A stretch of 64,000 nt of DNA from Planctomycetota bacterium (GTDB lineage: Bacteria; Planctomycetota; Phycisphaerae; UBA1845; UTPLA1). Below the pieces are notes generated by a model that was not told the origin of the DNA, ran no database searches, and saw only the letters and a program-made list of their open reading frames with translations. The DNA lies in assembly GCA_003576905.1 (NCBI GenBank), contig QEVG01000001.1, positions 1-64,000 on the forward strand. Reading direction: 5' to 3'. The position numbers and the translations under genes were made by a program. Below, piece by piece: positions 1-64,000 of this stretch (its first letter is position 1; every line of letters begins with the position of its first letter).

Positions 1-1
1 G

Positions 2-1396
2 CGGAACCGGTACGGGCCGATCCGGCTGATCGTCCATGGGGCCGGCGTCCTGGAGGACCGGCTGATTCGCGACAAGACACCGGAGCAGTTCCTTAGGGTG
101 TTTGATACGAAGGTGGCCGGTCTTCACAACGTGCTCGACGCCGCCGATCCAGCGGAGCTTCGGCACATCGTGCTTTTCTCGTCGGTGAGCGCGCGATTTG
201 GAAACGCCGGACAATCCGACTACGCGATGGCCAACGAGGTGCTCAACAAGACGGCGCATCGGCTGGCAGCTCACATGCCGGGATGTCGCGTGACATCGAT
301 CAACTGGGGACCGTGGGACGGGGGCATGGTGACGCCGTCGCTGCGGCGTGAATTCTCGAAGCGCGGAGTGGAGTTGATACCGCTGGAGTCGGGCGCAGAG
401 GCGATGGTGGATGAGATGCTGGCGGCCGATCCCGCTGAAGAGGTGGTGATCGGCGCGCCGATCCGGCAGGCCGGGCCGGCGGTCCAGACTCCGGAGGAAG
501 CTCGGACGGGGCATCCGCAGGCGTCGGCAGCGCTAAGCCTCGCCTTTGAGCATCTGCTCGACGTGGAGCGGCACCCTTTCCTCCGCTCGCACATAATCGG
601 GGGGCGACCGGTGTTGCCGCTTGCGATAACACTGGAGTGGCTCGCTCACGCGGCACTGCACGCGAACCCGGGGCTCGTGTTTCACGGGGTTGAAGACATG
701 CGCGTTTTGAGGGCGGCTACTGTGGAGGACGCGGGGCTGCGGCTGGAATTAGCCGTCGGCAGGCCCCGGCGCGACAACGGCACCTTCGCAGTCGAGACTC
801 TTTTGCGGAGCGCGGGCGAGGGGGCGAGAACGCCGGGGTACGCCAGCGCAACCGTGCTGCTGGGCCAGCCGAACGCGGGCGGCCCGTCGGCTCCCGAGTG
901 GCATGACTTGATTGACCGCGCCTACCCGCGCACGATTGATGAGGCTTATGAGGAGCAGCTCTTTCACGGCCCCCACTTCCGGACGATCCAGGAGATTCGC
1001 GGCCTGAGCGACCGGGGAATCGTCGCACGGGTGAGCGGCGCTCCCGCGCCGCGCGAGTGGATGCGCGAACCGCTGCGGGGCGCGTGGATCGCGGACCCGC
1101 TGATGATCGACGCGGCGTTTCAACTTGCGATCCTCTGGTGCCGTGAGGTGATGAACGCGCCGTGTCTGCCGAGCTTTGTGGCCCGGTACCGGCAATACGC
1201 GTCGCTGATGCCGCGCGACGGGGCGACGTGCATATTCGCAGTGCGGGAAGCGGGGAGATCGCGGGTTCGCGCCGATGTCCATTTCATCTCGCCGGACGGC
1301 AAGCTTGCGGCGGAGCTGACGGGCTTTGAGGGGACCATTGACCCGCTGCTGGCCGACGCGTTCCGGCGCAGCGCCAATCCGGCAGCGGCGTACTGA
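2..1396 (+). CDS. PUFA-synthase subunit PfaA/Pfa2-like, C-terminal part (KR and PS-DH), 5'-truncated by window edge
   Basis: The frame is open from the first codon of the window, so this is the tail of a larger protein; the GTG at 98 is internal. The visible 464 residues begin inside a ketoreductase domain (IVHGAGVLEDRLI, then FSSVSARFGN and QSDYAMANE, giving the catalytic Ser, Tyr and Asn of an SDR-type KR). A polyketide-type dehydratase follows: HPFLRSHIIGGRPVLPL holds the HxxxGxxxxP motif near residue 188, and a second half contains DPLMIDAAFQ. KR followed by a terminal PS-DH is the order known for PfaA/Pfa2 of PUFA and related secondary-lipid synthases. The stop lies 7 bases before the next megasynthase start, so the two are surely co-transcribed. 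The KS, acyltransferase and ACP repeats expected upstream are outside the window. Confidence 0.85.
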   Translation, partial: RNRYGPIRLIVHGAGVLEDRLIRDKTPEQFLRVFDTKVAGLHNVLDAADPAELRHIVLFSSVSARFGNAGQSDYAMANEVLNKTAHRLAAHMPGCRVTSINWGPWDGGMVTPSLRREFSKRGVELIPLESGAEAMVDEMLAADPAEEVVIGAPIRQAGPAVQTPEEARTGHPQASAALSLAFEHLLDVERHPFLRSHIIGGRPVLPLAITLEWLAHAALHANPGLVFHGVEDMRVLRAATVEDAGLRLELAVGRPRRDNGTFAVETLLRSAGEGARTPGYASATVLLGQPNAGGPSAPEWHDLIDRAYPRTIDEAYEEQLFHGPHFRTIQEIRGLSDRGIVARVSGAPAPREWMREPLRGAWIADPLMIDAAFQLAILWCREVMNAPCLPSFVARYRQYASLMPRDGATCIFAVREAGRSRVRADVHFISPDGKLAAELTGFEGTIDPLLADAFRRSANPAAAY

Positions 1397-1403
1397 GGGG
1401 GTC

Positions 1404-4400
1404 ATGGCGCACGACGCACGGATCGCCATCGTCGGCCTGGGCGGCATCTTTCCGGGGGCTGAAAACCCGGAGGACTACTGGCGGAATATCGTTGAGAAGC
1501 GCGACCAGACACGCGATGTGCCTGCGGGACGGTGGGTACTCGATCCGCACAAGGCGATTGCCGCAGCCCCCCTGCCGGACAGGGTTTACAGTCTGCGCGG
1601 CTGTTTTGTCAATCCCTTTACGCTGCGACCGGATGGGCTCCTGCTCGATGAGTCGGTCGTCGCGCGGTTGGACCCGATGTATCACATGGCCCTGCATGCC
1701 GCGCGGGACGCCTACCTCGCCGCGCGGATGGATGGGGTGGATCGGTCGCGGATTGGCGTGGTCCTTGCGGCAATCGCCTTGCCAACGGATTCGTCGTCGG
1801 CGATCACGCAGGAACTGCTCGGGCCGCAGATCGAGCGGCTGTTGAAACGGGCGGCGCGAGGCGACTCGGCTTCCACGCGACTCACACACGACGCGGGCGA
1901 GCTTCGGACGCATCCGCTTAACAGCCGGGTTGTGGGTTTTCCGGCTGCACTGGTCGCGCAGGCACTGCGGCTCGGCGGAGGCTGTTACACACTCGACGCG
2001 GCGTGTGCGTCGTCGCTGTACGCGTTGAAGCTGGCCTGCGACGAGCTTCGGGCCGGGCGGGCCGACGCGATGCTTGCGGGCGGTGTTTCGCGACCGGAGT
2101 GTCTTTACACGCAGATGGGTTTTACACAGCTTCGGGCGCTGTCTCCCAGCGGGCGTTGTGCGCCCTTTGACGCCGAGTGCGACGGGCTAATCGTGGGCGA
2201 GGGGGCCGGTGTCGTCGTCCTTAAGCGGCTGGAGGACGCGCTGCGCGACGGCGATCGTGTGTACGCGGTCGTTCGCGGAGTCGGACTTTCGAATGACATC
2301 GGCGGAAGCCTGCTGGCCCCGGACAGCGAAGGACAGCTTCGGGCGATGCGGGCTGCTTATGCGCAGGCGGGCTGGGCCCCGGACGCGGTGGACCTTATTG
2401 AGTGTCACGGAACGGGCACTCCGACGGGTGACGCGGTGGAGGCAAGGAGCCTGCGTGCGCTGTGGCAGGGGCTGGACGGGCCGGTCGGCCGATGCCCGAT
2501 CGGATCGGTAAAATCGATGATCGGCCACCTGCTGACCGCGGCGGGCGCAGCGGGGCTGATCAAGGTGCTTCTGGGGATGCGCGAAGGCGTGCTGCCGCCG
2601 TCGATCAATTATCGGGATCATGGCGACGTCATCCCACTGGGCGGGAGCCCATTCCGGGTGCAGACGAAGGCGGAGGAATGGAATCGGCGCGCGGCCGCTC
2701 CCCGGCGGGCGGCGGTAAGCGCGTTCGGTTTCGGCGGAATCAACGCGCACGTCCTGCTGGAGGAGTGGGCGGACTCAGAAAAGCCCCGTGGGCGTTCGGC
2801 ACGCGGGGATACGTCCGGGGGGGACGCGCGCACGGCCGAGAATGCCAAGCGCGCCGAAGGCGAACGGGAAGCCGCGGGTGAGGCGGTTGCCATTGTTGGA
2901 ATGGCGGCGAAGTACGCCGGGGCGGAATCGCTCGACGCATTTGCTGAGTTGATTCTTGGCGACATGCCTTTCACCGAATCACGTCGTGCAGGAGGGACGG
3001 ACCCCAAGTCCGGCGCTGCGAACGGACACATGGAAGGCTCGCCGGGAGATGTATTGAAGCTTGCGGGCCTTGAGATTCCTGCCGGGAGGTTCCGCATCCC
3101 CCCCGCCGAGCTGCCTGAAATCCTTCCGCAGCAACTGCTCATGCTTGAGGTTGCCGCGAACGCATTGGAGGACGCGGGTATTCCTCTCCGCGCGCCCCGC
3201 CCCGATGCGGCCGCAGTGATTGGTCTGGCGCTGGATTTCAATACGACGAACTTTCACCTGCGCTGGTGGCTGCCGGGCCAGGCGCGGCGGCTGGCTCGCG
3301 CGATCGGCATTGAATTGACGAGTGACGAGGAGGCGGCCTGGGTCGAGCGAATGCTCGCGGGAATGCCCCCGGCACTGAATGCGACGCGAACACTCGGAGC
3401 GCTGGGCGGCATGATCGCAAGCCGGATTGCGCGGGAATTCCAGTTCGGCGGGCCCAGCTTCGGAGTGTCGTGCGACGAAGCATCGGGGCTGCGGGCGCTG
3501 GAGATCGCGGTGCGGGGGCTTCGGGCGGGTGAGATCAGCATGGCGGTTGTCGGTGCGGTGGACCTTTCGGGTGATCCACGAGCGGTGGCCGCCACGTGTA
3601 TCGGCGAGACGTCGGTGAACGGGCGGAGGGCGAACGGCTGGATGATCGGCGAAGGGGCCGGTGCGATAGTGCTGAGGCGATTAGCGGACGCCAAGCGCGA
3701 CGGCAACCACGTTTACGCGGTGATAAAGGGCGTGGGGTCGGCGTGCGAGACCCACCACGGTGGCGAGGGCGCATTGGAGCGGGCCCTTCAGGGAGCTTGC
3801 AAGGATGGAGGCGTGCGGGCGGATGGCATCGACCTGTTTGAGGCGGACGCGGCCTGCGAGCCCGCGATCATTGCGCGGGGGTTGGAGACTATCGATCATC
3901 TCATTGAGCGGAGCGACAACCCCGCGGCCGTTGGCTCGGTGCGCGAGCTCATCGGACGGGCGGGAGCGGCGGCGGGAATTGCCGCGCTGGTCAAGGCCGT
4001 CATTTGTCTTGATCGCACTCTGATTCCGCCGGCGCGCCTGTCGATCCAAGGCGCGAAGGCCGACACCAGCGTGCATGCGCCGCGCGAGACGCAATTTTGG
4101 TGGAAGGATCGGAAGGACGGCCCGCGCCGGGCAGCCGTCGGTTGCTGTAGTTCGGACGGGAACCATGTGTTCGCCGTGCTGGAGGACGCAACCCGCGCCC
4201 ATCGCCGATCGGGGCCGCCGCGGGGAACCAGACTGCCCGTCGGCGCGTTCGCAGTGGCGGCCGCCGACGTACGAGGACTGATTGACGGGCTGAACCGACT
4301 TGAAGCGGCATTGCACGCCGGGCCGGACGATATCGCCTCGCTCGCGGCGAAGTGGGCGAGCGAGAGTGAGCCGGCCCGCGCGACGGGGTCTATGTGCGTC

Positions 4401-7400
4401 GCCGTCGTCGGGGCGAACCGGCGCGAGGTGATCGCACGGTGCGAGGCGGGCCGGCACACGCTTCGACGCTCACCGGAGTCGAGACTCGATGGCGCCGACG
4501 GTGTTTTCTTCGAGCCGCGGCCGCCCGCGGGCCGCGGGCAGGTGGCATTTGTGTATCCCGGCTCGGGGAATCACTATCTCGGAATGGGCCGCGAGCTTGC
4601 GGCGCGCTTCCCTGACGTTGCGCGGCGGCTCGAACTGGAAAGCGAGTTGCAGGCGAGCCAGGTCTGTCCGCGCTTGCTCGTGCCACAGCGGATCGACTGG
4701 CCGGACGGATGGCGCGCCGAAGCCGAATCGGCAGTGTCAGAGAACATAGAACAGTTGATCTTCGGACAGGTCTCGTTCGGTGTGTTCATGACCGACGTGC
4801 TGCGCGGAGCGGGCGTGCGGCCCGACGCGGTCCTCGGGTACAGCCTCGGAGAATCGGCCGGGCTCTTTGCGCTGCGAGCATGGCCCGATCGCGACGAGAT
4901 GTTTCGTCGCATGCGGGCGTCCTCACTGTTCAAGTCCGAACTCGCCGGCCCGCGGAGGGCGCTTCAGACGGCTTGGGGCCTGCCGGCGGACGACGCGATG
5001 ACCTGGTCCGTGGCGGTCGTTGCCCGGCCGGCGGAGGAAGTGCGCGCAGCGCTCAGGGACGAGGCGCGCGTCCGGCTGCTGATCGTGAACACGCCGGAGG
5101 AATGCGTGATCGGCGGGCTGGGCGAGGCCATTCACCGCGTCGCCCGAAAGCTGGGCCGACGCGCGATTTCCGTGGACGGCGTGCCGACCGTGCACTGCGA
5201 TGCGGCGCGCGTCGTAGAGCAGGCGTATCGCGAACTGCACTTGATGACGACGACGCCGCCGGTGGGCGTCCGCTTCTACAGCGCGGCCTCCGGCCGCACG
5301 TACGATGTAACGCGGGAAGCTGCGGCGGAGTCCATTACAGCTCAGGCCCTGCACGGGTTTGATTTCCCGGCGCTGGTCGAACGAGCCTATGCGGACGGCG
5401 TAAGGCTATTCGTGGAAGTCGGACCTCAGGCGTCATGCACGCGCATGATCGACCGGATATTACGGGGCAGGGAATACTTCGCGCGATCGGCCTCGGGGCG
5501 GGCGGAATGCGAGATTGCAAGTCTCATGGAGTTGCTTGCGGCTTTGGCGGCGAATGGAGTGCCGATCGATTTCAAAGCGGTCTTTCCGGAGCGAGAGCGA
5601 ACACGGGGCGGACGTGCGGCGGAACCCATCAAGACCGTGCATATCCCCATCGGGGCGTTGCTACCGGATGAACTGCCTCTTCCCATTACCCAACCCACTG
5701 AAAGGGCCCGGGACCCGCGGACGCGCGTAGCCGAGGCGGCCCCACGCATGGCGGTCGCGCCGACGGAGTTGCTTCCGGTCGGGGCGACCACAGCAGATAG
5801 AGCCCTTCGAGATGCACTTTCGGCTACTGCCGCATCGACGGCGGCGGCGCACGGTGCGTTCCTGAGGTTCAGCGAGGCGGCGGCGCACGGGTTAACGGCG
5901 GCGCTGGCTTGGCAGTCGCAGTTGCTGCAATCGGGGGCAGGCGCGACAGGACCAACCGGCTGGGTCATCGGGAATGCATCGGGAAAGTTCGCGGAGCCTT
6001 TCCTGGGCGCTGACACAATGGCGCCCAGATGCAATCCGCGTTTGCCCGAGGGTGAAACGGGCCGGGGCGAAGATGCACCGGCGTTTGATCGAGCGATGTG
6101 CCTCGAATTTGCGAGGGGCAGCGTTGTGCGCGTGCTCGGCCCGGAGTTCGCCGAAGTAGACAGGCATCCGACGCGGGTGCGCCTGCCGGATGAGCCGCTC
6201 ATGCTGGTCGACCGCATCGTTTCGGTCGAGGGGTGCAAGGGCAGGCTTGGGCCAGGCCGCGTGGTCACGGAACATGAAGTACGCCCGGGGGCGTGGTACC
6301 TCGACGGGGGCAAGGCGCCAATCTGCATTACCGTGGAGGCAGGCCAGGCGGACCTGTTTCTATCGGGGTATCTCGGCATCGACTTTGTGACGAAGGGACT
6401 TCGCACGTATCGCCTGCTCGACGCGACCGTGACGCTGCATCGCGGACTGCCGGAGCCGGGCGAGGTAATTCGCTACGACATCCGCATCAATCGATTCGTC
6501 CGACAGGGCGAGACGTATCTCTTCTTTTTCGAGTTTGACGGGACGATTGACGGAGTGCCGGTGCTGACGATGCGGAACGGCTGCGCCGGGTTCTTTACAC
6601 AGGCGGAAACGAGAGCGGCGCACGGGCTGGTGCTGCGGCCGGAGGAGAAAGCGCCGGCAGCGGGAAAGGTTGCCGGCGCGTATTCTTCGCTTATTGATCC
6701 CGCCTGGCCGGGCACACCGGCCGCGGAAGGGCCGGCACCTGAGGCGTATGGAGACGAGCGGCTGGCGGCGCTGCGCCGCGGAGATCTCGCCGGGTGCTTC
6801 GGGGAATCGTTCGCGGGGCTGGGGCTAAGTGATCCGCTTCGGCTGCCTGTCGGTCGCATGAAGCTGATTGACCGCGTCAACTCACTGGAGCCTTGCGGTG
6901 GTCGATTCGGGTTGGGAAGGATCGTGGCGGAGGCGGACATACACCCGGACGACTGGTTCCTGACCTGTCATTTCGTGGATGACTTGGTGATGCCGGGCAC
7001 GCTGATGTACGAGTGCTGCGTGCATGCGCTTCGATTCTTCCTCTTACGCGTGGGATGGGTCGGCGAGCAGGCGGGCGTGTGCTATGAACCGGTGCAGGGC
7101 GTGGCGAGCTCGCTTCGGTGTCGCGGGCCGGTAACTCCGCAGACGAAGAAGGCCACGTACCAGGTTGACATCAAGGAAGTTGGATATCGAGACGGCCCGG
7201 CGGGCAGGGACGGGCAGCCGACAAGAGTTCCGTACGTCCTAGCCGATGCGCTGATGTTTGCCGACGGGGTTCCGATCGTGCAAATGGTGAATATGTCGCT
7301 GCAACCGACGGGGCTGACTCAGGAAGCCCTCGAGGCCACATGGCACATGCGTCGGAAGCCCGCAGCGTCGCAGGCCGTGTTGCCGCGCGCGGCACCAGCG

Positions 7401-8609
7401 GCGCGGCCAGTATTCACCCGTGAACAGATTCTGGCATTCGCGGTGGGCCGGCCGTCCGATTGCTTCGGGCCGAAGTACGCGGAGTTTGATGAGTTGCGTC
7501 GAGTGGCGCGACTTCCGGGGCCCCCCTACCAGTTCCTCGACCGCGTGACGTACGTCGAGCCGGCGGCGTTCGAATTGAAACCGGGCGGATGGATCGAGGC
7601 GGAATATGACGTTCCGCCGGATGCATGGTACTTTGCGGCGAACCGGCAGCCGACGATGCCCTTCGCCGTGCTGCTTGAGGCGGCGCTTCAGCCGTGCGGG
7701 TTTCTGGCGGCGTACGCGGGGTCGGCACTGACGAGTGCGGTGGATCTGTCGTTTCGAAATCTCGGGGGCCGGGCGGTTTTGCATGAGGAGATCGGCCCGG
7801 ACGGCGGGACTCTGCGGACGCGCGTGCGCATGACGAATGTCTCGCGGGCCGGCGGCATGATCATTCAAAACTTCGACATGCAGATGCGACGTGGCGAGCG
7901 GATTGTCTATGAGGGCACGACGTCGTTCGGTTTCTTCTCTGCCGAGGCCCTGGCCCGACAAGTCGGAATCCGGGATGCGGGTGGACGGCTGTATGTCCCG
8001 ACGGCAGCGGAATTGGAACGGGCCAGGTGCCTGGAGCTTGCGGACGAACCCCCTTACGAGCCGGGCGATGCCTATGAGAGCTTCGGTGAAGAGATCGACG
8101 TAGTTGCGAATGGACGGCCATGTCGATTGAAGGCGCGGCTTCCGGCTCGGGCGTTTCGAATGATCGACCGGGTAGATGTGCTCTTGCGCGACGGCGGGCC
8201 GCACGGACTTGGTTTTATCAAGGGGTCCACACGGGTTGATCCGTCGGCGTGGTTTTTCAAGGCGCACTTTTACCAGGACCCGGTGTGGCCGGGGTCGCTG
8301 GGATTGGAATCCTTTCAGCAACTATTGAAGGTGTACATGATTGAACATTGGCCTGTAGCCGCCGCAAGCCATCGCTTTGAGAGCATCGCGGTGGGACAGG
8401 CACATGAGTGGGCGTACCGGGGGCAAATTGTCCCGGCCAATCGGGACGTTGAAGTACAGGCAGTGATCAAACGTCGGGACGATGGTGAGAGCCCCACGGT
8501 AATTGCCGACGGGCTTTTGTCCGTGGACGGTGTTATCATCTATGAGATGAAAGATTTCGGGCTTCGGCTGGTTCGCGGCCGGGCGGGGATCGGCGGCGAG
8601 CGGGTGTAA
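1404..8609 (+). CDS. PUFA/secondary-lipid synthase PfaC/Pfa3-like: KS-CLF-AT-DH-DH
   Basis: A 2,401-residue iterative megasynthase subunit. Residues 1-460 are a ketosynthase with the full triad: Cys201 in DAACASS, His335 in HGTGT, His375 in IGHLLTAAG. Residues about 490-930 are a second KS fold with SCDEASGL where the nucleophile should be and no HGTGT, i.e. a chain-length-factor-like domain. Residues about 1045-1380 are an acyltransferase with GYSLGE (Ser1147). Four hot-dog modules follow (about 1590, 1810, 2030 and 2240 onward), each starting with an RLP...DRV-type strand; the second (CHFVDDLVMPG, His1856) and fourth (AHFYQDPVWPG, His2288) keep the FabA-type catalytic His, so they form two double-hot-dog dehydratases. 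This order matches Pfa3 of myxobacteria except that no acylglycerolphosphate acyltransferase is fused. The ATG at 1404 is chosen because the KS begins immediately (ARIAIVGLGGIFPGA); the frame is open further upstream but overlaps the previous gene. Product (PUFA or another polyene lipid) cannot be read from sequence. Confidence 0.88.
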   Translation: MAHDARIAIVGLGGIFPGAENPEDYWRNIVEKRDQTRDVPAGRWVLDPHKAIAAAPLPDRVYSLRGCFVNPFTLRPDGLLLDESVVARLDPMYHMALHAARDAYLAARMDGVDRSRIGVVLAAIALPTDSSSAITQELLGPQIERLLKRAARGDSASTRLTHDAGELRTHPLNSRVVGFPAALVAQALRLGGGCYTLDAACASSLYALKLACDELRAGRADAMLAGGVSRPECLYTQMGFTQLRALSPSGRCAPFDAECDGLIVGEGAGVVVLKRLEDALRDGDRVYAVVRGVGLSNDIGGSLLAPDSEGQLRAMRAAYAQAGWAPDAVDLIECHGTGTPTGDAVEARSLRALWQGLDGPVGRCPIGSVKSMIGHLLTAAGAAGLIKVLLGMREGVLPPSINYRDHGDVIPLGGSPFRVQTKAEEWNRRAAAPRRAAVSAFGFGGINAHVLLEEWADSEKPRGRSARGDTSGGDARTAENAKRAEGEREAAGEAVAIVGMAAKYAGAESLDAFAELILGDMPFTESRRAGGTDPKSGAANGHMEGSPGDVLKLAGLEIPAGRFRIPPAELPEILPQQLLMLEVAANALEDAGIPLRAPRPDAAAVIGLALDFNTTNFHLRWWLPGQARRLARAIGIELTSDEEAAWVERMLAGMPPALNATRTLGALGGMIASRIAREFQFGGPSFGVSCDEASGLRALEIAVRGLRAGEISMAVVGAVDLSGDPRAVAATCIGETSVNGRRANGWMIGEGAGAIVLRRLADAKRDGNHVYAVIKGVGSACETHHGGEGALERALQGACKDGGVRADGIDLFEADAACEPAIIARGLETIDHLIERSDNPAAVGSVRELIGRAGAAAGIAALVKAVICLDRTLIPPARLSIQGAKADTSVHAPRETQFWWKDRKDGPRRAAVGCCSSDGNHVFAVLEDATRAHRRSGPPRGTRLPVGAFAVAAADVRGLIDGLNRLEAALHAGPDDIASLAAKWASESEPARATGSMCVAVVGANRREVIARCEAGRHTLRRSPESRLDGADGVFFEPRPPAGRGQVAFVYPGSGNHYLGMGRELAARFPDVARRLELESELQASQVCPRLLVPQRIDWPDGWRAEAESAVSENIEQLIFGQVSFGVFMTDVLRGAGVRPDAVLGYSLGESAGLFALRAWPDRDEMFRRMRASSLFKSELAGPRRALQTAWGLPADDAMTWSVAVVARPAEEVRAALRDEARVRLLIVNTPEECVIGGLGEAIHRVARKLGRRAISVDGVPTVHCDAARVVEQAYRELHLMTTTPPVGVRFYSAASGRTYDVTREAAAESITAQALHGFDFPALVERAYADGVRLFVEVGPQASCTRMIDRILRGREYFARSASGRAECEIASLMELLAALAANGVPIDFKAVFPERERTRGGRAAEPIKTVHIPIGALLPDELPLPITQPTERARDPRTRVAEAAPRMAVAPTELLPVGATTADRALRDALSATAASTAAAHGAFLRFSEAAAHGLTAALAWQSQLLQSGAGATGPTGWVIGNASGKFAEPFLGADTMAPRCNPRLPEGETGRGEDAPAFDRAMCLEFARGSVVRVLGPEFAEVDRHPTRVRLPDEPLMLVDRIVSVEGCKGRLGPGRVVTEHEVRPGAWYLDGGKAPICITVEAGQADLFLSGYLGIDFVTKGLRTYRLLDATVTLHRGLPEPGEVIRYDIRINRFVRQGETYLFFFEFDGTIDGVPVLTMRNGCAGFFTQAETRAAHGLVLRPEEKAPAAGKVAGAYSSLIDPAWPGTPAAEGPAPEAYGDERLAALRRGDLAGCFGESFAGLGLSDPLRLPVGRMKLIDRVNSLEPCGGRFGLGRIVAEADIHPDDWFLTCHFVDDLVMPGTLMYECCVHALRFFLLRVGWVGEQAGVCYEPVQGVASSLRCRGPVTPQTKKATYQVDIKEVGYRDGPAGRDGQPTRVPYVLADALMFADGVPIVQMVNMSLQPTGLTQEALEATWHMRRKPAASQAVLPRAAPAARPVFTREQILAFAVGRPSDCFGPKYAEFDELRRVARLPGPPYQFLDRVTYVEPAAFELKPGGWIEAEYDVPPDAWYFAANRQPTMPFAVLLEAALQPCGFLAAYAGSALTSAVDLSFRNLGGRAVLHEEIGPDGGTLRTRVRMTNVSRAGGMIIQNFDMQMRRGERIVYEGTTSFGFFSAEALARQVGIRDAGGRLYVPTAAELERARCLELADEPPYEPGDAYESFGEEIDVVANGRPCRLKARLPARAFRMIDRVDVLLRDGGPHGLGFIKGSTRVDPSAWFFKAHFYQDPVWPGSLGLESFQQLLKVYMIEHWPVAAASHRFESIAVGQAHEWAYRGQIVPANRDVEVQAVIKRRDDGESPTVIADGLLSVDGVIIYEMKDFGLRLVRGRAGIGGERV

Positions 8610-8617
8610 ATAGGACT

Positions 8618-9538
8618 ATGGGGAACGCAAAGCGAACATTTGAATTCACTAAGATGCACGGCATCAGCAACGACTATGTCTATGTCGATTGCTTCAAGCA
8701 GTCCCTCGATGGTGTCGATCTGCCCGCCCTTTCGCGCGAGGTAAGCGATCGGCATCGGGGGATCGGATCGGACGGGCTGATTCTAATCGCTCCCCCTTCA
8801 CCGGGCGTGAAGGCGGACGTTCGGATGGAGATGTACAACGCCGACGGTTCGCGGGGCGAGATGTGCGGCAACGGGATTCGGTGTGTCGCCAAGTACGCCG
8901 TGGACTACGGGCTGTTGCGCAGCGGGGCCGGGGGAGCAACTTCCGCCGCAGTCGTCGCTTCCCTGCTGGTCGAGACCGATCGCGGCGTTCTGGGCGTGAC
9001 GGCTTTTCGAGGAAGTGACGGCCGCGTCGAGCGCGTGCGCGTGGACATGGGCGCGCCGATCCTTCGTCCTCGGGATATTCCGGTGGAACTGCCCGGAGAA
9101 CGGTGCGTGCGACACCCGCTGGAGGTCGGGGGCCGGCGGTTCGCGCTGACCTGCGTGTCGATGGGCAATCCGCATGTGGTATTGTTCGTGGATGACCTCG
9201 CCGGGATCGACCTTCCTCGACTCGGTCCGTTGTTCGAGCGGCACCCGTTGTTTCCAAAACGTGTGAACGTGCATTTTGCGCAGGTCCATTCGAGATCAGA
9301 GGCGACGATGCGAACGTGGGAGCGCGGCAGCGGAATCACGATGGCCTGTGGCACCGGGGCGTGCGCCGTGCTCGTGGCAGGCGTTTTGGAAGACAAGCTA
9401 GCCCGCGACGCGACGCTGCACCTGCCGGGCGGCGACCTGCGGATCGAATGGCCGGAGGGCGAGAACGGGCGGGCTTCGGTCTTTAAGACAGGTCCCGCGG
9501 TCGAGGTCTTCAGCGGGGTCTGGCGAGGCGCGGCGTGA
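8618..9538 (+). CDS. dapF: diaminopimelate epimerase
   Basis: Interconverts LL- and meso-diaminopimelate in the cytoplasm, the penultimate step to lysine and the source of meso-DAP for peptidoglycan. The 306-residue protein shows KMHGISNDYVY near the start, the first catalytic Cys in MCGNGIRC (about residue 87) and the second in ACGTGACA (about 246), the two Cys that act as the acid/base pair. Length is slightly above the usual 270-280. It starts 8 bases after the PfaC-like gene stops and its own stop overlaps the ispF start, so a housekeeping lysine/cell-wall gene rides in the lipid-synthase transcript. Confidence 0.95.
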   Translation: MGNAKRTFEFTKMHGISNDYVYVDCFKQSLDGVDLPALSREVSDRHRGIGSDGLILIAPPSPGVKADVRMEMYNADGSRGEMCGNGIRCVAKYAVDYGLLRSGAGGATSAAVVASLLVETDRGVLGVTAFRGSDGRVERVRVDMGAPILRPRDIPVELPGERCVRHPLEVGGRRFALTCVSMGNPHVVLFVDDLAGIDLPRLGPLFERHPLFPKRVNVHFAQVHSRSEATMRTWERGSGITMACGTGACAVLVAGVLEDKLARDATLHLPGGDLRIEWPEGENGRASVFKTGPAVEVFSGVWRGAA

Positions 9539-10032
9539 GGGCGAAAGTCGTTCATCGCGTCGGGCTGGGGACCGACCTTCACCGGCTGGAGCCGGGCGGG
9601 CCGCTGCGGCTTGGCGGCGTCGAGGTTCCTGCTGACACTCACCTCGCAGGGCACAGCGACGCGGACGTCGTGCTGCATGCATTGACGGATGCACTTCTTG
9701 GGGCCGCAGGGATGCCCGATATCGGTGAACGGTATCCCGACACGGATCCGGCGCTGAAGGGCGCGGACAGCCGGAAGCTGCTGGCCGGCGTCGTGGACGA
9801 TATTGAGCGAGCCGGCTTTCAGGTCGTCAACGCGGATCTTGTGATTCACGCCCAGCGGCCCAAGCTCTCCACATTCAAGCCCGCCATTCGCGCTGCGATA
9901 GCCGAAATTCTTCGGGTAGACGTGGGTGATGTCGCTGTAAAGGCCAAGACGCATGAGGGGGTGGATGCGGTCGGGCGCTGCGAGGCGATTGCATGTACTG
10001 CGATCGTTGGGCTGGGGGCTGTCGGCCGCTGA
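9535..10032 (+). CDS. ispF: 2-C-methyl-D-erythritol 2,4-cyclodiphosphate synthase
   Basis: MEP-pathway enzyme that cyclises 4-diphosphocytidyl-methylerythritol 2-phosphate to MEcPP with release of CMP. The 165-residue protein has the zinc ligands in GTDLH (Asp-x-His) and the downstream His of the AGHSDADVVLHALTDA block, plus the conserved DIGERYPDTDP segment and a C-terminal KAKTHEGVDAVGRCEAI segment close to the family's KATTTEGLGF-type end. The GTG start overlaps the dapF stop (GTGA), which implies translational coupling. IspE, acting one step earlier in the same pathway, lies at 45.4 kb. Confidence 0.95.
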   Translation: MRAKVVHRVGLGTDLHRLEPGGPLRLGGVEVPADTHLAGHSDADVVLHALTDALLGAAGMPDIGERYPDTDPALKGADSRKLLAGVVDDIERAGFQVVNADLVIHAQRPKLSTFKPAIRAAIAEILRVDVGDVAVKAKTHEGVDAVGRCEAIACTAIVGLGAVGR

Positions 10033-10121
10033 TCTCGGTACGGACAGGGCGCCATTGCTCACACGTCCCGGCGGAAGCACCTCGTCAGCGATTATGCCCC
10101 CCCGCGGCGCATTTCTGAAGG

Positions 10122-10150
10122 TTGGACTGGCGCTGGAATCCTGTTAGATT
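10122..10150 (+). promoter_or_regulatory. possible sigma-70 promoter for cysS-ruvCAB
   Basis: TTGGAC, a 17-base spacer and TAGATT lie in the 198-base gap between ispF and cysS, about 80 bases before the cysS ATG. Four of six bases match consensus in each box region; no transcript data, so weak. Confidence 0.35.
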
Positions 10151-10230
10151 AACGTTCGGTAGCGCGGCACCGGCGTGCGCAGGTGTGATCCCGTTTCAGG
10201 ATTCTCATTCGACATCACGCAAGACTCCAC

Positions 10231-11742
10231 ATGACCTTACGCGTCTATAACACCCTTTCCGGCGAAAAGGAACTTTTTGAACCCGTCGTGCCCGGCAAGG
10301 TGGGCATGTACCTTTGCGGCCCCACGGTCTATAAGCCGTCGCACATCGGCCACGCGGTCGGTCCGGTGATCTTCGACACGATAAAACGGTATCTGTCGTT
10401 CAAGGGATACAAAGTGACGTGGGTGGTCAATGTCACGGACGTGGACGACAAGCTGATCGTGGCGTCCCGGGAGACCGGCCGGACGGTGCCGGAGATCGCC
10501 CGGGACATGGAAAAGAAGTACGTCGAGGCGATGGCGGCGCTGGGAGTGCGCTCGATTGACCAGATGCCGCGGGCAAGCGAGCACATCCGGGAGATCGTAT
10601 CGCACATTCAGCAGCTTATCGATCGGGCGGCCGCGTACGTTGTCGGGGGCGACGTTTACTTTGACGTGAGCAAGGACGCAGACTACGGGAAACTGTCGAA
10701 CCGGAAATCGGAAGAGCAGTTCGCCGGGACGCGGGAAGGGCTGGTTCAGGCGGCGAAGAGGAACTCGGGGGATTTCGCGCTGTGGAAGGGCGCCAAGCCG
10801 GATGAGCCGCCGGAAGTGCAGTATGATTCGCCGTGGGGCAAGGGCCGGCCGGGGTGGCACATTGAATGCTCGGCGATGGCCATGCGCTACCTGGGACAGA
10901 CGTTTGACATCCACGGGGGCGGGCTGGACCTGAAGTTTCCGCATCATGAGAACGAGATCGCGCAGGCCGAGACGGCGACGGGCAAGGTGTTCGCCAAGTA
11001 CTGGCTTCACAACGGGCTGACCCGATTCAATACGAAGAAAATCTCCAAGAGCGACCCGGACTTCGAGAAGGTGATGGAGTCGCTTCAACTATCGAACCTG
11101 TTGGCGAAGCACCCGCCGGAACTCCTCCGGTATCTGATTATCCAGTCGCACTACCGGTCGCCGATCGATTTTTCGGATCAGGCACTGTCGGCGTGCAAGT
11201 CGGCGCTGGATTCGCTGTACCGGCTGCTGGAGCGAGTTGAGCGCGCGACGGGCGCGGATCCGTATTCGCTCAAGGTTCTGGCCGAACACGTCCGAGATAC
11301 GGGGGCGAACCCTCCGGCTGCGGAGCTGATCGAAGCCGTGGTGCGCGGCCAGGTTCGATTTCTCGAGGCCATGGACGACGACTTCAACACGGCCGGCGCG
11401 ATCGGCGTCTTGTTTGAAATGGCCGGCCACCTGAATCGCTACCTTGACGCGACGCGTCTCGAGACGAATTCAAACGAGCCGTCGCGGCTCGCGCTTCAGG
11501 GAGCGGCCGGAACCTTTCTCGTTCTGGCGCGACTGCTGGGGCTGCTGCTCGAACGACCGTCGAAGCGAGGCGGGGACGGCGATGCGGAATCCGAAAAGCT
11601 CATGGGCCTTTTCATCGAAATCCGCAAGATGGCAAGGGACGCCAGGCAGTTCCAGATCGCCGATGCGATTCGCAACCGGCTCTCGGAAATCGGCTTCGTT
11701 CTTGAGGACGGCCAGGATGGCACGCGATGGCGACGGGCCTGA
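10231..11742 (+). CDS. cysS: cysteinyl-tRNA synthetase
   Basis: Charges tRNA-Cys with cysteine. The 503-residue class I synthetase shows YLCGPTVYKPSHIGHA (zinc-binding Cys and the HIGH signature), the GWHIECSAM and FPHHENEIAQ blocks that supply further zinc ligands and the cysteine pocket, and KKISKSDPDF as the KMSKS loop. Residues from about 330 on form the helical DALR/anticodon-binding part; length is near the usual 460-500. The last 16 bases overlap ruvC in another frame, so cysS probably heads the cysS-ruvC-ruvA-ruvB transcript. Confidence 0.96.
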   Translation: MTLRVYNTLSGEKELFEPVVPGKVGMYLCGPTVYKPSHIGHAVGPVIFDTIKRYLSFKGYKVTWVVNVTDVDDKLIVASRETGRTVPEIARDMEKKYVEAMAALGVRSIDQMPRASEHIREIVSHIQQLIDRAAAYVVGGDVYFDVSKDADYGKLSNRKSEEQFAGTREGLVQAAKRNSGDFALWKGAKPDEPPEVQYDSPWGKGRPGWHIECSAMAMRYLGQTFDIHGGGLDLKFPHHENEIAQAETATGKVFAKYWLHNGLTRFNTKKISKSDPDFEKVMESLQLSNLLAKHPPELLRYLIIQSHYRSPIDFSDQALSACKSALDSLYRLLERVERATGADPYSLKVLAEHVRDTGANPPAAELIEAVVRGQVRFLEAMDDDFNTAGAIGVLFEMAGHLNRYLDATRLETNSNEPSRLALQGAAGTFLVLARLLGLLLERPSKRGGDGDAESEKLMGLFIEIRKMARDARQFQIADAIRNRLSEIGFVLEDGQDGTRWRRA

Positions 11743-12371
11743 AGACACCGATCGAGAAAGTCCGGGCGCCGCGAAGGGAAGCGCGGGACGGCATCCGCGC
11801 CGAGGCGAAGTCCGAATTACAGGTTCACTCTACATACACCGACCGCTCGCGGGTCTTGGGTATTGATCCGGGCCTCGACCGAACGGGCTATGCGGTCGTG
11901 GAAATGCCGCTCGGGCGAGTTATCGAGGCCGGACTCATTCGATCGAACGCGCGGCGCCGACTGGAGGAGCGGCTTGTCGAGCTGGCGGACGGAATCGAAG
12001 AGGTCATGAAGGAGCACTGTCCGACGCTGGTCGGCGTCGAGGAGCTCTTCGCCCACTACGCGCATCCGAAGACGGCGATCCTCATGGGACACGCGCGCGG
12101 AATCGTTCTCCTGACCGCGGCGCGGCGCGGCGTGGAGGTGATGGGAATCCTCCCGAATCGCGTCAAGAAAATGCTCACGGGCAACGGCCACGCGAGCAAG
12201 CTCCAAATGCAGAAAGCCGTTGCCGTGACGCTTGGGCTCCCGCGACTTCCCGAGCCGTCGGACGTGGCCGACGCGATTGCCATTGCTTGGTGCGCCGGGA
12301 GGCTGGAGACGCAGATTCGGGCGGCAACGGCGCGGGCGCGCGGGCGCGCCCCCGGAGGGCGGAACCGATGA
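11727..12371 (+). CDS. ruvC: Holliday junction endodeoxyribonuclease RuvC
   Basis: Resolves Holliday junctions together with RuvAB. The RNase H-like core begins with LGIDPGLDRTGYAVVE (first catalytic Asp), continues with TLVGVEELFAHYAHPKTAILMGHARG (Glu) and ends with DVADAIAIAWCAGRLE (the acidic pair). The protein is 214 residues, with about 42 residues before the core that family members usually lack; no other ATG or GTG lies in frame closer to the core, only a TTG just before GIDPG. The start overlaps the cysS end and the stop overlaps the ruvA start by ATGA. Confidence 0.94.
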   Translation: MATGLKTPIEKVRAPRREARDGIRAEAKSELQVHSTYTDRSRVLGIDPGLDRTGYAVVEMPLGRVIEAGLIRSNARRRLEERLVELADGIEEVMKEHCPTLVGVEELFAHYAHPKTAILMGHARGIVLLTAARRGVEVMGILPNRVKKMLTGNGHASKLQMQKAVAVTLGLPRLPEPSDVADAIAIAWCAGRLETQIRAATARARGRAPGGRNR

Positions 12372-13000
12372 TCGTTCGCATGCGTGGCACGCTCTCGGAA
12401 GTCGGCGAGGACACGGTCATCGTCGACCGTGACGGGCTGTCGTATGAAGTGATGGTGCCGGGTTATGCATTGCCGGAACTGGCGGCGAGCCGGGGACAGG
12501 TCGTGACGCTTTTTACACTCCAGTACTTTGAGGGCAGCAGCGCCGGCGGGAACCTGACGCCGCGGCTGATCGGCTTTCCGCATTCCGAGGACCGGGCGTT
12601 CTTCGAGACCTTTCTGACCGTGAAAGGCATCGGCGTGCGCAAGGGGCTTCGGGCGCTGGCAGCACCGGTCGCGCGGGTCGCGGCGGATATTGAATCGGGC
12701 GATGCGGCTGCGCTCGCGCGCCTGCCCGGCATCGGGCGGCGCATGGCAGACCAGATCGTCGCGGAGCTTCGCGGAAAGGTGAAGGACCACGCATTTGTCG
12801 ATGCGGCTCCCCCGGCGTCGGCGCAGTCGGGCTTCACCGCCGAGCAGCGGGACGCGATTGAAATCCTGGTTGCGTGGGGAGACTCCCGTGCCGACGCCCA
12901 GCGGTGGCTGGCCCGGGCGGCGCAGCTGCACGCAGGTATTTCTGGGGCGGACGCATGGGTGAAGGCGGCGTACCGGGTCAAGAGTGGCGCGGAAGGGTAA
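12368..13000 (+). CDS. ruvA: Holliday junction branch-migration protein RuvA
   Basis: Binds four-way junctions and loads the RuvB motor. 210 residues: an N-terminal OB-fold (MIVRMRGTLSEVGEDTVIV), two helix-hairpin-helix motifs (TVKGIGVRKGLRAL near residue 82 and RLPGIGRRMADQIVAELRG near 117) and a small C-terminal RuvB-binding helical domain after a linker. ATG overlaps the ruvC TGA. A longer open frame upstream runs inside ruvC and is not used. Confidence 0.95.
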   Translation: MIVRMRGTLSEVGEDTVIVDRDGLSYEVMVPGYALPELAASRGQVVTLFTLQYFEGSSAGGNLTPRLIGFPHSEDRAFFETFLTVKGIGVRKGLRALAAPVARVAADIESGDAAALARLPGIGRRMADQIVAELRGKVKDHAFVDAAPPASAQSGFTAEQRDAIEILVAWGDSRADAQRWLARAAQLHAGISGADAWVKAAYRVKSGAEG

Positions 13001-13012
13001 GGGGACGGGATG
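13001..13012 (+). promoter_or_regulatory. ribosome-binding site that fixes the ruvB start
   Basis: GGGGACGGG sits directly before the ATG at 13010, just after the ruvA stop. It is the only convincing Shine-Dalgarno plus ATG ahead of the RuvB core, and so argues that translation enters upstream of the in-frame TAG at 13058. Confidence 0.55.
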
Positions 13013-14071
13013 TCGCGCGAACGGATGATCAGCACGGAACCGGGCGGAGAGCGCGAGTAGCAATCCAACTGGGCGCTGCGGCCGCGGCGGCTGTCCGAAT
13101 GCATCGGTCAGCGGCAGGTGATCGCGCAGCTTCAAATTGCTCTGGATGCGGCCAGGCAGCGCGCCGAACCGCTCGAACACGTGCTGCTGGACGGCCCGCC
13201 GGGGCTTGGAAAGACGACCCTGGCCCATGTCATCGCCGAAGAGATGGGTGTTGCAGATCGCATTCGAATCACGAGCGGCCCGGCGATTGTGAAGACGGCC
13301 GACCTGATGAGCGTGCTGACAAATCTTGAAGAGGGTGACGTCCTTTTCATCGACGAGATTCACCGGCTGAACAAGGTGGTCGAAGAGTTTCTTTACCCGG
13401 CGATGGAAGATTTTCGCGTTGACTTCACCATCGAAGGCGGTATGTCCGGGCGGACGGTCAACTTCCGGCTGAAGCGATTCACGCTGATCGGCGCGACGAC
13501 GCGGGCGGGAATGCTGACGGCGGCGATGCGCGATCGATTCGGGCTGCGGTATCATCTTGATTTTTACGAGGCGGACGATCTGCTGGAGATCCTCCGCCGT
13601 TCGGCGCAGCGGCTGGAGATCTCGGCCGGCGAGGAGGCGCTTCGGATGCTTGCGGAGCGCTCACGGGGCACGCCGCGCGTGGCAAACCGGCTGCTTCGCC
13701 GGGTGCGCGACTATGCGCAGGTGCGGGCCGACGGGAAGCTGGGCGCGGGTGTCGTTGAAAAGGCACTAGCCATCGAAGAGATCGACGGCCTGGGCCTTGA
13801 CCGGCTCGACCGGGCGTTCATGAACGTGGTGATCGACACGTACCGCGGCGGACCGGCGGGGATCGAGGCGATCGCGGCGACGATGGGCCAGTCGCGCGAC
13901 ACGCTCGAGGACATGGTGGAGCCTTTCCTGTTGCAGCGGGGCTTCGTCACGCGGACGCGCCAGGGGCGGTGCGTGACACAGAAGGCATATCTGCATCTCG
14001 GGCTGCCGATCCCCGACATCGGACCTGCGCGAACGCCCGCGCCGGACGACACGGGACTCTTCGAGAGCTGA
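13010..14071 (+). CDS. ruvB: Holliday junction DNA helicase RuvB, reading frame interrupted by an in-frame TAG
   Basis: AAA+ motor for branch migration. Reading from the ATG at 13010 gives MSRERMISTEPGGERE, then TAG at 13058-13060, then QSNWALRPRRLSECIGQRQV and the rest in the same frame without a further stop. The part after the TAG includes the strongly conserved LRP..L...IGQ block, Walker A GPPGLGKTTLA, Walker B VLFIDEIHRLN, the GATTRAGMLTAAMRDRFG sensor/arginine-finger region and a complete winged-helix C-terminus. Without readthrough, the first usable start codons are CTG at 13076 or GTG at 13118; the latter would remove the IGQ block. Full length including the TAG codon is 353 residues, normal for RuvB. 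Nonsense mutation, readthrough, rare CTG start or sequence error are all possible. Confidence 0.85.
13058..13060 (+). other. in-frame TAG inside the ruvB frame
   Basis: Codon 17 of the frame starting at 13010. The codons on both sides continue in the same frame, so it is a single-codon interruption and not a frameshift. Confidence 0.9.
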
Positions 14072-14171
14072 ATTCCTTCGATTCTCGGCGTGTGTGCAGA
14101 CTTCGCGCGTTGCAGCCGTCGCGCGCAAACCAAAGAGCATCTACCAGCGGGGCGAACGGAGCAATGCTACT

Positions 14172-15437
14172 CTATTGCGGTTGATCGTTCGTCACCTTTC
14201 CATTGATGACGACTCCGATGCAATGCGTCGTGTATTCGAACGGGTCTCCGTCGTAGAGGGCGAGGTCGGCGTCCTTCCCCGGTTCGATCGAGCCGACGCG
14301 ATCATCGATATCGAGGATGCGCGCGGCGTTGATGGTGATCGTGGAAAGGGCCTCATTGAAGCCAAGCCCGTTCGCGGCCGCGATGCCGGCCTCAAAGAGT
14401 ACCACCCGCGTCTTGGGGACATAGCTCTCGTAGCCGCTCTGCAGCGCGACGAGGATGAGGTCCTTTGTCAGAAGGGAGGCGGTCTCGAAGCTGATATTTT
14501 CCGTCTCGCCCCTTCCGCTGCGCCACATGGTGGGATGAAGGATGACGGGGATGTTCATCGCCTTAATCTCGTCCTGCACGAGATATCCCTCGGCACAGCC
14601 GTCGAGCACGAGCCTTAGATTGAACTCGCGGGCGAGACGGAGTGCAGCCAGGATGTCGGTTGCGCGGTGGGCGGTTACCAGGAGGGGCAGCTCCCGCTTG
14701 AGCAATTGTGAAATCGCCTCCATCCGCAGGTCCCGATCGGGTTTCTTTTTCTCGTCGTCGGAATCAAGCTTTTTGAGGTAGTTCTGTGCCTTAACGAGTT
14801 CCGATCGGAGCATGGCCACAGCCTTGGAGCGCGTGCCGGGCGATTTTTTCGGGTCGCCGTGCGGCTTGGCGCCCTCGCCGAGCGTCGCGGCGATCATCGC
14901 GACGGGCTCAAGGATGGCCTCGTCAACGTTGTTGCCCGTCGTCTTGACGATCATCGTCTGCCCGGAGATGAGGGCTCCAGGCGCATGGCCTGTGTGGATG
15001 GTGGTGATGCCGTAGCCGCGGACGTACTCGACGAGTTTTTCCTGGGGGTTGTAACCGTCGATCGCGCGAAGCTCGGGTTGGATCGATTCGTTCGGGTCGA
15101 GCTGGTCCTGGTCCTGATCCTGGTTCAGGTAACCGGTGAATCCGATGACGCAATGGGCGTCAATCAAGCCCGGGGTGACGACCCTGGCGGACAAGACCCT
15201 TGCGCCCGGCGGCACGGGAACGTCGGCAGCAGGGCCGACGCTCTTAATCTTCGCGTCTTCAATGACAACGACACCGTTCTCGATCGCGTTACCCGCCATA
15301 GTGTGGATCGTCTCGCCCTTGATGGCGAGCACGTCAGCCTCTGCCGATTCGGGCAAACCAGAAAACGCAAAGAGAGGCACGCACGCGTGCACGGCTCGGG
15401 AGAGCCTATTTCGGCCGAGACCCGAAGGGTATTTCAT
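14172..15437 (-). CDS. secreted amidohydrolase-family protein with degenerate metal site
   Basis: Related along its length to the neighbouring amidohydrolase at 15505-16833 (shared VVTPGLIDAH, ALISGQTMIVK, PGTRSKAVAMLRSELVKAQ, GSIEPGKDADLALYDGDPF), so a tandem duplicate. Its metal ligands are largely gone: the HxH strand reads DAHCVI, the later VHHHTHR segment is LVTAHRA, LHHVSEG is LDGCAEG and FHTDDP is LQSGYE. It is therefore unlikely to catalyse a metal-dependent hydrolysis as its sister may. ATG at 15437 is preferred because GGAG precedes it; an in-frame TTG at 15452 is the alternative. The N-terminus resembles a weak signal peptide ending near SAEA. A short QDQDQDQ repeat sits near residue 108. 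Probably co-transcribed with the upstream sister (67-base gap). Confidence 0.8.
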   Translation of the reverse strand: MKYPSGLGRNRLSRAVHACVPLFAFSGLPESAEADVLAIKGETIHTMAGNAIENGVVVIEDAKIKSVGPAADVPVPPGARVLSARVVTPGLIDAHCVIGFTGYLNQDQDQDQLDPNESIQPELRAIDGYNPQEKLVEYVRGYGITTIHTGHAPGALISGQTMIVKTTGNNVDEAILEPVAMIAATLGEGAKPHGDPKKSPGTRSKAVAMLRSELVKAQNYLKKLDSDDEKKKPDRDLRMEAISQLLKRELPLLVTAHRATDILAALRLAREFNLRLVLDGCAEGYLVQDEIKAMNIPVILHPTMWRSGRGETENISFETASLLTKDLILVALQSGYESYVPKTRVVLFEAGIAAANGLGFNEALSTITINAARILDIDDRVGSIEPGKDADLALYDGDPFEYTTHCIGVVINGKVTNDQPQ

Positions 15438-15504
15438 TTGAGGCAGCTCCAATGTGAGCTAGTTACGGACGCGTTTGATTCACGGAGAATCGCCATTCGC
15501 CTTA

Positions 15505-16833
15505 TCATTGGTCGTGCGGGCCTTCGAAGCAGCAGAAGTGCATGACCTGATCGTGACCCGCGCCATAGCCGCCGACCGCAAAAAGGCGGTCCTTTGGATC
15601 GGCGCGATCAAAGACCTTTATTCCGTCAATCCAGGTTTGCTCGACCTTTGTGTAGACGCTGAGCGGGTCGCCGGAGAGTATGAGAAAATCGGCGTCCTTG
15701 CCGGGGGCGAGGGAGCCGACGCGACCGTCGAGTTCGAGCATTCTTGCGCCTGCGATGGTCAGCGCTTCCAGGGCCTTCTCGCGGGACATGCCTGCCCGAA
15801 CACCAAGCGCGGCCATCCTGAGGAACAGGCGCGAGTCGGTGATTGGATCATCGGTGTGGAAGGCGGTAAGCACGCCGGTTTTTTCGAGCATGCCGCCGGT
15901 CTGCATCACGAGATTCGCGGCTTCGATTTTTCCGCCCGGGCTGTCAACGAGGATGATTGAGCATGGGGCGTTTGCCGCGGCGATCTCGTCGGCAACCTTC
16001 CAGCCCTCGCTGACGTGATGCAAGACGACCTTGAAGCCGAACTCCTTTGCGAGCCGCAGGACCGTGATGATGTCGTCGTTGCGATGGGTGTGGTGATGAA
16101 CGACGCGTCGGCCTTCGAGCACGTCCACGAGGGCTTCCATTTCGAGATCGCGCTCGGGGCGATTTTCGGGGTCATCGCGCGCCTCCATGAGCTTGCGCCG
16201 ATACTCCTGGGCCTTGACATACTTCTGTCGAACAAGAGCGGCGGATTTTGAACGCGTACCCGGAAACGGCGGACCGCTCTGGGAATTCGTGCCGTTCGCC
16301 ATTTTCATTCCGCCGAGCATGTTGCCATCCTTGTCGCGGATGGCCACGTCTTCGATCGTGCGACCGTCCTTATTCTTGATGTACACGGTCTGGCCCGAAA
16401 GCAGGTGTCCTGAGCCGGGCATGACGTTTAACGTCGTGAGTCCGCCGGCCTGGGCCTTCTGAAACCCCGAGTCGCGGACGTTTATGGAATCGAGCACGCG
16501 CACATCCGGTTGAATAGGATCGCTGGAGTCGGCCCCCCACCCACCGCCGATGTGACTGTGAGTATCAACGAGGCCGGGCATTATGACCATTCCGGCAACG
16601 TCTATTCGCCGGGCATCCGCGGGAACAGTGGTTGATGCCGCAGGGCCGACGGCCTCGATCGTACCGCTGCGAACAATCAATACGCCGTTCTCAATCTCGG
16701 GTGCGCCGATCGGAACAATTCTCGCCCCCACAAAGGCGTGGGGAAGTGGCCGCATATCGAATACCAATGGCTTTTCCTGTGCGCGTGCCGAACCGCAAAG
16801 GGTAAGCAGTACGGCGAAATATCGAGTCTTCAA
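15505..16833 (-). CDS. exported amidohydrolase, imidazolonepropionase-like
   Basis: 442 residues with a signal peptide (MKTRYFAVLLTLCGSARA) and an amidohydrolase/adenosine-deaminase-like TIM barrel. The metal site is intact: GLVDTHSHIGG (HxH) near residue 104, VVHHHTHRNDD in the middle, LHHVSEG and FHTDDPITD towards the end, followed by the usual SLAPGKDADFLILSGDP C-terminal sandwich strand. Substrate cannot be assigned; family members include imidazolonepropionase-like hydrolases and secreted prolidase-like enzymes. The start is a TTG preceded by GGAGGAGAT. It is the first gene of a two-gene minus-strand unit with the degenerate copy downstream. Confidence 0.85.
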   Translation of the reverse strand: MKTRYFAVLLTLCGSARAQEKPLVFDMRPLPHAFVGARIVPIGAPEIENGVLIVRSGTIEAVGPAASTTVPADARRIDVAGMVIMPGLVDTHSHIGGGWGADSSDPIQPDVRVLDSINVRDSGFQKAQAGGLTTLNVMPGSGHLLSGQTVYIKNKDGRTIEDVAIRDKDGNMLGGMKMANGTNSQSGPPFPGTRSKSAALVRQKYVKAQEYRRKLMEARDDPENRPERDLEMEALVDVLEGRRVVHHHTHRNDDIITVLRLAKEFGFKVVLHHVSEGWKVADEIAAANAPCSIILVDSPGGKIEAANLVMQTGGMLEKTGVLTAFHTDDPITDSRLFLRMAALGVRAGMSREKALEALTIAGARMLELDGRVGSLAPGKDADFLILSGDPLSVYTKVEQTWIDGIKVFDRADPKDRLFAVGGYGAGHDQVMHFCCFEGPHDQ

Positions 16834-17037
16834 AGCAGCTATCTCCTCCCCGGGCGGGTTGCATGAGACGGAGTCACGGTCCTCGGTACATTATCAGCGC
16901 GACAATTGTACACGAAAATCGCGGCGAGCGTATTGAACGTCGGACAACGCCCGGCGGGCACTTCGGCGGATATGCACGGTGCCTCTATGGACGAACGCCC
17001 GTCCGCTCGGATCCACCAGAACCAAGATACGTGCGAA

Positions 17038-18129
17038 TTATTGGGTGCTGCTGTGAAGGCGGACGGAAACCTTGCGCTCTTCACCTTCGCGGACGAGGGT
17101 CAATTCGACCTGCTCGCCGGGCTTGCGGCTGTCGAGGATGCGCCGGAGGTCGTCGTAGCTGCGGACCTTGGCGTCGTCGATTGCGACGATAATGTCGCCC
17201 AGAATAACGCGGCCGTCACGGGCGACCTGCGTTCCGCGGATACCTGCTTCGGCCGCTCCGGTCCCCTCCTGCACGTCGGCAATAACCACGCCCTCAAGGC
17301 CCCAGCGGCGGACGAGGTCATCTCGGATCAGGCTGACGCCAAGCATAGGTCGGACGACGCGGCCGTACGAGATCAACTGCGGAACGACCTCGTTGATCGT
17401 GTCGACGGGCACGGCGAAACCTATTCCCGCACTGACACCGGAAGGGCTGTAGATCATGGTGTTCATGCCGATGACCCGGCCGGCGCTGTCCAGCAGCGGC
17501 CCACCCGAGTTTCCCGGGTTAATGGCGGCATCGGTTTGAATGACTCCCTCGATCGTGCGGCCGGTGATGGACTTGATTGTGCGGCCGAGGGCGCTGACGA
17601 CGCCGGTGGTGAGCGTCTGATCAAGGCCGAACGGATTGCCGATGGCGAAGACCTTTTGTCCGACCTGAAGGTCACGTGAAGTGCCGACCGGTAGCGGTGT
17701 GAGCTGATCCGCCGGTGCCTTGATTCTCAGAACGGCAATGTCCTTGTCGGGCTCCGCGCCGACGAACTCCGCCTGCCAGTTGGACTGGTCGGCAAGGCGG
17801 ACGAAGACCTGCTGCGCGTTTCGGATGACATGGAAATTCGTGACAATGTGGCCGCTTTCATCCCAAATGAATCCGGAGCCGGTGCCCTCTTCGGGAATCT
17901 CGCGGATTCCAAAGAGGAAGCCGCGCTCCTGTCGCATAGCGCGGCTGGTGATGTACACGACCGAGCGCGACGCCTGCTCGAAAAGCGCAATTGTGGACTT
18001 CTCGTCCTCGGCAAGGTCGCCGCGCGGCATGATTGCCCGTGGCGGGGACGGGTTTCGCACGGCGGAGCCGCGAATCTGACCGACAAGAAACCAGCCCGCA
18101 ATCAGCCCGAGTGCGATGCCGAACAGCAA
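17038..18129 (-). CDS. HtrA/DegQ-type trypsin-like serine protease with PDZ domain
   Basis: Envelope protease/chaperone of the S1C family. From the nominal start: one N-terminal membrane anchor (residues 1-18, LFGIALGLIAGWFLV), a chymotrypsin fold with catalytic His100 (TNFHVI), Asp130 (DKDIAVLRI) and Ser208 (PGNSGGPLLD), then a single PDZ domain (PMLGVSLIR onward) with GRVILGDIIVAIDDAKV. One PDZ is typical of DegS/DegQ-like members in this phylum. The start is uncertain: the TTG at 18129 has a poor ribosome-binding site, and the frame stays open upstream to about 18199 with no ATG, GTG or TTG, encoding IDYSQNNLTGGSARRGS. It acts in the periplasm, anchored to the cytoplasmic membrane. Confidence 0.92.
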   Translation of the reverse strand: MLFGIALGLIAGWFLVGQIRGSAVRNPSPPRAIMPRGDLAEDEKSTIALFEQASRSVVYITSRAMRQERGFLFGIREIPEEGTGSGFIWDESGHIVTNFHVIRNAQQVFVRLADQSNWQAEFVGAEPDKDIAVLRIKAPADQLTPLPVGTSRDLQVGQKVFAIGNPFGLDQTLTTGVVSALGRTIKSITGRTIEGVIQTDAAINPGNSGGPLLDSAGRVIGMNTMIYSPSGVSAGIGFAVPVDTINEVVPQLISYGRVVRPMLGVSLIRDDLVRRWGLEGVVIADVQEGTGAAEAGIRGTQVARDGRVILGDIIVAIDDAKVRSYDDLRRILDSRKPGEQVELTLVREGEERKVSVRLHSSTQ

Positions 18130-18340
18130 TGACCCCCGGCGGGCGGAACCGCCGGTCAGGTTGTTTTGCGAATAGTCGATGACTGAACTCCCGCGCGTGA
18201 GCTACGTTTCCATTGGGGCATGGACACACTATTACGCGGGATGATAGCACTGATGCCGCACGGAAACAGCGCCGGCGGATGGTGGAGGCAAGCCGCCTCC
18301 GGAAGAGAATGGACGCCAACCGGCGTTAAAAAGGGAGGGG

Positions 18341-18700
18341 TCACCAGGGATAAAGGATAGGATCGAGTTCCTTATGCTCAGCCGGTTTCGGCTCGGAAGG
18401 AGCGTCCATCCGGCAGCCAACGACTACGATTTCGGGACTTGTGGTCGGGGACACACGGGCGACGCGAACGGGTCGCTCGATGGTTTCCCACACGTCGCCG
18501 TTGAGCCGTCGAAGGTGGAGCGTGTCTCCGATGGAGAGGGCGGCACCGCGGCCCGTCATGAATCCCATGCCGCAGGACGATAGGTCGAGGGACCAGCCTC
18601 GCTGGTCTTCGATCCGGCCGGGCCGCTTCCAGCGAAGGACGTCGTCGGAAATCTGGCGCGGCTCACTTCTGCGATTCACAATTGGATTCGGTGTCGTCAC
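18341..18700 (-). CDS. PilZ-domain protein
   Basis: 119 residues, essentially one PilZ domain, the c-di-GMP receptor fold. The two ligand motifs are visible: RRSEPR near residue 10 (RxxxR) and DLSSCGMGF near 40 ([D/N]xSxxG). Start is GTG. It stands alone between the htrA-like gene and a divergent prepilin-type gene, which would fit a role in surface or pilus-linked regulation, but that link is only positional. Confidence 0.8.
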   Translation of the reverse strand: MTTPNPIVNRRSEPRQISDDVLRWKRPGRIEDQRGWSLDLSSCGMGFMTGRGAALSIGDTLHLRRLNGDVWETIERPVRVARVSPTTSPEIVVVGCRMDAPSEPKPAEHKELDPILYPW

Positions 18701-18857
18701 GGCAGGCTCCCGACAGGCGGCGATATTGTCCGCACAGCATCGGCCTGAAACACGGCTCCCTGAAGGTTTTAGTCCAGGAACCGGTCAATAACTACGCGGG
18801 GCGGTCCGAGCTGGGCGTCGAGCGGAGGTGTCGTCGGCATTTTTTGCAGCCCCCTGA

Positions 18858-18887
18858 TTGAATGCGACCGAATGATGGGGATATGAT
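18858..18887 (+). promoter_or_regulatory. probable sigma-70 promoter of the prepilin-type gene
   Basis: TTGAAT, 18-base spacer, TATGAT, about 57 bases before the ATG at 18945, in the gap between the divergent PilZ gene and the prepilin gene. Confidence 0.5.
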
Positions 18888-18944
18888 TGAGTCCGGGACG
18901 TCAGGGCATACCGACGGAAACGGCCCCCCAGTCGAGCGATCCAC

Positions 18945-19898
18945 ATGAGGCACATGCAAATTCGCTCCCGACGCCCGCCCCCTGCCACCGCCCGCTCATG
19001 CGGTTTTACGCTCATCGAACTGCTTGTGGTCATCAGCATTGTTGCGATTGTTATCGCCATCCTGATTCCGGCGCTGTCATCGGCGCGGCAAAGCAGCATC
19101 GGGCAAGTCTGCCTGGCCAACCTGCGGACGCTTGGGCAGGGCCTGACGATGTATTCGACGGATCACCACGATCATCTCGTGCCGGGTCGGCTGCCGCGGG
19201 TCGACAATGACAACTGGCGGGCCCTTGTGCTTGGAGGATGGAAATATCGTCCGACGTTTCTGGCGATGATGGGGACGAATGTGGGGATTCAGGCGTTTGA
19301 CGATCCGATGCCGAGCCGCTTCCTGATCGACAGGTTCGGGGAGCGCGGTGATAAGCAGAACTATTCGAGCAAGGTGTACGTGTGCCCGGCGGCGAGCGAG
19401 TGGACCGACGAGCGGAACGGCAGCTATGGATACAACTATCAGTTTCTCGGAAATTCGCGGCTCTCGGATTCGTCGAATCTTTTCTCGTTCAAATACTGGC
19501 CCGTGTCCGTAACGCGTATTCGGGATACGTCGCGCACAGTGGCAGTGGCGGATTCGATGGGTACCGCGGCAACATACGGTTCGTCAAATCGCTGGCCGTA
19601 TCAGAACAACGCCGAGGACGGGCACCGGTTCGGCAACGAGGGGTTCAACCTCGATCCGCCACATATCAACACTTCCAATGGCGAAGCGGCCGGGTACCCC
19701 GACAAGCGGACGGCGGTCGATCCTCGTCATCTCGGCAAGGCGGCGACGCTCTGGGTGGATACGCACGCGAGTGTCGAAAGGCCGGAGGCGCTGGGTTACC
19801 ACATTTCCCCGGACGGCGCCTTTCGCTTCGACGGGAACAACGCGCTCTGGTCGGGAACGGGCCAGGATGTTCCCTGGACGCCCGATTTCAGTCATTGA
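18945..19898 (+). CDS. prepilin-type N-terminal cleavage/methylation protein with C-terminal H-X9-D motif
   Basis: Type II secretion/type IV pilin-like protein of the kind that is expanded in planctomycetes. The class III leader is clear: SCGFTLIELLVVISIVAIV, with cleavage before Phe and Glu at +5, then a long hydrophobic helix to about residue 45 and a 270-residue exported domain. Near the end, RHLGKAATLWVDTH gives His-X9-Asp, the variant of the H-X9-DG signature seen in these families. A leader peptidase would process it at the inner membrane; it may form a pseudopilus or be displayed at the surface. No other secretion genes are adjacent. Confidence 0.88.
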   Translation: MRHMQIRSRRPPPATARSCGFTLIELLVVISIVAIVIAILIPALSSARQSSIGQVCLANLRTLGQGLTMYSTDHHDHLVPGRLPRVDNDNWRALVLGGWKYRPTFLAMMGTNVGIQAFDDPMPSRFLIDRFGERGDKQNYSSKVYVCPAASEWTDERNGSYGYNYQFLGNSRLSDSSNLFSFKYWPVSVTRIRDTSRTVAVADSMGTAATYGSSNRWPYQNNAEDGHRFGNEGFNLDPPHINTSNGEAAGYPDKRTAVDPRHLGKAATLWVDTHASVERPEALGYHISPDGAFRFDGNNALWSGTGQDVPWTPDFSH

Positions 19899-19983
19899 CA
19901 GGAAGCTTAAGAGGCAACTTCCGCCACCGCGCCCTTCCGCGCGCGATGGCCGTGCCGCAGTCGAAGAAATATGCTTTGCGCCT

Positions 19984-20769
19984 ATGAATACGGGCGTCCC
20001 ACACATCGTCCGCGTCAGCCGTCGCCGCGAGTTCTCGTCGTCCACTTTGCCCGAGCAGGCTCGTGTCCTGCATGAGTCGGCGTTCCGGGGGGCACGCTGG
20101 TGGCGGGACCGATGGGCGCATCGCCCATTTCGGGATGCGGCGCGGCAAGTACTGCATGTCTACGGCGGACTTGCGCTGATCGGGCCGGATGTTACGGTCG
20201 AAGCGCCATCGCCGTTTGTGGAGATGTTTGAACCCATTGAGATTACCGGGGGGGTCGGCGAAGACGCGGAGCGGCTCCTTGTGCTGTCCGGTGAAGCGCC
20301 GACGCGGCCGGAGCGGCGGCTGTGGGTGCTGAAGCTCTTCGCAATAGTCATCGGCCTGGGAATGTTTGGAATCCTGGTGCTCGCCTTCATGGGTGGCGTT
20401 CCAATCCGCGCGATTCCGCCGATCGGGGCCGCGATTGTCGTGGCGAGTCTCGCCATCACGATTGCCCTGTTTGCGCAAAGCCGAAGCGGACGCTGGTTTC
20501 TCGTGCCATGCGGAATCGCGATCGTGCGACGACCCGTGCGGCGCGGGCAGCCGGGCAGGATCACCGTGCTATCGCGGTGAGATACATGTGCGGCGCTGCG
20601 CTACGTATCGACCGGTAAGACGGTGGTCCTCATGCTGGAACTCTGGACGCATGCAGGGAAGACGCTTCGGCGCTCCGTGTCGGAGCGCGAGGCTGCCGCC
20701 GTCCTTGCGGCATGGCAGAGCCCGTTGACGCCACCCTCTGACGAAAAGCTGATGGAACTGGTGACTTGA
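19984..20769 (+). pseudogene. membrane protein with in-frame TGA; C-terminal domain related to the protein at 23897-24913
   Basis: From ATG 19984 the frame codes for 198 residues with two hydrophobic segments (about residues 117-140 and 146-166), then stops at TGA 20578-20580. The same frame then continues to 20769, encoding DTCAALRYVSTGKTV and, at the end, SEREAAAVLAAWQSPLTPPS. That tail matches the end of the minus-strand protein at 23897-24913 ([23 protein letters not shown]), and the region before the TGA matches too (SGRWFLVPCGIAIVRRP against [16 protein letters not shown]). The TGA falls where the relative has Arg in LFDRRES. It is therefore an interrupted 261-codon gene: recently broken, read through, or a base error. 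Function unknown; 85 bases after the prepilin gene and possibly co-transcribed. Confidence 0.7.
20578..20580 (+). other. in-frame TGA interrupting the membrane-protein gene
   Basis: Reads TCG CGG TGA GAT ACA in frame; homology to a neighbouring protein continues on both sides without a shift. Confidence 0.8.
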
Positions 20770-20826
20770 TGACTGGGCCGGGTACCGTCGCAGTACCCCG
20801 CCCATATACGTATGCCTATTGCCGCG

Positions 20827-21945
20827 TCACGCCACCATCGCCGTGTCAGCGATGCCTTCGGAAGCGGGCCTTCCCGCCAGGACATTCTCATAGAGTGTGG
20901 CGTAGTTGTCAGCGAATGCGCGGACGCCGAACACTTCGTACGCCTGCCCGCGTGCGACATTGGCCAGCCTCCGCCGAAGCTCGCCGTCTTCGAGGGCATT
21001 GAGGAGCTTACCGGCCAGCGTGCGCGGTTCGGCCGGCTTGCAGAGCAGGCCGTTGTGCCGATCGGCGATAAGCTCGGCAACGGAGCGTACAGCGGACCCG
21101 ACGACTACTGCGCCCGCGGCCATTGCGGCGGCGATCGATTCGGTACAAATATCCTCGACTGCCGGGCAGCAGAAGACATCTGCACAGGCGGCCAGCTGCG
21201 GCCAGGAATGACTCGGATCCGGGACTATGACCATGTCTTTGCGGCCGATCTGGCGGACAAAGCGCAGCAGGCGGCGGCTCTCTGCGGATTCGTAAGGCAT
21301 CATCACACGGAGGTCGTGGAGGACTTCACTGACGATCGCGGCGGCCCAAAGTCCGTAATACTGGCCGCCGGCGCGAGAGGCGGGCCCGTCGAGAAGAATG
21401 ACGCAGCGGGAATCGCCCACGAGCGATCTGCGCAAATCGGATTGGCGCGCCCGGTTGACGGCTGCGAAGTCGGCCGGGCCGCGGATGACCACGATCTTGT
21501 CGGGCGTGACCCCGGCGGACACGAGGCGCGCGCGGACGACCTGGCTGCCGGTTGCGACGACGGTTGATTCGGAGATTGCCCGCACCCACCCGGCCACGCG
21601 GCGCGCATCGACGGGACTGAGGACCGTGAGGACCTTGGGTATCTCCGCGAGGCGCGCCGAGGCCGCCACGGCCGAGTCGGCTCCCCACGCGTGAACGAGA
21701 CCGACCTGCGCGCACTTTGCGATTCGGTCGAGGTCGGGGGCATAGTTGAAAAAGCGCGACACGCGGCGCGGCGCGCTGGCGACATCCTGACCCAGAACGC
21801 GCCGTGCACGCGACAGGCCGGCAGGGTCCAGGCAGCACACGGCGTGAGACTGGCCATCGGAGACGAGGCGCGCCCGGAGCGCGCCAAGGCACTGGAGTCC
21901 AGTCTCATCGCACGAGCCGTCGACGATGTGCAAGACGCGTGTCAC
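20827..21945 (-). CDS. glycosyltransferase, GT-B fold, GT4-like
   Basis: 372 residues beginning VLHIVDGSCDETGLQCLGAL, an N-terminal Rossmann domain with a VHAWGADSAVAASA segment, and a C-terminal nucleotide-sugar domain with VEDICTESIAAAMAAG, which holds the EX7E-type acidic pair of the GT4 group, followed by VVGSAVRSVAELI and NGLLCKPAEP. Donor and acceptor sugar are not predictable. The GTG start overlaps the stop of the upstream lipoprotein gene by GTGA, so it is the last gene of a five-gene minus-strand operon devoted to the cell envelope. Confidence 0.85.
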   Translation of the reverse strand: MTRVLHIVDGSCDETGLQCLGALRARLVSDGQSHAVCCLDPAGLSRARRVLGQDVASAPRRVSRFFNYAPDLDRIAKCAQVGLVHAWGADSAVAASARLAEIPKVLTVLSPVDARRVAGWVRAISESTVVATGSQVVRARLVSAGVTPDKIVVIRGPADFAAVNRARQSDLRRSLVGDSRCVILLDGPASRAGGQYYGLWAAAIVSEVLHDLRVMMPYESAESRRLLRFVRQIGRKDMVIVPDPSHSWPQLAACADVFCCPAVEDICTESIAAAMAAGAVVVGSAVRSVAELIADRHNGLLCKPAEPRTLAGKLLNALEDGELRRRLANVARGQAYEVFGVRAFADNYATLYENVLAGRPASEGIADTAMVA

Positions 21946-22610
21946 TCTGAGAATTCCCGTCGGCCGTAAAAGAATCGGGCGATCTCCTGGCCCATCTTGA
22001 TGCCCAGTTCCGTGGCGACCTGCCCCGGCGTTACGTCGCCGTCCATCGGCTTGGGGTCGGTTGTGACTTCGACGCGCTTGCCGGATTCGTTGTCGGGCCA
22101 GAGTCGGACCTCTCCCTTGCGTTCGGTCGAGAGCACCTTTACGCGGGTTGCGAAGATGCCCTTATAGATCGGCGCGTCGCCCTCGCCGTGGAGAGTGAAT
22201 CGTTCTACGCCGATGTAGAGAACCTGCTCGGCGCCGAGTTGTTCTCCGATCTGGCGGATCGTCATCTTGTAGAAGTTAGGGTCTCGCTGGAGGCGCTGAT
22301 ACTCCTGAAAAGGAATGACATTCTTGTTGACGTCGAAGTGGAGGAAATTCTCGGAGAGCGTCTGGTGCAGCTCCCGAACGGTCTTTGGCTCGGTGATCAT
22401 GCTGTTTCGATCGTCAATCAGTATGAGAAGCGGGGTCTTGGCGAGCTTGTATTCCGGCTCGATCCAGTCGCCGCCTGTCATGTTGACCCACGTGGCGGCC
22501 ATGTCGGCGCAGCCGGCGGGAAGTAAGGCGGCGGCGAATAGTGTGAGTGCAAGGGTATGAGAACCTCGCGACCTGCACTTTGATATCACGGACAAAAAAA
22601 AGTTCGTCAT
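21942..22610 (-). CDS. predicted lipoprotein, paralogue of the adjacent lipoprotein
   Basis: 222 residues with a lipoprotein signal peptide (hydrophobic LALTLFAAALLPAGC; lipobox LPAGC, Cys near residue 34). The mature part contains KTPLLILIDDRNSMI and GEQLGAEQVLYIGVERFTL and ends MGQEIARFFYGRRE. The same layout (a segment about a cell-envelope nucleotide-free fold, a xxLgaxxLLxIxLxxF strand and a KFYDHRE-like end) occurs in the next protein upstream, so they look like a divergent tandem pair. No named family recognised. ATG 22610 is preferred over longer in-frame starts because the signal peptide then begins normally. Thirteen bases separate it from the upstream paralogue. Confidence 0.75.
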   Translation of the reverse strand: MTNFFLSVISKCRSRGSHTLALTLFAAALLPAGCADMAATWVNMTGGDWIEPEYKLAKTPLLILIDDRNSMITEPKTVRELHQTLSENFLHFDVNKNVIPFQEYQRLQRDPNFYKMTIRQIGEQLGAEQVLYIGVERFTLHGEGDAPIYKGIFATRVKVLSTERKGEVRLWPDNESGKRVEVTTDPKPMDGDVTPGQVATELGIKMGQEIARFFYGRREFSE

Positions 22611-22623
22611 TAAGGACCCTTCC

Positions 22624-23316
22624 TCATCGCTGCGGTCCGCGAAGCGACTCACGATGATCATAAAATTTCTTGGCCGTCTTCTGGGCAAACTGCTCGATGG
22701 CCGCCCGCAGCAGGTCGTAGTCGGACATATCGGCAATGGCGTGTTCGCCGGGCGGCGGATGAGTGGCCGTTACTTCGCTGGAATACACGGTGTCGGTCCG
22801 CGTGCTATCGGCGCCCTCATATAGATGCAAAGAACCGCTGACGCGCCCCTTTCGCAGTTCGGGTGTGTCGGCGGCGCGGGTTGTGTACTCCAGGAGATCG
22901 ATCCGAAGAAGGTAGTCGCATTTCAACTCCCTGGCGATTTCCTGGTGCGACATGCTCTCCCAGTCCGCGCCGGATTCCTGAAACTCGGTGACATCGCGCG
23001 TGGGAACGAAGCTGGCTTTTTCGAGGTGCTTTTTCATTTCATAGACGACGGCGTCGGCAACGCGGCGCCGTGCCCGGGGGTCGACATCGAGCGTGGCCCT
23101 GTCCGCCCAGACGATGACGGCGACTTTCTCGTCGGTGATCTTGCCGTATTCGGCCTTTATCTCGGCGCTTTCGTCCGGCGTGAGGAAGTACATCGCCTGG
23201 CATCCCGCAGACAGCAAGATCAGGAGGAATGGGAAGATCCGCCGACGGTGAGACGGCTTCTTTTCCGAGGCGTGGCCACTGAAGCTCTTTGGTGCCGCTG
23301 GGTAATCGATAGGCAT
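22624..23316 (-). CDS. predicted lipoprotein
   Basis: 230 residues. A basic n-region (KKPSHRRR), hydrophobic core (IFPFLLILLSAGC) and lipobox LSAGC put the lipid-modified Cys at about residue 39. The mature part has EKVAVIVWADRATLDVDPRARRRVADAV, then ARELKCDYLLRIDLLEY and a C-terminal AIEQFAQKTAKKFYDHRES. The arrangement (a small-molecule-free alpha/beta fold, an assigned strand with DYLLRIDL, a helix ending KFYDHRE) parallels the neighbour at 21942-22610. Function unknown; likely anchored to a membrane facing the periplasm. Confidence 0.75.
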   Translation of the reverse strand: MPIDYPAAPKSFSGHASEKKPSHRRRIFPFLLILLSAGCQAMYFLTPDESAEIKAEYGKITDEKVAVIVWADRATLDVDPRARRRVADAVVYEMKKHLEKASFVPTRDVTEFQESGADWESMSHQEIARELKCDYLLRIDLLEYTTRAADTPELRKGRVSGSLHLYEGADSTRTDTVYSSEVTATHPPPGEHAIADMSDYDLLRAAIEQFAQKTAKKFYDHRESLRGPQR

Positions 23317-23326
23317 TTTGAGTCCG

Positions 23327-23836
23327 CTACTTTCCCGGCAGCGCGCCGGTGATCATTCCATGTGCCAGCTTGAATCCCCAGCCGGTCATAAGCAGGCCGC
23401 CGAAGCCGAGCATGAGGCGCACCGCGCCCAATCGATCCCAGTTCACATTCGGCGCAAGGCCGGTGACGACGATTCTCGCCGACAGGACGCACGCGGCGAT
23501 CGTGCCAAGACACAGGATTGCTCCCGCGGGTTGGGCAATGAACGCGTCGATCGGCCGCCCGTGCATCATCAGTGCGAAGGCCGTGGTCATTCCGCAGGTC
23601 GGACAGGGCAACCCAGTGGTAAGGATGAAACCGCAGGGCCACGCGCCAAACAGGGCCTCGTGCGTTCCGTAGCCCCGCGGGTCCGGCGCGAGCCAGGTCG
23701 CCACGGCCAGTACGGTCAGGCCGCACAGTCCCACGACGGCCCAGACCGCCCGCCCGGCGGACGATACCTGTATTGCCGGGCCCAGGAGGGGCCAAGACGC
23801 GGGCCGTGCGAGGGGCAGTTCGGCAGGCTGTTCCAT
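23327..23836 (-). CDS. DUF2752 membrane protein
   Basis: 169 residues with three predicted membrane helices (about 31-50, 103-121 and 139-160) and the family hallmark TGLPCPTCGMTTAFALMMHG in the first extramembrane part, containing a CPTCG pair of cysteines. DUF2752 proteins are small membrane proteins of unknown role, common near envelope or secretion genes. Ten bases separate it from the lipoprotein gene downstream and 60 from the membrane protein gene upstream. Confidence 0.85.
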   Translation of the reverse strand: MEQPAELPLARPASWPLLGPAIQVSSAGRAVWAVVGLCGLTVLAVATWLAPDPRGYGTHEALFGAWPCGFILTTGLPCPTCGMTTAFALMMHGRPIDAFIAQPAGAILCLGTIAACVLSARIVVTGLAPNVNWDRLGAVRLMLGFGGLLMTGWGFKLAHGMITGALPGK

Positions 23837-23896
23837 ATGGTCATTCTTGCAGGGTATCGGTGAAATGCAACTCGGGACGAAACGGGGTGTGCGGGG

Positions 23897-24913
23897 TCAG
23901 GTGAAATCGACGAGCTTTTCGACGGGCGGAGGGGGAAGCGGGCTGCGCCAGGCGCGGAGGAGCACATCGGCCTCCCGCGATGTCACCTGGGTTGACTCGA
24001 TTGTCACGGTGTTCGCGACACAGAGCGTCCATGAGCCCAGGCGAGATTCGGTGAGGGACAACGCACTCTCTCTTCGATCGAAGAGCGCGAGGCTTGAGCG
24101 TGTGGGAATCCGGGAAGGCGTGCGGAGAAGAAGGCCTCCGGGAAGTATGAACCAATGCCGTTTTCCGAGGATGCCGGTCTCCGATGCGAAAAGTCCCGTA
24201 AACAGTATGGCGAGCCATATCACGAGCCTCCAATCGATGCGGGACGCCTCGAACGATTCCAGAACGGCCAGGATAAGCTGAACCCCGACGAGAAACCGCA
24301 TCCCCCAGCCAAGGGCGTTGACTGCAAGGTTTCGACGCACCCGCCTGGCGAGCGCCCATTCTTCCCGAGCTTCACTTCCGGATTCTGCGATGCGGTCCGC
24401 CCTTCCGAGGATTCCTTCCGCGAAGCGAGTGAAGCCGATATCCGCCTCGTCGAGAAGGACGGGTGGAAAGGAAACCTCAAGAGGCGGCGAAGGATCCGGA
24501 AGCCGGCTCCCGGTTTTCCGAAAGCGAAGGCACGCACCATAGTGACCGTTGGCGATGAGGATCTCCAGTGCCGAACGAATGAGGTCCTTCCCATTGGCTT
24601 CGGCAAGCTGCTCGGCGATGTACGTTCCGCATGCGTCGATGCGATTCCGCCGAGCGAGTTGGTGAAGTGTGCGCCTCCTCTGCTTGGTTGTCCGCTGCGA
24701 CGCGAGCAAAACAAGAATCGTGAGGATTGTGCCCGCGATCGCGACACCTATGACAATCGCCGGCGACCTTTCCGCGCCGATCATATAGAGAAGCGGAAGC
24801 AGCACGACGACACCGCAGGCGCTTACGAGAAACACCCCTGCGAAGCGAATTCCCTGCGATGGCGGGATTTCCACGTCGATGACGAACAGTGCTGACCTCT
24901 CCTGCCCGGCCAT
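23897..24913 (-). CDS. membrane protein of unknown function, first gene of an envelope operon
   Basis: 338 residues with two N-terminal membrane helices ([25 protein letters not shown] and [21 protein letters not shown]), a soluble stretch of about 120 residues with [20 protein letters not shown], and a second pair of helices (about 215-260, LILAVLESF and [15 protein letters not shown]). The C-terminal 90 residues after [16 protein letters not shown] are related to the interrupted protein at 19984-20769. ATG 24913 is preferred; a TTG at 24976 would add 21 residues but overlaps the ALDH promoter. No known family identified. Confidence 0.7.
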
Positions 24914-24969
24914 TGCGTGATTATCGCGGATTAACAAGTGCGTGTGAACGCCACCCGGCCGACGTGATT

Positions 24970-24998
24970 TTGACAAGGCCCGTCGCCGGCGCTATTCT
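24970..24998 (+). promoter_or_regulatory. near-consensus sigma-70 promoter for the aldehyde dehydrogenase gene
   Basis: TTGACA, exactly 17 bases, TATTCT, about 80 bases before the ATG at 25078. The -35 box is perfect and the -10 differs at two positions. It is the clearest promoter in the window and points to strong constitutive expression. Confidence 0.75.
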
Positions 24999-25077
24999 AT
25001 TGCCGTGTTTCGGGCGATCTGCTTTTGCATGCCCGTTCCCCGAACTTCAACAAGATACGCCATCAGGAGGTATCGCC

Positions 25078-26559
25078 ATGGCTACCGCCACCGCCCCCGC
25101 ACCGGTCAAGCCGGATGTGAAGATCAAGTACACCAAGTGCCTCATTGACGGCGAGTGGGTCGATGCCGTCGCCGGGCGCACTTTCGAGACGATCAACCCG
25201 GCCACCGGGGACGTATTGACGCACGTCGCAGAAGGCGATGAGCCGGATGTGGATAAGGCCGTAAGGGCTGCGCGGAAGGCGTTTGAAACCGGCCCGTGGC
25301 CGAAGATGACAGCCAGCCAGCGCGGGCGGCTGCTCTACAGGCTGGCCGACCTGATCGAGCAGCACAAAGAGGAACTGGCGGCACTGGAAACACTGGACAA
25401 TGGCAAGCCCATCAAGGACTCTCTCAACGCCGACCTGCCGCTGACAATCGCATGCTACCGGTACTACGCCGGCTGGGCTGACAAGATTCACGGCAAGACC
25501 ATCCCGGTCAACGGCCCCTTCTTCTGCTACACGCGGCACGAGCCGATCGGCGTGGTCGGCCAGATCATCCCCTGGAACTTCCCCCTGCTCATGCAGGCAT
25601 GGAAATGGGGTCCGGCGCTCGCTACGGGGAACACGGTGGTGCTGAAGCCCGCCGAACAGACGCCGCTGACGGCGCTGTATGTCGGGCAATTGGCACTCGA
25701 AGCCGGTTTTCCGCCGGGCGTCATCAACATCATCCCCGGCATGGGCCCGACGGCCGGCGGCGCGATCGCCAAGCACATGGACATTGACAAGGTCGCCTTT
25801 ACCGGAAGCACCGAGGTCGGCCGGATCATCATGGAAGCAGCGGCAAAGAGTAACCTGAAGCGCGTCAGCCTTGAACTCGGTGGAAAGAGCCCGAACATCG
25901 TGTTCGCCGATGCCGATGCCGATGCCGCGATTCAGGGCGCGTACTTCGGCCTGTTCTTCAACCAGGGGCAGTGCTGCTGTGCCGGGTCGCGTCTTTTTGT
26001 CGAAGAGAGCATCCACGGCCAGTTTGTCGAGAAGCTGATCGGCATCGCCAAGAGCCGCCGCGTGGGCGACCCGTTCGATACCAAGACCCACCAGGGGCCG
26101 CAGGTCTCGCGCGAGCAGTTCGATCGCGTGATGAACTACATCGACATCGGCAACAAGCAGGGAGCGAAGCTGGTCACCGGTGGCAGCCGTGTGGGCGATC
26201 GCGGCTTCTTCGTTGAGCCGACCGTTTTCGACGGCGTCCGCGACGACATGACTATCGCCCAGGAGGAGATATTCGGCCCGGTGCTCTGTGTCATGCCCTT
26301 CAAAGACATGGACGAAGTGATCGGCCGAGCAAACAATTCCATCTACGGCCTTGCCGCTGCCGTCTGGACGAAGGACATCCAGAAGGCGATGAAGATTTCA
26401 AACAGCGTCCGCGCGGGAACCGTGTGGGTGAACTGCTACGACGTCTTCGACGCCGCCGCCCCCTTCGGCGGATACAAGCAGAGCGGCATCGGCCGGGAAC
26501 TGGGCGAGTATGCCTTGGAGCACTACTGCGAAGTCAAGACGGTGACGATGAAGCTGTAA
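25078..26559 (+). CDS. NAD(P)-dependent aldehyde dehydrogenase
   Basis: 493 residues, oxidises an aldehyde to the acid in the cytoplasm. The sequence closely follows the ALDH1/ALDH2 type: [19 protein letters not shown] and [11 protein letters not shown] for cofactor binding, FTGSTEVGR, the general-base Glu in ELGGKSP, and the nucleophile in NQGQCCCAG (middle Cys, residue 300), then QEEIFGPVL near the end. Substrate is not predictable; retinal/acetaldehyde-like enzymes share this pattern. The ATG at 25078 is set by a perfect AGGAGG at 25065-25070; the open frame continues upstream but without a signal. It has its own promoter and a hairpin terminator, so is probably monocistronic. Confidence 0.95.
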
Positions 26560-26596
26560 TACGCCTCTTTTCGGCGAATTTGGCGCGAGATTTCGA

Positions 26597-26637
26597 CGGG
26601 CAGGCCGAGTCATGCGTGGCGCGGCCTGCCCGTTTTC
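26597..26637 (+). terminator. rho-independent terminator after the aldehyde dehydrogenase gene
   Basis: Perfect 11-base inverted repeat CGGGCAGGCCG / CGGCCTGCCCG with a 14-base loop, followed directly by TTTT. Confidence 0.75.
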
Positions 26638-26700
26638 GTCCCGGTGCCGGTCGAATTCCGATACTTCCTTAAGACACACCTGCGAGGTGCGGAACGGCCG

Positions 26701-27729
26701 ATGGATCTGGAATCACTGCGACATCACTACCTCCGGCGAATTGTGGCGCCTGGCCTGCGATTGTTCGGGTACCGGGCGACGGAGCGGCTGGCTGTCGCCA
26801 TGGCGCGGCGCGTGTTCGACCTGAATACACCGGCACGGCGGTTCGCGCACGCCCGTATTGAGCGGGCGCTGGGACGGATGGGACCGCCCGGCGAGGCCGG
26901 TGGTGAACCGCAAGCCGCGGCGGCGGGGAATGACAATGTCAGCAACCTTTCGGCGGCGATCTGCAAAACGGCCTATGAGCACATCGGTCGATTCTGGGCG
27001 GAATCGCTGTTTCTGCAAAGACGCGTGGGTGGCGTGAGGTGGCGCACGTATGTTCGCATCGACGACGAGACGGTAATTACCGGCGAACCGGGTACCGGGC
27101 GAGGACGCGTCTTTGTGACCGGCTATTACGGAAATCCCGCGGCTGCGGCGGTCGTGCTGGGACAGTTATGCCGACCGGTGCATGTGGTGGTGGACTATGT
27201 CCAACAGCCGATCCTGCGGGCGTGGCAACGGGAACTCTACCGCATTCCCAATGTACGGCCTGTCAAGCGGGCTGAAACGGGCTCTACCCTTCCGCGCGTG
27301 CTGAAGGGCGGGGGCGCGATCCTGATGATCGCGGAGCACCATCGACCGCGCGGCCGGGCGGTTGAGATCGAGTTTCTCGGCGAGCGGCTGCGGTGCTACC
27401 CGACGCTGGAACGGCTTGCGGAGTGGTGCGACGCGTCGGTGATTCCGGTGACCTGCCGCCGCGCGGCGGAGCGGTTTTCATTCTTGCTAGAGGCTCACGG
27501 AGTTTTTCGCTTTGAGACCGGTCGGCGCGTCGGCGATGTGACGCGCGGAGCAATGGCGGCGCTGGAGGCGGCAATTCTGCGCGACGCCGGACAGTATCTC
27601 TGGATGGTGAGTGCCGCACGTGAGGCATCAGATGCCTTCGCGGCGCGTGGCATGGCTGAGAATCGGCCCGCCTCCACGCCTCAGGAACGAACCGTACCTG
27701 TGCTGCGGCCGGTCGGCTCGGCGCAATAG
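26701..27729 (+). CDS. LpxL/HtrB-like acyltransferase-family protein lacking the catalytic His
   Basis: 342 residues resembling the lauroyl/myristoyl acyltransferase (LpxL-type) group: an N-terminal helical part with YRATERLAVAMARRVF, then a segment where the HX4D/E motif should be but which reads VTGYYGNPAAAAVVLG, then KGGGAILMIAEHHRPRGRAVEIEFLGER and CDASVIPVTCRR, which correspond to the known downstream blocks (ADQ..., fG....f, ...vP...). Since the His and the acidic residue of HX4D/E are missing, acyl transfer by the usual mechanism is doubtful. ATG at 26701 gives a compact N-terminus; an earlier GTG at 26644 is possible. Ends in TAG, so TAG is used as a normal stop here. Confidence 0.7.
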   Translation: MDLESLRHHYLRRIVAPGLRLFGYRATERLAVAMARRVFDLNTPARRFAHARIERALGRMGPPGEAGGEPQAAAAGNDNVSNLSAAICKTAYEHIGRFWAESLFLQRRVGGVRWRTYVRIDDETVITGEPGTGRGRVFVTGYYGNPAAAAVVLGQLCRPVHVVVDYVQQPILRAWQRELYRIPNVRPVKRAETGSTLPRVLKGGGAILMIAEHHRPRGRAVEIEFLGERLRCYPTLERLAEWCDASVIPVTCRRAAERFSFLLEAHGVFRFETGRRVGDVTRGAMAALEAAILRDAGQYLWMVSAAREASDAFAARGMAENRPASTPQERTVPVLRPVGSAQ

Positions 27730-27750
27730 ATCAGCGTATCTGCCCAATCG

Positions 27751-28077
27751 TTACTGGTATGGGAACCGGATCGGCGTCGTACCCCAGAAGTAGTCGAAGA
27801 AGGTCGGTCCTGCAAAGGCGGTCAGCGGCGGACAGAGCGCCGGGTCATTGGGCGGCGGAAGCTGGGCCTGCGCCCAGGGCGTCACCCCCAGCACGACGAG
27901 GCCTGCAAACGTGATAATGCGCCCCCACGACCAGCCTGGCTGTGGCGATTCCGGTGGGGCCGATGCGGCGTCCGGCCGCGGTGTCGCATCTGGCGGATGC
28001 GCGGGTCCAGGCAGCAACGATTCGGAGAAGGTGTGGCTTGTCGAGTTCTCCGGGCGATCTTTTGTTTGCGTGGTCAT
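27751..28077 (-). CDS. small predicted single-pass membrane protein
   Basis: 108 residues: a Pro/Ala/Ser-rich N-terminal half, one hydrophobic segment (WGRIITFAGLVVLGVTPWAQA) and a short C-terminus with TFFDYFWGTTPIRFPY. Not recognised. ATG codons at 28080 and 28077 are adjacent. It lies alone between a plus-strand acyltransferase-like gene and a plus-strand transporter. The hydrophobic segment and aromatic end make a real gene plausible, but there is no homology support. Confidence 0.5.
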   Translation of the reverse strand: MTTQTKDRPENSTSHTFSESLLPGPAHPPDATPRPDAASAPPESPQPGWSWGRIITFAGLVVLGVTPWAQAQLPPPNDPALCPPLTAFAGPTFFDYFWGTTPIRFPYQ

Positions 28078-28314
28078 CATTTTCTATAGCGGACGCCCGA
28101 GCGCAGGACTGAAGTATTCGTCCGGGCCGGTCCTGGAAAATCGCGACATGCGCGGTTATCGGCCCATCCGTGACCAAATCCCGTTGCACGGGTATGATCG
28201 CGTTCGAATGCTCGGGCGAGTGTGAATATCCTGCCCGGTGACTTCCCGCCGTCCTTGTGCGGTCCACAGTATTCGGGCGGCGTCCATTGCAATCGGTAAC
28301 AATCGAGGGAAATC

Positions 28315-29838
<1,524 letters not shown>

Positions 29839-29924
29839 CGGCACGATCCTGCAATCCGTCACGTTGGCGCCCTGCGAGGGGTCGGCTCGCGAGCAGATGT
29901 GAGATACCTGCGGGTAGCGCGATC

Positions 29925-32069
29925 TTAGGCCTGTTCAGGTTGCGGTCGAGCGCGGCGGCAACCGAAATAAACGAAACCGCACAGCACAGCGAATGCAAGC
30001 AGGCCCAGCCAGTTGCTCATACGCACGAGCGCGTCGGCGTTCATGCCGCTCTCCAGCAGGCGGCGGGCGACATCGAGGAAGGGCATGATCCGGCCGCCCG
30101 ACACGGGCTCGTCCAATATCATCATGATGTTTATGAGAACGTCGATGATCGCCGCGCCGGCAATGAGGCCGGAGGCGACGAGGACACCCCTGTCGTTGCG
30201 GGCCTTGTCGAGTTTCTCATCGCCACTCTTTCGGTTCACCATGGCCTGAACGACGGCGCCGAGCAGGATAGGCGTATTGATTCCCATCGGCAGGTACATG
30301 CCGAGCATGAACGCGAGCGGCGAAACACCAAGAAAGTTCACAATGATCGAGAGGACCGCGCCGGTGCCGTAGAGCAGCCAGGGCACTTCCTGATTGGTGC
30401 CGAGGAAGCTCTCAAGCGTGCTTCGCATCAAGTTCGCCTGGGGCGCCGAGAGCGGCTCCGGCGTGTCGGGCGTTCGAAGGTAGCCGGGATGATGGGCCAG
30501 GACCATGATCGTAACGGTGACAAGAGCGGAAGCGAGGATTGCGGAGATAATGCCCCCCCACTGGATGGTTCGCGGCGTCGAGCCGATCCAGTAGCCGATC
30601 TTGAACTGAGTGACCATGGTTCCAGCCATTGAGAGGGCCGTGCAGACGACACCGCCGACAAGCAGAACGGCCAGCATGGCTTCGTTGCCCTTGGGCAGCC
30701 CGGATTGGAGCAGTACGACCGCGGTGATAATGATGGTCGTGACCGTCATTCCTGAAAGCGGCGTCGTCGATATCATGGCAATCGCCCAGGCCGAGACGGT
30801 AGTGAACAGGAACGAAAGCACGAGCGCGAGAATCGTGGCGATGATGGTGAGCCGGGTCGCACCAGGCATCCCATCGAGCACGGCGTTGCGGAAATAGAGG
30901 AACATGACGACCGTGACCACCACTCCAAGGACCAGGAGCATCGGGTAGCTGATGTCGCGCTCGATGCGCGCCGGCGCTGTCTCGCGGCCCTCGCCTTTGA
31001 TCAATCCGCCAAGTGCTTCCTTCAAGGCGGTGGCTATCACCTTGCTCATCTTGAGAATCGAGATGAGCCCGGCGGCGAAGATGCCGCCAATACCGATGGT
31101 TCGCGGGATGTGAAAGAAGATCGACTCGGCGGACGTGTCGGCGAAACCGGGGGAGGAATTGAGAAGGCGAAGCGTCGGGAGGTCAAAGTTGGCCATCAGC
31201 GGCACAAGGACAAAGCAAGAAAGGAACGAACCGCAGCAGATGATGGTGGCGTACTTCAGCCCGATGATGAAGCCGAGACCGAGAAATGCGGCGCTGGTCT
31301 CCATGTGAAAAACGGCCTTAACCTTTTCCGTGATGCCATGCATCTTGGGAATTGCGATGGCCTCCAGCGTCTCCTTCCCGATGGTGAGGCTGGCGTGCCC
31401 GGTCGTGAAGACCTTTGAAAAGACCTGCATGGCTACCGACAGAAAGTTGTACGCCACGGCAAGCGCGAAAGACTTGATGAGCACCCAGGCCTGGCCGCTG
31501 TCGCCGGCAGCGCCGGTGGCGAGAATCTCATTCGTGGCGGTCGCCTCCGGGAAGGGCAGCTTGCCGTGCATGATCCGTACGAAGTATCCACGAAACGGAA
31601 CGAGAAAGACGACGCCAAGCACCGCGCCCATGAGCGGCACAAGGGAGATCTGCAGAAAAAGCTGGGTCTTGCTCATTTCGAGGCTCTTGTCGAGACCGAG
31701 CAAGTAGATCGCCGGCATGGTAAAGACCGTGCCTCCGGCGACGATGCCGCTGGTGGTGCTGAGGGCGAGGATATTGACGTTTTCCAGCAACGAGCTGCGG
31801 CGGTGGCCCAGCTTCAGCAGAAACCCGGAGAGGCCGACGGCGAGAATGGAAATCGGAATGGCGGTTTCGATGCCCTGCCCCACTTTCAGCGCAAGGTATG
31901 TCGCCGCCATCGAGAAAATGACGTTCATCACGATGCCGAAGGCGATGGAGCGGCCGGTGACTTCCGGAACGGTCGCTGCGGCCGGAACCATGGGCACATA
32001 CGTCTCGCCAGGCTTAAGTTCGCGGTAAGCGTTCTCGGGTAAGCGCGTCTGGACGACAGGATCGGACAT
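29925..32069 (-). CDS. OPT-family oligopeptide transporter
   Basis: 714 residues with about 14-16 membrane helices. Family features: an N-terminal ELTVRAVLLGLIL-like helix represented by VTGRSIAFGIVMNVIFSMAA, the LKVGQGIETAIPISILA segment, the PFPEATATNEIL block and SSLRCFVL-like segments further on. Bacterial members of the family move oligopeptides (or metal-siderophore compounds). The ATG at 32069 is chosen because GGAGGTGCCTGC precedes it; the frame is open about 220 bases further upstream but codes for a low-complexity leader. It reads toward the POT gene; gene ends are 86 bases apart. Peptidase T lies upstream on the same strand. Confidence 0.92.
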   Translation of the reverse strand: MSDPVVQTRLPENAYRELKPGETYVPMVPAAATVPEVTGRSIAFGIVMNVIFSMAATYLALKVGQGIETAIPISILAVGLSGFLLKLGHRRSSLLENVNILALSTTSGIVAGGTVFTMPAIYLLGLDKSLEMSKTQLFLQISLVPLMGAVLGVVFLVPFRGYFVRIMHGKLPFPEATATNEILATGAAGDSGQAWVLIKSFALAVAYNFLSVAMQVFSKVFTTGHASLTIGKETLEAIAIPKMHGITEKVKAVFHMETSAAFLGLGFIIGLKYATIICCGSFLSCFVLVPLMANFDLPTLRLLNSSPGFADTSAESIFFHIPRTIGIGGIFAAGLISILKMSKVIATALKEALGGLIKGEGRETAPARIERDISYPMLLVLGVVVTVVMFLYFRNAVLDGMPGATRLTIIATILALVLSFLFTTVSAWAIAMISTTPLSGMTVTTIIITAVVLLQSGLPKGNEAMLAVLLVGGVVCTALSMAGTMVTQFKIGYWIGSTPRTIQWGGIISAILASALVTVTIMVLAHHPGYLRTPDTPEPLSAPQANLMRSTLESFLGTNQEVPWLLYGTGAVLSIIVNFLGVSPLAFMLGMYLPMGINTPILLGAVVQAMVNRKSGDEKLDKARNDRGVLVASGLIAGAAIIDVLINIMMILDEPVSGGRIMPFLDVARRLLESGMNADALVRMSNWLGLLAFAVLCGFVYFGCRRARPQPEQA

Positions 32070-32474
32070 GCAGGCACCTCCACCACGCGTTCGGCGAATC
32101 AAATGTGAAGCGAGGAATGTACCGGGCCGGGCACGACTCGCCAATAGTGAAGCCAAGCCCTGTGCGGGGCGACTCGAATCGGTGGATCGATCACCTATCC
32201 GGATCGGGTCTTGATGTTTCGCATCATCCAGGGCCGGGCGATAACCAGTAGAGTCGTTGCCATCGCGATACTCGCGTGGATAGGCCACATCTATTCAGTG
32301 CGCAGACGGCTCTCGGAAAGGCAACATTTCCGCAGGAACCAGCCCGAGTAGCGCGGCCCTCCACGAGGAAATTGATGTTGATGCCCCAAAGCGCGCGCCC
32401 CGCATGCACGAGATCTATCAAGGGCTGGACAATCTGGCGACGCAAACTCCGCGTCGCGCATGACGTCGAGATCG
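32070..32474. other. 405-base gap between pepT and the OPT gene
   Basis: No convincing gene. It contains a candidate minus-strand promoter (listed separately) that would drive the OPT gene independently of pepT. Short open frames here lack codon structure and ribosome-binding sites. Confidence 0.6.
32116..32144 (-). promoter_or_regulatory. candidate sigma-70 promoter of the OPT gene
   Basis: On the minus strand: TTGGCG, 17-base spacer, TACATT, about 50 bases before the OPT ATG. Confidence 0.45.
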
Positions 32475-33704
32475 TTATTTTTCCCTTCCCCAGAGCTGGG
32501 CGAGTTCGATTAGGATTTTCACCGCACTTTCCATTTGCTCCAGGCAGGCGAATTCCAGCGGAGAGTGGAAATTGTACATTCCAACAGAGAGGTTTGGCGT
32601 GGGCAGGCCCTTTTCGCTGAGGCGAGAGCCGTCAGTGCCCCCGCGAATGCTCTTAAAGTGCGGCTTCAGACCGGCATTGCGAATGGCTTGTTCTGCGAGC
32701 TTCACAGCGCGCGGGTCCTTGGCGAGGTACTCAATCATATTGCGGTACTGTTCCTTGACTTCGATCGTGATCTTTGCACCGGGGTGCTCGGCCATAATCG
32801 TGTCGGCAATGGAGTGAAGGATCTTCGCCTGCTGTGCCAGTTCGGCGGTGACAAAGCTGCGAAGGAGCACGCGGATCCGCGTTTCCGGAACGCCGCCCTC
32901 GATGACGTAGGGGTGCAGGAATCCGTCGCGGTTTTCCGTCGTTTCAGGGGCGAGCCGGTGCCAGGGCAGGCGATCTACAAACTGCGCGGCGAGGCGGATG
33001 GCGTTGATCATGCGCCCCTTGGCATAACCGGGATGAATGTTCTTTCCGGTGATCGTGACCACGGCGACGTCGGCCGACCAGGTTTCATTCTCAAGACCTG
33101 CTTCGGCGTCTCCGTCGAGCGTGTATCCGACCACGGCGTTGATCTTGCCGAGGTCAAGCTTGTCAGTACCCCGCCCTACTTCCTCGTCACAGGTGTACAC
33201 GACGCGGATTGGTCCGCGCTTGATCTCCGGGTGTGCCATCAGATGCGCGGCTGCGGTCATGATGACGGCGACGCCCGACTTGTCATCCGCGCCGAGCAGG
33301 GTCGTTCCATCCGTCGAGATGAGGGTCTTCCCTTTCAACTCGGCCATTCCCTCAGTCTCGGAAACGCGGATGATCCGCGAAGGGTCGCCTGGCAGCGTGA
33401 TATCTTTTCCGTCGTAGTTCTTATGAACAATTGGCTTGACGTTTTTTGCGGTGAATTCGGGCGAGGTGTCCATGTGGGCAAACCAAGCGATCGTTGGCGC
33501 GCCCGGCACATTTCCCGGAATCGTGCCCATGACGATGCCGTGCTCGTCCATGGAGACGCTTTCGAGTCTCAGGGCCTTCAACTCGTCGGTAAGCAGGCGG
33601 CCGAGTTCAAGCTGTCCCGGACTGCTCGGGTAGTCCTTGGTTTCTTCGACGGCTGTGGTTTCGACCTTGACATATCTGATAAAACGGTCGAGAAGTGTGT
33701 CCAC
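32475..33704 (-). CDS. pepT: peptidase T (tripeptidase)
   Basis: Zinc-dependent exopeptidase of family M20 that removes the N-terminal residue from tripeptides in the cytoplasm. 409 residues, the same size as the enterobacterial enzyme, with the two-zinc site in register: His77 and Asp79 (AHMDTSPEF), Asp140 (LLGADDKSGV), Glu174/Glu175 (CDEEVGRG), Asp197 (TLDGDA) and a His near 378 (YNFHSPLEF). The start is a GTG at 33704: GGAGGT lies six bases before it and the protein then begins MDTLLDRFIRYVKVETTA, as in the family. Longer in-frame starts run into the kor terminator. It should process peptides brought in by the POT and OPT transporters beside it. Confidence 0.96.
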   Translation of the reverse strand: MDTLLDRFIRYVKVETTAVEETKDYPSSPGQLELGRLLTDELKALRLESVSMDEHGIVMGTIPGNVPGAPTIAWFAHMDTSPEFTAKNVKPIVHKNYDGKDITLPGDPSRIIRVSETEGMAELKGKTLISTDGTTLLGADDKSGVAVIMTAAAHLMAHPEIKRGPIRVVYTCDEEVGRGTDKLDLGKINAVVGYTLDGDAEAGLENETWSADVAVVTITGKNIHPGYAKGRMINAIRLAAQFVDRLPWHRLAPETTENRDGFLHPYVIEGGVPETRIRVLLRSFVTAELAQQAKILHSIADTIMAEHPGAKITIEVKEQYRNMIEYLAKDPRAVKLAEQAIRNAGLKPHFKSIRGGTDGSRLSEKGLPTPNLSVGMYNFHSPLEFACLEQMESAVKILIELAQLWGREK

Positions 33705-33837
33705 CGGGGCACCTCCATTGGCGTTGGATCTTTCCGCAGGCTGTTTTACGCCCATGGGGAACGATTCGCAACGCCAGGCAGGCCCGGAGAAATGCCGAAC
33801 TTGCCTTGCTGGACGACCAAGCGAGCGAACCGCGCAT

Positions 33838-33878
33838 GAAAAATCCCGCCGGGGCGAATTGCGCTCCGGCGGGATTTG
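33838..33878 (-). terminator. terminator of the kor operon
   Basis: Perfect 12-base inverted repeat AAATCCCGCCGG / CCGGCGGGATTT with a 13-base loop, between korB and pepT. Read on the minus strand it follows the korB stop by about 25 bases and is followed by T-rich sequence. Confidence 0.75.
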
Positions 33879-33903
33879 CAGGAAACAATCGGCGGCACTC
33901 GGG

Positions 33904-34923
33904 TCAGGAAACGACCCAGGTTTCCCCGGAATGGAGCAAGCTGTCGAGGTCGCCTTTGCCCTTCTTTTCGGTGACCTCCCGCATCTGCTTTTCGACCATG
34001 TCCTCAAAGATCGGGGCTTCAACCTCGCGGAACACGCCCATAGGCTCCGGAAACTCCGGATATCGCATCCGGCTGAGCATGAAGGCGAGCGAGGGCTCCG
34101 CGGCCCTTTCGTCATGGAAGACGAGATCGTCTTCCTTGATGCCCGCGCCGAGCTGGACGACTTCGGGCTCCATGTTCTTGAGGCGGATACCCTTGTCGCG
34201 GTTCTTGCCAAAGATCAGCGGCTTGCCGTGCTCGAGATAGACCGTTGTGTCGTCTTTGGTCTCCCGGCTGGTTGCGTACTCGTAGGCGCCGTCGTTGAAG
34301 ACGTTGCAGTTCTGGTAGATCTCAACGAAGGACGTGCCCTTGTGCCGCGCGGCGCGAAGCAGAACGTCCGCCAGATGCTTGACGTTGACGTCCATGGTAC
34401 GGGCGACGAAGGTCGCCTCGGCGCCGATCGCGATGGAAAGGGGATGCAGGGGGTTGTCCACCGAACCATAGGGCGTGGACTTGGTTCTCTTCCCCATTTC
34501 CGACGTCGGCGAATACTGACCCTTAGTAAGGCCGTAAATCCGGTTGTTGAACAGGAGAATGTTGATGTCCAGATTTCGGCGGATAAGGTGGACCAGATGG
34601 TTTCCGCCGATGGAGAGCCCGTCGCCGTCACCGGTGACAACCCAAACGGAGAGATCAGGATTGGCAACCTTCACCCCGGTCGCAACCGCGGTGGCGCGGC
34701 CGTGGATGCTGTGGAAGCCGTAGCTGTTGATGTAATATGGGAACCTGCTGGAACACCCAATTCCCGAGACGAAGACGATCTTTTCACGCGGGATGCCGAG
34801 TTCCGGGAGGATCTTCTTGGTTTGCGCAAGGATGGAATAATCCCCGCATCCCGGGCACCAGCGGACGTCCTGATCGCTGGCGAAGTCCTTGGGTGTCAGT
34901 TGCGGCAGAGTGGTCGTGCTCAT
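33904..34923 (-). CDS. korB: 2-oxoacid:ferredoxin oxidoreductase, beta subunit (KorB-like)
   Basis: Thiamine-diphosphate subunit of a 2-oxoglutarate (or related 2-oxoacid) ferredoxin oxidoreductase; with KorA it decarboxylates the oxoacid to the acyl-CoA and reduces ferredoxin. 339 residues: RWCPGCGDYSILAQT supplies cluster cysteines, VSGIGCSSRFPYYINSYGFHSIHGRA is the substrate/TPP region, VVTGDGDGLSIGGNHLVHLIRRN is the TPP-Mg motif, and VEIYQNCNVFND holds a further cluster Cys. The size and the NNRIYGLTKGQYSPTS segment fit the two-subunit Kor type. The start codon directly abuts the korA stop (no gap). Confidence 0.93.
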   Translation of the reverse strand: MSTTTLPQLTPKDFASDQDVRWCPGCGDYSILAQTKKILPELGIPREKIVFVSGIGCSSRFPYYINSYGFHSIHGRATAVATGVKVANPDLSVWVVTGDGDGLSIGGNHLVHLIRRNLDINILLFNNRIYGLTKGQYSPTSEMGKRTKSTPYGSVDNPLHPLSIAIGAEATFVARTMDVNVKHLADVLLRAARHKGTSFVEIYQNCNVFNDGAYEYATSRETKDDTTVYLEHGKPLIFGKNRDKGIRLKNMEPEVVQLGAGIKEDDLVFHDERAAEPSLAFMLSRMRYPEFPEPMGVFREVEAPIFEDMVEKQMREVTEKKGKGDLDSLLHSGETWVVS

Positions 34924-36798
34924 TTAGTTCTTTCCTTGGAGGACTTCCTTGATCTTGAGTTCGAGCTCGCTGATCAGGAAGGGCTTGCCCTTGATCTTGT
35001 TGTATCCGATGGCGTCGACCAGGTAGTTGGCGCGGAGCAGCATTCGGAGCTGACCCATGTTCAACTCGGGTACGAGCACTCTCTTGTAATTCCCGAGAAT
35101 CTGTCCGAGGTTGCGCGGAAAGGGGAACAGATACTTCAAATGGCAGGCGGCGACGGTATGGCCTTGTTTCTGGACGCGCTCGACCGCGCTGCGAATGGCG
35201 CCCATCGTGCCGCCCCAGCCGACGACCAGCAGGTCTCCCTTGTCGGGCCCCAGGACCGTCTGCTCTGGAATATCCATTGCGATTGATGCCACCTTCTTGG
35301 CGCGCAGGTGAATCATCTTCTGGTGGTTTTCGGGGTCGTAGCTGACGTTGCCCGTGAGATCCTGTTTTTCCAGCCCGCCGATGCGGTGCTCGAGGCCCCG
35401 CGTGCCGGGAATGGCCCAGGGCCGGGCGAGAAACTCATTCCGGGCATACGGCATGAAATGATTGCCGTTCGATGGCGGCCCCGGATGGCGAACTTCAATC
35501 CGCGGCAGCGACTTGGCGTCCGGTATGGACCACGGCTCCTCGCCATTGGCGATGTAACCATCGGTGAGGAGAATCACGGGGGTCATGAACTTCGTCGCGA
35601 TTCGCACCGCCTCAATTGCCGTGTAGAAGCAGTCAACCGGCGAGTTTGCAGCCAGGACGCACACCGGGCATTCACCGTTTCGGCCGCAGACGGCCTGGAG
35701 CAAGTCGGCTTGTTCCGTCTTCGTCGGAAGTCCGGTGCTCGGTCCGCCGCGCTGGACATCCACAATCACGACGGGTAGCTCGGTCATGACTCCGAGGCCG
35801 ATGGCTTCGCCCTTGAGCGCGAGCCCCGGGCCGCTCGTCCCCGTGACGGCGATGTCCCCGGCGAAGGCCGCGCCGAGCGCGGAGGCCATTGCGGCAATTT
35901 CATCTTCGGCCTGGAAGGTCTTGACGCGGAAGTTCTTGTAACGCGCCAGCGTGTGAAGAATGTCGCTGGCAGGTGTGATCGGGTAGCTCCCGTAGAAGAG
36001 ATCCTTGCCGGCGATTTGTGCGGCGGCGATCAGGCCGAGCGATACAGCCTCATTGCCGGAGATGCGTCGATAACGGCCGGGAGCGAGATGCGCCCGGTCC
36101 ACCTTAAAGCTGCTAACAAACACCTCGCACGTTTCGCCGTAGAAATAACCCGTCTTAAGGACGAGCTTGTTGGCATCGGCGACGGCGGGGTTCTTGCCGA
36201 ACTTCTCCTCGATCCAGCGGATCGTAGGTTCCATGGGCCGGCCGTAGAGCCAGTAGATAAGGCCCAAGGCGAAAAAGTTCTTGCAGCGGTCGATATCCTT
36301 GGCCCCGAGACCGGAGTCCTTCAGGGCCTCGCGGGTGAGCTTGCTGACCGGTACGCGGTAGACCTTGAACCGGGATAGCGTGCCGTCGTCGAGTGGGTTG
36401 TTCTCGTACCCGGCCTGCTTGAGGCGGCCTTTGTCGAAGGCGTCCTCGTTGACGATGATAATGCCTCCGTCCCTGACGTCGCCGCAGTTTGTCTTGAGCG
36501 CGGCGGGGTTGAACGCGACAAGGGTGTCGACGGCATCGCCGGGCGTGTGGACGTCGTGGCTCGAGAAGTGGACCTGAAAGCCGGAGACGCCGGCGAGGGT
36601 GCCGGCGGGAGCCCGAATCTCGGCAGGATAATCGGGAAACGTGCTGACGTCGTTACCGAAGATCACGGTGCTGTGGGTGAACTGCATTCCGGCGAGCTGC
36701 ATACCGTCGCCGGAGTCGCCACAGAATCGCACGGTTACGTCGTCAATCGCCTCGATTTTCTTCGAAGAGGCGGGCTTCGTCATGGTGTCGGTAGTCAT
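34924..36798 (-). CDS. korA: 2-oxoacid:ferredoxin oxidoreductase, fused gamma-alpha subunit (KorA-like)
   Basis: 624 residues. Residues about 20-190 are the gamma domain (VRFCGDSGDGMQLAGMQF, YPAEIRAPAGTLAGVSGFQVHFSS), residues about 215 on the alpha/pyrimidine-binding and CoA domains (SYPITPASDILHTLAR, QAEDEIAAMASALGAAFAGD, TSGPGLALKGEAIGLG, then PHMPYARN-like and MGQLRMLLRANYLVDA segments). The gamma-alpha fusion is standard for this enzyme in many aerobes and anaerobes. ATG 36798 is preferred over upstream in-frame starts as the natural N-terminus (MTTDTMTKPAS). First gene of the korA-korB operon; supplies reduced ferredoxin from the TCA cycle or amino-acid oxidation. Confidence 0.93.
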   Translation of the reverse strand: MTTDTMTKPASSKKIEAIDDVTVRFCGDSGDGMQLAGMQFTHSTVIFGNDVSTFPDYPAEIRAPAGTLAGVSGFQVHFSSHDVHTPGDAVDTLVAFNPAALKTNCGDVRDGGIIIVNEDAFDKGRLKQAGYENNPLDDGTLSRFKVYRVPVSKLTREALKDSGLGAKDIDRCKNFFALGLIYWLYGRPMEPTIRWIEEKFGKNPAVADANKLVLKTGYFYGETCEVFVSSFKVDRAHLAPGRYRRISGNEAVSLGLIAAAQIAGKDLFYGSYPITPASDILHTLARYKNFRVKTFQAEDEIAAMASALGAAFAGDIAVTGTSGPGLALKGEAIGLGVMTELPVVIVDVQRGGPSTGLPTKTEQADLLQAVCGRNGECPVCVLAANSPVDCFYTAIEAVRIATKFMTPVILLTDGYIANGEEPWSIPDAKSLPRIEVRHPGPPSNGNHFMPYARNEFLARPWAIPGTRGLEHRIGGLEKQDLTGNVSYDPENHQKMIHLRAKKVASIAMDIPEQTVLGPDKGDLLVVGWGGTMGAIRSAVERVQKQGHTVAACHLKYLFPFPRNLGQILGNYKRVLVPELNMGQLRMLLRANYLVDAIGYNKIKGKPFLISELELKIKEVLQGKN

Positions 36799-37434
36799 GG
36801 TTCTCTTTCGCGTCAACCCTCGCAAGGGTCCGTCCCCGGCTAATGCCCGTTGATTGGCATTGGCCGCTCCCATCCGGCGCTTCCGCAACCCGCGCGGGTC
36901 CGGCGGCGGATCGTGTTCCACGGACTCGCCCGGGCCGGTTGTGGGCGGAAAATCCGCGGGAATTAATCAGATCATAGCACGTTCGATCACTCCATGCCTT
37001 CCCCCGCGGCAGTCCCGCGTCGCTGGGCGCTTGGGCAGGGACATAACTGTACGTCGTGCAACGAAAGCGCGCGGGACGGAGCGATCGTGGGCGGACACGG
37101 GCCGCACTGAAAATTTCGGATGAAACGAGTCGTAAAGCGAGAGCCTCGGCGTGACGACGGGCCAAGGTGCGAATCGCCAGGAATGTACCGTTGCGGCATG
37201 AGTCTGGGCCTTTGGGCAGCTCCGAGCCCTGTACGATAACAGATCCGCTCTGGGCGGCCAACACCCCCCGGCTGGGCTGGTGCGCCGCCCGCTGGGTTTC
37301 CCCCAACGAGCCAATCGCGGGGAATCCGGCAATTCCCTTCATCGGCTGGACTTGTGGATGCCCTGAAAGAACGCTAAACTGCCGCCCCCGCCGGTGATAG
37401 CCCGCGAAATATGGGGCGAAACCGGCATTGTCCC
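36799..37434. other. 636-base gap upstream of korA
   Basis: No convincing coding region; open frames here have no homology, signal or ribosome-binding site. It holds a candidate minus-strand extended -10 promoter about 170 bases before korA; the part from 36,980 to 37,434 shows nothing I can interpret. Confidence 0.6.
36971..36979 (-). promoter_or_regulatory. extended -10 element, candidate kor operon promoter
   Basis: TGCTATGAT on the minus strand (TGn plus TATGAT) with no good -35 box; would leave a leader of about 165 bases. Confidence 0.35.
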
Positions 37435-37518
37435 GCGGCCGTGGCGGAATTGGCAGACGCGCTAGGTTCAGGTCCTAGTGATCGCAAGATCGTGGAGGTT
37501 CGACTCCTCTCGGCCGCA
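37435..37518 (+). tRNA. tRNA-Leu(CAG)
   Basis: 84 bases. The acceptor stem GCGGCCG (37435-37441) pairs with CGGCCGC (37511-37517) and the discriminator is A. The anticodon arm is CTAGG-TTCAGGT-CCTAG with anticodon CAG; a long variable arm (ATCGCAAGATCGT) marks a class II tRNA; the T arm contains GGTTCGACTCC. CCA is not encoded. Confidence 0.95.
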
Positions 37519-37592
37519 ATCCGCCCTTCCTCCGCGTTCATCGGGAGAGCGATCGCCCGTGTCTGCATGGTCTCGCGCTTTGCCCGGTGTCA

Positions 37593-37841
37593 TTAGTCAT
37601 CAAAGAGAGAGTCGAAAAACTCGTCAAAGGCATCGTCCACGTCGTCGCCGTCGTCCGCGTCGTCAAGGTTGTCCTCGAGATCGTCCAGCGAATCCGAGAG
37701 ATCGCCCGCGTCGTCGGAGGCCTCCCCCAGCGCATGGGACACGAAGTCGAAAAACTCCGTGCCGCAGCCGGCGGTGAGCGACCCGGCCATGAGCAGGAGA
37801 GCGGCGAAGATTACTGGGGCATTTTGCAAAGCTCGTCGCAT
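37593..37841 (-). CDS. small Asp-rich lipoprotein
   Basis: 82 residues: a lipoprotein signal (MRRALQNAPVIFAALLLMAGSLTAGC; lipobox LTAGC), a short segment FFDFVSHALGEAS, then an extremely acidic tail in which about 19 of the last 41 residues are Asp, in patterns such as LDDLEDNLDDADDGDD. Such a tail is expected to bind cations, or to be intrinsically disordered. It lies 36 bases downstream of the ECF sigma factor gene on the same strand, so is probably part of that transcript. No family recognised. Confidence 0.7.
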   Translation of the reverse strand: MRRALQNAPVIFAALLLMAGSLTAGCGTEFFDFVSHALGEASDDAGDLSDSLDDLEDNLDDADDGDDVDDAFDEFFDSLFDD

Positions 37842-37877
37842 ATTACCTCCGTTGCCGTTTTCGGCGCATGAAATAAG

Positions 37878-38507
37878 CTAACTTTCGTGCGAAATGCCGA
37901 GTTTCTCGGCCTGATCACGCAGTTGTTTCAAAGCCCTGTGGCAGATCATGTGAATCGAGCCGATAGAGCGGCCGAGACGCTCGGCGACCTCGGCGACCGG
38001 CCGGGCTTCAATAAAGCGCATCTGGATGACTTCGCGATAGTGATCGGGTAGCGTGGCCACGCATGCGGCCAGGACGCCGAGCGCTTCTTCCTTGCGAACG
38101 ACCTGGCTGGGCGTCGTACCCCCCGCGGTTACCCGGGCCAGAAGATCGATATAGGTCGTCTGCCCGGCGGAGGCTGCAGCCGGCTTGGCTTCCCGTCGTA
38201 CATCACGCCGTTCGGCCCGCAGGGCGCGATGTTCGTCAATCAGCTTCCGATCGAGGATGGCGTACATCCAGCGGAGGAACGAATCCGGTCCCTGGTATTC
38301 GAACTGGCCGATGGCCCGAAACGTCTCCAGATAGACCTGCTGGAGGATGTCCTCAGGCTCCATTTTGGACTTCATAACCGGGTCCATCTGTCGGAGGAGT
38401 CTGGCCTTGAGGCGGGGATGATAGAGAACCAGGAGGCGGCGCACGGCCTGCTCATCGCCTTTGCGGGCCTTTTTGATAAGAACCTGAGTTTCGGTCGAAT
38501 CCGCCAC
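37878..38507 (-). CDS. ECF-type RNA polymerase sigma factor
   Basis: 209 residues. Sigma region 2 covers EPEDILQQVYLETFRAIGQFEYQGPDSFLRWMYAILDRKLIDEHR, and region 4 covers LPDHYREVIQMRFIEARPVAEVAERLGRSIGSIHMICHRALKQLR, a helix-turn-helix for the -35 element; a 50-residue linker with low sequence complexity lies between. The pattern (DIxQ..., helices in WMyaI) fits the planctomycete-enriched ECF groups that are encoded next to Ser/Thr kinases. Here the divergently transcribed kinase at 38846 makes phosphorylation-linked control plausible, although no anti-sigma factor is seen. Confidence 0.92.
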   Translation of the reverse strand: MADSTETQVLIKKARKGDEQAVRRLLVLYHPRLKARLLRQMDPVMKSKMEPEDILQQVYLETFRAIGQFEYQGPDSFLRWMYAILDRKLIDEHRALRAERRDVRREAKPAAASAGQTTYIDLLARVTAGGTTPSQVVRKEEALGVLAACVATLPDHYREVIQMRFIEARPVAEVAERLGRSIGSIHMICHRALKQLRDQAEKLGISHES

Positions 38508-38845
38508 TCACCACCCGTTTGGCCGCTTCAGGAGGGATTTCGGCCAATCGCCCCGTATTACGGAATCATCGGCATCGACGCACCAATAAGGTACCAGCAA
38601 AGTACGTATTGGCCATTCCGACCTCAAAACGGCTCCAATATCGGGGCAAGATTGTAATGGTCAGAGAAACTGCGTGTGTTACTCTTGATCTCAGAGAGAC
38701 TTGTGAGTATTCGCCGGAGTGGATCGGATGTAAGCGCAGCCGCTCGGGGAACGCGAATCGGGTCGCGCGTCGTTGGCAAAGTCGCCACAGGTCGTTATGA
38801 CATAAGGAGATATCGGAGCACGCCGCCCTGTCGGGCGCCCGAATA
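38508..38845. other. 338-base divergent control region between sigma factor and kinase
   Basis: No gene. A good plus-strand promoter candidate lies close to the kinase (separate entry). I found no convincing minus-strand promoter for the sigma gene, which may use its own sigma factor. Confidence 0.6.
38773..38801 (+). promoter_or_regulatory. probable sigma-70 promoter of the Ser/Thr kinase gene
   Basis: TTGGCA, 17-base spacer, TATGAC; the start codon follows 45 bases later. Confidence 0.55.
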
Positions 38846-40654
38846 ATGAACCCCACCGACCCGTCAAACACCACTGACCCAAATGGGGATGACGCACGCG
38901 AGATGCGAATCGGAGAACTCATCAATGAGTTCTTCGACCGCCGCCAGCGTGGCGAGAGCCTCTCCGAGGACGCATTCCTCGAGCAGTATCCCGATTTCGC
39001 GGAAGAATTGCGCGAGCACCTTGGAGGCTTGGACCTGCTTCGTGGACTGGGCTCCTCGGGTGATGCCACGCGGGTTGCGGGACCCGCGCCGGGTCGCGGT
39101 AGTTCCGGGCACGACCCCTTCGAGCCTCCGAGCGCTCCGCTCCCGGAGATTCCCGGATACCAGATCCTCAAGCAGATCGGCCGGGGCGGGATGGGAATTG
39201 TCTACAAGGCCATTCAGCTTTCGACGAAGCGCGTTGTCGCACTGAAGCTGCTGCTGGAGGGGCCGCTTGCCGCCGAACACAGTCGCCGGCGCTTCGAGCG
39301 GGAGATCGCCCTGGCGGCACAGCTTCGCCACCCGAACATCATCCCGATCTATGACAGCGGCACGGCGTCGGGCCGCATGTATTACGCGATGGAACACGTG
39401 TTCGGGCTGCCGCTGACGGACTACCTGCGAGCGCACGCGCTGGACGCCGCGGCAAAGCTTCGGCTGTTCGTCAAGCTGGCGGAGCCGGTTGGGCACGCGC
39501 ACATGCGTGGTGTAATCCACCGTGATCTGAAGCCGTCGAACATTCTGATCGACGGAAACGGCGAGCCGCATATCCTCGATTTCGGCCTGGCTAAGGCAGG
39601 ATCGCTCATTGACTCGACGACGTCGATCACCGCGCAAATCGTCGGCACTCCGGCATACATGTCGCCGGAGCAGGCGTCGGGCGACCCGAATGGCATCGAC
39701 ACGCGGGTCGATGTGTACGCCCTTGGAGTCGTGCTGTACGAGATGCTGACAGACCGAATGCCCTACGACACGAACGTGGCAATGGGCAAGATTCTGCACA
39801 ACATCGCACATGCGGAGCCGACTCCTCCGCAGAAGGTCAATTCCAAGCTGGATGCAGATCTCTCCGCGATCGTGATGAAGGCGCTCGAAAAGCGCCGGGA
39901 AGATCGATACCAGTCGGTCGATGCTTTTGCGGGTGATGTGAAGCGGTACCTTGCCGGCGAGCCGATCACGGCGAAGCCCGCGAGCACGATGTACCTTTTG
40001 AAAAAGGTCGCGTGGAAGCATCGCACGGTCGTGGGCATATCGGCCGGGCTGATCGTCATTGCGACCGCGATGCTCCTGACAATCAACCACTTTTCGAGGC
40101 AACTGAAAGAAAAGGCGGTTCGGCTCGAACAGCAGGCCGTCGAGGTAAACCAGTCACGCGAGGCTCTCGCGAAGAAGCAACAAGAAGTCGAGCGGCTGGC
40201 GCGCGAGCAGGAGGAAGCACGGCGCGCATATCAACTCGCCAAGGCGAGCATGCCACCGGAGATGCAGAAGATCTTCGACACGGTTGTCACGGCGGGTGCG
40301 TCCGGGACCGGGCGCCCGGAGGAAATCGGCATCAAGCTCGTCGCCGAGGCGCTGACGAATCAACTCGTCGGGAGCAGTTCGGAGACGCCGTCCTTCAAGA
40401 AGGCCCCCTACGACCCAAGGGAACCGAGCATGAGCCGTCGCCCCGACGTTGCGAACCGAGCCGATGAATCATCTATGACGAAGGATCAAATCCTGAGCGA
40501 GATCATGCGGCTCGCGGGCGCATTCGTTAACGCACCGGGCGACGCCCCCACTTCGCAGCCAGCCACAACACAACCGGCCGAGCCGAACAACCAGCCGACG
40601 GTGGGCGGAAAGTCTTCTACCGAACCGCCTGCCGCTCCAGAGGAGCCGAGTTAG
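38846..40654 (+). CDS. membrane-bound Ser/Thr protein kinase, PknB-like
   Basis: 602 residues. After an N-terminal acidic domain (MRIGELINEFFDRRQRG, typical of planctomycete kinases) and a linker, the Hanks-type kinase domain runs from about residue 105 to 375: IGRGGMGIVYKA (Gly loop, residue 111), VVALKLL (Lys), VIHRDLKPSNIL (catalytic Asp, residue 226), ILDFGLAKAG (DFG) and GTPAYMSPEQASG (activation segment). One membrane helix (about 394-415, VVGISAGLIVIATAMLL) follows, then a coiled coil (QAVEVNQSREALAKKQQEVERLAREQEEA is within it) and an extracytoplasmic region with a Thr/Pro/Gln-rich tail (PATTQPAEPNNQP). Divergent from the ECF sigma factor. Its 3' end overlaps the convergent gene at 40617 by 38 bases. 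Confidence 0.94.
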   Translation: MNPTDPSNTTDPNGDDAREMRIGELINEFFDRRQRGESLSEDAFLEQYPDFAEELREHLGGLDLLRGLGSSGDATRVAGPAPGRGSSGHDPFEPPSAPLPEIPGYQILKQIGRGGMGIVYKAIQLSTKRVVALKLLLEGPLAAEHSRRRFEREIALAAQLRHPNIIPIYDSGTASGRMYYAMEHVFGLPLTDYLRAHALDAAAKLRLFVKLAEPVGHAHMRGVIHRDLKPSNILIDGNGEPHILDFGLAKAGSLIDSTTSITAQIVGTPAYMSPEQASGDPNGIDTRVDVYALGVVLYEMLTDRMPYDTNVAMGKILHNIAHAEPTPPQKVNSKLDADLSAIVMKALEKRREDRYQSVDAFAGDVKRYLAGEPITAKPASTMYLLKKVAWKHRTVVGISAGLIVIATAMLLTINHFSRQLKEKAVRLEQQAVEVNQSREALAKKQQEVERLAREQEEARRAYQLAKASMPPEMQKIFDTVVTAGASGTGRPEEIGIKLVAEALTNQLVGSSSETPSFKKAPYDPREPSMSRRPDVANRADESSMTKDQILSEIMRLAGAFVNAPGDAPTSQPATTQPAEPNNQPTVGGKSSTEPPAAPEEPS

Positions 40655-41288
40655 CGACACGAATCAGCTTGATGAACTGCCTCAGGGACTGGTCAAGCTC
40701 ATCGTATTTTCCCTCTTCAATCGGGCCGGGATCGTAGACGACGACATGGCCCGGCAACACTTCCCAGCATCGGTTGGTGGGCTGCCCGGCCAGCCATTCG
40801 GCAAGCCCGGCCGCGAGGCGATCTTCCCAGTGCTCGCGGTCGTCGACGACGGCGCTCAGCGCCCCGGCTCCACTTGAGGCGGGCGCCACTCTAATGGACC
40901 GCCTGCCCGGAAGCTGAGCGGCGGCGAGCAGCCACTCTTCGCGGCTGATAACCGCAGGGCCGGTCCCGGTCGCCGTCGCGGAGCTTAAGACGACCCACCG
41001 ATGGGATCTTCGACGATGCTCAAAGCCCGTTTCGCAGACATATTGGAAGAGGCGCAAATCTGCATTCTGCCCAAAAGCGCTGACAATGCGGCGACTGTGT
41101 CCGACTTCGAAGAGCGTCAGGCCGCGTAATTGTGCGGTGATTTCATCCTCGTCGTGGTCGACCAGTATCCACCCGTGTCGGGTGGCTTGTGCGGCACGAA
41201 GGGCGCGGTCGTGCCGTCGAAGCCACACGACCGAAACGGCCACAACAAGGACCAGGCCGCTTCCTGCGATAACGAGGCCTGAACTCAC
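40617..41288 (-). CDS. membrane-anchored protein of unknown function, last gene of a coupled operon
   Basis: 223 residues from a GTG start. One N-terminal membrane helix (SGLVIAGSGLVLVVAVSVVWL), a basic patch (RRHDRALRAA), and a cytoplasmic domain with TARHGWILVDHDEDEITAQL-like opening (visible as RHGWILVDHDEDE), GFEHRRRSHRWVVLSS, a central REEWLLAAAQLPG and an EVLPGHVVVYDPGP segment. The sequence alternates strands and helices and does not match a family I can name. The GTG overlaps the stop of the 38-residue gene by GTGA, with AAGGAGG ten bases upstream, so translation is coupled. Confidence 0.65.
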   Translation of the reverse strand: MSSGLVIAGSGLVLVVAVSVVWLRRHDRALRAAQATRHGWILVDHDEDEITAQLRGLTLFEVGHSRRIVSAFGQNADLRLFQYVCETGFEHRRRSHRWVVLSSATATGTGPAVISREEWLLAAAQLPGRRSIRVAPASSGAGALSAVVDDREHWEDRLAAGLAEWLAGQPTNRCWEVLPGHVVVYDPGPIEEGKYDELDQSLRQFIKLIRVANSAPLERQAVR

Positions 41289-41401
41289 GTCGCCGATTCC
41301 TCCTTGGTTCCTGCACGCGAGACGGCGATCAATTGCGTCACCACCGGAGTGTCGAAGAATTCCTCGCAGCTCATGCAAAAGCACCCAGGACACGGGTCCA
41401 T
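41285..41401 (-). CDS. 38-residue Cys-rich microprotein, translationally coupled at both ends
   Basis: Encodes MDPCPGCFCMSCEEFFDT followed by PVVTQLIAVSRAGTKEESAT. The ATG overlaps the stop of the upstream gene (TAATG) and its TGA overlaps the GTG of the downstream gene (GTGA), which is strong evidence of translation although it is below the size of normal gene calls. Four Cys in the first 12 residues (C-x2-C-x-C-x2-C) suggest binding of a metal or an iron-sulfur cluster; the rest is unremarkable. Its neighbours are an exported protein with a heme-type motif and a membrane-anchored protein. Confidence 0.65.
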   Translation of the reverse strand: MDPCPGCFCMSCEEFFDTPVVTQLIAVSRAGTKEESAT

Positions 41402-42345
41402 TATTCGGAGGCGGGTTCCTCGGCGGGCCGGCTCGTAGGAGTACTTCCGAGGAAGCTGACGCCGTAGTCCGGGGCGGGCTGTCTCAAGGAGGCTATCCAC
41501 TTTTCGATGCGCTTGAACGCCGGCGCGCCGCGCGACTGAAACACCGGGCGAATAGCGACCTTCCCGGGGTGCCGCATGGTCGGTTTTACCTCTTTTTCGG
41601 GAAGCATGAATGTAAGGAGCAGCGAGTTTTCGGGCTGAACGCGATTGATGACCGGCTGCCCGTCCATCGTGAGTTCGTTCAGCATGATGAAGTTGGCGTA
41701 CGTGGTCGGCGGGAGCTTCTTGGGGTCCTTGTAGAGGCCGAAGCGGACGTCGTCCGGGTAGCTCGGGGAGTGACACCCGGTCGTAGCGCAGCCGCGCAGG
41801 ACCATAGGCATGACGTGTTTTCGAAACTCGGCGAAGACTTCGGGGTCGGATTGGATCTCAAGGCGGTCGAGGTACTTGTCGCCCCGCTCCCTGGCCATGA
41901 TGTGGAGTTTCTGCGGGGGCGTGAGCTTTCTGAACTCGCGGCGAGCGGCATCGCCGCGCCATCCTTCTTCGCCTTCGACGTCGGCGAGGAAGTCATCGAT
42001 GGCCTTGCGCGGAATCTTGACAACAACGCTGTCCGGGCGATCGGTCGTCAGGCGGAACGCGCGCAGTTCGAAGAATCGTATCCGCTGGATTTCCTCGGGC
42101 GTCAGCTTCCGCAGGTCGGCCACAGTTGGCGTTGCCGGCGCGCGCAGCTCGGCCTCGGCATCTGAAACCGGCGTTGGCGAGTCCCCGGCGGGCTGGAAGG
42201 CGAGATAGTCGACATCGTGCTGCCGAGGGGTTGGGGCCGCGGACGCAGGCCCGGCCGCGATCGATCCCCCGCCGAAATCTGCAGCGGCAAGAAGAGCCGC
42301 CACGGATCCTGTCAGAATGAATCTCCAGCCAGTCACGTGGAGCAT
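41401..42345 (-). CDS. exported protein with a CX4CH heme-type motif
   Basis: 314 residues. A signal peptide (MLHVTGWRFILTGSVAALLAAADF to ASA) directs export. A helical middle (TPEEIQRIRFFELRAFRL, GWRGDAARREFRKLTPPQKLHIMA) leads to MVLRGCATTGCHSP, which is C-X4-C-H: the two cysteines are four residues apart, unlike the CXXCH of most c-type cytochromes, but like the atypical motifs in some planctomycete cytochrome-domain proteins. The C-terminal part (LNELTMDGQPVINRVQPENSL, LPEKEVKPTMRHPGK) resembles their repeated copies. Heme attachment is inference. First gene of a three-gene coupled operon. The ATG at 42345 is chosen because it starts the signal peptide. Confidence 0.7.
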   Translation of the reverse strand: MLHVTGWRFILTGSVAALLAAADFGGGSIAAGPASAAPTPRQHDVDYLAFQPAGDSPTPVSDAEAELRAPATPTVADLRKLTPEEIQRIRFFELRAFRLTTDRPDSVVVKIPRKAIDDFLADVEGEEGWRGDAARREFRKLTPPQKLHIMARERGDKYLDRLEIQSDPEVFAEFRKHVMPMVLRGCATTGCHSPSYPDDVRFGLYKDPKKLPPTTYANFIMLNELTMDGQPVINRVQPENSLLLTFMLPEKEVKPTMRHPGKVAIRPVFQSRGAPAFKRIEKWIASLRQPAPDYGVSFLGSTPTSRPAEEPASE

Positions 42346-42490
42346 GCGGGGCCTCTCGTGCAATCCGAAACAGCGCGGCATGGCCAAATCTTTCGGCCTT
42401 GAACGCCGCGCGCCGGCCACCTAGTCTACTTTCAAGGTACGATTCCGCCTAGCGACGATTCACGGGAGGGCCCCTCCGGCCGCAGAACCG

Positions 42491-42829
42491 ATGAAAAAGG
42501 GTGAAGCAGAAAGTGGCCGACCATTGGGAACGGCCGGATCGGCATCCGGGATTGGGCGGTTGGTGGGTCAGCGTGTCGTTTTGGATACCGAGGGGCCGAT
42601 CATCTACCTCGGGACGCTTCGGGAGGCGGGCCTGGAGGGGTACTGGCTCGAGCAGGCCGACATACGTGACAAGAGCGAAGGGCATGTCAGCAAAGAGCGA
42701 TATGCCTATGAAGCGAAAATAAACGGCATTCGCTCGAACCGCCGGCGTATCTTCGTGTGCGCACATGTCGTGATCAGCGCCTCGGCTCTGGACGACATCG
42801 TCGTGGATTTCGAGGACGAGCCGTCTTGA
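42491..42829 (+). CDS. hypothetical protein
   Basis: 112 residues, soluble, predicted mainly beta: GRLVGQRVVLDTEGPIIYLGTLRE, GYWLEQADIRDKSEGHVSKERY, NRRRIFVCAHVVISASALDDIV. The strand pattern with a VDTxGPIIYLGTL turn resembles small beta-barrel (Sm-like) folds, but this is only a shape resemblance. The gene is flanked by two minus-strand genes. Codon composition is like its neighbours, which supports a real gene. Confidence 0.55.
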   Translation: MKKGEAESGRPLGTAGSASGIGRLVGQRVVLDTEGPIIYLGTLREAGLEGYWLEQADIRDKSEGHVSKERYAYEAKINGIRSNRRRIFVCAHVVISASALDDIVVDFEDEPS

Positions 42830-42858
42830 TTTGACTCGCCTTGCGTAGATACAGGAGG

Positions 42859-44316
42859 CTAGTCGCCCAACAGCGCATCGACCATTCCGTCGATATCCGC
42901 GGTATCCATGACGTTGTTGCCGCTGAAGTCGCCGTGCGACAGGTCGAGCGGCTGAGAGGACGCGGACATGACGGCCGTCGCAAATGGATGAACGTCGAGG
43001 CCGTCGGTGACGCCGTCCACGTTCATGTCTCCATCGGGCGGCTCACAAATATCCGCAGTGCCGTTGTTGTCTACGTCGCCGCACGTGGTGCCCTGGCCCA
43101 TCCATACGTTTCCGAAGCCCTCGCAGATGTTCTGGGCGGAAATGGTGCAACCGCCTGACGTAAGACAGCAGGCTCCCTGCGGTTGCGGACAGGACACCTG
43201 ACCGCAGGTTACGCCGTTGCCCTGGTAAACGCCGCTTTGGGCGGCACACTGAGCCGGCGTCGCAGCGGGCAGGCAGTTTCCATTTGGAAGGCAGCATGCG
43301 CCGGTCGGGCACTGATTGGCGGAAGGGCCGACGCACACGGTGCCCGCACCCTGCGGAACGCCGCCGAAACCTAGACACGCATCCGGTGTCTGCATGGCGC
43401 AGAAGCCGTTTGCGGGATTGCAGCATGCCTGGGCGGGCTGGGGACAATTCACGGTTCCGCAATCTGTTCCATTGCCCTGGTACGTGCCGCTCATCCCGGC
43501 GCAGGCGGAGGACGAGATGCCATCCACGCAAGTGCCATCGCTCTTGCAGCAGGCGCCCAAAAGGACGGGACAGTTGACTCCGACGCAATTCGTACCGTCG
43601 CCCTGGTAAACGCCGCTGACTTGGACGCAATCCGACTCGGTTACGTCCGTGACGCAGGATCCTTGCACGAGGCAACAGGCGCCCGTAGCCTCGTCGCAAT
43701 CGACGACGGCACGAATGAAGAAATCGCCGGAGATGCCGAGGGCGCACGCGTTGACCCATCCCAAACCAACTGCTTCGATCGCGTTTTTCTGCGCCTGGCA
43801 GCCGTTGGTGTCGGTAACAACGCTTGGGCCGTTCAGGGGGTTGGGGTCGCTCGCAAACTCGAAGGAGACGACAAATCGCTGATTCTGATTAATCGGGACA
43901 TCGATGGGAATCGTGTTCAACTCGTCGAGATAGCGAAATTCGTTGACGAATCCGTCCGTCATCACCGGACCTTCCAATAGCGCCAGGATGGGGCCAGGCT
44001 GCGGAAAGGTTCCGTTGGCAAATATTGTGATCGATTGCTCGAGGCTGGGAGGCTGCCCGCCGGTGGCAGACTTCCAGAAGACCTGTACGGCCACGATGCG
44101 GCCGTTGCACGGGGACGTCAGCCATGCCGCGGCACTTTCACCGTCATCAAAGCCTGCCTGAATCGCGCCGTTTCCGCCATCCGTGAGGGAGTCGTTCTTG
44201 ACGACCACTTCCTCCGCCACTGCAGTCCACGTGGCTCCTGCAAGTCCGGCAACAGTCGCAAGGAAGAAGAATCCTGGAACACAATTCGATTGACGAGGGC
44301 TGCGCGCGCGAATCAT
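42859..44316 (-). CDS. secreted Cys-rich repeat protein with dockerin-like C-terminus
   Basis: 485 residues. A signal peptide (residues 1-35, ending WTAVAE) precedes a beta-rich domain of about 160 residues, then five tandem Cys-rich repeats of about 40 residues, each built like GACCLPNGNCLPAATPAQC with a following YQGNGTDC and CP spacer (for example GACCKSDGTC, QACCNPANGFC, GACCLTSGGC). The last 65 residues contain two Asp-rich loops (DGDMNVDGVTDGLD and DFSGNNVMDTADIDGMVDALL), the EF-hand-like calcium-loop pair of type I dockerins. Such architectures are common among exported proteins of planctomycetes. Likely a surface or extracellular protein; function unknown. GTAAGGGGAG precedes the ATG. 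Confidence 0.85.
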   Translation of the reverse strand: MIRARSPRQSNCVPGFFFLATVAGLAGATWTAVAEEVVVKNDSLTDGGNGAIQAGFDDGESAAAWLTSPCNGRIVAVQVFWKSATGGQPPSLEQSITIFANGTFPQPGPILALLEGPVMTDGFVNEFRYLDELNTIPIDVPINQNQRFVVSFEFASDPNPLNGPSVVTDTNGCQAQKNAIEAVGLGWVNACALGISGDFFIRAVVDCDEATGACCLVQGSCVTDVTESDCVQVSGVYQGDGTNCVGVNCPVLLGACCKSDGTCVDGISSSACAGMSGTYQGNGTDCGTVNCPQPAQACCNPANGFCAMQTPDACLGFGGVPQGAGTVCVGPSANQCPTGACCLPNGNCLPAATPAQCAAQSGVYQGNGVTCGQVSCPQPQGACCLTSGGCTISAQNICEGFGNVWMGQGTTCGDVDNNGTADICEPPDGDMNVDGVTDGLDVHPFATAVMSASSQPLDLSHGDFSGNNVMDTADIDGMVDALLGD

Positions 44317-44629
44317 CTACCCACTCCCCTTACACAAACAGGTCCGCTTTCCGGTTTATCCAGAGGACGGACCGCACATCGCGGCAGGCAACGCGTGCCG
44401 CAACGCGCGGGGACCGACCCTCCGCCCCCATTTTATCTTACTAACCATACGAGATTCCCATGTGTCCGCGCGCAAATTATCTCCACGAAGTGTACCGCCC
44501 CGTTTTCCCGCGCTATTTGAACACGGGCCCGCGCATGTGAATCGGAATGCCCTATGGGAAGCACAGCTCAGACTGCGGCTCCTGACGGCCGAGTCGGGTG
44601 CGCGCCCGACGCAAATCAGGTGGGCTTAG
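44317..44629. other. 313-base gap between spoVG and the Cys-rich repeat protein gene
   Basis: Contains the leader of the minus-strand Cys-rich protein gene. The AT-rich stretch near 44430-44450 could hold its promoter, but no pair of boxes is convincing. No gene seen. Confidence 0.55.
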
Positions 44630-45316
44630 TTACACAATTCCGGCGCTAAACGGGTCATCGGGTTGCGTAGGGGCTGGCCGGGGGATAGCGGGCGGAGGCG
44701 AAGCCGCCTCGCGAGTGGTGCGACCGGCGGGCGTGTTTGCACGTCGGTTATCGGCCGACCCCCTCGCGTCGCGTCGCTCCGGCGCCGGCGCACGGGGAGG
44801 AGCCGGCGGCTGGCTGGGGGCCGCGGCGCGCCTGGCGTTTCGCTGGGAGACCGAATCGCGTATTTCAGAAATAAAGTCGTCGTACTCCGACTCGCCCAGT
44901 TCCTCGTCGTAGTCAACGCCGAGCGGTTCATAGCCGGGCAATCGTGCGGCATCAAGCTCCCGTTCGAATGCTTTGAGGACCTCGCGCTGAATGTATTCGC
45001 GGCCGGACGCGTTGATGGGGTGCGCCACGTCGGCATGGAGCTTAACTCGTCCCTCGGCGTCGCGGGGCGCGCGGTTGGGGTCGAGCTTTGCGCCGCACTC
45101 ATTGCAGAACCTGGCGCGGAGATGATTCTTGGAGCCGCACTTGGGGCATCGATCAGAGAGCTTTCGCGACGGCATCGCCACGAAGGGGCCGTTGGCGCCC
45201 TCGATGACTTTCAGGTCGCGTATGACAAAGGCCCCATCGAGGGTCACACTGCAAAAGGCCTTAAGGCGTTCTTCTTCGTTGCCCACCAGCTTGACGCGAA
45301 TCTCCGTGATGTTCAT
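44630..45316 (-). CDS. spoVG: SpoVG-family regulator with inserted zinc ribbon
   Basis: 228 residues. The SpoVG core starts at [38 protein letters not shown] and [14 protein letters not shown], then is interrupted by a zinc ribbon ([22 protein letters not shown]) before the rest of the fold resumes as [24 protein letters not shown] Pro/Ala/Arg-rich low-complexity tail of about 60 residues follows. Ordinary SpoVG proteins are about 90-110 residues and have no ribbon. SpoVG binds nucleic acid and affects division, envelope and gene regulation in other phyla; the ribbon would add a second binding surface. It is downstream of ispE on the same strand, an order shared with Firmicutes. ATG 45316 starts the conserved [10 protein letters not shown]. 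Confidence 0.93.
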
Positions 45317-45424
45317 GCGCCGGACTCCACAAATCAACGATGCACGTCATAGGATCGCCAGCCGTCGTTCCGCGATGATTAGCCCAGCATAACCCAAACC
45401 GGCGGGTTCATCCACCCCGAAGGA

Positions 45425-46294
45425 TCACAAAGTCCTCACAACCTCGAACGCGACATCGGGTCCGGCGCGTGGCGCCGCCGTTGAGGCCCATTCGACGGCC
45501 TCACCCCGTGTATCGAAGAGCGAAAAGAAAGCACTGCCGCTTCCGGTCATGCGGACGGACCGCCCGGCAAGTCGATCCAGCCTGCGATGGAGATCTGCCA
45601 AGCGCGGATCGAAGGAAAACGCGGCGGGTTCCAGGTCGTTGAAGAGGGACTCAGCAAGAGTCGCCGCGCTGCCGAACGCTTTTCGCCAAGGCATTTGCGA
45701 GGTGGACGGAGGCGTCACCAGTTCGTCCCAGGCGCGGTACACGTCGGGAGTCGCCGACGCGAATGCGGGCATGGCGAGCACGAGCCACATTTCCGGCGAT
45801 TGGCCAACGGGCTCAACGATCTCGCCTCGCCCTCGGATAACGGCCGAGGCATTGTACATGAAAAAGGGAACGTCCGACCCCAGGGTGGCGGCGATGGCAA
45901 CAAGCCGAGACATCGGCCAGTCCAGACCCCACAGGTCGGCAAGGGCCAGGAGCGTCGCCGCCGCGTCACTGCTGCCCCCTCCGAGGCCTGCACCGTGCGG
46001 CAGATGCTTGTGAAGCGTGATCGAGACATCCGGCTCGCGCTGCGCGGCAGCTGCGAGGGCGCCAGCGGCGCGCCAGACGAGATTGCGAGAATCGGAGGGT
46101 ACTCCCTCGCAGCGTCCAAGAACCTCAAGCGAAAACCGCTCAGCATGCCGAATGATTACTTCATCGTGCCAGTCTATCGGAGTGACCCAGGAGCAGATTT
46201 CGTGGAAGCCGTCTGAACGAAGCCCATTCACTGCAAGGGAGAGGTTTACCTTGGCATGCGCCATACGCCGAATCTCAGAGGCAGCGGTGCTCAT
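45425..46294 (-). CDS. ispE: 4-diphosphocytidyl-2-C-methyl-D-erythritol kinase
   Basis: GHMP-family kinase that phosphorylates the 2-hydroxyl of CDP-methylerythritol in the MEP pathway, the step before IspF (gene at 9.5 kb). 289 residues with AHAKVNLSLAVNG at the N-terminus (substrate-binding Lys/Asn), HLPHGAGLGGGSSDAAATL as the ATP-binding glycine-rich loop, LGSDVPFFMYNASAVIRGRGE with the catalytic Asp, and RMTGSGSAFFSLF near the end. The ATG at 46294 is one of two plausible starts (46264 is the other); neither has a strong ribosome-binding site. SpoVG follows after 108 bases. Confidence 0.95.
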   Translation of the reverse strand: MSTAASEIRRMAHAKVNLSLAVNGLRSDGFHEICSWVTPIDWHDEVIIRHAERFSLEVLGRCEGVPSDSRNLVWRAAGALAAAAQREPDVSITLHKHLPHGAGLGGGSSDAAATLLALADLWGLDWPMSRLVAIAATLGSDVPFFMYNASAVIRGRGEIVEPVGQSPEMWLVLAMPAFASATPDVYRAWDELVTPPSTSQMPWRKAFGSAATLAESLFNDLEPAAFSFDPRLADLHRRLDRLAGRSVRMTGSGSAFFSLFDTRGEAVEWASTAAPRAGPDVAFEVVRTL

Positions 46295-46424
46295 TTCATT
46301 CGCGCTTGTTTCTGGATGGCCGAGTCGCGACGCAGGTGAGAATTCTAAGTGGCGGAACACGATCGTGCGAGATAGGCGGCCGACGCGGGAGGACAGTCAT
46401 GTAGGTCAAGACATGTTGGCGCGA

Positions 46425-47684
46425 CTATTCGCAAAAGAAGAGCACGGGTTCGCCTCCGCTGCAAGGGTCGCCGGCTACGGGTCCAATGGTGTCGACGACG
46501 AAGGGCTCAGCATCGGGCGTGCGATAGAGCCGAAGTGTGGCGATTGCGTCGCACGCGGGAGGTGCATCAACCTCGAAAGAAAAGTTGTAAACGGTCCCCC
46601 AGTTTAGCGGGATAAGCTCGGTCGGCGAGCCCGGCACCCTGGAGAACCAGCGAATCTGATCGTCGGCGACTACCGACCACCAGTTCAAGGGGCCTCTCGT
46701 TCGACCATCGGGGTACTTGAAGACCTTGCAGAATCGCTTGGTGACCGTGACTCCGGTAGGCAACTGCACGGCGAACTCGCTGCAAGCCTGATGGGAGTTC
46801 AGGTTCTGCACGGAATATTCGTATTTCCAGCGGCAATCGCCTCGATAGATTGCCCGCGCGGCGACCCAGAAATAGCCGCGATAGCCCGGCGCGCCGTCGT
46901 GGAGAACGACAACTTGGGTCAGCTTGACCTCGGGCTGAACGGCCTTCCACGCGAAAACCGCGGGCTGTTCACGAATCGTGGGCCCTGTCGGCGTAAGGCG
47001 AAATCCGGAGGGTATTTCGGACGTGACGAGTACTTCGCGATAGGACGCGTTATTCGCGGAGTTTCCGAACTGTGCGTCGTCGGCGGAGACATACTGAGAT
47101 TCAACAAAGTATCGCGCCCCGGGATTCAGCATGGGGTTGATGTCCGTTTCGCGAACCTGAAGCCGCCGGCCGACGACCGGTTGCGCGGGCGGTGCGGTGA
47201 ACGGGAACGGGAAAAAGCCGCTGGAGGGATTGACCTGATCGCGCGGACCCAGGAACGATTGAATCCCATTGAGCTGCGCGCTGTACGTATCGGCGCAGCC
47301 GGGGCCAAGGGTGTCGCCGTCGGTCGGCGTGCACGTTCCGCAGCCGGGGAGTTCGTCGTTCTCTGTGGCGAAGCCGTGCTTGAGCCAACTCAAGCCGATC
47401 TGGCGAAACTCGCCATCCTTGATGCGGAAGAGGCCGGTGGAAATCACAGGATGCTGATTGGTCTGGCTGTACCAGGCCGCATCTGTGTCTCCGATGTTGC
47501 ACGAAGTCGTGCGCACCGCATATGCGGCGACGCCGTTTACCGTTCCGTAGCGCAGGATGTCATTATTCCCCGCGACTTCGCCTACAATGATGTCGGGGCC
47601 TACGGCGCGGGCGGGGCTGGCAAACCCAATCGCAATCGACAGAATCAGCAGGCGAGGCATGCGGCGTGATTGTGTGGCTTCCAC
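46425..47684 (-). CDS. exported protein of unknown function
   Basis: 419 residues beginning with a signal peptide (MPRLLILSIAIGFASPARA within the first 28). The mature part opens GPDIIVGEVAGNNDILRYGTVNGVAAYAVRTTSCNIGD and contains TNQHPVISTGLFRIKDGEFRQIGLSWLKHGFATEN and CGTCTPTDGDTLGPGCADTYSA. This block recurs in planctomycete exported proteins where it precedes repeat or dockerin regions, but I cannot name the family. There are three Cys pairs, so disulfides are likely. The start is a GTG with AAGGAG eight bases before it. Function unknown; surface or extracellular protein. Confidence 0.75.
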   Translation of the reverse strand: MEATQSRRMPRLLILSIAIGFASPARAVGPDIIVGEVAGNNDILRYGTVNGVAAYAVRTTSCNIGDTDAAWYSQTNQHPVISTGLFRIKDGEFRQIGLSWLKHGFATENDELPGCGTCTPTDGDTLGPGCADTYSAQLNGIQSFLGPRDQVNPSSGFFPFPFTAPPAQPVVGRRLQVRETDINPMLNPGARYFVESQYVSADDAQFGNSANNASYREVLVTSEIPSGFRLTPTGPTIREQPAVFAWKAVQPEVKLTQVVVLHDGAPGYRGYFWVAARAIYRGDCRWKYEYSVQNLNSHQACSEFAVQLPTGVTVTKRFCKVFKYPDGRTRGPLNWWSVVADDQIRWFSRVPGSPTELIPLNWGTVYNFSFEVDAPPACDAIATLRLYRTPDAEPFVVDTIGPVAGDPCSGGEPVLFFCE

Positions 47685-47833
47685 CCCTCAAGCTCCTTTT
47701 TTCGTCAGACGATTGATCCCATAAGAAGAGCGAAACGTCGCGCGGCTCGCAAGACAAGTATAAGCCCCGGGCGGCGGTTGTTTCCACATTTCAGGCTGAT
47801 TTGACAGGCGTTGGCACTCGCTTCTGCGGACCT

Positions 47834-49309
47834 TTACTCAATTGGTGGGTGCATCTGCGGCTCATCGGCGGGAGGCAGCGGGTCGGGCAGGGCCTCAGCG
47901 CGGGGCTGGGACGCGGGCCTGGGGAGCGAGGAACGCTTGCGCGGAGCGCGACGCCCCGCCTTCACGTCCTCGTCGAATTGGCGGCGACTCCGTAGTATGT
48001 GGTGATAATGCTGGGCGAAGCGATGGGCCTCGTCGCGGACTTGTTGCAGCAGACGAAGGCCGGGGTCGTTTCTGGGGAGGCGAATCGGACTCTTCCTTGC
48101 CTGCGTGAAGATTTCCTCTTCGCGCTTGGCGAGTGAAATGACCATGGGCGGCTTGACGAACATCTCAGCGCAGGCGGCGAGCGCGGCGTGCAACTGGCCA
48201 AGTCCTCCGTCGATCAGAATGACGTCGGGATAGAGCTCCTCCCCTTCGGCGGCATGGCGATACCGGCGTGAGACCACTTCCCGAATCATCGCGTAGTCGT
48301 CCTGTCCCTCGACCGACTTGATTCGAAACCGCTTGTACCCGTTCTTGAAGGGCAGGCCGTCGATGAAGCAGACGAGCGAACCGACGGACTCTTCGCCCTG
48401 CAGGTTGGCGATGTCGATCCCTTCGATGATGCGCGGCGGGTGCTCCAGTTCCAGCACCCTGCCGAGGCGTTCGAGCCCCTTTCGCGGATCGATGTAGAAC
48501 GCCTCGGGCTGGACATCTTCTTCGGGGTCGCCCGAGAGCTTCAGCGCCCTGATCGCCTTGATGCGGTCGCGAATCCGCGCGGCCTCTTCGAAATCAAGCT
48601 GATCGGCGGCGACTCTCATTTCCTTTTCCATTTCGCGGATCGCGACACTGCGTTTCGATGCCAGAAATTTTCGGAGGCGCTCTATGTCCTTGCGATACTC
48701 CTCGCGGGAGATTCGGTCGGCGCAGGGAGCTGTGCATTGGTTTATCGAATAGAGCAGGCACGGCCGGAAGAACCGCCGCTTGTCGTCGGATTCGAGGATT
48801 TCAAGTTCGCAAGTGCGGAACTTGAAAACCTTCTGCATGGCGTTTACGGCGTCTCGCAGCGCGCCGGCCGATGTAAACGGACCGTACAGCTTGCTGCCTC
48901 TGGCGCGAGGCGTCCGCGTGACAAATACGCCGGGAAAGTCGTCGCTCGTTGTGATTTCAAGATATGGAAAGGTCTTGCCATCCTTGAGCATGGCGTTGTG
49001 CGGCGGCTGAATGTCCTTGATCAGCCGGGCTTCGGTGAGCAGCGCGTCAACTTCGGTCTCGCACTCGAGAAAGTCGATATCATCAACCTTTGCAATCATC
49101 CGGGCGATGTCCGGACCCCGCGTCGCAAGGAGGTCGGCCGATTCCTGAAAATAGGACGAAACCCGGGCGCGCAAATCCTTGGCCTTGCCGACGTAGAGCA
49201 CGAGGCCCCTGGCATCTTTCATCAGATACACGCCGGGCGTCTTGGGAAAGGCGGAGATTTTCTCTCGCAGACGCTCGATGTGGGACGGGTCGTTTGCAGA
49301 GGCTTCCAT
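47834..49309 (-). CDS. uvrC: UvrC, excinuclease subunit, without the C-terminal HhH domain
   Basis: Makes the 3' and 5' incisions in UvrABC nucleotide-excision repair. 491 residues: N-terminal GIY-YIG nuclease domain (TPGVYLMKDARGLVLYVGKAKDLRARV), a middle Cys-rich segment (CLLYSINQCTAPCADRIS), a UVR motif that binds UvrB (DQLDFEEAARIRDRIKAI), and the RNase H-like 5'-incision domain (IDIANLQGEESVGSLVCFIDG, ILIDGGLGQLHAA). E. coli UvrC has about 610 residues; here the tandem helix-hairpin-helix DNA-binding domain is missing, and a basic, Pro-rich tail of about 45 residues ends the protein. The ATG is supported by EASANDPSHIERLREKISAFP at the N-terminus. Not part of an obvious operon. Confidence 0.93.
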   Translation of the reverse strand: MEASANDPSHIERLREKISAFPKTPGVYLMKDARGLVLYVGKAKDLRARVSSYFQESADLLATRGPDIARMIAKVDDIDFLECETEVDALLTEARLIKDIQPPHNAMLKDGKTFPYLEITTSDDFPGVFVTRTPRARGSKLYGPFTSAGALRDAVNAMQKVFKFRTCELEILESDDKRRFFRPCLLYSINQCTAPCADRISREEYRKDIERLRKFLASKRSVAIREMEKEMRVAADQLDFEEAARIRDRIKAIRALKLSGDPEEDVQPEAFYIDPRKGLERLGRVLELEHPPRIIEGIDIANLQGEESVGSLVCFIDGLPFKNGYKRFRIKSVEGQDDYAMIREVVSRRYRHAAEGEELYPDVILIDGGLGQLHAALAACAEMFVKPPMVISLAKREEEIFTQARKSPIRLPRNDPGLRLLQQVRDEAHRFAQHYHHILRSRRQFDEDVKAGRRAPRKRSSLPRPASQPRAEALPDPLPPADEPQMHPPIE

Positions 49310-49391
49310 GTCCTTATTGTATCGGTGATCGGCGTAGCGGCCGCCCGCTGACTATGCTGCGGGCCAGTGTAGGGGCGGCGACTCTGGCGTG

Positions 49392-51902
49392 TCAGCATCC
49401 GCCGTTAATCAGGCAGTCAACGAAATCGGGCACATCCTGGAGGTCGATCTGCTGGTCGGGGACGGCCTCGACATCGCCGGCACACTTCTCAACGGCAAGC
49501 CCCCCGCCGGAGATCAGGATATCGACGAAACGGGCGATATCGAGGGAATCAACGCCCGAATCGCCGTTCATGTCGCCCTTCAGGCAGCTTACGGTGACCT
49601 GGAATCCGTTAGCGAGCGTCGCCGACTGGGCATCGGGATTGATGACGACGACGTCCCAAAGGCCGACTTCGACCCCGGAGAGGTTGAACGCACATGTGAT
49701 CTGCGACGGGCTGATCACGGACACGCCGGTCGCGGGGACATCGGGGAAGCCGGTTCGCGCGAGCTTAACGGCCGTCGCGCCGCTGAGCTGGAAATTGGAA
49801 CCCGCGAGGTTCGTAATATTTACGATCGAGTCGGCATCGGCCGCATTCGGCGCGATCGACGCGATCGCCGGTGCTGGAGCCGTGACACTGACGTCGCCGG
49901 TTACCAGCAGGGCAAAGCCCTGGGGCGTGGTCGTGTTGACGGTCGGAGCGTTGACATTGATCGTGTAAGCGCCCGTCGCGGGAACGTTGCGCAGCACCTG
50001 CTCAACATTGTTCGTCGTGTCAAAAGCGCCGCCTGTCGTGGACTGCCCTCCGGAGAAGTCGTTCCCCTTGTAGGTAATGCCACCGGGCGCGACGACTTCG
50101 AGATTCATGTTGTTGATGTACGCCGGATTGGCATTGAGCGCCGCCTCTTTCTCAGTCCAGACAAGCGTGACCTTGAGCGGCGAACCGGCACTGTTGACGT
50201 TGACCTGGTAGGAGCGGCTCTGTCCAGTGGTCAGGCCGTCGGCGTTTCGAATATCATCGAGCACGACCAGTTTTCGGGAATCGCCGGCAAAGTAGAGCGT
50301 GTTTTCCAAGAGGACGCGGCCCCATCCCTCGTTACTGCTCGGATAGCCGGTGATACCGGTCACATCCGCTCCGGAGTTGATAAGGGTCGCCCGGACGAGG
50401 GCCGCGGACGGCGTGAAGGCATCGGCGGGATCGGCTGCCCCGCTGGGATAGTACCCGTCAGTGTAGTACTGGCGCGCCAGAAGGGCCGCGCCCGCGACCG
50501 CCGGGGCGGCCATGGAGGTTCCGGTGAACCCCGAGCCCGTGAATCCGCAGGTCGTGGAAGACTGTGCCGAGACCGTGGAGCAGCCCGGGGCCATCAACTC
50601 GGGTTTTCGTCGGCCGTCGTTGGTGGTGGCGTAGCCGCCGGAACAATGACTGGTTGCGGGCGAATCGGTGCAAGCCGCGACGGCGAGACAATTCTTGGCA
50701 TTTTCCGGGTTGCGGATGGTCGAGTTGATGTTTGTGACCGCAAAAATAACCAGGCTTTCTTCGTAGGTATGGCTGAAGCGGTCGATGTCCCGCGCCCATG
50801 AGTTGTAGCTGGTGGTGCTGTCGTTCCCCCAGCTGTTCGTGTGCACCCTTGCGCCGGCATTGTGCGCCTGCTGGAGCTTGGTGAAGAGGTTTGTCGAGGA
50901 AATCTCCGTGTCCACGTTTGTGAAGACGAGCTTGGCCAGGTACGCCAGACCGCGATTGGTGGTGCCGCCGCTGACAGGTTGTTCGTTACCGAGGCACGTC
51001 CCCGCCACGTGTGTGCCGTGGGAATCGGAACCCGTCGTCCCGAAGTACGCGAGGATTTTCCGGTGTGACGGGCCGATCGGGTTTCCGGCCGGATCGCTGA
51101 AGGAACAGTGGGAAGTCTTGACCGCCCCGTCGCAGACGTGTCCGACCTGATTCTCACCGCGAATGCCCCGATCCCACACGGTTGTGGAGTTCGTTACGTT
51201 GGTCTGGAGAATCCACTTGTTGCTGCTGTTCCGTTTCGTCAGCTCCGGCGCCTCTTCGACCCATTGCACCTCGTCGATCTCCGCGAGCTTTGAGTGATCT
51301 GTCAGCGGCATGCTCAACTCGATCATGGGCTGGGCGGAGGCGGTATCGGTGTTCAGCACGCTGACGTCGGGCAGGGATGCAATTCTTTCCAATGCCGCGT
51401 TCAGGTCGGAACCCTCGAACAATGCGACCACAAGCTGAACGCGACCGAGCGCGGCCTGGGCCTGTCGCGCGGGCGTTTCGAATTGCGGCCGTCCGATCGC
51501 CGGATCCAGCTTCCATGACTTGTCAAAAGGGGCGACCCAGCGCACGAATGCGAGACCACCGAGTTTCCCGCGGATATCAAAGCCGGCAGGCAGGCGTACG
51601 AGGTAGGCATTCATCGGGAGGTATTCGCCGAGAATGACACCTTCGCGCGCAAGGGCGGCAGCGCGATCGGGATTCAGGGGACCGTCCAGCTGAACAACGA
51701 AATGACCGGCGGCAATCGGCCGCCCCCGACCCGTGTGAAGTGATGCTTCGACCGGCAATGAAACACGCCCACTGCGTAGATGCAGCGAAGCGGCATCGAA
51801 CGTCGGCGCTGCATCCGCCATCTGTGGAGCGGCTCCCGCGGACGAGAAACATATCAGGAGAATCAGGGCAGAAAAGTAGTCAAACAGGGCCGACGGACGC
51901 AT
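49392..51902 (-). CDS. secreted subtilisin-like serine protease with dockerin-like tail
   Basis: 836 residues. Signal peptide (LFDYFSALILLICFSSAGAAP), a propeptide-like domain of about 200 residues (HFVVQLDGPLNPDRAAALAREG), then the S8 domain with Asp in VGHVCDGAVKTSHCSF, His in GSDSHGTHVAGTCLG and Ser in GFTGTSMAAPAVAGA; a C-terminal beta domain (GQSRSYQVNVNSAGSPLKVTLVWTEKEA), an IPT-like module and a dockerin-like tail (GDMNGDSGVDSLDIARFVDIL, CAGDVEAVPDQQIDLQDVPDF). Acts on proteins outside the cell or at the surface. The neighbour at 52236-54266 is a paralogue in the same orientation that lacks the last two modules. Confidence 0.92.
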   Translation of the reverse strand: MRPSALFDYFSALILLICFSSAGAAPQMADAAPTFDAASLHLRSGRVSLPVEASLHTGRGRPIAAGHFVVQLDGPLNPDRAAALAREGVILGEYLPMNAYLVRLPAGFDIRGKLGGLAFVRWVAPFDKSWKLDPAIGRPQFETPARQAQAALGRVQLVVALFEGSDLNAALERIASLPDVSVLNTDTASAQPMIELSMPLTDHSKLAEIDEVQWVEEAPELTKRNSSNKWILQTNVTNSTTVWDRGIRGENQVGHVCDGAVKTSHCSFSDPAGNPIGPSHRKILAYFGTTGSDSHGTHVAGTCLGNEQPVSGGTTNRGLAYLAKLVFTNVDTEISSTNLFTKLQQAHNAGARVHTNSWGNDSTTSYNSWARDIDRFSHTYEESLVIFAVTNINSTIRNPENAKNCLAVAACTDSPATSHCSGGYATTNDGRRKPELMAPGCSTVSAQSSTTCGFTGSGFTGTSMAAPAVAGAALLARQYYTDGYYPSGAADPADAFTPSAALVRATLINSGADVTGITGYPSSNEGWGRVLLENTLYFAGDSRKLVVLDDIRNADGLTTGQSRSYQVNVNSAGSPLKVTLVWTEKEAALNANPAYINNMNLEVVAPGGITYKGNDFSGGQSTTGGAFDTTNNVEQVLRNVPATGAYTINVNAPTVNTTTPQGFALLVTGDVSVTAPAPAIASIAPNAADADSIVNITNLAGSNFQLSGATAVKLARTGFPDVPATGVSVISPSQITCAFNLSGVEVGLWDVVVINPDAQSATLANGFQVTVSCLKGDMNGDSGVDSLDIARFVDILISGGGLAVEKCAGDVEAVPDQQIDLQDVPDFVDCLINGGC

Positions 51903-52235
51903 GACGGACTCCCCGATAAACTGCCGCGGACAGCCCCCGGCCCAGGAGCCACCGTGAAATCAATTGTGATGTGTCCCCCGAGGTTTGGCTCGGCGGATCC
52001 CTTCGTCGCCGTCGCAAACCCCCGATTGATTATCAACCACTGCTTCCAGATTGAGTTCCACTCAACAAAATGACTTACCTGATCTTAACCCAAATGTGGG
52101 GCAGAGATCCCGAAATCCGCTACCTCGATCGGCACGCACTCAACTCGGAAATTCTCGGACGCGGGACGCCCTGCCGCTTTCGGGTCGACGGGCAACCCGG
52201 CGGTTCTGCGTCGGGACACCTGATTTCGGAATCCG
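51903..52235. other. 333-base gap between the paralogous proteases
   Basis: Leader of the protease at 49392-51902. I see no gene and no clear promoter pair. Downstream of the shorter protease I find no remnant of an IPT or dockerin module, so its C-terminus was lost cleanly or never present. Confidence 0.5.
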
Positions 52236-54266
52236 TCACCGCGCGTCGATCTCGCGGGCGCGGGGCAGAGTGGAACTCTGCACCGAACCGGTGGCGATTA
52301 ATGCAAAACCCTGAGGCGTCGTCGTGTTGACGGCCGCGGCGCGGACACTCACGGTGTACCGCCCGATCGGCGGGTTGTTGATGAGAATCTGCTCGACGTT
52401 ATTGACGTTGTCGGGCGTGCCGCCGGTCGCCGAAGCTCCACCCGAAAAGACGTTTCCAAGATAGGTCGCGCCGCCGGGTGCGACGAGTTCCAGATTGAGG
52501 TTGTTGATATAGGCCGGGTTGGCGTTGAGGGTGGCCTCCTTTTCCGTCCAGACGAGGGTCACTTCGAGGGGCTGGGACGAGTTGCTGACGGTGAAGTTGT
52601 GCGTAGCCACCTGGCCGGTGGTCATGCCGGCGGCATTGCGCCGGTCGGCGAGAACGATCAGTCGTCGAACGTCGCCGATGAAATACAGGGCGTTTTCAAG
52701 GAGCACGCGACCCCAACCCTCGCGCGTACTCGGGAAACCAGCGATGCCCGTGACATCTACGGCAGAGTTGATAAGGGTCGCCTTGATGAGCGCGCCGGAG
52801 GGAATAAAGCCATCCGCCGGTACGGCCGCGCCGCTGGGATAATACCCCTCGCGGTAATATTGTCGAACAAGGAGCCCCGCTCCCGCGACGGCCGGACAGG
52901 CCATCGAAGTGCCCGTAAGCCCGAAGAAACCACAGGACGTGCTGCTCTGCGACGATACGGTCGAACACCCGGGGGCCATGATCTCCGGCTTTCGCCGACC
53001 GTCGTTGGTGTTCGCAGTGCCGCCGGAACAGTGCGATGAGGCCGCGTTGTCGGTGCACGCCGCCACCGCGAGGCAGTTCTTCGCGTTTTCAGGTGTCTTA
53101 ACGGTGGAGTTCAGATTCGTAACGGCGAAGAGAACGAGGTCGTCTTCGTTGTTGAAGCTGAACAGGTCGATATCGCGGGCCCAGGCGTTGTAGGCGGTTG
53201 TGCCGTCGTTGCCCCAGCTGTTGCTGTGTACGCGGGCACCGGCGTTGTGATCTTGCGTAAGGACGGAATTGAGGTTGGATGAAGTCACCGAACCCAAGTT
53301 CGTAAATGCCAGGCGGGCTTTGTAGGCCATCCCGCGGAAGCCGAGCCCGTTGGAGGGGCGCTCATCTCCCAGAAAAGTGCCCGCGGTATGAGTGCCGTGT
53401 GAGTCGGCGGCAGTGCTGCCGAAATAGGCCAGGACCTTTCCGGATTCGTTGAAGGAGCAGTGCGTGGTGCGGACGCCGCCGTCGATCAAACCGCCGACTT
53501 CACCGCTGCCGTTAATTCCCTGCGCCCAGACGGACTGGGAATTGGGGACGAAGCTCTGGAGAATCCAGCGGTTCGTGTCGTTGCGAAACGTGGCCTCGCC
53601 GGCTTCCTCGACCCATTGAACGGCGTCAAGGTCGGCAAGCTGACCCTCAGTTCCCTGTGGGATTGTTATTTCAAGCAGACCGGTCTGACCGCTCATAGCC
53701 TTGTCGATGACCGTGACGCCCGGCAGGGTGGCGATGGCATTCTCGACGGCATCGAGGTCTTCGCCCTCGAACAACGCTACGAGAAGCTTGAGTGTTCCCT
53801 GGTTCATAAGCTGGACGCGCTCCGCCGTTTCATACACATGCGTCCCGATCTCAGGATCGAGCTTCCAGGCTTTTTGAAACGGCCCGACCCAGCGAACAAA
53901 CTCCAACTGCCCGAGAGCAGCGGACGGATTGAAACCGGCCGGGAGACGGACGATGTACGCGTGCGCGGGCAGGTACTGACCCAGCGTGATGCCCGCGTTG
54001 GCGAGCGAGCCCAGTCGTTCGGAAGTTAACGGTCCGTCCAGTTGAAGGACGTAGTGTCCGGCGGCGGGAATGGCGCGTGCGGCCAGCTTATGAAGCGAAC
54101 GGTTCGGATCCAGCGGGATTTCGCCGGACTTCATGTACAGCGAGGTCGCTGCAAGTGCCGTAGCCTCGCCGGCGACGGGGCCGGGTGCGTCATCGGCAGC
54201 GAGAAGCGGGCATATAACCAGGGATAACGATAACCAAGCGACGACTGACAGATGCTGGGACTTCAC
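52236..54266 (-). CDS. secreted subtilisin-like serine protease, paralogue without dockerin-like tail
   Basis: 676 residues from a GTG with AAGGAG eight to nine bases before it. Signal peptide (VVAWLSLSLVICPLLAADDA), propeptide (HYVLQLDGPLTSERLGSLANAG), S8 domain with Asp in VGGLIDGGVRTTHCSF, His in ADSHGTHTAGTFLG and Ser in GLTGTSMACPAVAGA, and the same beta domain (LEVTLVWTEKEATLNANPAYINN, matching the neighbour almost residue for residue). It stops after SVQSSTLPRAREIDAR, where the neighbour continues into an IPT-like and a dockerin-like module. A tandem duplicate, presumably released or retained differently. Longer open frame upstream has no signal and is not used. Confidence 0.88.
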   Translation of the reverse strand: MKSQHLSVVAWLSLSLVICPLLAADDAPGPVAGEATALAATSLYMKSGEIPLDPNRSLHKLAARAIPAAGHYVLQLDGPLTSERLGSLANAGITLGQYLPAHAYIVRLPAGFNPSAALGQLEFVRWVGPFQKAWKLDPEIGTHVYETAERVQLMNQGTLKLLVALFEGEDLDAVENAIATLPGVTVIDKAMSGQTGLLEITIPQGTEGQLADLDAVQWVEEAGEATFRNDTNRWILQSFVPNSQSVWAQGINGSGEVGGLIDGGVRTTHCSFNESGKVLAYFGSTAADSHGTHTAGTFLGDERPSNGLGFRGMAYKARLAFTNLGSVTSSNLNSVLTQDHNAGARVHSNSWGNDGTTAYNAWARDIDLFSFNNEDDLVLFAVTNLNSTVKTPENAKNCLAVAACTDNAASSHCSGGTANTNDGRRKPEIMAPGCSTVSSQSSTSCGFFGLTGTSMACPAVAGAGLLVRQYYREGYYPSGAAVPADGFIPSGALIKATLINSAVDVTGIAGFPSTREGWGRVLLENALYFIGDVRRLIVLADRRNAAGMTTGQVATHNFTVSNSSQPLEVTLVWTEKEATLNANPAYINNLNLELVAPGGATYLGNVFSGGASATGGTPDNVNNVEQILINNPPIGRYTVSVRAAAVNTTTPQGFALIATGSVQSSTLPRAREIDAR

Positions 54267-54718
54267 ACCTGGACTCCTTGTACCGGCGGCAATACTGGGG
54301 ATTGCCTGAAAGATGATTGGTTGTTGCCCCGGAAGGCTCCGCCTTGCCTCGGGCATTACCCTTGAAGAATGGATCGATAGCCCCGCGCTTTTGACATGTA
54401 AAGGTGGCGGCGACAGGTTCGGTGTGCCGACGGGAGTCTTTTGCGCAGTGCAGACGATGGCTCGATACCCACCCTCCCCTAAAAGCTCGCAGTGCCATGA
54501 TATCAGACGCCGTATGAATGACAAAGGCTGGGGAGGCGAGATTTTTCAAGAGAGCTGAGGCATGTGTCAGGGGCGGAGAGAGGGGTGGTCTGATGCGAGA
54601 CCATTGAGGAACGCTTCGAAAGGGCGCAGGCGGCGGGCACGAGGTTCAATCGAAAAAGGGAGCGCGTCAGGATTCCGACGCCCCCCTTTCCATGTCGCCG
54701 GCCGATCAATCCAAGGAG
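54267..54718. other. 452-base gap upstream of the second protease
   Basis: No gene recognised; short open frames are low-quality. Leader of the minus-strand protease is expected here. No clear terminator or promoter. Confidence 0.5.
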
Positions 54719-55777
54719 TCAGAAGGTCGGCGTGGCCGGGAAATCCGCGGGGAAATCCGTCTCACCACCGGCGGGCGGATCGAGGAAGCTCATGTCCTGG
54801 GTATCAAACCCGGCGCAGGCTGCGCCTTCGGCGTCGATCGTGCAGGACGGAAGATCGACGCATACATTGTCAAAGTTCACCTGAACAGAGCCTCCGGAAG
54901 ACTGGCCTGACAAGAGCACTGCTCCCCCGCCGCGCTGAAAATGAGCCGCGAACTTGTAATTCTCAAAGCCCAGCGGATGTTCGGTAAAAACCGTCGACGA
55001 TCGGACTGTCTTTTCGACGTTTCCTTCCTCGTCGCCGCGGACGTCCACACGATGTCGCCCGAACGACATCCGTACGTCCCCCCGCACGCGGCCGGATGCA
55101 TAGGACTCATTCCACTTGTGCCCGGGATTGGTGCGGTCGTACATGACGCGTAGCTGGAGGTCGGGCGAAGAGAACTTGTCTGCCGCGAGGGGCCTGAAAA
55201 CGATTTCTCCCGCACCGAGGTTCATCGAAGTTGGTCGTGTGGTGACAAGAGCGCACATAAAGGGCTGAAAACCGGATCCGTCGCCCTTGTCGACCCATAT
55301 GCGGAGTGCGACGGGTTCGACATTGGCCATTCCGGAACCGTCAACAACGCCGTCGCCATCGAAGTCGAATGCGGCGAAGTCCGCCTTGTAGCTGACCGGC
55401 TCGCCGTTGGCCATGAATAGCCCTGAGACCTGCGTCTGCGCCGGATCGTCAATGTCGAGCCTGATACGCGCCCCCAGCGCCAGCGCGCGATCCGCTATGC
55501 GGTGAAACGAATGAATGACGACGGCCCCGGCTCGCAAGGTCCGATCGACGGCGGGGTCACCCGTGCAGCGCGCGGCTTCCGCGTCCTTCGATCTCGCGGC
55601 ATTCGTGTCCTCGTCCCCGACTTCGGAGACGTCGAGGGAGATTGCATCGGGGATGACATCGCGGGATGCGATCGAATTTCCGAGATTCCCAAGCGGAATC
55701 TGGGTATTGCAGGCAGCCAGGCAAATCGGCACGAAAAGAGTCGCAATCGTCGATGTGCGGAATCCGTGCGTTGTCAT
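54719..55777 (-). CDS. predicted lipoprotein of unknown function
   Basis: 352 residues with a lipoprotein signal (TIATLFVPICLAAC; lipobox LAAC, Cys near residue 23). The mature part has DPAVDRTLRAGAVVIHSFHRIADRAL, an Asp-rich FDFDGDGVVDGSGMANV segment (calcium-loop-like), KWNESYASGRVRGDVRMSF and a VNFDNVCVDLPSCTIDAEG C-terminus with Cys pairs. It is predicted as a beta-rich exported protein. Not recognised. GGAGAA precedes the ATG by seven bases. Context is a run of genes for exported proteins. Confidence 0.7.
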   Translation of the reverse strand: MTTHGFRTSTIATLFVPICLAACNTQIPLGNLGNSIASRDVIPDAISLDVSEVGDEDTNAARSKDAEAARCTGDPAVDRTLRAGAVVIHSFHRIADRALALGARIRLDIDDPAQTQVSGLFMANGEPVSYKADFAAFDFDGDGVVDGSGMANVEPVALRIWVDKGDGSGFQPFMCALVTTRPTSMNLGAGEIVFRPLAADKFSSPDLQLRVMYDRTNPGHKWNESYASGRVRGDVRMSFGRHRVDVRGDEEGNVEKTVRSSTVFTEHPLGFENYKFAAHFQRGGGAVLLSGQSSGGSVQVNFDNVCVDLPSCTIDAEGAACAGFDTQDMSFLDPPAGGETDFPADFPATPTF

Positions 55778-56161
55778 TTCTGGTTTCTCCGTAATTGTTG
55801 CCCAAAAGGTCCAAGGCCGGAATGCCGGGCGTTTCGCGCAAGGCCCACGAGAGCAAGAACGCCCGGAGGGCGGACTTATTGCCGCAAGTAATCCGCCGGC
55901 GACCCAAGCCGGCGACAGACGCTTTCAAGGATACATTTCGGCAGCGGCCTGGCGGAGGCAGAACAGTGCAGGATGAGCGATTTGAGGAGGCGGGTGTGAA
56001 CGGATCGGTTCCGTCCCGATAACAAGATCATTTTCGGTGAATAACAGGTATCACCGGAACGGAATGATGCATGCAAAGCAGCCCATTCAGCGCTGTGTAT
56101 CGAAGTACCCCCGGGCGAGAGCGCGGCAGACGCGGCGCGGGACCCACGAGAAGCGTCACTT
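55778..56161. other. 384-base gap between two lipoprotein genes
   Basis: Leader of the gene at 54719-55777. GC-rich short inverted repeats occur around 55,840-55,930 (for example GCCGGCGACCCAAGCCGGCGAC), but they match no RNA family I know. No gene seen. Confidence 0.5.
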
Positions 56162-56641
56162 TCATGAGCGGGACATGGTCGCGAACCGATCGGGAATAAC
56201 GGTTTCCGCGATCAGGTCCTCATCGCGCCGACTGCCGATGAAACTTCCGTCGGGCTGCAATTCGCCCGTAAAGATCAGGCGGAGGCGGCGCTCCGGCGCG
56301 GCGCGGAGGTTGTAAGTGACTTGTAGGACGATGACATTTCCTGCCCGCGTGATGATCGGGCCTTCGATAATACGGGAGGAAACGCCCGAGCCGTCGCTGC
56401 TGCAACTGACGTCAATTATGGATACGCGCTGCTCCTGGACGACGAGGCACGACCGTGCTCCCGCGGCGTCACTAATGACCCAGCTTCCCTCAAGCAGGCC
56501 GCTGGTATCGAGCAGGCCGGCGGTTGTCACGTAGACGGGCTCGACAATGGGTACCAGCACCGGCAGGCCGATCGGACCGCTCGCATCAGAGGTGCCGCAC
56601 CCGGCCAGGCCAATGGCCAACAGTGTCTTGATTTTGTTCAC
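56162..56641 (-). CDS. small predicted lipoprotein
   Basis: 159 residues from a GTG at about 56641 preceded by AGGGGG. Signal peptide and lipobox: MNKIKTLLAIGLAGC (LAGC). Mature part has SGLLEGSWVISDAAGARSCLVVQEQRVSIIDVSC and a beta-rich RLRLIFTGELQPDGSFIGSR, resembling a small calycin- or lipocalin-like barrel, though I would not assign it. A longer open frame upstream is ignored because the lipoprotein signal then fits poorly. Its stop lies in an AT-poor region without a clear terminator. Confidence 0.6.
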   Translation of the reverse strand: MNKIKTLLAIGLAGCGTSDASGPIGLPVLVPIVEPVYVTTAGLLDTSGLLEGSWVISDAAGARSCLVVQEQRVSIIDVSCSSDGSGVSSRIIEGPIITRAGNVIVLQVTYNLRAAPERRLRLIFTGELQPDGSFIGSRRDEDLIAETVIPDRFATMSRS

Positions 56642-56971
56642 GACGACCCCCTGGCAGCGGATGGAACCCGTCGCCGAGCCGTCCATGGCCCCCCCTTCGC
56701 TCTCTTTCGTCCTCGCGTACGCCATTCTACCCCACAGAGGGACGGTTCTCAAAGCGACGCGCGCGGGTATCCGGGGGAGCGAACGCCTGCCTTTTTCCGA
56801 TAATCCCGCCCGGGCCGTGCCGGCGCGGGCGTCAACCAGCAGGCGGTCGCCGGATATGATCAAGTGGACGCACGCGCACTACGGCGAAACAATACCGTCA
56901 CAAGATCCGCGCGGCCTGGCCGAGACTTCGCTGCGCCCGGTTAGACGAATCATGGCGACGAGGTGTGCCTG

Positions 56972-57781
56972 ATGCATGGCAAACTGCTGAGAATCTGCGT
57001 TTCGGGCTTATTGATCGTGGGAATCTTTGACGGGGTCACGGCGCGGGCTGAAGAGTCGGTCGATTCCATTCAAGAAAGGGTGCTCGCCCTGCACGGCAAG
57101 ATCAAGTCATTCAGCGGGCGGATTGAATCCCGGTTTGACTCGACGCTCCAGGGGGCATGGGTCAAGAGCCACACGCAAGGCCCGGTCGCCTACAAGTTTC
57201 AGGATGGCAAGATTCTCTATCGAATGGATCTGAAGATCGAAACGATGCGCGAGAGCGACGCCGAAAAATCCACGTCGCGTGAAGAACAAGTGCTGATGTC
57301 GGACGGCGACTACATGTATCAGAGCGGCGTACAGAACGGCGAAAAGATCGCCTACAAGGCCGACGTCGACAGCCTTCAGACGTGCGTACCGACGAAGCTC
57401 TTTTTTGGCTGGCTAAAGCGGGATTACGACCTGACCGTTCTGCCGGATGAGAAGGTTGACGGAAAGGATTGCTGGGTGATCCGGGCGGCAAAGAAATCTG
57501 AGGAGGAAGTCCTCCAACTCAAGACGGTCACGTTTTTTCGCAAGGACGTGCCCATCATGGTAAAGACGGTGAACTACGACCGGTTCGACAACGTCATGCA
57601 GGTGACGGAGATCAGGGATATCAAGCTCGACGTCGAACTGGATCCCGAAAAGTTCGTCTTCAAGGCGCATTCCGATACGAAGATCATCGATCAGTCCACG
57701 CGAAGTGCCGAATCTGCGGCACCAAACTCCGCCCCGGCGCCTGCCGGCTCTGCGGCCCCCACGACCGCGCCTGCGCCATGA
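56972..57781 (+). CDS. exported LolA/RseB-fold protein
   Basis: 269 residues with a signal peptide (MHGKLLRICVSGLLIVGIFDGVTARA). The mature part follows the outer-membrane lipoprotein-sorting (LolA-like) pattern: SIQERVLALHGKIKSFSGRIES, then alternating strands with KFQDGKILYRMDLKIE, GDYMYQSGVQNGEKIAYKADVD, DCWVIRAAKKSEEEVLQLKTVTFFRKD, and VMQVTEIRDIKLDVELDPEKFVF. It ends in an Ala/Pro-rich disordered tail (APAPAGSAAPTTAPAP). It probably binds a hydrophobic ligand in the periplasm. ATG 56972 is chosen because GAGGTG lies six to seven bases before it. A hairpin follows the stop. Confidence 0.8.
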   Translation: MHGKLLRICVSGLLIVGIFDGVTARAEESVDSIQERVLALHGKIKSFSGRIESRFDSTLQGAWVKSHTQGPVAYKFQDGKILYRMDLKIETMRESDAEKSTSREEQVLMSDGDYMYQSGVQNGEKIAYKADVDSLQTCVPTKLFFGWLKRDYDLTVLPDEKVDGKDCWVIRAAKKSEEEVLQLKTVTFFRKDVPIMVKTVNYDRFDNVMQVTEIRDIKLDVELDPEKFVFKAHSDTKIIDQSTRSAESAAPNSAPAPAGSAAPTTAPAP

Positions 57782-57808
57782 TCCTGCTCCACGCAATCCA
57801 ATAAAAGT

Positions 57809-57840
57809 GCCCGCCGGGACCGAAACGGTCCCGGCGGGCC
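57809..57840 (+). terminator. hairpin after the LolA-like gene
   Basis: Perfect 14-base inverted repeat GCCCGCCGGGACCG / CGGTCCCGGCGGGC with a 3-base loop AAA, starting 28 bases after the stop. No T-run follows on either strand side, so termination may be partial or Rho-assisted. Confidence 0.6.
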
Positions 57841-58199
57841 ATTCTGTCAGAGGCTGCCTTGCAGCCACGTTCGCCGCCTTACGGCAGCCTCCTGCGTTTA
57901 CCTATGTCCACGGATCACCTCCAATCACAGGGCGGACTCCCCGGTCAGCGCCTGGTAAATAGACACTGCCGGGCTTTGCCCCGTCCGCCGACCGTCGCCG
58001 ACGGACCCGGTACGGAAACCATCCGAGGACGGATTCCCGTCACAGACTGATGCCCCCGGGTCCGATCCTCGCCCATTTCCGAGGACCGTTGCCAGGCACA
58101 ATCAGCCTGCACCCGAAGTCTATCCATCTAAAAAGTCGGTCGTCAAACAAAAAATGTGCCATTTTGCACGTCGAGGGTCTCCACCGAGCAGTCGGTGCT

Positions 58200-58229
58200 T
58201 TCGGATGTTAGGGCCATATCGTTTATACT
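58200..58229 (+). promoter_or_regulatory. candidate promoter of the secreted EEP-domain protein
   Basis: TATACT (58224-58229) with a weak TTCGGA about 17-18 bases upstream; the start codon follows after about 40 bases. Confidence 0.4.
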
Positions 58230-58269
58230 GAAGCTTGAGCCACCAACACACGCGAAAGGACCCGCCGAG

Positions 58270-60198
58270 GTGAACGAATCTTCGAATGCCGGCCATTCCA
58301 GCACCTGGCTGATTTCTCTGGGCCTGGCCGTGGGGATGGTCATTGGAGGTCTCACACCCGGGGTAATGGGCCAGATCCGCATCGTTAACTACAACATTGC
58401 CGGGTTGAACGGAAGCCAGCCTGCGCTTCAGGCGGTGTTCGCTGCGCTCAACGTGGACGACAAACCGGGCTTCGCCGTCGCGCCGCATCTTTACGTCTTT
58501 CAGGAAGTACACAGCAGCGATACGGCGCCGCTGCTGACCCTGCTCAATGCCGCCGCCCCGCCGGGCGTGACGTATGCATTGGGGACCTATACGAACATCG
58601 GTGAGAACAGTACGTCCGGCGCGCAGGCAATGTACTTTCGCGCGGATACGCTGGTCGAAGACCCGGCCGGACATGTCGATATCTTTACACAGGCGGGCCG
58701 GTATGCCGACCGCTGGCGACTTCGCCTAGCGGAGTATGACTCTCCCGCGGCGGTGTTCTACATTTACAGCGCTCACCTGAAGGCAAGCAATACGTCGACG
58801 GACGCCTCAACACGCCTGACCGGTGCAACTGCCATCCGCAATGACGCCGATGCATTGCCCGCAGGCACGCACATCATCTACGCCGGGGACTGGAACGTGT
58901 ATCACAATGGCGAGGCGGCGTACCTGCGATTCCTTGCAGCCGGAAACGGGCAGGGCTTCGATCCGCTCGGTACCGGCTCGTGGGCGGGGTCCGTAAACGC
59001 GATCAAGCACACGCAATCACCGTGTGCCACGGGTTGTACACTCGTCGCCGGGGGAATGGATGATCGGTTCGACTTCCAGGTATCCACCGGGTCGTTTCAG
59101 GATGGCGAGGGGTTGTCGCTGGTAGCCGGTACCTATCGCTCGTTCGGCAACGACGGCGCTCATTACGACACAAACATCAACAGCGGAAACAACTCGTATT
59201 ATCCGACGGATATCCCGCGTTCGAATGCGCTCGCAGGCAACCTTAAGATCGCGAGCGACCATCTCCCGGTTGTCGCCGATTACCAGTTCCCGGCGGCAAT
59301 GTCGGTAATGTTCGCAAGCTGTCCATGTACGGTGATCGTCGGCGCCGCGGCTTCCGTCCAAGTGACGGTGGCCAATGGTCCGATCGACGAACTGAGCGCC
59401 GTGCCGCGGGGAGGCATCCCGGCGGTTGCATTCGACGAATTGGATTATCAGGCGGCGGGATCGGGCGCGCTATTCGGATCCGTCTCCGGTACGGTTTTCA
59501 GCGGCGACCCGCCAGACAATGTTTCGCTGCCAATCGATAGTTCGGTCGCCGGGCAGGCGGCCGGGGTCATCACGGTGTCGAGCACAAGCGAGGCCGTTCA
59601 GGGGAGCCCGGCGACGGTGGAAGCCGCCATTCGCGTGCTCCGACCCGCCAACGGGTCGTTCAGTTCAGAAGCGGATGTCAATGCGACGGCCATGTCGGAC
59701 GCCCTCGAGCTGGACAGCGGAGCCCACTTGCTTAGTGTGCCTTTGTTCAACCTTGGGTTTGACGGGGATCAGTCCACACTTGAGATCGATGCGGTCAATG
59801 GAGTCGCACTGCCGTTTTCGGGCGGCATTGTGACGCCAGCTACGGGTATCGGCGCGATGTGGGCCGATATCGAGTTCGAGTTTGATACGACCGCACTCGT
59901 CCCGGGCACCTATGAGAACGAAATCGAGATCCTTGTCAGCGATGAGGACGTTCCCGGAGAAACGACGTCTGCCATGAGCCTGACGCTCACGGTTTCGGTA
60001 AAGTCGGCAACGGGACCCTCCACGGGCGACATCGATTGCGATTCGGACCTCGACATGGATGATGTCGCCGCTTTCTGCACGGTGCTGCTTGGACTGGACA
60101 TTGATGCTTGCCATGTGTCTCAGGCGGATGTAGACACCTCCGGGTCGGCGAATGCCGACGACATTCAGCCGTTTGTGAACTTCTTTCTAAGCCCATGA
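58270..60198 (+). CDS. secreted endonuclease/exonuclease/phosphatase-fold protein with dockerin-like tail
   Basis: 642 residues from a GTG; AAAGGA lies nine bases before. Signal peptide about residues 1-34 (STWLISLGLAVGMVIGGLTPGVMG). The EEP catalytic fold shows IRIVNYNIAGLNG (Asn), HLYVFQEVHSSD (metal-binding Glu), IYSAHLKASN (catalytic His), YAGDWNVYHNGE (Asp/Asn) and KIASDHLPVVADY (terminal Asp-His). This is the DNase I/sphingomyelinase/inositol phosphatase superfamily; substrate is unknown. A beta-sandwich-rich middle is followed by a dockerin-like tail (GDIDCDSDLDMDDVAAFCTVLLG, ADVDTSGSANADDIQPFVNFFL). It stops with an ATGA overlap onto the DUF4286 gene. Probably exported to the surface. 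Confidence 0.88.
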   Translation: MNESSNAGHSSTWLISLGLAVGMVIGGLTPGVMGQIRIVNYNIAGLNGSQPALQAVFAALNVDDKPGFAVAPHLYVFQEVHSSDTAPLLTLLNAAAPPGVTYALGTYTNIGENSTSGAQAMYFRADTLVEDPAGHVDIFTQAGRYADRWRLRLAEYDSPAAVFYIYSAHLKASNTSTDASTRLTGATAIRNDADALPAGTHIIYAGDWNVYHNGEAAYLRFLAAGNGQGFDPLGTGSWAGSVNAIKHTQSPCATGCTLVAGGMDDRFDFQVSTGSFQDGEGLSLVAGTYRSFGNDGAHYDTNINSGNNSYYPTDIPRSNALAGNLKIASDHLPVVADYQFPAAMSVMFASCPCTVIVGAAASVQVTVANGPIDELSAVPRGGIPAVAFDELDYQAAGSGALFGSVSGTVFSGDPPDNVSLPIDSSVAGQAAGVITVSSTSEAVQGSPATVEAAIRVLRPANGSFSSEADVNATAMSDALELDSGAHLLSVPLFNLGFDGDQSTLEIDAVNGVALPFSGGIVTPATGIGAMWADIEFEFDTTALVPGTYENEIEILVSDEDVPGETTSAMSLTLTVSVKSATGPSTGDIDCDSDLDMDDVAAFCTVLLGLDIDACHVSQADVDTSGSANADDIQPFVNFFLSP

Positions 60199-60509
60199 AC
60201 GCGCCGGCCCTCTATGAAGTTGAGGCGACTTTTGCTGATCACACCGTCGCGGAGCGGTGGGTCCGATGGATGCTCGACGAACATATCACAGAGGTCTGCC
60301 GATGTGGTGCGACAATGGGCCGGTTGATCCGAATCGATGGCGAAAAGGTTCGCTATGTCGCCCAGTATGAATTCGCGTCGCCCGGACAGCTTGAGAATTA
60401 CCTTCAACACCACGCGCCCCGCCTTCGCGCAGAAGGCGCCTCCCGTTTTCCTCTTGAATTGGTTTCGTATTCCCGCCGAACCGGCATCATCCTGCGGCCG
60501 GGGGGATAA
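60195..60509 (+). CDS. DUF4286 family protein
   Basis: 104 residues, MNAPALYEVEATFADHTVAERWVRWMLDEHITEVCRCG and then a YVAQYEFASPGQLENYLQHHAPRLRAEGASRFP block; these match the small alpha/beta DUF4286 proteins, whose function is unknown. The ATG overlaps the stop of the upstream secreted protein gene (ATGA), an odd pairing as this one has no signal peptide. It is 108 bases ahead of the ABC exporter gene. Confidence 0.85.
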   Translation: MNAPALYEVEATFADHTVAERWVRWMLDEHITEVCRCGATMGRLIRIDGEKVRYVAQYEFASPGQLENYLQHHAPRLRAEGASRFPLELVSYSRRTGIILRPGG

Positions 60510-60617
60510 TCCATCCCCCTACCGGCAAATCGGAGGTTGCTCGGGATCGGTTTTCATTCCTGATCCGATGCCCTACAATCCCGCCTTTGCCGGAGACGCG
60601 GTCTGACGGAGCACTGA

Positions 60618-62849
60618 ATGCGGGCAAAAGGTCCCAAGGCCAACATCGCGATCACCACGCGCAAGGGCGGCTCACCGCTGCACTTCATGCGCATTCTCAA
60701 GTATGCCCGGCCGTCCTTTCGGTATCTCTACCCCGGCCTCTTCTGCATTGTGATCTTCGCCATGACGTACTCGCTGAACCTCCTGGCGCTCCTGCCGGTG
60801 GTCAAGCTCATGGCGGATGACCAGAGCCTGCCGGCGTGGGTGGATCAGACGACATGTGAGAAGCGGATGGGGTTCCTGCTGGCCCACACCGAAGGCAAGC
60901 TGACGGTCGTTGCGACGAAGGGGAAAAAATCGCTGCCCGAATGCATCAGGGATCGCGACATCCTCGTCCGCGTGGACGGCGAGCCGGTCGAGGGCTGGAA
61001 AACTCTGCGGGCGCTTTCGCGACTGCCCGCCGGGGCGAAAGTGACGCTCGAGACGAGGCGTCCGCTGGAAGATGCAGTCCACACTTGCGCTGTCACACTG
61101 AAGCCTGTCGCAAAGACCGATGAACTCCTGCGGCAGGTGGCGAGCGTTCTGCCGGAAGAGACGACGACGCAGGCCAAGATGCGGACCCTCTTCATGGTCC
61201 TCGGCGTCATACTGACGATCACAATCATCGGCGGCATCTGTCGCTTTTTCGGCGAATACCTTATTGCCTTCGTCGCCGGGCGGACGGTCGTGGCGATCCG
61301 TCGCAAGATGTACGACCGCGTGCTCAAGTTCCCGGTCTCCTATTTCGCCACGCGCGGCGTGAGCGATACAATCAGCCGGTTTGTACAGGACAGCCAGGAC
61401 ATCTACCGTGGCCTGAACTTCGTTTTTGCCAAGAGCCTTCGCGAGCCGCTGAAGGCGATGTTCGCGTTCATGGTGGCGCTCTTTCTCGACTGGCGCATCA
61501 CGCTGGCCACGATCATCATCGCTCCGCTGGCCGGCCTGCTGATTCGCAAGTTCGGAAAAATGATCCGCCGGGCAAATAAGGGGCTGCTCGAAGGGTACGG
61601 GCGCATGCTGTCGGCATTGGAGAGCGCGCTCAATGGCATCCGGGTGGTCAAGGGGTACCGGATGGAGAACTACGAGCGGAAGCACCTTCACGCGGTCGAT
61701 GCCCACATGCTCAAGCAACAGATGAAGATCGAACGGACGGACGCCCTGACGGGCCCCGCCTTCGAGCTCATGGGTGTCATCGTCGCCAGCGTGGGCATTG
61801 TCTATTTTGCAGCGCAGATGTTCGCCAACCAGATGGACTTTGCCTACTTCGCGACGATCGCGGCGTGCATGGCGGGCATGTTCGACCCGGTGCGGAAGAT
61901 GTCGTCATTCTACAACCGGATCCAACAGGCCAATGCCGCCGTGGACCGGGTGTTTGAGATTATCGATCTGCCCATTGAAGAGGAGCGAAAGTTCGCCGCG
62001 GCGCCGCTGCCGCCCCTCGCAGATCGGATCGAGTTCAAGAACGTGCGGTTCACTTACGCCGGAACGGACAGGCCGGCCCTGGACGGCGTCAACCTTGTCG
62101 TGCGCCGCGGCGAGCGTATCGCCTTTGTCGGCCCGAACGGTTCGGGCAAGACCACGATGCTCGCCATGCTCATGCGGTTCTTCGAGCCTGACGAAGGAAG
62201 CGTCACGTTTGACGGCCGCAACGTCAGAGATTTTTCGATTCACTCGCTTCGGAGACAGATCAGCCTTATCACGCAGGACACCGTCATTTTTGCGGACACG
62301 ATCGCGCACAACATCGCTTATGGCGATGACCGGCTGCTGCGCCGGATGGTGCTCCGCCGACGACACCCGGAGCGGTTTCCTTCCGGAGCGGACCCTGATT
62401 TCCAGCGCATCGTCAGCGCGGCCACGGCGGCCTATGCCGACGAGTTTATCCGCGAGAAGCCGAAGGGGTATGATACCGACGTCGGCGAGCACGGGGCGCA
62501 GCTTTCGGGCGGTCAGAAGCAGCGCATCGCCATCGCCCGGGCGATTCTCCGAAACGCTCCGATCTTCATTTTCGACGAGGCTACAAGCCAGATCGACAGC
62601 GAGAGCGAGCAGAAGATTCACGATGCCGTTGAAAAGTTCCTCGAAGGTCGCACGGCCCTGATCATCGCTCATCGATTCTCCACGATTCTCCAGGCCGATC
62701 GGATCGTAGTTCTGGATCGGGGCCGGATCGTGGACATGGGCCGCCACGAGGAACTAATGGAACGCTGCCGTCTCTATCAGACGCTTTACGGGTCACAGAT
62801 TCTCGATGACGCGAAGCCGGGCCCCGTGCCGGTCGGGACTGGCGCATGA
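60618..62849 (+). CDS. MsbA-like ABC exporter with PDZ-like domain between TM1 and TM2
   Basis: 743 residues, against about 580 for MsbA. TM helix 1 lies near residues 35-60 (YLYPGLFCIVIFAMTYSLNLLALLPVV). Residues about 65-180 form a large extracytoplasmic insert with a PDZ-like core: CIRDRDILVRVDGEPVEGWK, then TLRALSRLPAGAKVTLETR and CAVTLKPV, close to the GD.I..vdG.....l...l......v.l.v.R pattern of PDZ domains of HtrA/RseP type. TM2 begins about residue 192 and the exporter core continues (RKMYDRVLKFPVSYF, the coupling-helix region). The ATPase shows Walker A GPNGSGKTT (about 505), Q-loop, LSGGQKQR (about 630), IFIFDEATS and IIAHRFST, with an insert of about 25 residues rich in Arg after the Q-loop. 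Exports a lipid, peptide or drug; GGAG precedes the ATG. Confidence 0.93.
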   Translation: MRAKGPKANIAITTRKGGSPLHFMRILKYARPSFRYLYPGLFCIVIFAMTYSLNLLALLPVVKLMADDQSLPAWVDQTTCEKRMGFLLAHTEGKLTVVATKGKKSLPECIRDRDILVRVDGEPVEGWKTLRALSRLPAGAKVTLETRRPLEDAVHTCAVTLKPVAKTDELLRQVASVLPEETTTQAKMRTLFMVLGVILTITIIGGICRFFGEYLIAFVAGRTVVAIRRKMYDRVLKFPVSYFATRGVSDTISRFVQDSQDIYRGLNFVFAKSLREPLKAMFAFMVALFLDWRITLATIIIAPLAGLLIRKFGKMIRRANKGLLEGYGRMLSALESALNGIRVVKGYRMENYERKHLHAVDAHMLKQQMKIERTDALTGPAFELMGVIVASVGIVYFAAQMFANQMDFAYFATIAACMAGMFDPVRKMSSFYNRIQQANAAVDRVFEIIDLPIEEERKFAAAPLPPLADRIEFKNVRFTYAGTDRPALDGVNLVVRRGERIAFVGPNGSGKTTMLAMLMRFFEPDEGSVTFDGRNVRDFSIHSLRRQISLITQDTVIFADTIAHNIAYGDDRLLRRMVLRRRHPERFPSGADPDFQRIVSAATAAYADEFIREKPKGYDTDVGEHGAQLSGGQKQRIAIARAILRNAPIFIFDEATSQIDSESEQKIHDAVEKFLEGRTALIIAHRFSTILQADRIVVLDRGRIVDMGRHEELMERCRLYQTLYGSQILDDAKPGPVPVGTGA

Positions 62850-62911
62850 ACGGAGTGTTGGCCGCCCCCAAGTATGACCGGGTCTGGCATGCGTGGTTTG
62901 GTCCTTACCCT

Positions 62912-64000
62912 TCAGGCCCTGCGCACCAGAACGACGGACACGTCATCCGGGCAACTGCCGCCCTTGAGAAACTCGGTGAGATCGGTGGAAAGCTCGCTGA
63001 GGACCTGGCCGGGCGCATCGCCGAGGGCATCGCAAAGAGCCTCCTCGAGCCCTGAAAGCCCGAACGTCTCCCCCCCGGAACTGACAGCGGCATGAATGCC
63101 GGAGGTGGCGAAGACGGCGGTCTGGCCATGGCCGAGGTCGATTGACTGTAATTCGAGCGTAAGGTTCTTGGCACGTCCGATCGGCTCGGATCGCTTTGGG
63201 TCGAGCTTTCTGCAATCGCCGTTGGGCAGAATGACGCCGATATGCACGCCGGGGCCGGCCATGCAGAAATTGACTTTGCCCGACACGGGGGCAATCCAGG
63301 CCGTGGCGAGATCGATAAGGCATTTCCCCTCGCCGGACGACAGTAGCCAGTTGAGGCTGCGGGCGAAAAGGTGGGGGGCGTCACAATGCAGGGCCGCGCA
63401 TCGAAACGCCGAGCGCAGCTCGGCGAGATAGCGAGGGACGGCGGGCCCCTCGGCGGAGACCTTCGCCACGATCAGAGCGCAGGTCTTGTCCGGAAGCTGG
63501 ACGATGTCGTAATAGTCGCAGCACCGCGCCGACCCCATGTGTCGATAGGCCGCAATCTGGAGCTCGTTCCACTGGGGCAGGGCCTTGGGGGTCACGGCAT
63601 CCTGGGTTGCGCGCGCGACCGTATGTTCCGTCGTCGTCACGGCGAGGCGCTTTGCAGTCGCCTTGCGAATGACTGTTTCGGCCACCGGGGCAATGGCGCA
63701 GGCCATAGCGCTCATCAGGTCGAGCGATTCCTCGGTAAACGGGGAGTCGGCGCTGTCGTTTTCGACGTAGAGCATCCCAAGATTGCCCGCCGCGCAGGGC
63801 AACGGAGTTGCCATCGCCGACTTGATTCCCGCGGACGGCGTTTCCGGGCAGCAGACGAACTGGGTCTCGGCGAGGCATCGGCTCTGCATGATGTGGGAAT
63901 ATGCCGGCCGGTCGCACGGCTGTCCCTGGTCCGTTATACCCAGATTCCAGTCAAAGTCGGCATTCTCGGCGTGGCGAAGTCCAGTCCATGCGCGGCGTGC
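62912..64000 (-). CDS. GAF and SpoIIE/PP2C-like phosphatase, 5'-truncated by window edge
   Basis: The frame is open to the last base of the window (residues before the ATG at 63889 read RHAENADFDWNLGITDQGQP), so the N-terminus is outside. The visible part has a GAF domain (SAMATPLPCAAGNLGMLYVEND, with the FTEESLDLMSAMA end) and a SpoIIE-type Ser/Thr phosphatase domain (SARCCDYYDIVQLPDKTCALIVAKVSAEG, AELRSAFRCAALHC, GVHIGVILPNGD, and a DDVSVVLVRRA end). The first Asp pair is present, but the second metal-binding Asp, normally in GDVSGKG, is replaced by Lys (AKVSAEG), so activity may be weak. Such proteins act in partner-switching or sigma-factor control. It converges with the ABC exporter. Confidence 0.8.
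   Translation of the reverse strand, partial: ARRAWTGLRHAENADFDWNLGITDQGQPCDRPAYSHIMQSRCLAETQFVCCPETPSAGIKSAMATPLPCAAGNLGMLYVENDSADSPFTEESLDLMSAMACAIAPVAETVIRKATAKRLAVTTTEHTVARATQDAVTPKALPQWNELQIAAYRHMGSARCCDYYDIVQLPDKTCALIVAKVSAEGPAVPRYLAELRSAFRCAALHCDAPHLFARSLNWLLSSGEGKCLIDLATAWIAPVSGKVNFCMAGPGVHIGVILPNGDCRKLDPKRSEPIGRAKNLTLELQSIDLGHGQTAVFATSGIHAAVSSGGETFGLSGLEEALCDALGDAPGQVLSELSTDLTEFLKGGSCPDDVSVVLVRRA

Follow-up and report, generated by a model that had tools for sequence, protein, structure and literature searches.

In bacterial pseudogenes carrying a single nonsense codon, whether real or spurious, the homologous frame is intact except for one internal stop (PMC11017572). Many of the internal-stop pseudogenes present in bacterial assemblies are assembly errors tied to low coverage (Cooley and Wright, 2024; PMC11017572). 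Set against these single-nonsense pseudogenes, the interrupted gene described here shows the same features and nothing distinctive. It shares with the genes of bacterial selenoproteins the presence of an in-frame TGA in a genome that also encodes tRNA-Sec and SelB, but differs from them in that no homolog has a Cys at this position and no unusual hairpin is predicted downstream. With the other members of its two-helix membrane protein family (L003–L009), it has in common full-length homology, a similar length and all the strictly conserved residues of the tail, and it differs from them by the stop at codon 199.

The stretch of DNA analyzed (the window, 64,000 nucleotides) corresponds to positions 1–64000 of contig C62 in a 4.71-Mb draft genome composed of 65 contigs. 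The start of this contig is occupied by a large polyketide-type synthase (98–8609, + strand), where the frame 98–1396 matches the C-terminal part of PfaA, a polyunsaturated fatty acid synthase, and is followed by a frame of 2427 residues. The interrupted frame (19984–20769) opens with the ATG at 19984 and ends with a TGA at 20767–20769; no second stop or frameshift was found within it. The positions of its parts and of the related features are given in Table 1.

Table 1. Location in the window of the parts of the interrupted frame, its paralog and the stop codon in ruvB.
Feature	Coordinates	Strand	Remarks
Part upstream of the stop	19984–20577	+	198 codons: N-terminal region and two predicted membrane helices (low-confidence model)
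In-frame TGA	20578–20580	+	Codon 199; sense codon in every intact ortholog
Part downstream of the stop	20581–20769	+	62 conserved codons and the natural TGA stop; would encode most of the predicted C-terminal beta domain and the closing helices
Distant paralog	23897–24913	-	Intact; Arg at the TGA column
In-frame TAG of ruvB	13058–13060	+	Codon 17, counted from ATG 13010; with the TGA above, one of the two well-supported internal stops in the survey

The whole frame, with the stop replaced by X, was used as the query in a search of 61 related genomes. The best match, in the same-genus genome G001, is full-length and uninterrupted (54% identity over residues 6–260, E 1.9e-82). Clear matches were also obtained in G014, G029, G016, G011, G056, and G019, while G035 and G021 gave weaker ones; no internal stop occurs in any of these. 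A profile search conducted on 114 genomes of the order detected the gene in 10 of them, and only the window copy is interrupted; besides the clear matches above, this search gave G071 and, as a more distant relative, a gene in G035, both of which are free of internal stops. Among the nine other genomes matching the profile, seven orthologs were aligned through the position of the stop. The check on orthologs proposed in the earlier note therefore yielded intact full-length copies in the same genus, the family and the order, and intact homologs extend through the stop, as expected of a gene interrupted by a nonsense codon. The paralog present in the window gave a weaker but real match (32% identity over residues 160–259, E 5.7e-6). 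The two claims that the frame is cut by a TGA with homology on both sides of it, and that the codons following this TGA (62 sense codons and the stop) match the C-terminus of the paralog, were both borne out by these comparisons. Since the relatives show full-length matches without any stop and only the window copy is interrupted, sequence comparison leaves the homology of the post-stop tail certain. In a genome-contig database, from which records close to this genome may be absent, neither an alignment-based search for the gene nor an exact 32-base search for the stop site gave any match.

The part located downstream of the stop shows no sign of decay. The identity to the G001 ortholog amounts to 39 of 62 residues after the stop vs. 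99 of 185 before it, and the tail retains 15/15 of the columns that are invariant in the other sequences compared, as well as 24 of the 25 columns conserved at 80%. Since the tail is undecayed and all its strictly conserved residues have been kept, the stop must have arisen very recently, be an artifact, or be tolerated.

In the seven aligned orthologs, the TGA column is occupied by T, D, R, S, F, H, and S: it is variable and never contains Cys. The Arg said to occupy this position was indeed found in the paralog and in one ortholog (L005), but the residue varies among the seven orthologs. In a low-confidence model, the stop lies between two beta strands (193–198 and 201–209), which fits a variable turn. 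That the TGA might encode selenocysteine is suggested by the presence in the genome of a tRNA-Sec with a TCA anticodon (66 bits; L065, contig C17:72941–73034) and of SelB above the cut-off (295.9 bits; L210, contig C63:4497–5651), and the organism probably makes selenoproteins since both components are present. This explanation for the gene studied here is nevertheless hardly credible, given the absence of Cys from the column in the orthologs and the fact that, in a general fold prediction, the RNA after the TGA does no better than shuffled sequences (z +0.91), with no unusual hairpin.

Functional readthrough of the stop, or its local recoding, with some full-length protein as the result, would be consistent with a conservation as high after the stop as before it, and the genome does possess a UGA-reading tRNA, namely tRNA-Sec. 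This reading is improbable, however, since no ortholog carries a stop at this position, the RNA following the stop folds no better than its shuffled versions, no other suppressor tRNA occurs among the tRNAs scanned, and TGA is the main terminator in this genome. It is very improbable that translation passes the TGA often enough to be useful, so that the membrane protein is made in both a truncated and a full-length version, although if this were the case, it would account for the continued conservation of the tail.

The earlier note had also pointed to a different stop codon interrupting ruvB in the window, and this holds: in the ruvB frame (13010–14071, + strand), codon 17 is a TAG, and two relatives of the same genus have a sense codon in its place. 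After it, the first ATG, GTG, or TTG of the frame is the GTG at 13118, which already falls within the conserved domain. The assembly yielded no second full-length ruvB, and the ruvC and ruvA genes directly upstream are intact.

The recurrence of in-frame TGA and TAG codons was surveyed by comparing 1.54 Mb of the genome carrying the window with 1.2 Mb of G001. The G001 reading frames gave 209 matches showing the codon-position pattern typical of genuine genes and covering 89,142 aligned residues; stops resulting from spurious end extensions, antisense frames, or a frame change of the kind that characterizes two-frame transposase genes were discounted. In these 209 conserved genes, the well-supported internal stops number only two, the TGA and the ruvB TAG, so that the pattern is not genome-wide. 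They lie 7.5 kb apart near one end of the contig and affect 2 of the 17 conserved genes inside the window vs. 0 of the 192 outside it (Fisher p 0.006, post hoc), a contrast which is somewhat inflated because the G001 stretches were partly picked around the orthologs of the two interrupted genes. No frameshift-like breaks were seen in the 1.54 Mb surveyed. Two adjacent stops in contig C54 (46527–46532) were discarded because the codon-position patterns show a frame change upstream, which by eye resembles that of the two-frame transposase genes of IS3-type elements. The search for SelB also gave a match to tuf with a TAA within it; this was likewise set aside, as tuf is uninterrupted to its normal end. 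A scan based on codon usage, aimed at stops with coding frames on either side, lacked the power to be of use, as it missed both known cases. No plasmid records were found.

In the 172 conserved genes with readable ends, the terminators are TGA (94), TAG (44), and TAA (34), and the prfB gene encoding RF2 is present (432 bits). No suppressor tRNA with a CUA, UUA, or UCA anticodon was found in the scanned tRNAs besides tRNA-Sec; at one weak tRNA place (contig C35:34894–34991), no anticodon was called. A reassignment of TGA or TAG was rejected on these grounds, there being only two stops in the 209 genes. The idea that the two stops call for a common explanation is therefore not supported: none of the 192 conserved genes outside the window is affected, TGA is the usual terminator, and suppressor tRNAs other than tRNA-Sec are lacking in the set scanned.

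The interrupted gene seems to encode a membrane protein in which two central helices (model residues 110–136 and 146–164) precede a C-terminal beta domain, with further helices after it, although the single-sequence structure prediction is poor (pLDDT 46). No Pfam family scored above the cut-off for any of the members of this family tested, and no convincing match with solved structures was obtained (best E 0.035). The distribution of the gene is patchy: it occurs in 5 of the 17 genomes of the family and 10 of the 114 genomes of the order, and the same-genus genome G002 has no full-length copy. The gene neighbors in G001 and G014 are unlike those in the window. Its patchy occurrence and the absence of a full-length copy from G002 make a tolerated loss plausible, and the gene can probably be lost without harm. 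In other genomes of the order, distant relatives are clustered in several nearby copies, as in G034 (C38:49471–52924), G025 (C35:36650–39547), and G002 (C27:211750–213110), where they form a small family without any Pfam name.

The most favored explanation, which has about an even chance of being correct, is that a single nonsense substitution has recently struck a dispensable gene of unknown function. The TGA would then be real in the cell, and the lesion would be young, since nearly all the conserved columns of the tail have been kept. Translation would end after residue 198, and the truncated product would retain both predicted helices but only a minor part of the C-terminal beta domain, and is probably non-functional for this reason. 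The clustering of the two stops near the contig end, and the interruption of ruvB, for which the assembly gave no second full-length copy, speak against a nonsense allele and hint at a problem of local sequence quality.

A close second, and nearly as likely, is a consensus miscall in the draft assembly or a base from a minority strain in a mixture of strains, in which case the gene would be intact and would function as it does in the relatives. The undecayed tail is consistent with such an error, as are the position of both stops and the state of ruvB, and internal-stop pseudogenes in assemblies often turn out to be errors (PMC11017572). On the other hand, the fact that none of the 192 conserved genes outside the window contains such a stop indicates that the assembly is not generally poor, the frameshift-like breaks are absent from the survey, and in a patchy and probably dispensable gene, a true null allele requires no special cause.

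Before any recoding is proposed, stops that interrupt frames in a draft genome should be weighed against a count made across conserved genes, and in the present case, this count argues against reassignment of the code. Should both stops be miscalls, ruvB and the membrane protein gene would be wrongly annotated as broken.
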